DNA of 37,709 nucleotides, taken from the IMG/VR virus record IMGVR_UViG_3300044516_001758, positions 1 to 37,709 of that record. One strand, written 5' to 3'. The position numbers and the translations under genes are program-made. Position 1 is the first letter of the stretch; the number at the start of each line of letters is the position of its first letter. Positions 1 to 37,709 of the stretch are shown here, in pieces. The DNA comes from a virus. Under the pieces are notes generated by a model that did not search any database, was not told the origin of the DNA, and was given only the letters and a program-made list of their open reading frames with translations.

Positions 1-188
1 ATTTATTCGATCCTCGAAAAGATAGCTTTTGTCTCACTGGCGAAGCAGAAAAAGAATTTTTGCTTCCTTATGATGTACAAATGATTGATGGATTGGTTGA
101 AAATCAAAAAAAAGATAGGTTTTGCGTTTTTCATCAATGGGATCGAACAAAATTTTCAAATCAAATCTTGAAAAGATTTATAAAATAA
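1..188 (+). CDS. C-terminal end of an unrecognised protein (partial)
   Basis: An open frame enters from the left edge (first full codon at 3) and stops with TAA at 186-188. It encodes about 61 residues ending in QILKRFIK. The frame has no internal stop and reads as ordinary protein (acidic and basic residues mixed, aromatic residues scattered). I do not recognise it. In T4-like phages the Mre11-like nuclease gp47 often precedes gp46, but this tail shows nothing that identifies gp47. Its stop lies 14 bases before the preferred start of the next gene, so the two are probably co-transcribed. Confidence 0.6.
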   Translation, partial: LFDPRKDSFCLTGEAEKEFLLPYDVQMIDGLVENQKKDRFCVFHQWDRTKFSNQILKRFIK

Positions 189-202
189 ATTATCCTTACA
201 GA

Positions 203-2227
203 ATGAAAAGTTTAAAATTTAAATATCTGACTGCTAAGAATTTTTTGTGTTTTGGACCCAAAGGTATCGAATTAAAATTCGATGACTATGGATCTATCGT
301 TTTCATCAGAGGTGAAAATAGAGATGTCAAAAAAACAGAAGAAAGCCCTACTTGCGATGAAGTAAAGATAAGTTCTAATGGCTCTGGAAAGAGCAGCATT
401 CAAGAAATTATCTCTTATGGGTTGTATGGAAAGACAATTAAGAAGCCTTCAGCAATAACCAAAGATGGTGTTATCAACAATCTTGTTGGTAAAAACTGTA
501 TGGTTGAATTGCAATGGGGCAATTACAGAATTGTTCGATGTCGAAAAAAGAATTCTTTGCAATTTTGGGAAAGTGAATCACAAGAATGGAATGATACCAC
601 CGAAATAACAACTGGCAGTATGGATGAAACTCAAGTCTTAATTGAAGACTCCATAGGCTTGTCTTATGAGGCATTTGTAAATATATGTATATTCACAGAT
701 GACCAGTCATCGTCATTTTTAGAAGCTAATGCTGCATTAAAAAGAGAAATTGTTGAAAACCTTTTGGCTCTTTCCTCTTATCGTGAAAAACAAGAAAGAG
801 CAAAAAAGTTTGTTTCTGAAACAACAGCAAACATAAAGATGTTAACTAGAGAGTATGATATTCTTCGAACTAACGAAGATCAATCGAAAAGGCGATTACA
901 ACAAGCAGAACAAAAAGAATCAGATTGGAAGAGAACTAAGAAATCAGAAGTTGATAATTTACAAAAATCATTAGATGATAAAAAAGAAAAATTAGGAAAA
1001 ACATCTCATGGAGCAGAATTGCTTGCCTATCAAGATGCACAAAAAACAATACAAGAATCATCTAAAATTATTGATGAATTAGATAAATTGATTGAAGATG
1101 AACAAGGAAAAATAAAGTTAGCCAAAGAAAAAGAAGAAAAGATACGAGAAGTTGCTTTGGAATTAAGATCCAAAGGAGAAGAAATAAAGCTTGGAGTAAA
1201 TACACATCGTAGATTTATAGAAAATAAAAAACAACACATAGCATCATTGGGTTCTAACGAACATGGATCAACCTGCGATCATTGTTATGGAGTTATTGAT
1301 TCTAAAAATATCAAAAGAGTTATAGATGAAGATCAAAAAGAAATAGACGAAGCAAATAGAGACTTGTCTGTCCTAATCACCAGTGCCAGTGAACTCTCAA
1401 CAAAAATGCAAGATATTGCAGATAAACAAAATAAGATAAAAGAATTTATTTCTACAAAAGAATCTTTATCAAATAGCCATATAACAAAGATAAAATTAGA
1501 AAGAAATAAAATATCAGTTGCAATGAAGGTTAAGGAACCAAAGGCTGATAGCTACGAATTGCTTATGGAGCAGGAGATATCACAAATAAGAGATTCAATC
1601 ACTGCAAAAAACGAAGAATTAAATGGCAAAAGTCCATTTGAAGATATCATCGTTTCTGAAAAAGAATTTGTAAAGACTAACGAAGAATCATGTCAAGAAA
1701 AGTCGAAATCTATTAAAGAATCAGAAGACAATCTGAAATATTATCAATATTGGCAAGCTGGATTTGGAGAAAAAGGAATTAGAAAGATAGTTGTTGATGG
1801 AATTATACCACAACTCAACAACAGAATTGCTTATTGGTTGCAATTCTTGATTGATAATAAGCTTACACTTAAGTTTGATAATGAATTTAATGAAACGATA
1901 GAACGAAATCCACAAAATGGCGATCCGTATATTTACCATGCAATGTCTGCTGGTCAGCGTAGAAGATTAAATCTTGCCGTTTCTCAGGCATTTGCAGACA
2001 TCATGATGATTAGTTGTGGAACCATACCATCCATTGTTTTCTTGGACGAAGTTACAACAAATATTGATCCGTTAGGCGTACAAGGGATTTACAATATGAT
2101 TCAGGAACTGTCACAAGAAAAGCAAGTATTTATTACGACTCATGATAAAGATTTGATAAAAATGCTGGAAACTGCTGATACTATAAATTTGATACATGAA
2201 GATGGTTTTACAATTTTAAATAAATAG
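203..2227 (+). CDS. 46: SbcC/Rad50-like recombination ATPase (T4 gp46-like)
   Basis: This is the ATPase subunit of the gp46/gp47 (Rad50/Mre11, SbcC/SbcD) complex that processes DNA ends for recombination-dependent replication. The 674-residue protein has a Walker A motif (NGSGKSS, about residues 59-65), a long charged coiled coil broken by a CDHC zinc-hook (Cys358, Cys361), an ABC signature (SAGQRRR) and a Walker B motif with catalytic Glu (FLDE, Asp615-Glu616). That is the full Rad50 order. The frame is open from a TTG at 122, but that would overlap the preceding gene by 67 bases. The ATG at 203 gives the usual family N-terminus (MKSLKFKYLTAKNF) and a 14-base gap, so I chose it. T4 gp46 is 560 residues; the extra length is in the coiled coil. 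The nuclease partner is not in the window. Confidence 0.9.
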   Translation: MKSLKFKYLTAKNFLCFGPKGIELKFDDYGSIVFIRGENRDVKKTEESPTCDEVKISSNGSGKSSIQEIISYGLYGKTIKKPSAITKDGVINNLVGKNCMVELQWGNYRIVRCRKKNSLQFWESESQEWNDTTEITTGSMDETQVLIEDSIGLSYEAFVNICIFTDDQSSSFLEANAALKREIVENLLALSSYREKQERAKKFVSETTANIKMLTREYDILRTNEDQSKRRLQQAEQKESDWKRTKKSEVDNLQKSLDDKKEKLGKTSHGAELLAYQDAQKTIQESSKIIDELDKLIEDEQGKIKLAKEKEEKIREVALELRSKGEEIKLGVNTHRRFIENKKQHIASLGSNEHGSTCDHCYGVIDSKNIKRVIDEDQKEIDEANRDLSVLITSASELSTKMQDIADKQNKIKEFISTKESLSNSHITKIKLERNKISVAMKVKEPKADSYELLMEQEISQIRDSITAKNEELNGKSPFEDIIVSEKEFVKTNEESCQEKSKSIKESEDNLKYYQYWQAGFGEKGIRKIVVDGIIPQLNNRIAYWLQFLIDNKLTLKFDNEFNETIERNPQNGDPYIYHAMSAGQRRRLNLAVSQAFADIMMISCGTIPSIVFLDEVTTNIDPLGVQGIYNMIQELSQEKQVFITTHDKDLIKMLETADTINLIHEDGFTILNK

Positions 2228-2298
2228 TTTTTTTTGAAAAAAATTCAACCTTCTTTCTTACATATATTCCCAACACAATTAAATTAAAGAGGCATCAA

Positions 2299-4551
2299 AT
2301 GTCAACTAAAGCATTGTCGGATTATACATTCGTTTCTCGTTATGCTCGTTATAACAAAGAATTAGGAAGAAGAGAAACTTGGCATGAAGCTATTGAGCGT
2401 GTCAAAAACATGCATTTGACAAAATTTCCCATGGTTGCAGATGAGATAAATTTCGCATTTGAGCATGTTCATAATAAAGTGGCACTTGGAAGTCAAAGAG
2501 CATTGCAGTTTGGTGGAACTCCAATTTTGAAAAAAGAAGCTAGAATTTATAATTGTTCTGCTGGTTATTGTGATCGACCTAGTTTTTTTCAAGAAGCGAT
2601 TTGGCTTTTGCTTTGCGGTTGTGGTGTTGGCGTTAGCGTGACTAAAAATCATGTTGATAAAATGCCTAATTTCCACAATGGTTTGAAAAGTGCAAAAGAT
2701 TTTTCCGAAGAAAAGATTTACGAAATAGAAGATTCAATAGAAGGATGGGCGGATGCATTTGGTGTTTTACTTGCGTCTTATTTGCCACATTTGCAATTTC
2801 ATGAATATTATGGGAAAAGAGTATCTTTCAATTATTCCAAAATAAGACCTCAAGGTTCGCCTTTGTCTTATGGAATTGGAAAAGCTCCGGGTCCTAAACC
2901 TTTGGAAAATAGTTTAGAAAAATGCCGTTCATTAATGAATAATTGTTTGGAATTGAATCTTAGAAAAATTAGACCAATAGATTGCATGGATTATCTTTTG
3001 CATGCAAGTGATTGCGTTCTTAGCGGTGGAATTAGAAGATCTGCTGTTATTGTTTTGTTTTCTAAAGAAGACAATGAAATGATGACTGCAAAAACTGGGT
3101 CTTGGTATTATGAAAATCCACAAAGAGCTAGAAGCAATAATTCGGTTTTGCTAGACAAAGCAACAACTACATTTGAAGAATATCACAAATTATTTGAATC
3201 AACCAAACAATTTGGAGAGCCGGGAATTGTTTGGACGGATTGTGTTAACGAACAATTATTTAATCCTTGCAACGAAATTAGTTTGCGTGGATATGACGAA
3301 TTTGGAAACTCTGGATTCCAATTTTGTAATTTGACTGAAATAAATGGAAGCAAATTAACATCAAAAGAAAATTTTGCTTTGGCTGTAAGAGTTGCTTCTA
3401 TAATTGGAACTTTGCAATCTGGATATACAAAGTTTGATTATTTGGGTTCTATAAGTGAAAGCATAACAAAGAAAGAATCTTTGCTTGGTGTTTCGATCAC
3501 AGGCATGATGGATAATCCTAAGATTTGCTTTGATCCTTCTATTCAGAGAGAAATGGCTGGATTGGTATTAGAAGTAAATGCTGATATTGCAAATAAGATT
3601 GGAATTAATTTATCTGCAAGAAGCACAACAGTAAAACCTGCTGGAACTACTTCTTGTATTTTACAAACATCGAGTGGTATTCATCCACATCATGCTGAAA
3701 GATATATCCGTAGAGTTCAAAGTAACGCTATGGAAAATCCAATTCAACATTTCTCAACGATAAATCCAAGTGCAATAGAAACATCCGTATGGAGTGCAAA
3801 TGGAACAGACAAAGTTATAAGTTTTCTCATAGAGACTCATAAGGATGCTCTAACTAAAGCTAACATTGATGCGATTCAATTGCTTGAATATGTAAAACTC
3901 ACACAAGAAAATTGGATTGAGAGTGGAAAAAGAAAAGAGATATGTGCTGCTCCTTGGTTGTCTCACAATGTTAGCAATACCATTAATGTTCATGATCATG
4001 AATGGTCAGCAGTTGAAAGCTTTATTTATGATAATAGAAAAAGTTTCGCTGGAATATCTTTGCTTGGTTCCACGGGAGATTTGGATTATCCACAAGCTCC
4101 ATTCACGAGAGTTCTTACAGTTGACGAAATAGTCATTAAATATGGAAAAGGTTGCATCTTTGCATCTGGATTGATTGTCGATGCACTTCATGCATTTCAT
4201 AATAACTTATGGCGAGCTTGTGATGCTGCCTTGGGTGTTTTCGAGGTTCAAGAGCCAAAGGTTCCAGAAAAATTAAATGATGAAATAATGCAAAAATTAC
4301 AATCAGAATGGGTTCATTGCAACTTACAAAAAGATTGGGTTAGAAGAGCAAAACAATTTGCCGAAAGACATTTACAGAATAATGTCAAAGAACTTACTTA
4401 TCTTTTGAAAGACATAAACAACAATAAATTATGGGAAGATTTGAGTAGAGTTTACAAGGATGTAGATTATACTGCCATGTACGAAGAAGAAGATAACACT
4501 AAGCTTATGGAAAATGTTGCTTGTGCTGGAGGTGCGTGTCAATTATTTTAA
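2299..4551 (+). CDS. nrdJ: Adenosylcobalamin-dependent (class II) ribonucleotide reductase, monomeric triphosphate type
   Basis: Reduces ribonucleotides to deoxyribonucleotides using adenosylcobalamin as radical source. The 750-residue length fits the monomeric RTPR type (Lactobacillus leichmannii enzyme, about 740). The active-site signature NPCNE gives the thiyl-radical Cys324 and Glu326. A redox pair is visible as Cys86 (YNCSAGYC region) and Cys343 (FCNLTEIN). The C-terminus ends CAGGACQLF (Cys742, Cys747), the shuttle cysteines that re-reduce the active site. The loop VKPAGTTSC is also typical. No N-terminal ATP-cone is apparent. A ribosome site AAAGAGG lies just before the ATG. It is oxygen-indifferent but needs B12 from the host or environment, which may bear on the AAA+/VWA pair at 8984-11327. 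Confidence 0.93.
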   Translation: MSTKALSDYTFVSRYARYNKELGRRETWHEAIERVKNMHLTKFPMVADEINFAFEHVHNKVALGSQRALQFGGTPILKKEARIYNCSAGYCDRPSFFQEAIWLLLCGCGVGVSVTKNHVDKMPNFHNGLKSAKDFSEEKIYEIEDSIEGWADAFGVLLASYLPHLQFHEYYGKRVSFNYSKIRPQGSPLSYGIGKAPGPKPLENSLEKCRSLMNNCLELNLRKIRPIDCMDYLLHASDCVLSGGIRRSAVIVLFSKEDNEMMTAKTGSWYYENPQRARSNNSVLLDKATTTFEEYHKLFESTKQFGEPGIVWTDCVNEQLFNPCNEISLRGYDEFGNSGFQFCNLTEINGSKLTSKENFALAVRVASIIGTLQSGYTKFDYLGSISESITKKESLLGVSITGMMDNPKICFDPSIQREMAGLVLEVNADIANKIGINLSARSTTVKPAGTTSCILQTSSGIHPHHAERYIRRVQSNAMENPIQHFSTINPSAIETSVWSANGTDKVISFLIETHKDALTKANIDAIQLLEYVKLTQENWIESGKRKEICAAPWLSHNVSNTINVHDHEWSAVESFIYDNRKSFAGISLLGSTGDLDYPQAPFTRVLTVDEIVIKYGKGCIFASGLIVDALHAFHNNLWRACDAALGVFEVQEPKVPEKLNDEIMQKLQSEWVHCNLQKDWVRRAKQFAERHLQNNVKELTYLLKDINNNKLWEDLSRVYKDVDYTAMYEEEDNTKLMENVACAGGACQLF

Positions 4552-4609
4552 TTTGGCATTTTTTTTAAGCTTACTCTAATAGAAAATATAGATTTAATGA
4601 GGCTTTAGA

Positions 4610-6250
4610 ATGGCTAAATACATTTTTGTAGTTGGTGGCGTTATCTCTGGAACAGGCAAAGGTGTCGCAGCTGCTAGTATAGGTCTTCTACTAAGACTTC
4701 GTGGTCATAATATTACGCTAGTTAAGTTTGATCCATATTACAATATCAACGCTGGCATTCTTGGACCCGGAGAACATGGTGAATGTTTTCTCTGTGATGA
4801 CGGAACTGAAACAGATTTGGATCTTGGACATTACGAAAGAATTGCTGGAATAACTGTTAGTAAAAATAATATTTGCACACATGGGATTCTTCAAAAAGAA
4901 TTAATTGAAGAGCAAGAGCATGGCAAATATCTTGGTGAAACTATTCAAGTTAATCCTCATCTAACCGATAAGATTGAAAAAAGATTAGTTGATTTGGGTA
5001 AAAGTCACGATATTGTTATCGCAGAAGTCGGTGGCACAGTCGGAGACTCGGAAAGCTTTGCGTTTTTTGAATCTATTCGACTATTTAAACAAATTCATCG
5101 TGCTAATGTTTTGATTGTTATGGTTGCTCCAATTCTTTGGGTTAAAACAATCAAGGAGTTCAAGACTAAGCCTTTGCAAAATGCTGTAAAAGAATTGCAA
5201 AGACACGGACTTCAGCCAGATGTTCTTTTTTGCAGAACAGAAAGCTCCGTGCCAGAAAAGATCATGAAAAAAGTTTCTCAACTTTCTAATGTAACTAGAG
5301 AATGTGTTTTTGATGCTCCTGACTTTGAATCAATTTATCAAGTTCCTCTTTCGTTTTATGATCGTCATGTAGATGATTTGTTTGTTGATTTGTTACATTT
5401 AAATAGAAGTTCTTGCAGAATACACAAGTATCGAGATGTGGTTGAAAAATATACCAACAACAATCTTCAGCCTGTGACTATTGGAATTTTTGGGAAGTAT
5501 GATAATTGCGATGAAGCATACATTTCTTTAAAAGAAGCGTTACTACATGCTGGAATCGTTAATGATGCTAAAGTTCTAATCAAGTGGTATAAAAGCGAAG
5601 AATTAGAAAAATACAAAGACAACAGAGGGTTGCACAAAATTTTTGATGAGTTGGATGGCATTATTATTCCCGGCGGTTTTGACAATCGTGGTATTGAGGG
5701 GAAAATAAAAGCCATTCAATATGTTCGTGAAAAGAAAATTCCATTTTTAGGAATATGCTTAGGGTTGCAGTGTGCCGTCATCGAATTTTCCAGAAATGTT
5801 TGCAAATTAGATGATGCAAATAGCATGGAATTTGACAAAGAAACAAAACATCCTGTTGTTAAGTTCGTTCAAGGACAAGAGGCTATTGTCAAAAAAGCTG
5901 CAAGTATGAGGCTTGGGTCATATGATTGCGAATTGAAAAAAGATTCAATTGTTTATGACTTATATGGTCAAAAAATCATTCAAGAAAGACACAGGCATCG
6001 TTACGAAGTTAATGAGGAATATGTTTCTCAGCTTGAAACCAAAGGTTTTATTGTAAGTGGCAGAAACCCTCAAACTAATCTTGTGGAAATTATGGAATTA
6101 AATAGGGATATTCATCCTTATTTTGTAGGAACGCAAGCCCATCCAGAATTTAAAAGCAAATTAACAGCTGCAGCACCTTTGTTCGTAGGATTGATTGCTT
6201 TTTCACTTAAAAACAAAAAACTTGAAGCTGAAACCATAAATAAAGTATGA
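4610..6250 (+). CDS. pyrG: CTP synthase
   Basis: Converts UTP, ATP and glutamine to CTP. The 546 residues match the usual length (about 545 in E. coli). The N-terminal synthase domain has the P-loop-like GGVISGTGKG (residues 9-18), KFDPYYNINAG and TETDLDLGHYER. The C-terminal class I glutaminase domain has PGGFDNRG, nucleophile Cys383 in GICLGLQ, and His511/Glu513 in the HPEF motif, so the triad is intact. Compared with bacterial enzymes the loop normally reading SSLGKG is SGTGKG and the CTP-inhibition/UTP-binding stretch after it is altered, which could change feedback control (inference). TGAGG precedes the start. The stop overlaps the next ATG (ATGA), so translation is coupled. Confidence 0.95.
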   Translation: MAKYIFVVGGVISGTGKGVAAASIGLLLRLRGHNITLVKFDPYYNINAGILGPGEHGECFLCDDGTETDLDLGHYERIAGITVSKNNICTHGILQKELIEEQEHGKYLGETIQVNPHLTDKIEKRLVDLGKSHDIVIAEVGGTVGDSESFAFFESIRLFKQIHRANVLIVMVAPILWVKTIKEFKTKPLQNAVKELQRHGLQPDVLFCRTESSVPEKIMKKVSQLSNVTRECVFDAPDFESIYQVPLSFYDRHVDDLFVDLLHLNRSSCRIHKYRDVVEKYTNNNLQPVTIGIFGKYDNCDEAYISLKEALLHAGIVNDAKVLIKWYKSEELEKYKDNRGLHKIFDELDGIIIPGGFDNRGIEGKIKAIQYVREKKIPFLGICLGLQCAVIEFSRNVCKLDDANSMEFDKETKHPVVKFVQGQEAIVKKAASMRLGSYDCELKKDSIVYDLYGQKIIQERHRHRYEVNEEYVSQLETKGFIVSGRNPQTNLVEIMELNRDIHPYFVGTQAHPEFKSKLTAAAPLFVGLIAFSLKNKKLEAETINKV

Positions 6251-6771
6251 ATTTTAAACAGTTCCTTATAAATGAAGATACAAGAGATTTAGCAAATAGG
6301 ATTGGCGATATTTACAATGCTTTGCAAAATCTAGGTGATATAGCTCAAAAAAAGGGCAAAGCCACCATTGTTGCAACTCAAAATATTGTTGGTCAAATTC
6401 GCAAAATTATAAGAAGCATGGATGTTAAAGAACACAAAGAACATTTAGAGAAGCTTTCAAATATTGGTGTGATGCTATTGAAGTCTATAGATGGAACAAA
6501 TGACATTTCGCTCGAAGATGCGTTATCAAAATCAAATATGGCAATAAAAAATATTGTCAATAAATTGGGTTCACCAATCAATGATATTGCATCAGCAGAT
6601 ATACAAAAAACAAAAGATGATAAGGGAACTTCCGATAAAATTAAAAAATCCGCAAAAGCGGTTGTTCCTCCATCTGATCAAAGTGTCATTCAACCAACAA
6701 GCCCCGGCGGACCACCACAGCAAGAAGTTCCTACATTGGGAGGAAGCACAGGGGATTTGAAAAACATATAG
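6247..6771 (+). CDS. Unknown protein with capsid-targeting-like N-terminus
   Basis: The start ATG overlaps the CTP synthase stop. The 174-residue protein begins MNFKQFLINEDTRD, an amphipathic start resembling the T4 internal-protein capsid-targeting sequence, with an INE|D site of the (L/I)xE type cut by T4 prohead protease gp21. Residues 10-110 are predicted helical and charged. The C-terminal 65 residues are low-complexity (Lys-rich, then Pro/Gln/Gly). No enzymatic motif is visible. The composition suits a scaffold-associated or internal virion protein, but that is inference from the N-terminus only. Confidence 0.75.
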   Translation: MNFKQFLINEDTRDLANRIGDIYNALQNLGDIAQKKGKATIVATQNIVGQIRKIIRSMDVKEHKEHLEKLSNIGVMLLKSIDGTNDISLEDALSKSNMAIKNIVNKLGSPINDIASADIQKTKDDKGTSDKIKKSAKAVVPPSDQSVIQPTSPGGPPQQEVPTLGGSTGDLKNI

Positions 6772-6780
6772 GAGAATTCC

Positions 6781-7914
6781 ATGTGCGGAATAGCTGGCTT
6801 TATAGGGAAATCTAAAAACAACACATTATCATTTGAACTTTTATCTGAATTATTCGAAAGGCTAGATTCTCGTGGCATAGATGCTTCTGGATATTGGTTG
6901 GCAGAAAGCGGAGATAATGGAAGTGTTTATACTCACAAACAACCGGGAAGATCTAGCGAATTTGTAAATTCTGATATTTGGAAATCTAACAAAAATGTCG
7001 AAGTGAATTTAGCTTTGGTTCATGCCCGTGGAGCTAGTCGTGGCTCTGGAAATCCGATGGTAAATAAAAATAATCATCCATTCTTAAGCGAAAAAAGCAA
7101 TATAGCATTAATTCACAACGGCAGAATTGATGAATATGATTCTTTGAAAAAGAAATATCATGTTCATTCCCAATGTGATTCTGAAATTCTTTTGAGAATA
7201 TTCGAACAAGCTAAACACCAATACTCTGAAAATTTCTTAAATGAATATATCGGAATCTTGCCAGAACGAGAAAGAATGGCTGGAATTAAAGACATATTTT
7301 CTTATGTAACTCAAGGTCATATGGCAGTTGCTATTGGAGAGTGGAAAAATAATAATGGTAGAAATTTATGGTTATTTAGAAATGAACATAGACCATTATG
7401 GATTGCTGATGCGAGAAATAATCTTGGTCAAATATTTTTCTTTTCAGACCCTTCAATTTGGAAAAGTGCAGCCAATGCTTTAGGTGATAAATCAATAATC
7501 AATTCAAAAATAATTGAAGTTATAGATCATGAGATTTGGCATTTTTCATTAGATTCTGAAAAACAAAATATTACATATCCTAGCAAATATTATGTAACTT
7601 CATCTGAATGTAAAGAATGGTCTTATAGCGGAAATGCATTATCTCTTGCAAAAGATGATATAGAAGTAAATATAATAACTCCATTATCTACAGGGGAAGA
7701 TTATGTTCCTGCAGCTGATGATGATGCTGATAAGCTCCTTGATGAAATGGAAAAAAAAATCGAGAAGATACAAGAGACATGCAGAAACATTTATGCAAAT
7801 TCCCAAGTATTACTTAGGAACAATTCTATTTCTGTTAGTGATGTGGAACAAATTTTATCTTTGTTAGATGAACAGAAAAAATCATTTTTAGATATAGAAA
7901 ATATTTTCGACTAG
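6781..7914 (+). CDS. Class II glutamine amidotransferase (GFAT-type glutaminase domain)
   Basis: Ntn-hydrolase glutaminase that releases ammonia from glutamine. Met-Cys at the N-terminus gives catalytic Cys2 after Met removal. The motifs follow the order of glucosamine-6-phosphate synthase: DSRGIDASG (29-37), HARGASRG (81-88), NNHPF (97-101), HNGRID (112-117) and CDSE (132-135). The domain ends near residue 260. The last about 110 residues hold an acidic linker and a coiled coil, not the SIS sugar-isomerase domains of GFAT and not an Asn-synthetase ATP domain. The acceptor of the ammonia is therefore unknown; a partner protein is needed. A GNA1-like enzyme of the next hexosamine step lies at 31910-32341. 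AGGAGAA precedes the ATG. Confidence 0.85.
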   Translation: MCGIAGFIGKSKNNTLSFELLSELFERLDSRGIDASGYWLAESGDNGSVYTHKQPGRSSEFVNSDIWKSNKNVEVNLALVHARGASRGSGNPMVNKNNHPFLSEKSNIALIHNGRIDEYDSLKKKYHVHSQCDSEILLRIFEQAKHQYSENFLNEYIGILPERERMAGIKDIFSYVTQGHMAVAIGEWKNNNGRNLWLFRNEHRPLWIADARNNLGQIFFFSDPSIWKSAANALGDKSIINSKIIEVIDHEIWHFSLDSEKQNITYPSKYYVTSSECKEWSYSGNALSLAKDDIEVNIITPLSTGEDYVPAADDDADKLLDEMEKKIEKIQETCRNIYANSQVLLRNNSISVSDVEQILSLLDEQKKSFLDIENIFD

Positions 7915-7921
7915 AGGTTAC

Positions 7922-8479
7922 ATGGAAAATAATTATGATGATGAGGATTTTGTTGTTGATGACATATTGAAAAATAAAGAAAAAAAGAAAAAAAAAGTAA
8001 ATGGCAAACAAAAAGGTGGAAGAGTCGAAAGAGAACTAACTAAAATATTAAACACCAGATTTAATTGTCAAGATTTTTCCAGATCGGTTGGATCTGGAAA
8101 TAGATGGGGTCAAGTCAGTCATCTTCCTAAACATGCTAGAGATGTTTTTTCTGGCGATCTAATTGTTCCTGCTAATTTTATATTTTGTTTAGAATCAAAG
8201 GGCGGTTATGACGGCATTGATTTGAATGGAATTTTTGAACATGGATCAACAGAATTAGATCATTTCTTGGATCAGGTTGTTGCAGATTCTGTTAGATGTG
8301 AAAGAAAACCTATGCTTTGTTGGAAAAGAACAAGAAAATCTTGGCTTGTTTTTTTGAAGACTGAAGAATTAAAAGGAAGAGAATTCAAGTACATGCTTAA
8401 ATATAGAGAGTGGACTGGAATTTTGCTTAATGATCTTTTGAGGATTGAAAATGAATTCTTTATAAATCTTGGAGGATAA
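7922..8479 (+). CDS. PD-(D/E)XK-family nuclease, Holliday-junction-resolvase-like
   Basis: The 185-residue protein has a low-complexity acidic/Lys-rich N-terminus (1-30), then the pattern of an archaeal-type Hjc or related restriction-fold nuclease: GGRVEREL (Glu36/Glu38), SRSVGSGNRWG (53-63), SGDLIVP (Asp79) and CLESKGG (Glu91-x-Lys93). These would be the metal-binding Glu/Asp and the E-x-K catalytic pair. A role in resolving branched DNA, complementing the gp46-like ATPase, is the natural reading, but specificity cannot be seen. AGAGGT precedes the start. The stop overlaps the next ATG (TAATG). Confidence 0.75.
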   Translation: MENNYDDEDFVVDDILKNKEKKKKKVNGKQKGGRVERELTKILNTRFNCQDFSRSVGSGNRWGQVSHLPKHARDVFSGDLIVPANFIFCLESKGGYDGIDLNGIFEHGSTELDHFLDQVVADSVRCERKPMLCWKRTRKSWLVFLKTEELKGREFKYMLKYREWTGILLNDLLRIENEFFINLGG

Positions 8480-8799
8480 TGAAATTTTTATCTGTTTTCA
8501 CGGAAGAAACTTTTACTTTGGTAAAATTTACAAATGGAAGAATGTTTGATGAAGCTTCAATATCAGAATTAGGATCAGAATTATTAGAGGTAGTAGAAGC
8601 AACACCAGAAAAGAGCAAGGTAATCTTAGATTTCACTGGTGTTGATTATTTATCAAGTGCAGCACTTGGCAAAATGATCACAATGAATAAGAAATTAAAA
8701 GAGAAAGAAATAATTTTGATTCTTAAAAATATGAGCGAAAACATTCATGAGGTTTTTGTAATAACACGATTAGATAAGTTTTTTAAAATAGAAGTATGA
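8479..8799 (+). CDS. STAS-domain protein (anti-sigma-factor antagonist-like)
   Basis: A single 106-residue STAS domain. The central strand-turn-helix VILDFTGVDYLSSAALGKMI (residues 48-67) holds the conserved Asp51 and Ser59/Ser60 at the site phosphorylated in SpoIIAA/RsbV. The C-terminal IHEVFVITRLDKFFKI is typical of bacterial STAS proteins. In bacteria such proteins bind anti-sigma kinases and free a sigma factor, or act in stressosome-type complexes. No anti-sigma kinase is in the window, so a target in the host or on gp55 is speculation. SD GGAGGAT directly before ATG; overlaps the nuclease stop. Confidence 0.85.
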   Translation: MKFLSVFTEETFTLVKFTNGRMFDEASISELGSELLEVVEATPEKSKVILDFTGVDYLSSAALGKMITMNKKLKEKEIILILKNMSENIHEVFVITRLDKFFKIEV

Positions 8800-8993
8800 A
8801 CAAAGAAGATCCAAAACCAGAAGAAGAAGTTTGCTTCAATTGCAAGCATTTATTTTGGGGTATTGGTCTTGGTCTTGGCTTGAGATGTAGCAATGCACTC
8901 AATAAAAAGGCTGATCAAAAAGAATTTTTACCACTTGTTCCAAGCAGAAGACATACTTGTGAATATTTTTCAAATAAAAAAAATCATTCATAA
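8796..8993 (+). CDS. Small Cys-rich protein, probable metal-binding
   Basis: 65 residues with Cys13, Cys16, Cys31 and Cys55 (CFNCKHL...LRCSN...HTCEYF), a four-Cys arrangement that could bind zinc or an Fe-S cluster. No family recognised. The ATG overlaps the STAS stop (ATGA) and so is translationally coupled. Its 3' end overlaps the end of the convergent VWA gene by 10 bases. Confidence 0.65.
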   Translation: MNKEDPKPEEEVCFNCKHLFWGIGLGLGLRCSNALNKKADQKEFLPLVPSRRHTCEYFSNKKNHS

Positions 8994-10279
8994 TCTTTTA
9001 AATTATAAATATTGCAATTTTTATCTATCCACAACTTTGTTCCATCGGCAGTTAAAAACCAATGCCATTTTTCTGGTTTATCTACTTTTATAGTATCTCC
9101 AAATCCATCCGTTAAAACAAACACATAAGGATGCTTGGACATATTATTTTCTATTTCTTTTTTAATGTAGTTTTTAATTACACTGAATGAAGTTCCTCCG
9201 CCACCATATATTTTATTTGATTTCAATGATGTTTCTTGAACTTTTGTATCAAAACAAAAAAGTCGTACTTTGAATTTTTGCGAGTCTAAACTAGAGGCAC
9301 ACTTAAAAAACCTATCTTTTAATCCAAAACAACTTCCAGATGTGTCCATAAAGAAAAAAACATTAATTTTGTCTTCTTCTGTAATTCTTTGATATGTTTC
9401 TATTTCGCATGGTAAAAATAAATTATCATCAATGTTTACATATCTTCTAGATTTTCTAAGCCATTGCTCTGCGGAACCATAACAATCTTTTGATTGTTTA
9501 ATTTCCCAAGATCTTATAATGGTTTCCCATTTCTTTTTTATTTGTTTCGATAAAGAACCTAAAGAGTGCCACCAACCAACACCAGATCCAGCAGGACTTA
9601 TGTCTTGATTTTTTTTAGCAAAATTAGCTATAGCTTCTATTTCGTCTTTACTTAGACTTGATATTATTTTCCCAACAAATTTGTCGTAATCTTCTTCGGA
9701 CAATTGCGAATGATCATCTAGACAACCTTGATTTGGATTGCTTGCTTGATTTGAATGACCATCACCATATTTTTCATTATATTTATTGAAATAAAATTCA
9801 AAACATTCGTCTTCTGGATATTTCTCATCTGGAAATATATTGTCAACCCAACACAAAATACTTTTTTCATTATTTTCTGAATTTAAATTTATAGCATTAC
9901 GAATTCCTACTTCTATATTATTTTTTTCAAATCCAAAATTATTTATCAAGCTATGATTTACGACAATATCAAGACATATGTTTGCTGTTACTTTTTTTTG
10001 TATGTTGAGATTTTTTGATCTTTTGCCATGATTTAGTATTACATGTAACATTTCGTGACATATTACGAATAGCTTTGAATCTAATGATAGGTTAGACCAG
10101 AAGATGGGATTGAAAGAAAATTGTATATAATTTCCATTACGATCAAATTCAATAGCTGCCGTTTCAATCTCATCTTTAAAAATTGGTTTGCCAACAGCCC
10201 ACAACTTATAAAAGATTGCATGATGTTGTTCTAATTTGTTGGATATTTCCAACCATTCATCGGGATTTATCTTATGCAT
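8984..10279 (-). CDS. HExxH metallopeptidase-like domain fused to VWA domain (DUF2201-type)
   Basis: 431 residues. N-terminal part: CHEMLHVILNHG gives a zinc-protease HExxH (His75, Glu76, His79), followed by NICLDIVVNH, the layout of DUF2201-type predicted metallopeptidases. C-terminal part: a VWA-like domain with MIDAS motif DTSGS (Asp312, Ser314, Ser316), the Thr of GGGGTS and the Asp of VLTDGFGD. VWA proteins of this sort usually work with a MoxR-family AAA+ ATPase, and the gene one base upstream is exactly that. CobT and BchD, the VWA subunits of chelatases, are an alternative comparison, but they lack the HExxH part as far as I know. No export signal. Intact catalytic residues. Confidence 0.85.
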   Translation of the reverse strand: MHKINPDEWLEISNKLEQHHAIFYKLWAVGKPIFKDEIETAAIEFDRNGNYIQFSFNPIFWSNLSLDSKLFVICHEMLHVILNHGKRSKNLNIQKKVTANICLDIVVNHSLINNFGFEKNNIEVGIRNAINLNSENNEKSILCWVDNIFPDEKYPEDECFEFYFNKYNEKYGDGHSNQASNPNQGCLDDHSQLSEEDYDKFVGKIISSLSKDEIEAIANFAKKNQDISPAGSGVGWWHSLGSLSKQIKKKWETIIRSWEIKQSKDCYGSAEQWLRKSRRYVNIDDNLFLPCEIETYQRITEEDKINVFFFMDTSGSCFGLKDRFFKCASSLDSQKFKVRLFCFDTKVQETSLKSNKIYGGGGTSFSVIKNYIKKEIENNMSKHPYVFVLTDGFGDTIKVDKPEKWHWFLTADGTKLWIDKNCNIYNLKDYE

Positions 10280-10280
10280 A

Positions 10281-11327
10281 TTAATCTTCAGATAAAAATT
10301 TTGCCATGTCGGGATTTTGAGTCATAAATCGTTTAATTTTATTTGACATCTTGTAGTCAGTTTTTGCATTTAATATTTCTTTACAAATTTCCATATATGT
10401 TTTTTCAGAATTGACATTAGACATAACATGTTTTGCTAATTTTTCATTAGAAGTCATTAATGATATGATTTTCTCTTTAGGAACTAATGGCAAAAACCAA
10501 TCGCAAAGAGTTTTGCTTTCTATGATATATTTTGATGCTGAAGAAAAATTGTTCTCATTTTTTAGCCAAATTTTAGCACCACCAGAATCTTCTTCTGACA
10601 TAAATCTTGCTAATTTATCACTTGTAGGACCGTCTTTTAAAGCCTGTAAAAGCTTCGAAACACCACTTTCTTGTGGCAAATGATCTCTTAGATCTCCTTG
10701 TCTAGAAAATGAGTTTAAAGCGTATTCTAATCTTCTAGGAGATACTAAATTTTTGGTGGAATCATCCAATTCTGACCACCAAGCAATTGCACTGTCCGCA
10801 ATGGTCTTTCCAAACTTAACTCTAAAGAACTCAACATCTGGCTTGTAATCAATTTTTCTATGAACTTCAAAACGATCCATTTGAGCCATATCAAGTTTTT
10901 CAACATCGTAAGACTCTGGATCATCTTCTGGATTTATCGCAGCCCAAACCATCCTTAAATTTGGAAATTTTTCTCCATTTATGCTTTTGAATTGAATCAA
11001 TTCGAGAACTGCATTTCTAACTTTCTTTGGAGACCTGTTGAATTCATCCATGAAAATTGCTTCTACTTCACCAAGAACAAAGTCCAAAGGACGAATCATC
11101 TTTATGTAACTTACAGATTGATCGCCTATAACTTTTGTTGCTTCTTTTGGAATACCAACAAAATCAGTCCAAGGGTCCATAGTGGCTGCACTAAAGTATC
11201 TCCACTTCAAACCATTTCTTTCAAATGCTTTTTTTATGAGTGCGGTTTTCCCAACACCATGCTTTCCAATCATCAAAACATTTTGATTGTATTTTATCCA
11301 ATTGTCTAACTTGTAATCTAAGTTCAT
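10281..11327 (-). CDS. MoxR-like AAA+ ATPase
   Basis: 348 residues with Walker A GKHGVGKT (21-28), Walker B IFMDE followed by FNRSPKKVRNAVLELI, sensor 1 region WAAINPED and RFEVH, all in MoxR/CobS/BchI style. It should act as a hexameric motor. The VWA/HExxH gene starts one base after its stop, so the two form a unit. In MoxR-VWA systems (RavA-ViaA) the pair remodels protein complexes; in CobS-CobT it drives cobalt insertion into the corrin ring together with CobN. Phages are known to carry cobS-like genes. Which applies here is undecided. Strong ribosome site GGAGAAGG before ATG; no clear promoter in the 61-base gap upstream. Confidence 0.88.
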   Translation of the reverse strand: MNLDYKLDNWIKYNQNVLMIGKHGVGKTALIKKAFERNGLKWRYFSAATMDPWTDFVGIPKEATKVIGDQSVSYIKMIRPLDFVLGEVEAIFMDEFNRSPKKVRNAVLELIQFKSINGEKFPNLRMVWAAINPEDDPESYDVEKLDMAQMDRFEVHRKIDYKPDVEFFRVKFGKTIADSAIAWWSELDDSTKNLVSPRRLEYALNSFSRQGDLRDHLPQESGVSKLLQALKDGPTSDKLARFMSEEDSGGAKIWLKNENNFSSASKYIIESKTLCDWFLPLVPKEKIISLMTSNEKLAKHVMSNVNSEKTYMEICKEILNAKTDYKMSNKIKRFMTQNPDMAKFLSED

Positions 11328-11388
11328 AAAGCCTTCTCCAAAATTGAAAAAGGCATGATATCACGAATTGTTTAGTTTTTAAATACAA

Positions 11389-12132
11389 TCATTCGAAAAT
11401 TTGGATTTGATTTTTCTCAGAGATGAATGTGTTTTCTGCATATTGTAATTCAAACCACACATTGTATATTCCAGAATCGTAATCTGATGTGTCAATAAAG
11501 TAATACCCATACATTTTTTCACGATAATCCACAAGTTGCCGATCTACTACCAATCGGAGATCTTTTTCCTGTGGGACACAATCCCCGCAGTTTTTTTCGA
11601 TTGAAATACGCAAATCTGAGACTATGGCGAGATTTTCGTAATATGGTAGTAAATCGGCTCCTCGTGGAACATTTGGTGAAATTTGGATCACCAAATATCT
11701 TTTAGACCCTTTTACAATTCTGTTGGGTCTAAATCCAAATGAAAAATCATAAACAGGCGGAACAGGACTTGTGAACCACAAGTTGGGATAAATTCTAAAT
11801 CTATTTTGAATTTCCGCCAAAGAACAATGGTCGCTTTCAAAGCTTACTGCCCACACATCAACATAATCTCCAATTGTGTAAAGTGGAGAATCTGCAGATA
11901 TATCGACATAATAAGATCCAGCGGATTCAGAAATCACATCGGCACCATCTATTGTTACAACTAACCTTCGACCATCAGGATTGGCTTGTGATATTTCGTT
12001 AGGATCAAGTGTGTAAATGTCCACTTTTTGAATGTCTTGTAAATTGGCTCGATTGTTGCTATTGTAAGAGAATAGACGCAATCTAATCGTGTCGTTACAA
12101 GTTGGATTTTGCAATCTTTCTTTTAGTGGCAT
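11389..12132 (-). CDS. Beta-rich protein, putative virion component
   Basis: 247 residues, no recognised family. Alternating hydrophobic/polar pattern and few helices suggest two beta-sandwich domains (about 15-120 and 130-247). The second begins with a run resembling the start of an Ig-like domain (GSKRYLVIQISPNVPRG). It lies downstream of gp26 in the same direction, so a baseplate or tail-surface role is likely but not proven. AGAAGG precedes the ATG. Confidence 0.7.
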   Translation of the reverse strand: MPLKERLQNPTCNDTIRLRLFSYNSNNRANLQDIQKVDIYTLDPNEISQANPDGRRLVVTIDGADVISESAGSYYVDISADSPLYTIGDYVDVWAVSFESDHCSLAEIQNRFRIYPNLWFTSPVPPVYDFSFGFRPNRIVKGSKRYLVIQISPNVPRGADLLPYYENLAIVSDLRISIEKNCGDCVPQEKDLRLVVDRQLVDYREKMYGYYFIDTSDYDSGIYNVWFELQYAENTFISEKNQIQIFE

Positions 12133-12150
12133 ATTTACCTTCTTTTACTA

Positions 12151-12378
12151 CTAGATTTTCTTCGCTCTGCTTCCATTGCTTGATTTTCTTTTTCTTTTTG
12201 CTCTATAAATCTCTGCACCATCCATTGCCTGATATTGATTGGCATGAACAATGTCTTCTGCATGTCTTGGTGCAGATGATATGAAAAGAAAAATATTTCT
12301 TCTAGGAGGTTTTTTCCAAGGGTTATGCTTGGGTGTTCTTTTCCTTCTTCCTCCGGGGGAAGAAAAAATTTGCTTCAA
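12151..12378 (-). CDS. Small basic protein overlapping the end of gp26
   Basis: An open frame of up to 75 codons in the +1 frame relative to gp26. The first possible initiator is a TTG at 12378, inside gp26, with no clear ribosome site; the only in-frame ATG (MDGAEIY) leaves 24 residues. Codons after the gp26 stop (12323) look protein-like, and the C-terminus is rich in Lys/Arg/Ser. It sits in a 190-base gap that would otherwise be empty in a compact genome. Position next to gp26 recalls T4 gene 51, but I see no similarity. The start is uncertain. Confidence 0.45.
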   Translation of the reverse strand: MKQIFSSPGGRRKRTPKHNPWKKPPRRNIFLFISSAPRHAEDIVHANQYQAMDGAEIYRAKRKRKSSNGSRAKKI

Positions 12379-13360
12379 GAGGCAAATCGATTGAAAATTC
12401 TGCAGAACAACTTGGGCAATTAATTTCTACATTTGTATCTACACCAAATGGAGGCTCGTTGATGATGCCACGAATATAAGAAACATCATTGATTGGAAGG
12501 TTCTTCAATAAAATTTGAAGTTCCATCTTATCGGTGATTCCATCAATTTCTTCTAATAGTTGAGCAGTTCTATAAGTCAATGTATCATCAGTAGCATTAT
12601 CGCCAAACATCTTCATTCTGCGTTCACGATATTCATTGATTTCTTGCTCATCACGACCAGTTGAAAGGCGATACTTGAATCGATATTTTGAATTTGGCAA
12701 AACATCTTCAAGAATTGGTCCAAAATCATGAGGACATTGATTTACAAACAAAGCACTTAAATCAACATTTGTGCTGAATTTGGCACCGCATTCGGGACAC
12801 TTTACTTCGACATCGTAGCTATGAGAATAAGAGATGCCACGAAGATAAAGTAATAGATAGGTTCGATCTACAGTGAGTAAATTTTCTGCCTTAAAATCTT
12901 CTTTAATGCATTTTTGAAAGATCATGTTGATTGCTTGTCCTTTACGGACAAATCTAGGAGTCGCTAAAATTTGCTCTTCTTCGCCTGTCATTGGACGAAT
13001 ATGAATAATGCCATCTGCAGGTCCATTTGTACCATCATAGAATCTTCCTTTTGATGGTAATTGCAATTCTTCATATTGTGCAAGTGATCCCTTGAGGGAT
13101 TCAAGAATTTCTTTAAGTCTTCCACTTTGATTGTTTTGCGGATATGACGATGGTGCTTTAGCCACACTAGGAGCATTTGTATTGCCATTATCCCTATCTC
13201 GCAAATTTGCAAAAGATTGATTGGGTTTTTGCAAGGTAGATTGTGGAGCATCTTGATTGCCTTGACTTCCTTGATTTTTTAAAACTTGCAAAAATTCTTG
13301 TGGTACATTCCCTTGAATGTTGATTGGGCTTCCTTCTTTGTTCAAATTACTATCTGCCAT
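12323..13360 (-). CDS. 26: Baseplate hub protein, T4 gp26-like
   Basis: 345 residues. The first 80 are low-complexity (Asn, Gln, Ser, Pro), then a folded part with LPSKGRFYDG and the gp26/T4_baseplate core MTGEEEQILATPRFVRKG (about 124-141). Two Cys pairs, CPECGAKF (Cys188, Cys191) and CPSCSAEF (Cys315, Cys318), look like halves of zinc ribbons, as in gp26-like proteins of marine T4-like phages. gp26 sits at the tip of the baseplate hub. Ribosome site AGGAG before ATG. The C-terminal coding region is overlapped by the small basic reading frame at 12151-12378. Confidence 0.75.
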   Translation of the reverse strand: MADSNLNKEGSPINIQGNVPQEFLQVLKNQGSQGNQDAPQSTLQKPNQSFANLRDRDNGNTNAPSVAKAPSSYPQNNQSGRLKEILESLKGSLAQYEELQLPSKGRFYDGTNGPADGIIHIRPMTGEEEQILATPRFVRKGQAINMIFQKCIKEDFKAENLLTVDRTYLLLYLRGISYSHSYDVEVKCPECGAKFSTNVDLSALFVNQCPHDFGPILEDVLPNSKYRFKYRLSTGRDEQEINEYRERRMKMFGDNATDDTLTYRTAQLLEEIDGITDKMELQILLKNLPINDVSYIRGIINEPPFGVDTNVEINCPSCSAEFSIDLPLEANFFFPRRKKEKNTQA

Positions 13361-13413
13361 TATTGACTCCTATGTTGTTGCTAAAATTCACCTTTGCCTT
13401 TAAAATAGTGTGT

Positions 13414-13776
13414 ATGAAAATAAATTTTCAAAATATCGAAGAAATAATTTTTTATAATTCAAAAGTATGGCAACATATACCAGAATTAAGTCAATGTTAT
13501 AATAATTGGTTGCTATCAATAAGAGTTCCGGGGTTGAGAGATTTAGGAAAAAGGGCTATACTAGATTTCTTAAATAACATTAAAGAAGAGTCTGTTGAGA
13601 AATTAGCATCTTTTTTTGGAGAACCTATTTTTATTGACAAGATGAGTGACAAGTTGACTGAAAGCTTTTCATTTAATATTGATGAATTGGAAGAAAAAAT
13701 TTGTAAGTTTGATAGCTTTAATGATTTTTGTTTGACAAGGCGTGGAAACACAGTTTTTATAACCACTTGGAGATGA
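13414..13776 (+). CDS. Unknown 120-residue protein
   Basis: The frame is open further upstream, but the ATG at 13414 (MKINFQNIEEII) is preferred. Upstream codons are hydrophobic nonsense and lie over the gp26 start region. No domain recognised; mixed alpha/beta with an acidic C-terminal half. There is no Shine-Dalgarno sequence. The late-type octamer TTAAAATA ends 6 bases before the ATG, so the message may be leaderless. Confidence 0.65.
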   Translation: MKINFQNIEEIIFYNSKVWQHIPELSQCYNNWLLSIRVPGLRDLGKRAILDFLNNIKEESVEKLASFFGEPIFIDKMSDKLTESFSFNIDELEEKICKFDSFNDFCLTRRGNTVFITTWR

Positions 13777-13778
13777 TA

Positions 13779-14132
13779 ATGGAAAATTTTCTTTTGTTTG
13801 CTTTTGGATCTATTGGAATGGCTCATATTATTGTGGATGGATCAATTCTCGAATCATTTAGAGATTTTGTGAAGTCATTTACGAAAAAGATTAATTTGCC
13901 AAAACTTGGCGAAATTGTCGAATGCTACATGTGTTCTGGAACATGGGCTGGATTTTTTATGGGATATATTGTTTATGGATATTTTATAAACAATATAACT
14001 CTTAGCATCTTGACAACATTCGCCTGTGGTTGTGCTGGCGGATTTCTTTCAAATTTGGCTGCAATGATTTTGAATTATATCGAATCAGCAACCATAATTA
14101 ATTTACCAGAACAAAAAAATGAAAATATATAA
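13779..14132 (+). CDS. DUF1360-like small membrane protein
   Basis: 117 residues with ECYMCSGTWAGFF (Cys49, Cys52), the signature of DUF1360-type membrane proteins, leading into hydrophobic stretches at about 54-72 and 74-98. The N-terminal 20 residues are also hydrophobic. Function unknown; a holin role is conceivable but unsupported. The ATG at 13779 is 2 bases after the previous stop and has TTGGAG upstream, so I chose it over an earlier in-frame start. Confidence 0.7.
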   Translation: MENFLLFAFGSIGMAHIIVDGSILESFRDFVKSFTKKINLPKLGEIVECYMCSGTWAGFFMGYIVYGYFINNITLSILTTFACGCAGGFLSNLAAMILNYIESATIINLPEQKNENI

Positions 14133-14382
14133 GTATCAAATCTATTGTCAGACATGTCACTATAAAAAAATATTTGGAGATGAAGATGTGAAAGATCTTT
14201 CTCTCCAAAAAAGTGTTGATATACAATCTGGAATACCAATATTGAATCCTTTTACAAAGAAAATAGAAACACCTAAGCAAAAAAAAGGAAAATCAAAAAT
14301 CAAATGTCCAAAATGTGGTCACATTACATTTATAATGAGGTACAATGAGCCAAAACAAGACGATAACTCTTCTGGATATTAA
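14119..14382 (+). CDS. Small zinc-ribbon protein
   Basis: 87 residues with Cys10-x2-Cys13 and Cys63-PK-Cys66 (CPKCGH), a classical four-Cys zinc ribbon split by a Lys-rich loop. Likely nucleic-acid or protein binding. It overlaps the previous gene by 14 bases and the next by 38, so it is part of a tight run of small genes. Confidence 0.65.
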   Translation: MKIYKYQIYCQTCHYKKIFGDEDVKDLSLQKSVDIQSGIPILNPFTKKIETPKQKKGKSKIKCPKCGHITFIMRYNEPKQDDNSSGY

Positions 14383-14731
14383 GCAAGCACTTAAGGATTC
14401 AAGATTTAGAGATACTTTACCACCAGACATGATGGAAGAAGTACATAAATTTTTAAAAAACCCCGGATGTGCATGCAACATGCCATTGTATCGAAAAATT
14501 TTATCTGATTGTTCCGATCAAATAAAACAGTATTTTCCAAATCGTGAAATTAGTAATATTCAAGAAGAAGTAAAAAGACTCGCACAGAATAAATTTTCAG
14601 TTATAAATTGTTCTGTAGATGATCTTGAAGGTCATTTGAGAAAACTTGGAGTTGGAAGAAAACAAATTGCGATATCAAGATACGAAGACCAAGTTACTGT
14701 TATTGTGAATGATTTAGATGTTATTTATTAG
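14345..14731 (+). CDS. Conserved unknown phage protein (128 residues)
   Basis: Begins MSQNKTITLLDIKQALKDS and holds NPGCACNMPLYRKIL around residues 39-53, a style I associate with small conserved proteins of T4-like aquatic phages; function unknown. The C-terminal third is a short alpha/beta unit. TGAGG lies upstream of the ATG within the preceding gene. The 3' end overlaps the convergent glycosyltransferase by 11 bases. Confidence 0.65.
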   Translation: MSQNKTITLLDIKQALKDSRFRDTLPPDMMEEVHKFLKNPGCACNMPLYRKILSDCSDQIKQYFPNREISNIQEEVKRLAQNKFSVINCSVDDLEGHLRKLGVGRKQIAISRYEDQVTVIVNDLDVIY

Positions 14732-15677
14732 ACTTATACAATTTAGAGGAATTTATAACATTTTTACAATTTAACATCATTTCTTCTGGATGCTTTTTAT
14801 ATTTTTCAATATGGAATGGAAATTCATCATCCTTAAGTCTTCGTGAACCTAAAAGCATTGCATTTTCATAAAAATGAAATGCTTTTTCAAATTTATCTAA
14901 GGAATAATATATGTCTCCTAGCAAACACCAATATTCAGCCATCAGAGGCTTTTCTATAATAATTTCAAACAAGATTTGTGATGCTAATTTGTAATTCTTT
15001 TCAACATATGCATAAATCATTGCAAGATAATATTTTGTCATAAAATATGACATAGGTTTGTTCTTTTCTAAAAACAAATAATGATTGGCAGTTCTAATGA
15101 AATCATTCCATTTATTTTTTCCAAGATAAATACAACTCAAGTAATAGTGAGTTTGTGCCACTAGTGGCTTTTCTCTCATCCAATTTTTTATGATCTCCAT
15201 GTTCTCTTCATAACGATCAATTGTTTGAGATTTCACGAATATATCACTATGTTTAGAAGAATGAGATATGTGTTCGAATACTGGATTTGAAAAAATACAA
15301 TTATTTGATTTATTTATCAAACGAATTGGTTTTGTAATAACCTGTTCTTGTATGACACTTATTCTTCTGCAATCTTTACCTTCAATATATTCTTGTATTT
15401 TATCTAAACCTTTTAATATAATTTCATTGGCATTTAAAAACATCATCCATTCTGTTTCGCATTGATTTATAATTTTGTTTTTTATTTTTGCGTAATCGTT
15501 GTGAAATCCAAAGAATATAGTCTTGCATCCAATCTTTTCGATGATATCAGAAGATTTATCCGAACTGTTTATGTCAGCAATAAGTATTTCGGAATCTAAT
15601 TTCTTACATGAATCAATACACTCGGCAAGTGTAGATTCATTATTTCTGCATGTTATTACGAATGTGAAATTTTTCAT
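14721..15677 (-). CDS. Glycosyltransferase family 2-like protein with C-terminal TPR repeats
   Basis: 318 residues from the ATG at 15677 (an upstream TTG at 15692 would add five). The N-terminal domain FTFVITCRNNESTLAECIDS, ILIADINSSDKSSDI and WMMFLNANE follows GT2 enzymes of the lipopolysaccharide/SunS kind. However the usual LDADE metal-binding motif reads LNANE, losing the first Asp, so activity is doubtful. Residues about 185-290 form TPR-like helical pairs. A 60-residue TPR-like frame immediately upstream overlaps its start by 38 bases. No clear ribosome site, so expression may depend on coupling. Confidence 0.75.
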   Translation of the reverse strand: MKNFTFVITCRNNESTLAECIDSCKKLDSEILIADINSSDKSSDIIEKIGCKTIFFGFHNDYAKIKNKIINQCETEWMMFLNANEIILKGLDKIQEYIEGKDCRRISVIQEQVITKPIRLINKSNNCIFSNPVFEHISHSSKHSDIFVKSQTIDRYEENMEIIKNWMREKPLVAQTHYYLSCIYLGKNKWNDFIRTANHYLFLEKNKPMSYFMTKYYLAMIYAYVEKNYKLASQILFEIIIEKPLMAEYWCLLGDIYYSLDKFEKAFHFYENAMLLGSRRLKDDEFPFHIEKYKKHPEEMMLNCKNVINSSKLYKSNK

Positions 15678-15822
15678 TAAATTTCGTTTCAATTAAATGT
15701 ATAATGGCTTCGGCTTCGTTGTACCTTCCAATATGATTATAATACAGACATAATTCTTTGTAATACTTTGGCGAATGAGGATTTTCAATGATTCCTAACA
15801 TTATATCAGATATTTTCAACAA
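15640..15822 (-). CDS. Small TPR-like protein upstream of glycosyltransferase
   Basis: 60 residues starting at a TTG (15822) preceded at 5 bases by TAGGAG. A later in-frame ATG at 15801 has no ribosome site, so the TTG is favoured. SPKYYKELCLYYNHIGRYNEAEAIIHLI has the spacing of one TPR. It could be a detached N-terminal TPR of the next protein, split by an old frameshift, or a separate coupled gene. Its 5' end overlaps the divergent gene at 15788 by 35 bases. Confidence 0.5.
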   Translation of the reverse strand: MLKISDIMLGIIENPHSPKYYKELCLYYNHIGRYNEAEAIIHLIETKFNEKFHIRNNMQK

Positions 15823-16693
15823 ATTCGCTCCTACTCGTAATGTCCTTACGCTAAAGAAACCATGGGAAGGAAGTATCGAAAAAAAACCTTGGCATCACAA
15901 AGTTACAGCGGTTATTCCAGTCATGGATACATTCGAACAACTTAACATATGTATTCAACTGTTGAAAGAACAATCATCAAAGCCATTTGTTGTAATTGTA
16001 GATACTGGTAGCAATGAAGAAGAATACAAAAAGATATGTGGCTTAAGGAATGATGATGTTGAGGTTCACAGTTTGAAATTTAATGGCGTTCTCCATCCAA
16101 GTGACTTTCCAGCTATTGCCATGGATTTAGCATTTTCATGCTGTCGAACTGAATATTTATTTGCCACTCATTCTGATGTTTTTTTAAGAAAAAAAACACT
16201 TTTAAATGAGATGATCGATTTGTGCAAAACAAATTCTCCAGTTGTTGGATATGAAATATCGCCTAGAGCGCACGAAGATTGGAAGGGAATGGTTTCTCAT
16301 ACCGCTACCATGTACCACATTCCAACAATGGATATAATCGGCTTTGGATGGAGTTTACGCAGACTTTGCAACATATTTAATATCAAAGATCCAATACCAG
16401 ATCCAAGACGACCTTGTTGGCCAGATACGGAGTTGTTGGGTAATTATATTTTAAGATCACACAAAATTGAACCACACTTAATTGGCAAAGAAGAAAATTT
16501 CAAAAGAACATTAGATGATAATATTGATCACTTTAGAAGTTTTACATCAGGAAAATTGTATAGTCGTTCCTACTATAAGATATGCGACAAATGGTATGAA
16601 GATGCCAAAAAAGAAGCTCTTGAACGAATTGAAGAATGGAAGAAAGAAAATAACATGAACATTCATTTAAAATCTAAGGAACTTAATGGCTAA
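15788..16693 (+). CDS. Glycosyltransferase family 2-like protein
   Basis: 301 residues with a GT-A fold pattern: VTAVIPVMDTFEQL (40-53), FVVIVDTGSNEEEYK and YLFATHSDVFL, where the Asp stands in for the metal-binding motif. The region ending WPDTELLGNYIL probably closes the acceptor site. Substrates unknown. ATG at 15788 has GAGG at the right distance. The start lies inside the 5' end of the opposite-strand TPR frame. Followed by gp55 with an 8-base overlap. Confidence 0.78.
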   Translation: MIPNIISDIFNKFAPTRNVLTLKKPWEGSIEKKPWHHKVTAVIPVMDTFEQLNICIQLLKEQSSKPFVVIVDTGSNEEEYKKICGLRNDDVEVHSLKFNGVLHPSDFPAIAMDLAFSCCRTEYLFATHSDVFLRKKTLLNEMIDLCKTNSPVVGYEISPRAHEDWKGMVSHTATMYHIPTMDIIGFGWSLRRLCNIFNIKDPIPDPRRPCWPDTELLGNYILRSHKIEPHLIGKEENFKRTLDDNIDHFRSFTSGKLYSRSYYKICDKWYEDAKKEALERIEEWKKENNMNIHLKSKELNG

Positions 16694-17222
16694 TGAATAT
16701 CTAAATAACAAAAATTTTGAAGTCATTATTTCTGAATTTATAAAAATTAAAAGAAATAAAGTAAAATTCGAAACACTTATAGAAGAAATAAAAGCTACAG
16801 AAGAAAGAACATCTAAAAGAGATAATTTTGTAAGACCAGAATCTTGGGATTCTTATGAAAGAGAATTCCAATTTTATTTTGCAGAATACAACAAATTAAA
16901 AGATAAATTGACCACTGCTTTTTATTTATTGTCGGAAAATATTGTTAGATATAGAAAATTTAACCTTATTGATCCAGATGATGCAGTTCAAGAAGGTGTT
17001 CTCATATGCTTTGAAAAAGTTGATAGATTTGATCCAAGTAAAGGAAAAGCATTCAACTATATGACAACTTGCATTATCAATCACTTCAGACAATTGTATA
17101 GAACAGCAAGAAATTACAATGAACTTAAAAAAAAATATCAAGATCACTTAAGCGTGAGCATGGAACAGAGCCAGAGACAGATTAAAGGAACATATAAAAA
17201 TTATCAATCAAATGATAGGTAA
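16686..17222 (+). CDS. 55: Late-transcription sigma factor, T4 gp55-like
   Basis: 178 residues. The conserved part is sigma region 2: IDPDDAVQEGVLICFEKVD (95-113), FDPSKGKAFNYMTTCIINHF (115-134) and RQLYRTARNY. No region 4 follows, which fits T4 gp55, a small sigma-like protein that recognises only a -10-type late promoter. T4 gp55 ends with a sliding-clamp-binding hydrophobic tail; here the C-terminus (YKNYQSNDR) shows none, so clamp coupling may differ or run through another protein. Late-type octamers before several genes in the window are its likely targets. Confidence 0.85.
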   Translation: MANEYLNNKNFEVIISEFIKIKRNKVKFETLIEEIKATEERTSKRDNFVRPESWDSYEREFQFYFAEYNKLKDKLTTAFYLLSENIVRYRKFNLIDPDDAVQEGVLICFEKVDRFDPSKGKAFNYMTTCIINHFRQLYRTARNYNELKKKYQDHLSVSMEQSQRQIKGTYKNYQSNDR

Positions 17223-17307
17223 CTTTTATTTGATTGCTTGAAAAATATTTCCAGCATACTTATAATTTTAATAGTGGATATTGTACGCCACTTAATTTAG
17301 GTAACAT

Positions 17308-17565
17308 ATGAGCAATCTTATTGAGCAATTAGAAAAACAAGAACTTATACAAAAATTAATGGAAAAGGGATATGCACCACTTATAGATGCACTTCTTGAA
17401 AATGAAAAAGATGTGTACACTAAAAAGGGAAGACTCAACAAGAGTGGTGCGTGTCGAGTTTTGGGATGGAAACCAAAAGAACTCGAACAGGCACTTGAAG
17501 AGTGTAGAGAAATTTTAAAGAATGATCTTTATTTTAGTAGCTCAACAGATCCAGAAGAAGATTAA
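17308..17565 (+). CDS. Small conserved protein next to gp55 (possible gp33-like co-activator)
   Basis: 85 residues, largely helical, with VYTKKGRLNKSGACRVLGWKPKEL (about 36-59) resembling a small helix-turn-helix or winged unit. Position after gp55 suggests a late-transcription partner such as T4 gp33, but I cannot show sequence similarity and the gp33-type clamp-binding tail is absent. TAGGT upstream of the ATG. Its stop shares the palindrome TTAA with the stop of the convergent tube gene. Confidence 0.65.
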   Translation: MSNLIEQLEKQELIQKLMEKGYAPLIDALLENEKDVYTKKGRLNKSGACRVLGWKPKELEQALEECREILKNDLYFSSSTDPEED

Positions 17566-18074
17566 ACTGGCTCATAATAAGCTCTGTCGTATCTTAAGCT
17601 AAGATCTACATAAATTATATTTGAATCGCTGTGATCTAATTCACCGAATTCTACTGTTTCTGGATACATGTTTTCAAATATCCACTTTTCTATTATTTCG
17701 CCACAGCCATCATATAGTTCTAATTTTCCTTGTTTTTTAAATCCATTGGTCGCAGTTTTAAGTTTGACACCAGAAGAATTTACTTCGTAATATTCATTGA
17801 TCCATTCTATTACTGGATGTTTGTTTTTTTTTAAATCAAATAAAGTTAAATTTATAGGTTTCCAATCTGGTTTGCCGGGAAAATAAATGGTTTCATGAAA
17901 ATGTTGTGCTTCCATGCTTTTAAATGTTAAGCTTGGACGACCAGATTTGGTTGGAGGCAAAGCATCAATTCCTTCTGCCGAAACACCATCAATTTTTAAA
18001 AGCCATCTATACTTGCGTTTGAAGCAAGCGGTTGTTTTGTCCAATCCGAAATCAAAACTCATTCTTTGTGCCAT
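17562..18074 (-). CDS. 19: Tail tube protein paralog B (T4 gp19-like)
   Basis: 170 residues, close to T4 gp19 (163). Landmarks shared with the next gene: FKRKYRWLLKIDG (18-30), a GRPSL turn, ETIYFPGKPDWKPINLTL, LELYDGCGEIIEKW, YPETVEFGELDHSDSNIIYV and a final LSLRYDRAYYEPV. These are the beta-barrel strands that stack into the inner tail tube. Preceded by AAGAGGCG and separated from paralog A by a strong hairpin, which may set its expression lower. Confidence 0.85.
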   Translation of the reverse strand: MAQRMSFDFGLDKTTACFKRKYRWLLKIDGVSAEGIDALPPTKSGRPSLTFKSMEAQHFHETIYFPGKPDWKPINLTLFDLKKNKHPVIEWINEYYEVNSSGVKLKTATNGFKKQGKLELYDGCGEIIEKWIFENMYPETVEFGELDHSDSNIIYVDLSLRYDRAYYEPV

Positions 18075-18093
18075 TATCGCCTCTTATGAAAAT

Positions 18094-18126
18094 AAAGCTC
18101 CGTATCTTTATAAGATTCGGAGCTTT
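18094..18126 (-). terminator. Hairpin between the two tail tube genes
   Basis: Arms AAAGCTCCG (18094-18102) and CGGAGCTTT (18118-18126) pair perfectly, with a further inner ATCTT/AAGAT pairing after one mismatch. On the minus strand it is followed by TATTTTC, a weak U-rich stretch. It lies after the stop of tube A and before the ribosome site of tube B, so it may be a partial terminator or an mRNA 3'-end stabiliser that makes tube A more abundant. Confidence 0.7.
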
Positions 18127-18148
18127 ACAATTTTTGAAAGGATTATTA

Positions 18149-18733
18149 TTATGAACAACCTATGCATTGTGGTTGAGGATTCGTTCCACAAAGATTGTTG
18201 TATATAGCTTGGTAATATCTAAGGGTCAACTCGATAGTTGCTTCTTCAGAAGAACTATAGTCGAGATCGCCAAAGTTTACGGCTGATGGCCAAACGCCTC
18301 GAAGTTCCCAAGATTCGAGTTCTGTTCCGCAACCATCATACATAAGCAAAGTACCTTTGCCAGCCCAACCACCATTATTACCATCACCTTGGACGGTGGT
18401 CTGCTGCATCATCTTTTCGCCTTGATCTTGAAAATTATAGATCGAAGCTAACCAGCTGTAAAGATCTGTCATGCCGTTGCCTGTTGAGCGAGCAACATCA
18501 TAATAGGTTACAGTGATGGTTTCCCAACTTGCCTTGCCCGGAATCCACATTTTTCCGTGCAAGTAGTTGATTTCAGTTTCTTCGATTGTTAAATTAGGAC
18601 GACTAGCCAACTTTACAAAGTTTTTGCCGACCTTTTTGCCGTTCCACTGAACTTCGAATGTCCATCTATATTTTCTTTTGAATACCAAGTTGGTGTTTGT
18701 AGCCAACTCATTTAAGTGCATTAACTGTGCCAT
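18149..18733 (-). CDS. 19: Tail tube protein paralog A (T4 gp19-like) with Cys-rich tail
   Basis: 194 residues. Same core as paralog B: FKRKYRWTFEVQWNGKKVG, SRPNLTIEE, GKMWIPGKASWETITVTYYD, LLMYDGCGTELESW, VWPSAVNFGDLDYSSSEEA and IELTLRYYQAIYNNL. It carries an insertion near 120-145 (QTTVQGDGNNGGWAGK) and a C-terminal extension CGTNPQPQCIGC absent from paralog B. AAGGGGA precedes the ATG. It directly follows gp18, as gp19 does in T4, so it is the better candidate for the main tube protein. Confidence 0.88.
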   Translation of the reverse strand: MAQLMHLNELATNTNLVFKRKYRWTFEVQWNGKKVGKNFVKLASRPNLTIEETEINYLHGKMWIPGKASWETITVTYYDVARSTGNGMTDLYSWLASIYNFQDQGEKMMQQTTVQGDGNNGGWAGKGTLLMYDGCGTELESWELRGVWPSAVNFGDLDYSSSEEATIELTLRYYQAIYNNLCGTNPQPQCIGCS

Positions 18734-18755
18734 TTTTTAATTCCCCTTTCAAAAA

Positions 18756-21107
18756 TTAGAATGCATCTGTGCTTTCGGTGAAGTCACTGCCGGTTCGATG
18801 AATACTGAACTCAAGGAACATGAATTCAACTGCTCTTGTTGGCTGTACACCAATTCTTGCTCTAAACTCATTCCTATCGATCACATCGGAAGTATTGAGT
18901 TCGGCATCAGCCTTAATTTTAAAGGCTGTAATACCTCGGTCAGTCTGAACCTCTTGAAGAACTAAAGTTGCAATTCTTATGAACTCTGCTCTAAATTGTT
19001 CATCATGTGGTTCAAACAATAGAATTCGTGACTTAGCCTTGATTTGCTTTTCAATATAAAACATTAAGCGTCTTACATTTACACGATCAAGAGCAGTGGG
19101 TCTTCTCTGCATAGTTTTCTGACCCCAAACCACGAAACCTTCAGTATCTACAAACTGTACGATAGGATTAATGCAGTTCCTATAGCCATACATCAAGTCT
19201 CTTTCTTCTTGCGAAGGGCGAGAATAAACATCATTAATACCGGGAACAACACCACGGGTGATACCTGCAGGAGCAAACCAAGGACGAGCCAAGCGATCAC
19301 TCTGTGCATAAACTGCCATTATAGATCCGCTAGGTGGCGCCCAAATGTCTACTCTGTTGAAGTTGTCACGAATACGAACCCATGGCCAGTAAAGCGCACC
19401 AAAGTCACTATCGAATCTAGTGGTGTTTAAAGGATGAGTTCCATTTTGCCATGCAATGATTTCATTTACGGTCAAGCCGAATGGAGCATCAATAATTGCC
19501 ATGCAGTCTTGGCGGAAATTTTGACACATGTAAAGCAATTCTGTCACTACAGTCGTGCTGCTATGTCCGGGAACCGCAATTAAATCGATGTCATATTGTT
19601 CAGATTCAGATACAGCATAAATACCACTGTATCCAACAGAACTACCGATCAATAAAGAATCTTGTAAATCTGGATCTGAAGGAATACCATCAGAACCACC
19701 AGACAATGTATATGTTCCGTCTGCGGGTCCAGCAAGAACATCTGTGTTGTCTACTGATCGAATATAATCAGATACTAAAGATAAGTAGCTTCCAATATAG
19801 AATGTACTTGCAGAATCTTTTGTGAGTTGACCCCAAGATTCTACTTGATTTCCATTGTTGTAAACTTCTAGAATCCAATTGCTGTCACGAGTGTTGTTTT
19901 TAACAACAACTTGAGTGAAGTTTCCTTCAATACCAACTGAGTCTGCAGTAACCAAGAAAGAAATAGATCCATCGTTATTGGTATCGCCAGCCACTCTACC
20001 AAATGTCCAAAGGGATGCCTCACTCATATCGCCGGGAGGAGTGTCACCACTTGCGGTTGTTGTCGGCAATCCGAATATAAGTTCGCCAGTGCTATCTGGT
20101 TTAATACGCAATCTAGCATCACGACCACTATGAAGCGTTTCAAACTTCAAAGATGTTCCTCCAAATACAGAAGCTATCCAACCACCGGGAAGACTTCCAC
20201 TTTCTACTTGGCTATTGATTTCAGTAACGATATCATCAATATCTACATCGCCCATGCCGTCAAAGGCTGAAAGATCAATAACTTGAACTACATTGTCGAT
20301 AAGAACATTATCTGTTCCATCAACAACGATATTGAGAGTAATGCCAGTTAATCCATCAAAGTTATAATACCCTGATGTTGTATAAGTAACATCGGGATAA
20401 TGAGACGCAGTGCCTTGGATTTCAGCAACTAACATATCTGTTCCAAGACCAGTAGATCCTTCGGAACCACAAATGGAGTTCTGTACAGCAACAAATTCAA
20501 GTTCTGCAGAAGGACCATAAGCCCAAAGAGTTCTTATTCCTATATTATCATCTGCTCCACCAAAAAATTGAATGCCATCATTCTGAAAATCAATTTGATC
20601 GTTCAGTAATTCTACAAGTTCATCTGTATCGTAACCTGTGCCATTTTCTTCAACTATCAAAGTTCTTTCGCTGAGTACACCATTAAGTCTCCAACGGAAA
20701 AAGCTAGTTTGATCGAAAACATATGGTGAAGGAGTATCAGAAACAATTTCGATAATTGTACCAGCAGAAGGAACTTCTACTTCTGCCATAGTCGCAGATT
20801 CATCGCTAACTGGATCGGTATCTGCAACACGAACAACATACAATTCATTTGCAATAAGCAAATAACTTTCTGCAGCGTAGATAAGATATGGATCTCCATT
20901 TTCTGGATGAGGATTACCAAAGGTTCTACGAAGCTGTCTTTGGCTTGCAATTATAGTAGGAATATTAATTGGACCTTTGCTTGCGAATCCAATTAAAGCC
21001 GCCCTGTGCAAAGATTGCTCTGGTGCGACAAAACTCAAGTCCTTTTCGGCAATGCGAACACTTGGACTGATTGTGTTTGATGGTGGAAAACCTCTAAGTA
21101 TCGCCAT
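18756..21107 (-). CDS. 18: Tail sheath protein (T4 gp18)
   Basis: Contractile sheath subunit. 783 residues against 659 in T4. The N-terminus SPSVRIAEKDLSF, ALIGFASKGP and QLRRTFGNP, and the C-terminal RRPTALDRVNVRRLMFYIEK, FIRIATLVLQ and RAVEFMFLEFSIHR match the conserved sheath core. The middle (about 110-480) is a variable, Gly/Ser/Asp-rich surface insertion with several beta domains (for example the SGGSDG turn), longer than in T4. AGGGAGA upstream of the ATG. Operon order gp15, 75-aa protein, gp18, gp19 agrees with T4-type tails. Confidence 0.95.
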   Translation of the reverse strand: MAILRGFPPSNTISPSVRIAEKDLSFVAPEQSLHRAALIGFASKGPINIPTIIASQRQLRRTFGNPHPENGDPYLIYAAESYLLIANELYVVRVADTDPVSDESATMAEVEVPSAGTIIEIVSDTPSPYVFDQTSFFRWRLNGVLSERTLIVEENGTGYDTDELVELLNDQIDFQNDGIQFFGGADDNIGIRTLWAYGPSAELEFVAVQNSICGSEGSTGLGTDMLVAEIQGTASHYPDVTYTTSGYYNFDGLTGITLNIVVDGTDNVLIDNVVQVIDLSAFDGMGDVDIDDIVTEINSQVESGSLPGGWIASVFGGTSLKFETLHSGRDARLRIKPDSTGELIFGLPTTTASGDTPPGDMSEASLWTFGRVAGDTNNDGSISFLVTADSVGIEGNFTQVVVKNNTRDSNWILEVYNNGNQVESWGQLTKDSASTFYIGSYLSLVSDYIRSVDNTDVLAGPADGTYTLSGGSDGIPSDPDLQDSLLIGSSVGYSGIYAVSESEQYDIDLIAVPGHSSTTVVTELLYMCQNFRQDCMAIIDAPFGLTVNEIIAWQNGTHPLNTTRFDSDFGALYWPWVRIRDNFNRVDIWAPPSGSIMAVYAQSDRLARPWFAPAGITRGVVPGINDVYSRPSQEERDLMYGYRNCINPIVQFVDTEGFVVWGQKTMQRRPTALDRVNVRRLMFYIEKQIKAKSRILLFEPHDEQFRAEFIRIATLVLQEVQTDRGITAFKIKADAELNTSDVIDRNEFRARIGVQPTRAVEFMFLEFSIHRTGSDFTESTDAF

Positions 21108-21110
21108 AGT

Positions 21111-21338
21111 CTATTCTCCCTTTTTTAACAAAATATTGTTCGGTACATGCTTGACAGAGATAAATCCGTCAGTTACTGCTCTGTCTATATATTCAGTTGC
21201 TCGTTCATCTTCTAAATAAAAAATATTTTTTCCACAACCTATTCCCGGAATATTCAAAGTTGTGAAAGCACGAGGAGCCTTCCTTGACCTTATGATTAAT
21301 TGAACTGGAAATCTATGCTTGTTCTTAATTTCTAACAT
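21111..21338 (-). CDS. Small unknown protein between gp15 and gp18
   Basis: 75 residues, start overlapping the gp15 stop by 7 bases and stop 3 bases before gp18, so it belongs to the tail operon. Beta-rich pattern (HRFPVQLIIRSRKAPRAFTTLNIPG) followed by a short helix. No family recognised. A structural or assembly role is likely from position alone. Confidence 0.7.
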   Translation of the reverse strand: MLEIKNKHRFPVQLIIRSRKAPRAFTTLNIPGIGCGKNIFYLEDERATEYIDRAVTDGFISVKHVPNNILLKKGE

Positions 21339-22324
21339 TTAAGTTCCTTTACACTTTCTTCCAATCTCGCCATAACCTGCTGAATTTCGTTTTCTTCTAA
21401 GCCATCAACAAAATCAATTTTTGTTTTTAGTACGGCTTTTTGTCTGGTGATCGGTTGAGGTATATATGTTTCAGTTGTCATATTAAACTGATATTTTATA
21501 ACTCTGATTGCTTGATCTCCGGGTTCATAATCCAAATTATTAGCAATCGAATCAAGCTTTACTATTATCTCATACGGAACGCCAGTTACGCTTATATATG
21601 CTGTTTGACTAAATTTTAACAAAATTTGTTCTAAAATTTGATTCATATCTTCGACATATAATGTCCAAGCATAAAGAGTATATGTAATATCTACTGGTAT
21701 TCCACGAGCAAATCCAAGCACTGTGTCTCTATTGTATTTTTCATCAATTGTAAATCCCGGCTTATTATCTTCTCTTAGATATCTTCTATAATCTAAAGCC
21801 TTGTGATATGTATATCTGCTTGTATTGAACTGAATGTCCGAATCATGAATTGCTAACATCGGTAATTTAATTCTATCAACAACTAATGTTTCATCTTTTC
21901 TTACATTGTCTAAAAGAATTGCTGCAACTGCTTTTTCTTGTGTACCCCAAATAATTGGAATTGGATGAGCTTTTGCATTTTCATCAATAACAACAATATC
22001 TGTAAAAAGGTCTCTCATCGCATCATCGCAACCACGCTTCGCTTTTGAATAACGATAAATGGTGTCACGACTAGTTTTACTAGGATCATTTAAAATAGAT
22101 CCAGTCTGCATAGGATCACAATTTGCAGCAGCACCCAAACCAACTTTTTTATTTGTCGTATCTTTAAGCCAATTCAATGATTCGTCATTGACTTGGCGAA
22201 AATTGGAATTATTTTCTCCGGGTTTGCAATTTGATGGAAATGAATCAAGATTTTCATTATAATTCAAAGGGCTTTTATCATTGCATTCATTGAGACCTTT
22301 TGATGGATGATTAATATCGTTCAT
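21332..22324 (-). CDS. 15: Tail sheath terminator / completion protein (T4 gp15-like)
   Basis: 330 residues. The pattern YTLYAWTLYVEDMNQILEQI, then KFSQTAYISVTGVPYEIIVK, then IRVIKYQFNMTTETYIP corresponds in order to T4 gp15 (ELSIFTRYEDDMFQIVEQIL and the later YPP-ended strand). gp15 caps the sheath and tube before head attachment. The N-terminal 80 residues are polar and disordered, an extension over T4. The ATG at 22324 with AAAGGA upstream is preferred over an in-frame codon 13 codons earlier. Confidence 0.78.
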   Translation of the reverse strand: MNDINHPSKGLNECNDKSPLNYNENLDSFPSNCKPGENNSNFRQVNDESLNWLKDTTNKKVGLGAAANCDPMQTGSILNDPSKTSRDTIYRYSKAKRGCDDAMRDLFTDIVVIDENAKAHPIPIIWGTQEKAVAAILLDNVRKDETLVVDRIKLPMLAIHDSDIQFNTSRYTYHKALDYRRYLREDNKPGFTIDEKYNRDTVLGFARGIPVDITYTLYAWTLYVEDMNQILEQILLKFSQTAYISVTGVPYEIIVKLDSIANNLDYEPGDQAIRVIKYQFNMTTETYIPQPITRQKAVLKTKIDFVDGLEENEIQQVMARLEESVKELKC

Positions 22325-22365
22325 TTTTTTTCCTTTATACCTAGTTATGGAGTGTGACACCAAAA

Positions 22366-23226
22366 ATGTCTGAAACTATTAGAGTTAAGTGTCGAACATG
22401 GCATTTGGGAAAACCACCAAAATCTATAAAACTTCAAATTCCCGGCTGGAGTGGTTGTGATCACACACACACAAATGGAAGTAAGGCACAACCATGGCAC
22501 TGCCAGCCATTTATCGATGGTTCAACTTATGGGATGGAATTAACATTTCCGTTTGAAACGGAATTTCACGCTACAATGCGTGATGGCAAGATGCATTTTG
22601 AAGGTGATTTCGCAGCAGAAAATGAAATTACAAAATCACAAGGAGTTCATCTCCCTCCATTTGCTTGTTTTGCTGATGGTCATTTTGGAATGACATCATG
22701 CTTAGACATACAAGTTCCAGATGGATATGTACTAAGAATGGAGTCTCATCCAAGATTTTATACCGACACAACAAATACTGTTCCATGTGTAGTTCCGGGG
22801 CATTTGCAAACTAGTTGGTGGTCAAAAATATTTTTTGTTGTTTTCAAAAATCCAGTTGAAGGACAAAAATATATATTTAGAAAAGACGAGCCATATGCAC
22901 AAATTTTAATTTTGCCAAAAAAAGTCTCTTATGAAGTAGAGCCTATGACAGAACAAGAAATTTTTAAAAGAGGATCGCAAGACGGAATAATTGCAGATAA
23001 CGCAAGAAGTATTGCTGGCTTAACATGGACATCTGAAGGCGGTCACCAGTTTGACGATAAATATAAAAAACTTGCATCTGTTGCTGCGAAACATGGATGT
23101 CCTCATGTTCAAAAACATTTAGAAGAAATAAAAGCAAAACCAAGGGGTCGTATAGCTAGAAAATTAGTAAAAGGAAAAAATGAAAATCCCACCATTCAAA
23201 CTGAAAAAAAAGACCAAGAGTTATAA
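22366..23226 (+). CDS. DUF6065-like protein of unknown function
   Basis: 286 residues with a beta-rich, aromatic core (KLQIPGWSGCDHTHTNGS, QPWHCQPFIDGSTYG, GVHLPPFACF) and FKNPVEGQKYIFRKDEPYAQIL, resembling DUF6065-type proteins seen in phages and bacteria. Cupin-like by pattern only; no defined metal triad. The C-terminal 60 residues are Lys-rich. ATG at 22366 has GGAG rather far away (13 bases); a GTG at 22354 is the alternative. Confidence 0.6.
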   Translation: MSETIRVKCRTWHLGKPPKSIKLQIPGWSGCDHTHTNGSKAQPWHCQPFIDGSTYGMELTFPFETEFHATMRDGKMHFEGDFAAENEITKSQGVHLPPFACFADGHFGMTSCLDIQVPDGYVLRMESHPRFYTDTTNTVPCVVPGHLQTSWWSKIFFVVFKNPVEGQKYIFRKDEPYAQILILPKKVSYEVEPMTEQEIFKRGSQDGIIADNARSIAGLTWTSEGGHQFDDKYKKLASVAAKHGCPHVQKHLEEIKAKPRGRIARKLVKGKNENPTIQTEKKDQEL

Positions 23227-23356
23227 ACCCTTGATCTTTCAAAGCGAAAGACTGATACAGCCAAAAATACCTTTGTCGCTTATAACAAATGTACATAAGC
23301 CTAATCTATATGAAAAACAAAACTTCACTACATTTGTGGAGCAGCCATCTGGTTAG
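23180..23356 (+). CDS. Small basic protein, 58 residues
   Basis: Frame starts ATG at 23180, inside the end of the preceding gene in another frame, and ends TAG at 23354. AAGGA sits 4-6 bases before the start. Sequence begins MKIPPFKLKKKTKSYK and ends FVEQPSG. No family recognised. It fills an otherwise empty 100-base gap. Its last 29 bases overlap the end of the convergent low-complexity gene. Confidence 0.5.
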   Translation: MKIPPFKLKKKTKSYKPLIFQSERLIQPKIPLSLITNVHKPNLYEKQNFTTFVEQPSG

Positions 23357-23777
23357 GTTGTGCTGGCATTCCTGATTGATCGCCCATTCCTGTTGGCGGT
23401 GCTTGACCCTGACTTTGGTCTTGACCCTGACTTTGGTCTTGGTCTTGGGAATCTTTTTTAGGTTCATCTCCGCCAGATAAATTATTTGTTTTTAAAAATG
23501 CATCAATAATTTTTCTATTTTCTGGTTTCAAATCTGGCAAAGCTTGTTTCATAATATCAATTAATTTTGAAAAATTATCGTCATGAGCAGTTGGAGATAG
23601 ACCACTTTCTTCGCCTTGACCAGAACTTGAATCTTGCTGTTCTGGAGGAGCGTCTGGTGCTGTCATATTTCCTTGATCTTGAGGATTACCACCTTGTGGC
23701 GATCCTTGTGGTGCATCTTGTTCTAATAACATTTTTTCAATACGAATTTTTTCTAAGAATTCAAAAAATATACCCAT
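23328..23777 (-). CDS. Low-complexity Gln/Pro/Gly-rich protein with capsid-targeting-like N-terminus
   Basis: 149 residues. N-terminus MGIFFEFLEKIRIEKMLLEQDAP is a hydrophobic/amphipathic helix ending in a possible prohead-protease site (LLE|Q). The rest is disordered, dominated by Gln, Pro, Gly, Asp and Ser, with one helical patch (DNFSKLIDIMKQALPDLKPENRK, about 67-89 as two pieces). It contains a tandem DQSQGQ repeat. A scaffold-core or internal head protein is plausible. AGGAGAT precedes the ATG. Confidence 0.65.
   Translation of the reverse strand: MGIFFEFLEKIRIEKMLLEQDAPQGSPQGGNPQDQGNMTAPDAPPEQQDSSSGQGEESGLSPTAHDDNFSKLIDIMKQALPDLKPENRKIIDAFLKTNNLSGGDEPKKDSQDQDQSQGQDQSQGQAPPTGMGDQSGMPAQPNQMAAPQM
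23403..23438. repeat. Two perfect tandem copies of an 18-bp unit
   Basis: Unit TTGACCCTGACTTTGGTC at 23403-23420 and 23421-23438, followed by a partial TTGGTC. It encodes the DQSQGQ repeat on the minus strand in the low-complexity protein. Likely a slippage expansion; copy number may vary between relatives. Confidence 0.9.
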
Positions 23778-23785
23778 GAAATCTC

Positions 23786-24328
23786 CTATACAATTTTAAT
23801 TTTAAGGTCTGGTTGTTTCTGTGTAACTTCGCCTTCGCCAGTCGTAACAGATTCTTGGAATCTCTGACAAATGAGTTCCATTCTTAATGCTCCCCACAAT
23901 TTAAACTCACCTAAGTTTCGTTGGATAATTACCCAATTTTCTCTTAAGTGAGGACTAAAAATTCTTGATCCAATCTTTGGAGGATGTCCTATAGATTGAA
24001 GAACAGCCTTGTAATTTACTTCAAATACCATTTCGTCTGGTGAATCTATACCAAATTGACTTAATGCATTTTGAGATGGTATTGGTTCGTAACTACACCA
24101 CAATTGAATTGGATTGTTTGAAAATATTTTACCACGATCTTCCAAATAAAGTGGATCTACAGTTTGTTGTTGAATAAAAACTTCATAGTAATACAAAGGA
24201 GATCCACCACGCCTGATAGATTCTTGATCCCATTGATTGAAAAGATCATGTTCTGGTGCATTGGGATTGTACTGTTGCACACTTCCTAAAGGCTTATAAC
24301 AAGTTCCATCTGTATTTTTTAATGCCAT
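23786..24328 (-). CDS. Neck / head completion protein, T4 gp14-like (tentative)
   Basis: 180 residues. LYYYEVFIQQQTVDPLYLED, a region DEMVFEVNYKAVLQSIGHPPKIGSRIFSPHL (about 98-128) and a following hydrophobic strand resemble in layout T4 gp14 (DEVTLSINPNLFK...PKEGDLIYFP). gp14 seals the portal side of the head with gp13. The N-terminus MALKNTDGTCYKP resembles the start of the protein at 26479. Position beside other neck and tail genes agrees. Similarity is by pattern only, so alternatives such as another connector protein remain. Confidence 0.65.
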   Translation of the reverse strand: MALKNTDGTCYKPLGSVQQYNPNAPEHDLFNQWDQESIRRGGSPLYYYEVFIQQQTVDPLYLEDRGKIFSNNPIQLWCSYEPIPSQNALSQFGIDSPDEMVFEVNYKAVLQSIGHPPKIGSRIFSPHLRENWVIIQRNLGEFKLWGALRMELICQRFQESVTTGEGEVTQKQPDLKIKIV

Positions 24329-24330
24329 TT

Positions 24331-25887
24331 TTATTTATCTTTTATTTTAAAATTATTTTTATATGCATATGATTCAAGCTCATAGTTATATTTTTCTTTT
24401 GTAAATCTCGACCAGAGTGCTATTTTTTTAGCATTGCTAGGCAATAAAATTTCTTTATTTGCAAACCACTTTGGAAAAGTCTTTTGTACATCAGATGAAT
24501 TTTTTCCACCTTTGATTTGTGAGATAAAATCATCAGTAAGTTCAATAAAAATTTTACGGTAAAATTCGTACACAGAAAAATTATCTTTTTCGGTATTATC
24601 TTTTTTAATATAACCATATCTGGTTTTAGATTTTGGTATATCATTCGCCAATGTTGTGGTGGTTTCTAAATAGCTTTTAAATGATTCTAGACCTGAAACA
24701 ATATCTCTTATTGTGTTTTTTTGATCTGTTGTTGGTTTTTTTTGAGGACTTTTAATGCCAAATGGTTTTGTGACTTCGTAATCACCATACTTTTTAATTT
24801 CAGCATCATATTCTTTAGAACTATATTCACTCTCTGGATCTAATGGATTTTCTTCTTTTTCTCTTCCTTCTACTTCAAGGTCATCTCCGTCTTCACCGTG
24901 TAAGCTAATATGTGAAATTGGTTTTTGTTTTAGAATTTCTTTCCATCCCATGCCTTTTGTTTTCTTTGAATAAATCCAATTCCAAGTAGTGTTAGTTTCT
25001 TCGTCTTTATAGATACTATCTATTTCTGGATTAGGAAATTTAATTTTTGCTCTTTCAAATATTTTGGTTTTATCTCCTTTGTATGGATCGGCTTTCACCA
25101 TTGCATCTTTTCCAATATCTTTTTTCAATTGATTTCTTCCAATATATTTACATGAACCTTCAAAGTCTTTCATGACTTCTTTTTCATTAAAATAATCATT
25201 ATCATAATAATGCAAAATTGCTTTCAACATAGGACGATCTAATTTGCTTCTATTAAACATATTTAACAATTCTGTTCCTTCATACTCGTCTGTGTCTTTT
25301 CTAATTTTTATCCATGTTCTGTCACTCATGAATTTCCATGTGTAACCTTGGGCTTGGTGCCTATCTCCAATTTTTGGATTTTCTGGAGGATTTTTAAGTT
25401 CTGATTTATCATTATCAATAATTTTATCCACTGTCTTAAGACTACGATAAATGTAATTTGGTTTGGTTTTAGATTTTATTTTTTGAAAAAGAGAAGTCGC
25501 TAAAGCATCTGATCCACTTGGATGCATTTTATGAATGTGCAAATTTTGCAAAAAAGAAGTATATTTTATTTCATCTTCATCTTTGTTATATTTATTTGCA
25601 GCCTTATGTATATCGTCTATAAGTACATTAATTGTAATTTTTTTTTGTTTAGCTAAATCTTCTAATATGCTAAAAGGAACAATTTGTTTTATTTTTTCTT
25701 TATCTTTCAACCTATCTGCGAATTGTTTGATTCTATATTTAATTTCTTTTTCATAATACTCTAAGGATAATTCATCTAAAAAACCTTCTCCTCCCATTTT
25801 TTTCGCTTCGTTAATTGAATTATTGAATAAAGAAATTGTGAATGTGTCGTTCTCTAAGAACCATTTTCTAAATAAAATATTAATCAT
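24331..25887 (-). CDS. Large unknown protein, putative internal virion component
   Basis: 518 residues, highly charged and mostly helical. N-terminus MINILFRKWFLENDTF resembles the capsid-targeting-like starts of other proteins here. Two short Trp motifs, GYTWKFMSDRTWIKI (about 180-194) and TTWNWIYSKKTKGMGWKEI (about 290-310), look like copies of the small beta-hairpin often found in phage structural proteins. A Glu/Asp-rich linker lies near 325-350. No catalytic motif. Ribosome site GAGAGG and late-type octamer CATAAATA lie upstream. Confidence 0.7.
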   Translation of the reverse strand: MINILFRKWFLENDTFTISLFNNSINEAKKMGGEGFLDELSLEYYEKEIKYRIKQFADRLKDKEKIKQIVPFSILEDLAKQKKITINVLIDDIHKAANKYNKDEDEIKYTSFLQNLHIHKMHPSGSDALATSLFQKIKSKTKPNYIYRSLKTVDKIIDNDKSELKNPPENPKIGDRHQAQGYTWKFMSDRTWIKIRKDTDEYEGTELLNMFNRSKLDRPMLKAILHYYDNDYFNEKEVMKDFEGSCKYIGRNQLKKDIGKDAMVKADPYKGDKTKIFERAKIKFPNPEIDSIYKDEETNTTWNWIYSKKTKGMGWKEILKQKPISHISLHGEDGDDLEVEGREKEENPLDPESEYSSKEYDAEIKKYGDYEVTKPFGIKSPQKKPTTDQKNTIRDIVSGLESFKSYLETTTTLANDIPKSKTRYGYIKKDNTEKDNFSVYEFYRKIFIELTDDFISQIKGGKNSSDVQKTFPKWFANKEILLPSNAKKIALWSRFTKEKYNYELESYAYKNNFKIKDK

Positions 25888-25905
25888 ATATTTACCTCTC
25901 AGGCT

Positions 25906-25913
25906 TATTTATG
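25906..25913 (-). promoter_or_regulatory. Late-type promoter octamer CATAAATA
   Basis: Read on the minus strand, CATAAATA matches the T4 late consensus TATAAATA in 7 of 8 positions. A start about six bases downstream gives a leader of roughly 12 bases holding GAGAGG ahead of the ATG at 25887. It lies just past the terminator of the upstream gene, where an independent promoter is needed. Confidence 0.55.
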
Positions 25914-25917
25914 TACA

Positions 25918-25955
25918 ATAAATAAAAAAAGAGACTAATTTTTCAATTAGTCTCT
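25918..25955 (-). terminator. Intrinsic terminator
   Basis: Perfect 10-bp stem AGAGACTAAT / ATTAGTCTCT (25930-25939 and 25946-25955) with a 6-base loop, followed on the minus strand by a run of seven T and more T/A. It lies 19 bases after the stop of the 142-residue gene, whose transcript it should end. Confidence 0.85.
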
Positions 25956-25973
25956 ACATAATTTTTATATTTA

Positions 25974-26402
25974 TTAGTCTAAACTTATTCTTGGACTAAT
26001 TGCAATTTGACCGCCACCACTTGGCAAAATGAAAGGCGCACCAGAGAATCTTTCGAGCCATAATAAGGCTGGAGATCCATAGATGGTCGTTACATAGTAA
26101 CCATAAACAGTTACCGCAGTTGTAAATGTGAATGTTTGTTCGCTATAAACTGCAGTGGTAACGCCAACAGATTGAGTGGTCGTCCAGCTTGATCCAACTA
26201 ATGTTACTGGTGCATATCCAGTAGAGCCAACTGCTTCCGTAACGGTTGAAAGAGTAGTTCCTTCTACTGGTGTAAGATTGTTCGTAAATAATCGTAAAAG
26301 TCTTTCGCCATTAGCTGGAGCAGCAGTTCCATCTGTAGAAATCATATTTACAAGATACTGCAACATTAAAATTTCGCCAACATCAGGTACAAGTAAACTC
26401 AT
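25974..26402 (-). CDS. Putative small virion protein (beta-rich)
   Basis: 142 residues. MSLLVPDVGEILMLQYLVNMI, then LLRLFTNNLTPVEGTTL and a Thr/Val-rich beta region with GYAPVTLVGSSW, a pattern found in small structural proteins of many phages (start L-VP-VGE-L, strand L-LF-NN-TP). Precise location in the virion unknown. It stands alone between its own promoter-like octamer and its own terminator, with ribosome site AAAGGAG, which suggests strong expression. Confidence 0.72.
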   Translation of the reverse strand: MSLLVPDVGEILMLQYLVNMISTDGTAAPANGERLLRLFTNNLTPVEGTTLSTVTEAVGSTGYAPVTLVGSSWTTTQSVGVTTAVYSEQTFTFTTAVTVYGYYVTTIYGSPALLWLERFSGAPFILPSGGGQIAISPRISLD

Positions 26403-26427
26403 GTTAATTCTCCTTTGACTGTGTCTT

Positions 26428-26435
26428 ATTTAGAA
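26428..26435 (-). promoter_or_regulatory. Late-type promoter octamer TCTAAATA
   Basis: On the minus strand TCTAAATA matches TATAAATA in 6 of 8 positions, with an exact TAAATA core. Predicted start about six bases on leaves a leader of roughly 20 bases containing AAAGGAG before the ATG at 26402. Confidence 0.5.
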
Positions 26436-26463
26436 GATAATGATAATTTTTTTTCTAATTTTC

Positions 26464-26471
26464 CTTAAATA
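26464..26471 (+). promoter_or_regulatory. Late-type octamer CTTAAATA immediately before a start codon
   Basis: Matches TATAAATA in 6 of 8 positions and ends 7 bases before the ATG at 26479. With T4-like geometry transcription would start within about two bases of that ATG. No Shine-Dalgarno sequence is present. Confidence 0.45.
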
Positions 26472-26478
26472 GAATAGT

Positions 26479-27069
26479 ATGGTACTAAAAAATAAAGATG
26501 GTTCTGTCTATAGGCTTCGTGGTCCTAATTTGCTTTTAAAAGAGCAAAATGTTTGGACTAAGTATACAATTCACAACATGAAATGGAATCCAGTTGTTCA
26601 AGAAGACACTATAAAAATAGAGCCTTTAAACACTGATTTTTCTATAAAAGACAAATTTATAGATGAATTAAACATGACTCAACCACCAAAAGAAGAGCCA
26701 ATAATTGAAAGAAAACCTGTTGTAATAAAAGAAAAAGAAAAAATAAAAGAAAAAGAAGATGATGGTTTGAAAAAATCATTTATTTATTGTTTGCCATCAA
26801 TACTTCAAAAAAAGATTGATAATTTGTATGATGAAGAATTTGTAACAGTTACTTACGGAAATCCTTTTTCTTTTGAGGCGGTTATTACAGAAGAACATGA
26901 TTTATTTTTGAATTTTTGGACAACAACAGAAATGGATAAAGAAAGCGTTATATTTCCTAAAACCAATCATAAAAGATGGTGGAAGATAGTTGATAGAGAA
27001 CAGAAGACGGGTGGTTATGTATATTCTTGCTACCCATCTTCTTATCAGCCACATTTTGAAAATGTTTAA
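26479..27069 (+). CDS. Unknown protein, conserved-looking N-terminus (196 residues)
   Basis: Begins MVLKNKDGSVYRLRGPN, a start reminiscent of the gp14-like protein (MALKNTDGTCYKP). A Lys/Glu-rich linker (about 75-95) separates it from a C-terminal folded part with FVTVTYGNPFSFEAVI and KRWWKIVDRE. Function unknown; a structural role is possible. Ends 2 bases before the convergent 88-residue gene. Possibly translated from a leaderless message. Confidence 0.68.
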   Translation: MVLKNKDGSVYRLRGPNLLLKEQNVWTKYTIHNMKWNPVVQEDTIKIEPLNTDFSIKDKFIDELNMTQPPKEEPIIERKPVVIKEKEKIKEKEDDGLKKSFIYCLPSILQKKIDNLYDEEFVTVTYGNPFSFEAVITEEHDLFLNFWTTTEMDKESVIFPKTNHKRWWKIVDREQKTGGYVYSCYPSSYQPHFENV

Positions 27070-27071
27070 TT

Positions 27072-27338
27072 CTATTTTCCTGTAATTCTTACTCCCAAAC
27101 CAAGTTTTTCTAATTTATCTCTTTGTTCGTCAATAGCTCTGATGAACCCAACTTCATAGGTGTCAATCATCATAGCGATAAAATCTTTCATATCTTTTTC
27201 GGTGGTAAGAGAATTTCCAATTCTATCAATTATTTGTTCGTGTTTTCCATATCGCTCTTTTAATAGTTCAAACATTGATTTTTTAATGTAATGAGCCATC
27301 GGGTTGGACATGAAATTAAACCAATTTCCATTCGACAT
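27072..27338 (-). CDS. Small helical unknown protein
   Basis: 88 residues, helical, charged; MSNGNWFNFMSNPMAHYIKK at the start. TTGGAGAA lies before the ATG. It follows the 758-residue gene by 26 bases, so it is likely in the same operon. No family recognised. Confidence 0.62.
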   Translation of the reverse strand: MSNGNWFNFMSNPMAHYIKKSMFELLKERYGKHEQIIDRIGNSLTTEKDMKDFIAMMIDTYEVGFIRAIDEQRDKLEKLGLGVRITGK

Positions 27339-27364
27339 ATTTTCTCCAAATTTTTTGTAGCTGT

Positions 27365-29641
27365 TTATTTCTTGATATTTTTATAATGCTTTATTTCTGC
27401 CATTGCTGGAGCATAATATTGATTAGGAATCTTACCAGCTGTGTATTGATCATTAATCCATTTCTCTATAGATAATAGAGTTCCCATTTCAGCATTAACC
27501 ATGAAATTATACTTAAATGTAAGTGCCAACCAATCTTTATCGGATTGCAAGACTAGCAAATTTTTTGATTTGGCTCTTTGACGAGGATCAAGCATGTCTT
27601 TTGGTAATTTAGAATATTTTTGTTTATTTTCAAAATCTCTAGTTGGAATAGTAGCAACTGGTTCTTCTCGCATTGCGTTTTGAACCATTGTCAAATGAGC
27701 GAAAGAAGCCACCATAGCAGAAATTGTTTTTTTAGGAAGTATTTGATTTGTAATAACTTTGTTGGCTTCTTCTTCGGACTTAGGCGTACTTAATGTACCG
27801 GCAGAATTTGTAAAAATAAGCTTTTCCAAAACTTCTTTCATAGCAGAAATCAAAAGTGCTTTTCTACGATGATTTTCTCCAAATATTTTTTTTAATACTT
27901 CTGGAGCTATGTCTGCCGATTGTCCTATGATTCTATCTGCTTTTTCTGCTTCGGCACTTTCATCCTCAATGTTTTTAACAATTTTTTTGAGGTATGTGTA
28001 AGGAAATGCTAATTCACCAGCAATTCTTTTTCTGCCAGTCGCAGATAATTCATTTGACATTTTATCAAGATTTAAAATTAATTCTTCTTGGTTTGGTGTT
28101 CTTAAAGATGTTGGAATTATTTCTGGAGCATCCATTTGAGAAGTTCGTAATCTTCTTGTTTCTCCTCCATGTATATTTTGACCAAGAATTGAAATGGTTG
28201 CATTTTTTGCAAAATCTCTTCTTGCCTGATTTGCTTTATAATTTTTTCCATGATATTTTTTGTTACTTATATTATTTTCAAGTTTACTTAAAATCATATC
28301 ATGAATTTCTTTAATGTTATTTTTCGCAATGGTAAATTCCCAATCTCTAATACCTGTATATGATTTTTTTTGCGTTATCGCTTGCATAATACCAGCAACA
28401 ATATCTTTATAAAGATCTGGATAATCTTTGTTTTCTGGACCATACTTTTCCATTACTCCAATAACTTTTTCTCTTTCTTCTTTAGATCCAGCAACTCCAA
28501 ATGCTTTTTTTCTTTCTGCGGCTCTATTTTTATTAGATGTAAAAGATCCACCACTACTTACACCGGCTTCAGAAGCCATATTCATGTAATCATCAGGATC
28601 AATTTCAATTCTATCTTTTCTTTTTCCAATATTGCCTTTGTTTGGACCAACATATTTGGTATATTTTGTTGACATAATGAATGGCATGTCAATTTCAATA
28701 GTTTCGCCATTCATAGTAATTTTTTGTTTGAATGTTGGAAGTTTTATTCTTTTGTCTTCGCCTTCGATTGTATTGTCTTCTCGATGTGTTTTTGATCCTA
28801 ACTTTTTTACAACATGAGCTTCTTTTTCTATATTTCTAGTGCTTCCATCTGGCAATTTTACCTCTTCGCCAACATCTGGAAGTTTGCCGTAATAATGCTG
28901 ATAATTGTCTTTCAATAATTCTTTAATTGCTTCTTCTGCCATATCTTTGGTTATCAATTGCATACCTTCAGTTGCACCGGGAAGTAAACCATGTCCAGAA
29001 AAAGTCTTTTGTAAATCATAACCATATTGTCCGTGACTATGTTCATCTGGATGTAGACCAACTACTTTATCATGTGCTTCGCCTTTTGTTTTTTCTAATT
29101 TATGAATAAGCCGATTAATGAATGGTTTTGCCGTAATTGTAACTTTTTTTTGTCCAAATTTAAAATCATATATTTTAGGAGCATTCTTTAATTCTGCGTG
29201 AGGATGAATTTTTTCTACAGCATAATAAGCAATGGCATTCCCAGCATTTTCCAATGCTTTTTCATATTCTTCTGAACCTTGATCTTGATAATGTTTTTTT
29301 TCTATTTTGTTGTATTCTTTACGCAATTTGTCAACAGTTTTTTCATCAAAATATTGTGGATAATCATCATTGAGTTGTTTGAAATTTCTAGATCTAATAG
29401 ATTTAATTGCCAATTCTTTAATCTTATTTTTGTCACTTAGTCTTGCCTTACCTCTTGCGTCTAAAGCTTCTGCAAGATCATCATGATATCTTTTTTTAAT
29501 TGCTTGAACCCAAAGTTCTGGAGGAAATTGATATAAAAACTCAATATCGTCTTTATCTAGGCGAATTGGTTGACGAATAACATCTCCCATAATTGCCATT
29601 TCGTTAAAAATTTTTCGTTTTATAAAATTTAAAAATTTCAT
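27365..29641 (-). CDS. Very large unknown protein, putative internal virion protein
   Basis: 758 residues, Lys/Glu-rich and mostly helical, with no recognised enzymatic motif. N-terminus MKFLNFIKRKIFNEMAIMGD resembles the capsid-targeting-like starts of other proteins in the window, with FNE|M as a possible processing site. His-rich stretch VVGLHPDEHSHGQYGYD near 193-209 could bind metal. The segment after PNQEELILNLDKM (about 530) is a compact helical part. Size and composition suit a protein packaged in the head or ejected with DNA, but this is inference. GCAGGT precedes the ATG. Confidence 0.72.
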   Translation of the reverse strand: MKFLNFIKRKIFNEMAIMGDVIRQPIRLDKDDIEFLYQFPPELWVQAIKKRYHDDLAEALDARGKARLSDKNKIKELAIKSIRSRNFKQLNDDYPQYFDEKTVDKLRKEYNKIEKKHYQDQGSEEYEKALENAGNAIAYYAVEKIHPHAELKNAPKIYDFKFGQKKVTITAKPFINRLIHKLEKTKGEAHDKVVGLHPDEHSHGQYGYDLQKTFSGHGLLPGATEGMQLITKDMAEEAIKELLKDNYQHYYGKLPDVGEEVKLPDGSTRNIEKEAHVVKKLGSKTHREDNTIEGEDKRIKLPTFKQKITMNGETIEIDMPFIMSTKYTKYVGPNKGNIGKRKDRIEIDPDDYMNMASEAGVSSGGSFTSNKNRAAERKKAFGVAGSKEEREKVIGVMEKYGPENKDYPDLYKDIVAGIMQAITQKKSYTGIRDWEFTIAKNNIKEIHDMILSKLENNISNKKYHGKNYKANQARRDFAKNATISILGQNIHGGETRRLRTSQMDAPEIIPTSLRTPNQEELILNLDKMSNELSATGRKRIAGELAFPYTYLKKIVKNIEDESAEAEKADRIIGQSADIAPEVLKKIFGENHRRKALLISAMKEVLEKLIFTNSAGTLSTPKSEEEANKVITNQILPKKTISAMVASFAHLTMVQNAMREEPVATIPTRDFENKQKYSKLPKDMLDPRQRAKSKNLLVLQSDKDWLALTFKYNFMVNAEMGTLLSIEKWINDQYTAGKIPNQYYAPAMAEIKHYKNIKK

Positions 29642-29674
29642 TTTATTACCTGCTTTTAGATTCTAATTATTTTA

Positions 29675-29682
29675 TCTATATA
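29675..29682 (+). promoter_or_regulatory. Late-type octamer TCTATATA immediately before the gp13 start
   Basis: Matches TATAAATA in 6 of 8 positions and ends 5 bases before the ATG at 29688. No Shine-Dalgarno sequence follows, so a leaderless transcript is possible. Confidence 0.4.
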
Positions 29683-29687
29683 GTAAT

Positions 29688-30560
29688 ATGGACACTAATA
29701 AATTGTATATTCCAAGACCGACATCAGACCAATACAACTGTTTATCAGAGTGTGGTGGCTGCAGCGATATTGGTCCAACCGACCCCCTTAAGAAAATATC
29801 ACCAAGAAGAAATAGATTAAAAGTTAGAGAACAAATCAGAGAATATGTTCTCACGATGCTTGGCGCACCAGTAATTTCATTAGAATTAGATGATCAGCAA
29901 ATTAGTAACGCAATTGACTTCGCACTACAAGTATTCGAAGAATATGCACCAATGGAATATTTTCAGTACTATACATTCATGACAGTTCCGGGACAATCAG
30001 TCTATGAAATGCCTTATGAAATTGGATATGTTAGAAGCGTTTCTTATAAAGAAACAGCACAATATGCTTTTTCTGCTGCCGATTTAGGTGGCGTTATACC
30101 ATTAGAATATATGGGTGCTGGTGCGTATGGTAGTATTGCTGGTGGTGTAAACCCACAAACGCCAGTGTGGGGAAAAATGAATGAGTGGGTACTTTACAAG
30201 CAATATGAAGATATGTATAACCGAGCTTCTGGACAACAAGGTGGTTGGGAATGGTTGGGCGGATATCAAAATGTTAAGATTTATCCAACTCCATATAGAG
30301 TTTATCCTGTAATTGTTCGCTATTTACAGAAGAAGCCTGACTTTGCTCAAGTTACACAAGTAATGCAGGAAGGCGCATTGGCATTTACAAAAATTATTCT
30401 TGGTAGAATCCGAAGTAAAATTTCAAATCCTCCCGGTCCAAATGGCGGTGTTCAATTAGATGGTCAGGCTATTTTGCAAGAAGGATTGCAAGAGAAGAAA
30501 GAATGGGAAGAAAAGTTACTCAATAAGTTTGGCGATATCCTTGGTCCAAGTTGGGGTTAA
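29688..30560 (+). CDS. 13: Neck protein, T4 gp13-like
   Basis: 290 residues. REYVLTMLGAPVISLELDDQQISNAIDFALQVFEEYAP (about 48-85, two overlapping motifs) and the following YYTFMTVPGQSVYEMP are the pattern of gp13-type neck/head-completion proteins in aquatic T4-like phages. A Cys-containing N-terminal arm (CLSECGGC) precedes it and is unusual. It forms the connector between portal and tail with gp14. No ribosome site is visible. Confidence 0.65.
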   Translation: MDTNKLYIPRPTSDQYNCLSECGGCSDIGPTDPLKKISPRRNRLKVREQIREYVLTMLGAPVISLELDDQQISNAIDFALQVFEEYAPMEYFQYYTFMTVPGQSVYEMPYEIGYVRSVSYKETAQYAFSAADLGGVIPLEYMGAGAYGSIAGGVNPQTPVWGKMNEWVLYKQYEDMYNRASGQQGGWEWLGGYQNVKIYPTPYRVYPVIVRYLQKKPDFAQVTQVMQEGALAFTKIILGRIRSKISNPPGPNGGVQLDGQAILQEGLQEKKEWEEKLLNKFGDILGPSWG

Positions 30561-30561
30561 A

Positions 30562-31107
30562 ATGGTAGATTACAAAACATGGCTTGTTAAAAATCACGAA
30601 GAATTACATTCACAACTTGAAAAAGTTCAAAGTGAAGTTTTTTCAATTGCTGCTAAAGAATTAACTAAAAAAATATTTGTCGAATCATCTCAAACATCTC
30701 GCTATAGCATTAATGTTGACTATAGAACAAACAAAGAAGATGTAATGGAAGCATTTGCAAAATTAGTTCTTGGCTATGTCAGTGCTGGTCTTAAAAAGAT
30801 GGGATTGCACACAAAGCATGTATTTGAAGAGAAGCCATTGCGATTACTTGTTAGTTCAAGAAATTGGGATGACGGAGAATGGACTGGTGTTATAAGCTGG
30901 AGTGACAAAGAAAAATGTTTTCTTATTTCTAAAGGATTTTACAACAAAGAAAGAAAAACAATATCTGTACAATCAACTAAAAAATGTGCTGATAATGCAT
31001 CAGAGATTGCAAAAGAAGTTAAAAATATGATGCACCATCTGAAAGATCAGCCAGACAGACATCAAGATAAATTAAAGCCAGTTAATTTAAAAAGAGGTCC
31101 AAAATGA
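30562..31107 (+). CDS. Unknown protein downstream of gp13 (181 residues)
   Basis: ATG at 30562, 1 base after the gp13 stop, with GGGG upstream inside gp13; a longer in-frame reading through gp13 is rejected. N-terminal coiled helix (about 8-40), a central alpha/beta unit (LRLLVSSRNWDDGEWTGVI) and a Lys-rich tail. Function unknown; likely co-expressed with gp13. Confidence 0.68.
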   Translation: MVDYKTWLVKNHEELHSQLEKVQSEVFSIAAKELTKKIFVESSQTSRYSINVDYRTNKEDVMEAFAKLVLGYVSAGLKKMGLHTKHVFEEKPLRLLVSSRNWDDGEWTGVISWSDKEKCFLISKGFYNKERKTISVQSTKKCADNASEIAKEVKNMMHHLKDQPDRHQDKLKPVNLKRGPK

Positions 31108-31184
31108 TTTGTAGTTGTTGTAAAAATTATACAAATTGTGAAATCTGTTTTACTTGTGGCACTTGGGTTTTTGTTTTTGAGTAA
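31104..31184 (+). CDS. 26-residue Cys-rich microprotein
   Basis: Starts in the ATGA overlap with the preceding gene, with AGAGG about 8 bases upstream. Sequence starts MICSCCKNYTNCEICFTCG, with Cys at 3, 5, 6, 12, 15 and 18, then an aromatic tail. Six cysteines in 26 residues suggest a bound zinc or small metal cluster. Its last 35 bases overlap the convergent nucleotidyltransferase gene. Too short to identify by similarity. Confidence 0.5.
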   Translation: MICSCCKNYTNCEICFTCGTWVFVFE

Positions 31185-31899
31185 TTGCTTGAGCTTTTAC
31201 ACATGCTTCCATATACCCATCAATATTTTCTCCAGCATCCATCCACCAACCATCGACTTCAATTGCTTTTAGCATTTTTAATTTTAAATACATTTTATTT
31301 ATATCTGTAATTTCAAGTTCATTTCTTGCAGATGGCGATAATCCTTTGATTATTTTCCAAACTGAAGAATCGTACATGTAAAGACCAGTGGCAATCCAAT
31401 TTGACTTTGGATTTTTTGGCTTTTCTTCAATGTTTTCGACTTCGCCTTTTGAATTTATTTGCACAACACCATAATGTTCTGGATTATTTACCTGCGTAAG
31501 AAATATTTTTGCACCACTTGGATTTTCTTCAAAATCTAGAACTGATTTTTCAACATCATTTTCAAAGATGTTATCAGCCAAAATTACCGCAATAGGTTCG
31601 TTATTCGCCCATTCTTCTGCCAAACCAAGAGCATCGGCAATGCCTTTTGGTTCTGCCTGATATGTATAGTGTAGATGCTTTAGACCAAATGCTTCGCCAT
31701 TCCCAAGAATTCTAAGAAATTCACCAGCAGCATTCCCACCACAAACAATAAGAATGTCTGTAATGCCACTGTTTACAAATGTTTCTATTGGATAATAAAT
31801 CATTGGCTTATTGTAAACTGGCAATAAGCATTTGTTTGTAACTTTAGTAAGAGGCATGAGACGGGTTCCAAGACCACCAGCTAGAATAACGCCCTTCAT
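31150..31899 (-). CDS. Sugar-phosphate nucleotidyltransferase (RmlA/RfbA-like)
   Basis: Activates a sugar 1-phosphate with a nucleoside triphosphate. 249 residues. N-terminus MKGVILAGGLGTRLMPLT with KCLLPVYNKPMIYYPIE is the NTP-binding signature of glucose-1-phosphate thymidylyltransferases. HYGVVQINSKGEVENIEEKP, ATGLYMYD and GWWMDAGEN complete the active site. About 40 residues shorter than bacterial RmlA, as in short single-domain relatives. The product (dTDP- or UDP-sugar) cannot be decided. It follows the GNA1-like gene by 10 bases. Confidence 0.9.
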   Translation of the reverse strand: MKGVILAGGLGTRLMPLTKVTNKCLLPVYNKPMIYYPIETFVNSGITDILIVCGGNAAGEFLRILGNGEAFGLKHLHYTYQAEPKGIADALGLAEEWANNEPIAVILADNIFENDVEKSVLDFEENPSGAKIFLTQVNNPEHYGVVQINSKGEVENIEEKPKNPKSNWIATGLYMYDSSVWKIIKGLSPSARNELEITDINKMYLKLKMLKAIEVDGWWMDAGENIDGYMEACVKAQAITQKQKPKCHK

Positions 31900-31909
31900 A
31901 TTTTATTCC

Positions 31910-32341
31910 TCATGAATCTTTACGCATTTGTAAAGAAGATTTTTTAAAGCCAAATTTTTCGTAAAATACACTTACACTTTCATCGCAATCTAAGATAGTT
32001 TTGTAGCAATTTTTTTTATCGGCTTCAAATAGCAGGTGTTCTATGAGTAATTTTCCAATTCCACGACCACGATAGTTTGGATGAACAATAATATCTTCTA
32101 TGTGAGCAACTTTTCCGCCATTGTGAATAAACTTCTGTTCTATCATGAGTGTTCCAGAAGCTATTGTTTTGTTTAAATCTTTAGCAATATATATCTCAAT
32201 ATTGATTGGAAGTGAGCGATATATTTCTTTTGCCTCAGACACTGAAATTATGCAGGGGCGAAAGGTTGAAATGGTATCAATAAAATTCTGATCTATTGAT
32301 TCTTCATTTAATTTTGAAATTATCATCGTTCCCTTAAACAT
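31910..32341 (-). CDS. GNAT acetyltransferase, GNA1-like (glucosamine-6-phosphate N-acetyltransferase)
   Basis: 143 residues. The run GTLMIEQKFIHNGGKVAHIED (63-83, two motifs), RGRGIGKLLIEHLL (91-104, acetyl-CoA loop), KKNCYKTILDC and VFYEKFGF follows the order of human GNPNAT1 (KFIH, GK-L, NCYK, FY-KFGY). This is far more specific than a generic GNAT. The enzyme makes GlcNAc-6-phosphate in the eukaryotic-type route to UDP-GlcNAc. ATG at 32341 overlaps the C39 gene by 8 bases; an ATG at 32326 is an alternative. Confidence 0.8.
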   Translation of the reverse strand: MFKGTMIISKLNEESIDQNFIDTISTFRPCIISVSEAKEIYRSLPINIEIYIAKDLNKTIASGTLMIEQKFIHNGGKVAHIEDIIVHPNYRGRGIGKLLIEHLLFEADKKNCYKTILDCDESVSVFYEKFGFKKSSLQMRKDS

Positions 32342-32846
32342 ATTGTTTTTTTACAAACCAAGCATATGGCGAAACTCCACAAAAATTTGAAGTTCCACAA
32401 AAGTCACAATAAGCCCTGTGGTATTGCAAATAATACTGAGCAAATAATTTTTTATTGTACCACATATGTTTGCCTTCTACATTTACGCAGAAAAACTGTT
32501 CATCTGTCATATTTGATATTATAAAGAAATGTCCTTCTATTTTTCTTTTATCAAGAACATAAGAAGACTTCATAATTATAATTTGCTCAGATGCCAAAGC
32601 TTGTTCGATTAATGCTATGGTTGGAAGATTTTTCGAAATGATTGTTGCGTTTTTAATATTGTTTAGGCATATTTGAAAGTAGTGTTGATGTGTTCCACCT
32701 TCTGTGCAACGACATTTTTTCTTCCAAAATTTATAATTTTGCTTATAGCTTATGGGAAATCCAATCCATTTTAATGTGTTTAAAATGGCAATAGGACCAC
32801 AAGAGTAAAGATTCTTTTGGGCTATCCAGCGTATATTTTCTGCCAT
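32334..32846 (-). CDS. Peptidase C39-like cysteine protease
   Basis: 170 residues. Gln10 and Cys16 in QKNLYSCGPIAILNTL match the oxyanion Gln and catalytic Cys of C39 bacteriocin-processing peptidases. His106 in EGHFFIIS and the Asn122 in VNVEG complete the triad. Cys pairs (KKCRC; CDFCGTSNFC near the C-terminus) may bind zinc. No ABC transporter is attached. Target unknown; it heads an operon with the GNA1-like and nucleotidyltransferase genes. GTGAGG precedes the ATG. Confidence 0.75.
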   Translation of the reverse strand: MAENIRWIAQKNLYSCGPIAILNTLKWIGFPISYKQNYKFWKKKCRCTEGGTHQHYFQICLNNIKNATIISKNLPTIALIEQALASEQIIIMKSSYVLDKRKIEGHFFIISNMTDEQFFCVNVEGKHMWYNKKLFAQYYLQYHRAYCDFCGTSNFCGVSPYAWFVKKQYV

Positions 32847-32879
32847 ATAACCTCACTAAAGAAAAATCTTCTATGAAGT

Positions 32880-32887
32880 TATTTACA
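32880..32887 (-). promoter_or_regulatory. Late-type promoter octamer TGTAAATA
   Basis: On the minus strand TGTAAATA matches TATAAATA in 7 of 8 positions. It lies 34 bases before the ATG of the C39-like gene, leaving a short leader with a ribosome site. Likely promoter for the three-gene operon 32846-31150. Confidence 0.5.
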
Positions 32888-32965
32888 AATATCGACAAGA
32901 TAATGTTATTTAAAATGTAATTTTTTAGAGAAATTTATGTATACATTTGTTCATCAAACGCTATA

Positions 32966-33015
32966 TTGTTCAAAATTGTCTAAAATATATTTGAGTTTTA
33001 GACAATTTTGAACAA
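32966..33015. repeat. Perfect 20-bp inverted repeat with 10-base loop
   Basis: Left arm 32966-32985, loop TATATTTGAG, right arm 32996-33015; the arms are exact reverse complements. It lies 11 bases after the stop of the 143-residue gene on the minus strand, in a 180-base gap. No T-run follows on either strand, so it is not a standard intrinsic terminator. The rest of the gap is AT-rich and holds only the late-type octamer at 32880. Confidence 0.95.
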
Positions 33016-33026
33016 CTGTTTTGCAA

Positions 33027-33458
33027 TTAAGCCTTAATGATTTCTAGACCATCAATTGGACTTTCGTTCAAAAGAACATCTGGTTTTTTAGTATTATCTA
33101 CAGAATCATTGATTCGTTGCGAAGGAACATTGTTATCGACAACATGTTCGATAGTTCCCTTTGCAGTTACGGTATCAGGTTGATCAAGAATAAGTTTCTG
33201 TTCTGTCATTTTTTTCTCCTCTTTTATTTCTTCCATAAAACGCAATAAGTTTGATGGAGGTTTTACAAGCTGCATAAAATAACTATCACCATTGAATTTG
33301 CCACGAGGCGGAATTACTTTTCGACCATCACTTGCTGGTTTTGGTAAAGTTAAATAGCCATCAGTATTGTTCTCATAAATATAGAGTCCAGTACCTTTAA
33401 AACTATTTTCTCTTTTCTGAATTTTTTCTTCTTTTGTGAGTCTTCTTGGTTTTGGCAT
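33027..33458 (-). CDS. Unknown phage protein (143 residues)
   Basis: N-terminal basic arm (MPKPRRLTKEEKIQKRE), then FKGTGLYIYENNTDGYLTLPKPASDGRKVIPPRG (two motifs, about 20-53) and YFMQLVKPP, a beta-rich unit that reads like a conserved small phage protein; the C-terminal half is polar and probably disordered. No function assigned. AAAAGGAAAAG precedes the ATG. The 20-bp inverted repeat sits in its 3' region. Confidence 0.65.
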   Translation of the reverse strand: MPKPRRLTKEEKIQKRENSFKGTGLYIYENNTDGYLTLPKPASDGRKVIPPRGKFNGDSYFMQLVKPPSNLLRFMEEIKEEKKMTEQKLILDQPDTVTAKGTIEHVVDNNVPSQRINDSVDNTKKPDVLLNESPIDGLEIIKA

Positions 33459-33531
33459 GACTTTTCCTTTTGGTTGGTGTCAATTAATCTAGTATCTTTA
33501 AGAAAATTGTTTTTTATAAAAAGAAATCAAC

Positions 33532-33537
33532 TATAAT
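33532..33537 (+). promoter_or_regulatory. Possible -10 element TATAAT
   Basis: TATAAT 36 bases before the ATG at 33573. A TTGTTT at 33507 could be a -35 but the 19-base spacing is long. Weak evidence in so AT-rich a gap. Confidence 0.3.
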
Positions 33538-33572
33538 ATTTTGTATTTGTTTTTTATTTAAAAGGTTTAATT

Positions 33573-33899
33573 ATGGCTCATAAAATTAAAAATTGGACAC
33601 AGGTTTATCCTCAAGGAACAAAAGAAGGTGATGAAGAACAAGGTTTTTTCATTGCTATATCTAGACATTCGAAGTGGAAATGGAGAAGTGTCGCACAATT
33701 ATCTAAAGAAGCAAATCTATCAAAACAAAGGGTTGAAGAAATTATTCAAAAATATTTTAACAGAGGTATGATTTTTCAATGCCCTCAAAATGAAGAAATG
33801 TGGGGTTATTGGGAAAATCATCTAGATTTAATTCCCAAGAAAAAACATACAACAACCGAAGAAGATCATAAACACAGACTGAAAAATGCAAAAAACTAA
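33573..33899 (+). CDS. Winged-helix-like phage protein (108 residues)
   Basis: WTQVYPQGTKEGDEEQGFFIA at the start, then FRSVAQLSKEANLSKQRVEEIIQKY-type helix-turn-helix (about 38-60: WRSVAQLSKEANLSKQRVEE) and a wing with MIFQCPQ. Such proteins occur in T4-like aquatic phages. DNA-binding is probable, target unknown. AAAAGG upstream of the ATG. Ended by the bidirectional terminator at 33904. Confidence 0.68.
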   Translation: MAHKIKNWTQVYPQGTKEGDEEQGFFIAISRHSKWKWRSVAQLSKEANLSKQRVEEIIQKYFNRGMIFQCPQNEEMWGYWENHLDLIPKKKHTTTEEDHKHRLKNAKN

Positions 33900-33903
33900 A
33901 AAC

Positions 33904-33941
33904 AAAAAAACCTCTCAAGTTAATTCAAGAGAGGTTTTTTT
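33904..33941. terminator. Bidirectional intrinsic terminator
   Basis: 13-bp perfect stem (AAAAAAACCTCTC, 33904-33916, with GAGAGGTTTTTTT, 33929-33941) and a 12-base loop. T-runs occur on both strands, so it ends the 33899 (+) and 33958 (-) genes. It is the only converging pair here separated by such an element. Confidence 0.9.
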
Positions 33942-33957
33942 GTTGATCAGATGTATC

Positions 33958-34206
33958 TTAGTCAAGATTGTCATGATTTTTATACTTGAACTGTCCATGA
34001 TCAACTTTACTATCGTCAACTTTTTTACCCATTTTTTGAACCGCATCAGCGGATGTTGGCATAAAATAAGCTGCTGGATAGTGGCTTCTGATATATGCAT
34101 CTGGATAAGCCCAACTCATAATCCCGCCCCTAGTTGTCTTTTCTGACAAATCGTAAACGGGCAATTCTTTTTTCGTTTCCTGACAAAATTCAATAAAAGA
34201 CTTCAT
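33958..34206 (-). CDS. Small unknown protein with capsid-targeting-like N-terminus
   Basis: 82 residues. MKSFIEFCQETKKELPVYDL resembles the T4 IPIII start (MKTYQEFIAE) more closely than any other protein here, though the residue before the putative cut (CQE|T) lacks the Leu/Ile. Then aromatic-rich YPDAYIRSHYPAAYFMP and a Lys/Asp-rich tail. AAAGAGG precedes the ATG. A candidate packaged internal protein. Confidence 0.62.
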   Translation of the reverse strand: MKSFIEFCQETKKELPVYDLSEKTTRGGIMSWAYPDAYIRSHYPAAYFMPTSADAVQKMGKKVDDSKVDHGQFKYKNHDNLD

Positions 34207-34264
34207 AGTTAACCTCTTTAAATTTCATTTTAACTGACATTAGCCAGCCTAAGATCATATGCTC

Positions 34265-34272
34265 TATTTAGG
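34265..34272 (-). promoter_or_regulatory. Late-type octamer CCTAAATA
   Basis: On the minus strand CCTAAATA matches TATAAATA in 6 of 8, keeping the TAAATA core. It lies about 58 bases before the ATG at 34206. The surrounding 34207-34388 gap holds no gene I can support. Confidence 0.4.
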
Positions 34273-34324
34273 GTTCTGATCTCAAAAATTTTTAAAATAT
34301 ATCAGCCATCTTGGTCTATAATCG

Positions 34325-34353
34325 TTGACATCTGACCATAAACCATTTATCTT
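34325..34353 (+). promoter_or_regulatory. Sigma70-like promoter
   Basis: TTGACA at 34325-34330 and TATCTT at 34348-34353 with 17-base spacing: an exact -35 and a 4/6 -10. Start would be near 34360, about 30 bases before the ATG at 34389. Suggests early transcription of that gene by unmodified host polymerase. Confidence 0.55.
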
Positions 34354-34388
34354 CAAAACTTAGCAAGCTAAGAAGAAGGGGTTTTATT

Positions 34389-35027
34389 ATGTATGAGTAT
34401 AAAATCGAAATTTTTCCAGTCGAACAAAAAATGAAAGAAGAATTATCTGATGAATTCTATAAAAATTGCACAGTTTGCTCAAAACAAGTGCTAATAAATC
34501 ATGATATGGTACAAAAAATTCCCAAAAGTATTGTTGATGATGAATTTTTTTGCAGCTTTTGTTTTCGCAAAGATATGAAATCAAAAAAAATTGTCATCTT
34601 TTCATTCAAATCAATCATTGCTTATCTTTATGAAATTTATAAATCAAAAAACTCAGAAAACCCATTGTTTCTAAGCCAAATAGAAGATTATATAGAAATT
34701 CATAAAAAATCAGGACTTAAACATTTGGCTTTGGATTATGACGATGAGTCATTTAATTGGTTTTTGAACATCGATCTTATTGGCAATGAAGGTAATCAAA
34801 TATTGTTTAGAGAATTAGAAAAAACAATAATTGAGATATTGGTCTGCTTCAATCCATCTTATTTAAAAATAGATTCTCATTTTATGTATTGTTCCATAAA
34901 ACAAGCAATTGAATCTGCCATTGAAAATATAAACACCATAAAAAATCCAATCATTATATTGCCTTTGATAAATCAAAAGCAATCATTAGATAAGCTAAAA
35001 TTATTCTCTAATAATTTTTTATTTTAA
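34389..35027 (+). CDS. Unknown protein with N-terminal zinc-finger-like motif (212 residues)
   Basis: Cys27-x2-Cys30 and Cys55-x2-Cys58 (CTVC, CSFC) form a probable zinc finger in the first 60 residues. The remainder is helical and hydrophobic/acidic, with no known fold. It has a good ribosome site (GAAGAAGGGG) and a sigma70-like promoter, hinting at early expression. Overlaps the convergent glycosyltransferase end by 9 bases. Confidence 0.65.
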   Translation: MYEYKIEIFPVEQKMKEELSDEFYKNCTVCSKQVLINHDMVQKIPKSIVDDEFFCSFCFRKDMKSKKIVIFSFKSIIAYLYEIYKSKNSENPLFLSQIEDYIEIHKKSGLKHLALDYDDESFNWFLNIDLIGNEGNQILFRELEKTIIEILVCFNPSYLKIDSHFMYCSIKQAIESAIENINTIKNPIIILPLINQKQSLDKLKLFSNNFLF

Positions 35028-35870
35028 TTTTCTTTTTTCATATATCGTAGATAAATTTTCTAAATATGCCAAATTATTTGAGACTGAGTAATCACGATTT
35101 TTTGTTCTTATCAATACTTCAAGCTCTTCTACTAAGTCGCCATCATTTGTTTTAAAAATAAGAACCTTCATTTTTTCTATTATATAATCAACTGCCCAAC
35201 TATCCATGCTTTCGGAAAGAGAATCAACATTCATAATATATGTGGTAACATCTGTATGGAATGAAAGTCCCGGTATGCAAACCATTAATTTTCTTTTATA
35301 TGTTTTTTGCAAACGCTCAAAAATCTCGTGATCATTTGGATGAAAATTGACACAAAACTTTTTGAAAACCCTAAAAAAATCATCTTTAATAGTTTTATAC
35401 TTACAGGCAAATGTCATGGTGGTACTGACAGAGGTTTTCCAATGTTGATTTTTAACTCGTTGTACCTTGCTTGTTTCTCCACAACTATACATTCTAGAAT
35501 ATTTGTCAGGATGATCAAAAAGAGTCAAATAATCAGCTAGATTGAGTGCATTTTCTAAAGTACTTTTACTGTTTGGATGATGGAGATAATCATCTTCAAC
35601 AAAATAAATTAGTTCATCATTTTCTATACCTTCTTTAGCAAGAATATCGACAGAATAAATAAATGAAGGTGCATTACCAAGTTTGGTTACATGGAATTGC
35701 TCCGCCACAGTAGAAATTTTTTCAATTGTTTCATTCGAGCAATTGTCAGCTATTAAATAATCAATTTTTCCAAATGTTTCTAAAAAGTTTTCAAGACAAA
35801 GCAATTTGGTTGCTCCGGGAAGTTTTGGCTTCACATATCCATTATCGCTAATTCTATAAACTGTTTTCAT
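35019..35870 (-). CDS. Glycosyltransferase-like protein (GT-A type)
   Basis: 283 residues. Nucleotide-sugar half: DYLIADNCSNETIEKI (37-52) and YFVEDDYLHHP (89-99), the latter holding the DxD-type acidic metal site. Acceptor half: WKTSVSTTMTF and FHPNDHEIFERL, a likely catalytic Asp/His-Glu region. No TPR part. It overlaps the preceding TPR-glycosyltransferase by 17 bases, so both are one operon. Donor and acceptor unknown. Confidence 0.75.
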   Translation of the reverse strand: MKTVYRISDNGYVKPKLPGATKLLCLENFLETFGKIDYLIADNCSNETIEKISTVAEQFHVTKLGNAPSFIYSVDILAKEGIENDELIYFVEDDYLHHPNSKSTLENALNLADYLTLFDHPDKYSRMYSCGETSKVQRVKNQHWKTSVSTTMTFACKYKTIKDDFFRVFKKFCVNFHPNDHEIFERLQKTYKRKLMVCIPGLSFHTDVTTYIMNVDSLSESMDSWAVDYIIEKMKVLIFKTNDGDLVEELEVLIRTKNRDYSVSNNLAYLENLSTIYEKRKLK

Positions 35871-37380
35871 GTGACCTCATGATTTCTTCGTAAATTTCTT
35901 CAAAAACATAATCCCAATCATTGAGATTTTTCTGCCTAAATAACTTTACGGATGGATACCATTCAGTTTTTGTACCATCTAACTTCCATCTCCAATCACC
36001 ATTCCAAGAAATCAAGGCAAATGTTGGCTTTCCCAATGAACCAGCCAAATGCAATATTGAAGTATCGACAGTAATAATCAAATCCATCGCCTCAATAATC
36101 GAAGCCGTATAATCATAATCTTTTTGAAATTCAGATGCATCTACAATTTTAAAATTATCTGCACCATCTGTTAAATCTACAGGCTCATCTTCAAAACGAT
36201 ACATTCTAGGACGCATATCTTTTTGTAAGTTAAATAATTTGACATGAGGAATGTCGTGTATTTTCTTAAAATCTTTTAATTTACAAGATCTGTATTTGTC
36301 ATTTGGATGCTGAGGATTTCCAGCCCAAACAATTCCAATTTTGAAATTATCTTTATAATCTTCTGTATTGAACTTTTTTGTTGATTTTAAATATGGATCA
36401 TTGGGAATAAAATTCATATCAAGAATGTATGGTAGGCTTATAATAGAGCAATGATAATCATGAATTGGCATGTCGAAATCAGCATCCCTATGCTTATATC
36501 CCGGAATTTCTGCTGGTTCTTTTGTATAAATTTCATCAACTTCCGATTCGAACAACGGCTTTAAACTTTCCCAACAATGTAAGATTATATAAGCACCCTT
36601 TTGTTTCATAAATTTAACATAACGAAAGAAATGAATCATATCGCCAGTTCCTTGTTCGGAATGGATTAGTATTCTTTTATCATTTATGTTTTGTCCACAT
36701 TTAAGCCTTTTTTCTGGATCGAATATAAAATCCCAAAACTTAGACTGTTCGTAAAGTTTGAACCTCCATTCATATTCAGACCAAGCTTCTTTCCATTGAC
36801 CTCTAAATTGATATATTGATGCTAAATCAACATGAGCAGCAGCAGAATCTTTATTTAACTTTATCGCAGCAATAAAACAACTTTCCGCTTTATACAAATC
36901 TCTAATTTCTCCATAACAACCACCAAGCATACTCCAAGATTCTGCCGATTCTTTTATTTCTAAAGCAGTTTCAAAACACGCAATTGCTTTGTCTATTTGT
37001 TTGTTGCTTCTATATTGCAAGCCAAGATTAGAATAAATGTAATCTAAATCTGGTCTTAGGGTTTTTGCTTTTTCTAAAACCTTAATCGCTTCGGTGTATT
37101 TACCAAGACCAGAGAGGCATAATCCAATGTTGTTGTAATTTTCAAAATTATTTGGCTCAATTAATGTTGATTTTTTAAAGTAATCTAAAGCTGCGTCATA
37201 ATCTTGTTGTTTGTGTTTCAACAATCCAAGAAGTTGAATTATTTTTGCATTATTTGGATCTATTTTTAAGATTTGAGTCGCAAGAAGTTCTGCATCTCTA
37301 TCTTTTCCACAAGAAAACCTATCAATAAGCAAGGTTTCTGCTTTTTCTTTGATGTTTTTTATTTCTTCTTCGTTAAACAT
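35854..37380 (-). CDS. TPR repeats fused to GT9/GT41-like glycosyltransferase
   Basis: 508 residues. About residues 30-200 hold five or so TPR units (NAKIIQLLGLLKHKQQDYDAAL, FENYNNIGLCLSGLGKYTEA and so on). From about 230: HSEQGTGDMIHFFRYVKFMK, IGIVWAGNPQHPNDKYRSC and ITVDTSILHLAGSLGKPTFAL, matching ADP-heptosyltransferase-like (GT9) domains often joined to TPRs in bacteria and phages. It probably transfers sugars to protein or glycan acceptors. GGAGAA precedes the ATG. Confidence 0.88.
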   Translation of the reverse strand: MFNEEEIKNIKEKAETLLIDRFSCGKDRDAELLATQILKIDPNNAKIIQLLGLLKHKQQDYDAALDYFKKSTLIEPNNFENYNNIGLCLSGLGKYTEAIKVLEKAKTLRPDLDYIYSNLGLQYRSNKQIDKAIACFETALEIKESAESWSMLGGCYGEIRDLYKAESCFIAAIKLNKDSAAAHVDLASIYQFRGQWKEAWSEYEWRFKLYEQSKFWDFIFDPEKRLKCGQNINDKRILIHSEQGTGDMIHFFRYVKFMKQKGAYIILHCWESLKPLFESEVDEIYTKEPAEIPGYKHRDADFDMPIHDYHCSIISLPYILDMNFIPNDPYLKSTKKFNTEDYKDNFKIGIVWAGNPQHPNDKYRSCKLKDFKKIHDIPHVKLFNLQKDMRPRMYRFEDEPVDLTDGADNFKIVDASEFQKDYDYTASIIEAMDLIITVDTSILHLAGSLGKPTFALISWNGDWRWKLDGTKTEWYPSVKLFRQKNLNDWDYVFEEIYEEIMRSHENSL

Positions 37381-37391
37381 TTTTTATTCTC

Positions 37392-37399
37392 CATAAATA
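37392..37399 (+). promoter_or_regulatory. Late-type octamer CATAAATA immediately before a start codon
   Basis: 7 of 8 match to TATAAATA, ending 5 bases before the ATG at 37404. Predicted start falls at or next to the ATG; no Shine-Dalgarno sequence is present. Confidence 0.5.
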
Positions 37400-37403
37400 T
37401 ATT

Positions 37404-37595
37404 ATGTTAAAAGAGAACCCAGATCAAAATAAATTGCAGGAGGCAATTCCACAACAACCTTTGCAAGAAGATTTGAAAGTGGCAAAACAAGGAGTTAAAA
37501 AGGGATGTGGCTGCAAGAATAAACGCCCAACAGTTAGTAAGGAGCGAAAATTGCAGGATCTGCACGATAAAATGAAAAAAATCAAATATCTATAG
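37404..37595 (+). CDS. Small basic protein with GCGC motif
   Basis: 63 residues. Polar Gln/Pro-rich N-terminus, then KKGCGCKNKRP (about 32-42) and a basic helical tail. The following gene also starts with a Cys-Gly-Cys motif, so the two may be related. Function unknown; perhaps metal binding or disulfide forming. No ribosome site; see the octamer at 37392. Confidence 0.6.
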   Translation: MLKENPDQNKLQEAIPQQPLQEDLKVAKQGVKKGCGCKNKRPTVSKERKLQDLHDKMKKIKYL

Positions 37596-37604
37596 AGGTG
37601 ATTT

Positions 37605-37709
37605 ATGGCTTGCGGATGCAGAAAAAATAGCTTTGGAGCAAATAGATCTAGTTCGGGTCCAAGACAACAGGCTGCATTGAAGCCTGTTGCAAATTCAACA
37701 AAAAATATT
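37605..37709 (+). CDS. N-terminal part of a small CGC-motif protein (runs off window)
   Basis: ATG with AGAGGTG 5 bases upstream. 35 codons are visible, starting MACGCRKNSFGANRSSSG, then Gln/Ala/Lys-rich. The MACGCR start is common among small phage proteins of unknown function. Open to the right edge. Confidence 0.6.
   Translation, partial: MACGCRKNSFGANRSSSGPRQQAALKPVANSTKNI

Follow-up and report, generated by a model that had tools for sequence, protein, structure and literature searches.

A GNA1-family acetyltransferase gene beside an RmlA-like nucleotidyltransferase gene in a T4-like phage, with a possible role in making an activated amino sugar

The window studied here is the whole stretch of 37,709 bases that forms one IMG/VR virus record. 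On its minus strand lies a real open reading frame for an N-acetyltransferase of GNA1 type, preceded by the gene of a 170-aa protein and followed by the gene of a short sugar-1-phosphate nucleotidyltransferase (Table 1). The 170-aa ORF overlaps the longest reading of the acetyltransferase ORF by 8 bp. A Shine-Dalgarno-like AAGGG is found directly upstream of the second ATG of the acetyltransferase ORF, and for this reason a true start at 32326, giving 138 aa, is more likely. The nucleotidyltransferase gene starts 10 bp downstream of the acetyltransferase gene on the same strand, and the Shine-Dalgarno-like AGGA ahead of it overlaps the end of the acetyltransferase gene. Because of these two motifs, the three genes look like one translation-coupled unit. 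Searches of Pfam, PHROGs, NCBIfam and PADLOC gave no match to the 170-aa protein under the limits applied, and its best PDB match had an E-value of 0.043; judged by eye, it may resemble C39/papain-like peptidases. Among the loci compared, its ORF was present only in those of the source phage. When the window was compared with a close variant (95% identity across the shared stretch), dN/dS was 0.08 for the 170-aa ORF, 0.07 for the nucleotidyltransferase gene and about 0.21 for the acetyltransferase gene, all of them rough values because of the few differences involved (12 in the acetyltransferase gene, where the changes were mostly synonymous).

Table 1. Position, strand and supporting evidence of the features discussed in the window.
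Feature	Position	Strand	Evidence
Stand-alone class II glutaminase-like protein, 377 aa; probably not in the GNA1 pathway	6781..7914	+	Pfam, NCBIfam, PDB
GT2 protein whose C-terminal region is TPR-like; may use the sugar nucleotide	14721..15692	-	GT2, 43 bits
Weak glycosyltransferase family 2 match	15788..16693	+	Below Pfam cut-off
Short RmlA-type sugar-1-phosphate nucleotidyltransferase, 249 aa	31150..31899	-	NTP_transferase, PDB, NCBIfam
GNA1-family N-acetyltransferase, 143 aa	31910..32341	-	Pfam GNAT, PDB matches, fold, residues
170-aa protein, first gene of likely three-gene unit	32334..32846	-	ORF; no database match
283-aa protein overlapping the TPR-GT9 gene	35019..35870	-	No glycosyltransferase match
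TPR repeats and weak GT9 match; may use the sugar nucleotide	35854..37380	-	Below Pfam cut-off

A longer record of 76,363 bases (G001) contains the whole window at an identity of at least 99.98%. Tail sheath and T4-type baseplate genes are present in the window, and a T4-type Gp23 major capsid protein is encoded at the end of G001 opposite the window. Hence, the source is a T4-like phage; it is a bacterial virus and belongs to a large-phage lineage. No near DNA relative was found among annotated phages for window bases 1-25000, the part that was compared. No host could be inferred from the tRNA search, which found no tRNA genes in the window, or from the tail sheath, which was 28-34% identical to that of phages of different hosts in the three best rows. 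A link to defence systems was considered and rejected, with a single marginal match (E 0.0079). Other genes observed were a CTP synthase-like gene (by eye, 4610-6250) and a ribonucleotide reductase gene (2299-4551; its B12-type insertion domain scored below the cut-off) in the window, and a gene for a subtilisin-like protease (Peptidase_S8, E 2e-51) in the part of G001 beyond the window (L009:8405-9346).

The acetyltransferase passed the cut-offs of two Pfam GNAT families, Acetyltransf_7 (E 6.6e-16) and Acetyltransf_1 (E 3.5e-15). A PDB sequence search matched 45 distinct sequences, of which the best nine, from six organisms (plant, trypanosome, yeast, Aspergillus, human and worm), had E-values from 2.5e-21 to 2e-12. 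Eight of these nine carry the name GNA1 or a synonym of it; the remaining one, T. brucei 3fb3, is named only as an N-acetyltransferase, and we take it to be TbGNA1. The first match outside GNA1 was 2dxq, an unrelated GNAT (E 3.7e-10). When a profile of four phage rows was compared with the PDB, the same nine sequences led (2e-30 to 3.5e-20) and the next followed at 6.7e-14.

Structure comparison pointed in the same direction. An AlphaFold2 model built from 41 rows reached a pLDDT of 94.5. The first 25 rows retrieved with this model by Foldseek were GNA1 enzymes, T. brucei entries counted in, and the first nine rows of VIA-align were likewise GNA1 (T. brucei included), with Z-scores of 18.4-19.6. 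The modelled fold thus agrees best with GNA1. Two other GNATs, 1z4e and 2dxq, came next at Z 18.0, no more than 1 below several of the GNA1 rows, and because they follow so closely the fold alone would not decide the identity of the enzyme.

The active site was compared with that of C. elegans GNA1, for which E104, D105, K136, C141, Y149, M161 and R164 are named in the part of the publication covered (PMC3413214). These residues were placed on the phage protein through the gap-free yeast alignment from the PDB search, in which the first six correspond to yeast E98, D99, K130, C135, Y143 and M155. All six of these sugar, thiolate and active-site residues are kept in the phage protein, as E82, D83, K114, C119, Y127 and M139, so that six of the seven named residues are conserved. 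The column of the seventh, the second phosphate-binding Arg (R164 in C. elegans, R158 in yeast), holds Asp142; the phage protein has an Arg two residues earlier (R140), and T. brucei 3fb3 likewise carries Arg in that column. Furthermore, E82, C112, Y113, K114, I116, L117 and C119 were invariant in 43 aligned relatives, the last six of them forming a C-Y-K-x-I-L-x-C motif. The proposal in the sequence-only reading that this gene is GNA1-like was therefore borne out by its leading matches in sequence and fold and by the conserved residues, and no grouping with non-GNA1 GNATs came about. We assign the protein to the GNA1 family, and the predicted acetylation of GlcN-6-P is well supported by its sequence.

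The neighbouring nucleotidyltransferase was also recognised correctly in the earlier reading as RmlA-like. It matched Pfam NTP_transferase with an E-value of 5e-57, and the 21 best PDB sequences were glucose-1-phosphate thymidylyltransferases. In the PDB comparison it was far nearer to RmlA (E 5.5e-66) than to GlmU (5e-7). The first NCBIfam model was RmlA TIGR01207, with a score below the curated cut-off (236.7 of 360.65 bits), and the subfamily, at 249 aa, is shorter than full RmlA at 289 aa. By these comparisons the enzyme is RmlA-like, not GlmU- or UAP-like. RmlA enzymes often accept amino-sugar phosphates. A homologue with 46.6% identity occurs in the dTDP-rhamnose operon rmlBACD of the coliphage Justusliebigvirus; that homologue is a full-length RmlA in a four-gene rhamnose set, and no GNA1 is annotated in the stretch of that phage that was seen.

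Four glycosyltransferase-like proteins had been counted in the window. One of these is clear, two scored below the Pfam cut-offs, and the fourth, the 283-aa protein, fell away. Just beyond the window, G001 encodes two further GT2 proteins, of 567 and 239 aa, together with a pair of NAD-dependent epimerases. The first epimerase scored alike with dTDP-glucose dehydratase and GalE and the other was nearest to heptose epimerase; both remained below all NCBIfam cut-offs, including that of dTDP-glucose dehydratase. No SIS domain or phosphohexomutase was found in G001 and G003, two larger and possibly incomplete records of the source phage, in agreement with the earlier view that the isomerase and mutase are missing. 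DegT aminotransferases were likewise not found in G001, G003, G041 and G042; the 595-kb relative LR756511 does encode DegT-type aminotransferases, beside an epimerase, at a distance of more than 70 kb from the GNAT gene.

A further gene had been brought into the pathway as a GFAT-like glutaminase without isomerase domains. This protein starts with MCGIAGF, with Cys directly after the start Met, and C2, R83, N113, G114 and D133 were invariant in 10 rows. The class II assignment held, and Pfam found no SIS isomerase domains and no synthase domain in its 377 aa; the specific likeness to GFAT did not hold. GlmS was the best NCBIfam model with 70 of the 381 bits needed, PurF chains led the structure matches, and the protein is about equally close to PurF and GFAT. 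In the predicted model, the last 100 residues are of low confidence at first, then helical. Relatives occurred in 14 viral loci (three of the source phage or nearly so), up to a genome of 532 kb, and no GFAT domain set was found in their translations as read. None of the 12 other records carrying the glutaminase gave a GNA1 match in a search run without a positive control, and two of the 12 again gave none in a search in which other records did. With no SIS domain, no co-occurrence and no specific GFAT similarity, the glutaminase was rejected as the GFAT step, and its supposed part in an amino-sugar pathway gave way to membership of a separate stand-alone phage family. Because two records (L141/L156 and L145/L159) hold both the glutaminase and the nucleotidyltransferase, both genes are probably common in the source phage lineage. 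This family of stand-alone glutaminases in large phages includes the window gene, L141, L142, L143, L145, L147 and L151, and most members have an extra C-terminal part.

A viral scan for GNA1-like genes gave 26 loci, three of which belong to the source phage, and 27 viral records with a GNA1-like gene were searched for PF00483, SIS and phosphohexomutase domains. A PF00483 nucleotidyltransferase was present in three of the 27 (two records of the source phage, and LR756511), a GlmS-type SIS pair in four and a phosphohexomutase in none. At locus L113 (1584-3613), the start of a 530-aa GlmS overlaps the GNA1-like gene and a GDP-mannose-dehydratase-like gene lies downstream; this appears to be a two-step amino-sugar cassette in a virus. 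At L126 and L128 a 615-aa GlmS is found about 1.1 kb from the GNA1-like gene on the other strand. Glycosyltransferase genes occurred at L107 (a GT2 gene about 2.5 kb away, with a weak GT1 match nearby) and at L123, where a GT4-type gene overlaps the start of the GNA1-like gene. A distinct viral GNA1-like clade of eight distinct rows was formed by L110, L112, L114-L117, L120, L121, L124, L125 and L127. In the two loci of that clade that were read, L110 and L116, the GNA1-like gene lies by eye between PhoH-like and RNase HII-like genes, and no sugar genes were seen near it; such neighbours lend no weight to a sugar pathway.

The viral scan for the nucleotidyltransferase gave 53 loci, three of the source phage, and the GNA1 search covered the records of 37 of these loci and LR756511 (38 records in all). 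A GNA1-like gene was found in three of the 38, namely LR756511, the L158 record and the L160 record. When the nucleotidyltransferase was 62-73% identical to that of the window, three of nine other records had GNA1, compared with none of the 29 with less similar enzymes. GNA1 was not found in the remaining six close carriers, whose records may be fragments, and the L161 record gave no match though its nucleotidyltransferase neighbourhood looks the same as that of L160. The two genes are divergent and about 150 bp apart in L158, about 6.4 kb apart on one strand in LR756511, and about 33 kb apart in the L160 record, where by eye the GNA1 gene, of less typical sequence, adjoins a GT9-like gene. 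That the pair recurs in several arrangements speaks for a shared role of the two enzymes. The absence of GNA1 from most nucleotidyltransferase relatives implies that the nucleotidyltransferase may also have a use without GNA1.

In a scan of cellular genomes with a pattern that required the C-Y-K motif, 250 stretches matched, giving 239 relatives, of which the 80 most similar were kept. By title, these best 80 of 239 comprised 76 archaeal sequences, three from planctomycetes and one from Parcubacteria; the archaeal ones were nearly all Thaumarchaeota/Nitrososphaeria, in a selection that is no census. The best archaeal proteins were 46-47% identical to the phage protein, compared with 42% for yeast. 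Of the 80 loci, 69 had a nucleotidyltransferase no more than 1.5 kb from the GNA1-like gene; these 69 are all archaeal (L028-L106; e.g. L059:5267-6432), and since the archaea are related they are not 69 independent cases. Among the 11 loci without a nearby nucleotidyltransferase several were close to contig ends, and one planctomycete locus (Gemmataceae, L029) has an adjacent GlmS. The archaeal gene pair suggests that ammonia-oxidising archaea may reach activated GlcNAc by way of GNA1. Like the phage, Nitrososphaeria (Thaumarchaeota) combine a GNA1-like protein (about 40-47% identical) with a nucleotidyltransferase next door; unlike in the phage, the gene order is opposite, and their nucleotidyltransferase is only about 28% identical to that of the phage.

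The window gene branched beside Nitrososphaeria in both trees, weakly (support 95/77 in the first; 84/76 and 93/34 in the second). These trees rest on about 150 columns and on four eukaryotic rows, two of them partial; in both, exact copies were entered once and rows longer than 170 aa were cut to the last 165. From the second tree, L129, L007, L073 and L111 were excluded for their long branches, and L096 was excluded too; L047, L074 and L090 were not among the rows chosen, and L158 and L208 were new to it. Constraining the window gene with the four eukaryotes lowered lnL by 19.5, with a p-AU of 0.0645, which is above 0.05 and hence no rejection. The eukaryotic enzymes (yeast, plant, Trypanosoma, Aspergillus, human) share with the phage protein the family, the fold and most active-site residues; they are about 32-42% identical to it and separate from it in the trees, with weak support. 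The enzyme is therefore rightly called GNA1-type, and a eukaryotic origin is not supported. The nearest relatives found appear to be those of ammonia-oxidising archaea, planctomycetes and phages, in a tree too weak to state an origin.

A viral amino-sugar system with GNA1 is already known from Mimivirus, whose UDP-GlcNAc pathway comprises the GFAT L619, the GNA1 L316 and the pyrophosphorylase R689, all three assayed, with the mutase missing (PMC4691112 and PMC9614988, in the parts covered). The assayed L316 prefers GlcN-6-P 5-fold over GlcN-1-P, and this precedent limits the novelty of the present finding. Although the giant-virus glycan review calls L316 close to eukaryotic proteins, the nearest cellular relative that it gives is a protein of Nitrosopumilus, with 50% identity against 41% for the best eukaryote (PMC9614988). 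As far as these sources go, both viruses encode a GNA1-family enzyme and a prokaryote-type sugar-1-phosphate nucleotidyltransferase, with the mutase missing and an archaeal (Nitrosopumilus) protein among the nearest GNA1 relatives. In contrast to the phage, Mimivirus infects amoebae and has a full GFAT, a pyrophosphorylase resembling the GlmU N-domain, and scattered genes, whereas the phage has an RmlA-type enzyme in a coupled gene pair and no GFAT was found in G001 and G003.

For phages, the one GNA1 encountered in print was ORF40 of DSL-LC06, a phage that also has glycosyltransferases; it is annotated as GNA1 in the part of the source covered (PMC10611076). A PDB comparison of this ORF (L152:24979-25464, OR003941) gave no GNA1 match up to E 1, and its protein is without the C-Y-K and E-D motifs. 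It is a GNAT like that of the window, but a different one by both tests, and its annotation as a phage GNA1 is likely a misannotation. Glycan genes of jumbo phages have been described with no GNA1 in the parts covered (PMC7824862, PMC12619734), and an archaeal N-glycan paper names none in the parts covered (PMC12153357). No GNA1-nucleotidyltransferase pair in phages was found in titles and abstract starts of the open-licence PMC articles listed.

We give a probability of about 0.55 to the reading that the phage makes its own activated amino sugar by means of the GNA1-type enzyme and the coupled RmlA-type nucleotidyltransferase. This reading builds on the two genes, their kinship, the active-site residues, the gene order and the repeated association in related phages, all taken from sequence comparison. 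The GNA1-type enzyme would turn host GlcN-6-P into GlcNAc-6-P during infection. A mutase, either that of the host or one not yet found, would shift the phosphate to C1, converting GlcNAc-6-P to GlcNAc-1-P. This is the least certain step, because the bacterial mutase itself yields GlcN-1-P, not GlcNAc-1-P. The nucleotidyltransferase could then plausibly couple GlcNAc-1-P to dTTP or UTP, giving NDP-GlcNAc, which phage epimerases and glycosyltransferases could plausibly put on the virion, the DNA or the host surface. Against a joint pathway speak the closer kinship of the nucleotidyltransferase to RmlA than to GlmU, its homologue in the dTDP-rhamnose operon of Justusliebigvirus, the lack of SIS and phosphohexomutase matches in G001 and G003, and Asp142 in place of a phosphate-contacting Arg. 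Hence, from the phage-directed pathway proposed earlier we retain the GNA1 gene, its nucleotidyltransferase partner and the glycosyltransferases, add the epimerases, and leave out the glutaminase and the eukaryotic origin.

It is doubtful, though conceivable, that a true GlcN-6-P acetyltransferase merely shares a glycan locus with an independent RmlA-type enzyme that makes dTDP-glucose or another activated hexose. The family placement in RmlA, the complete rmlBACD operon around the coliphage homologue and the six of nine close relatives without a detected GNA1 fit such independence. However, the close pairing in two phages in different orientations (10 bp on the same strand, and the divergent pair of L158), the length of 249 instead of 289 aa with the failed NCBIfam cut-off for RmlA, and the failure of either G001 epimerase to reach the cut-off for dTDP-glucose dehydratase argue against it. 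We consider it quite unlikely that the GNAT acetylates an NDP-amino sugar at the end of a series of RmlA, dehydratase, aminotransferase and acetyltransferase; the RmlA-type neighbour and the DegT genes beside the epimerase of LR756511 would suit this series, but the sequence, fold and active site are those of GNA1, and DegT is either not found (G001, G003, G041, G042) or distant from the GNAT (LR756511).

Slightly less likely again is an action on the host itself, in which conversion of GlcN-6-P to GlcNAc-6-P drains a peptidoglycan precursor or misleads sugar-phosphate sensors. These sugar phosphates have a signalling role, a flux to an NDP-sugar is not assured as no mutase or isomerase was found, and only three of the 27 viral GNA1 records have a PF00483 nucleotidyltransferase; sugar genes beside GNA1 in the window, L113, L107, L123 and L208, however, point away from it. 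Finally, a GNAT for another substrate (protein, polyamine or antibiotic) that merely resembles GNA1 is very improbable, since the shared GNAT fold, with 1z4e and 2dxq close behind, is outweighed by the large E-value gap to non-GNA1 structures and by the invariant E82 and C-Y-K-x-I-L-x-C motif.

Bacteria acetylate GlcN-1-P with the bifunctional GlmU, and acetyltransferases of GNA1 type are those of eukaryotes and, as seen here, of many archaea. If the preferred reading, a phage-made activated amino sugar, is true, a phage acetylating GlcN-6-P would bypass the control point at GlmU, and viruses of bacteria and of amoebae would have arrived at the same amino-sugar strategy. More tentatively, it is possible that the acetylate-first route to activated GlcNAc is an ancient one of prokaryotes and viruses, present as the GNA1-nucleotidyltransferase pair in ammonia-oxidising archaea, and that large phages separately paired GNA1 with an RmlA-type enzyme. 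They would then make dTDP- or UDP-GlcNAc in bacterial cells without the host GlmU, as a private supply with which virion or DNA is glycosylated. The finding makes it testable whether Nitrososphaeria use the GNA1 route, and which targets the many glycosyltransferases of large phages decorate; the archaeal GNA1-nucleotidyltransferase gene pair may be the more general point.
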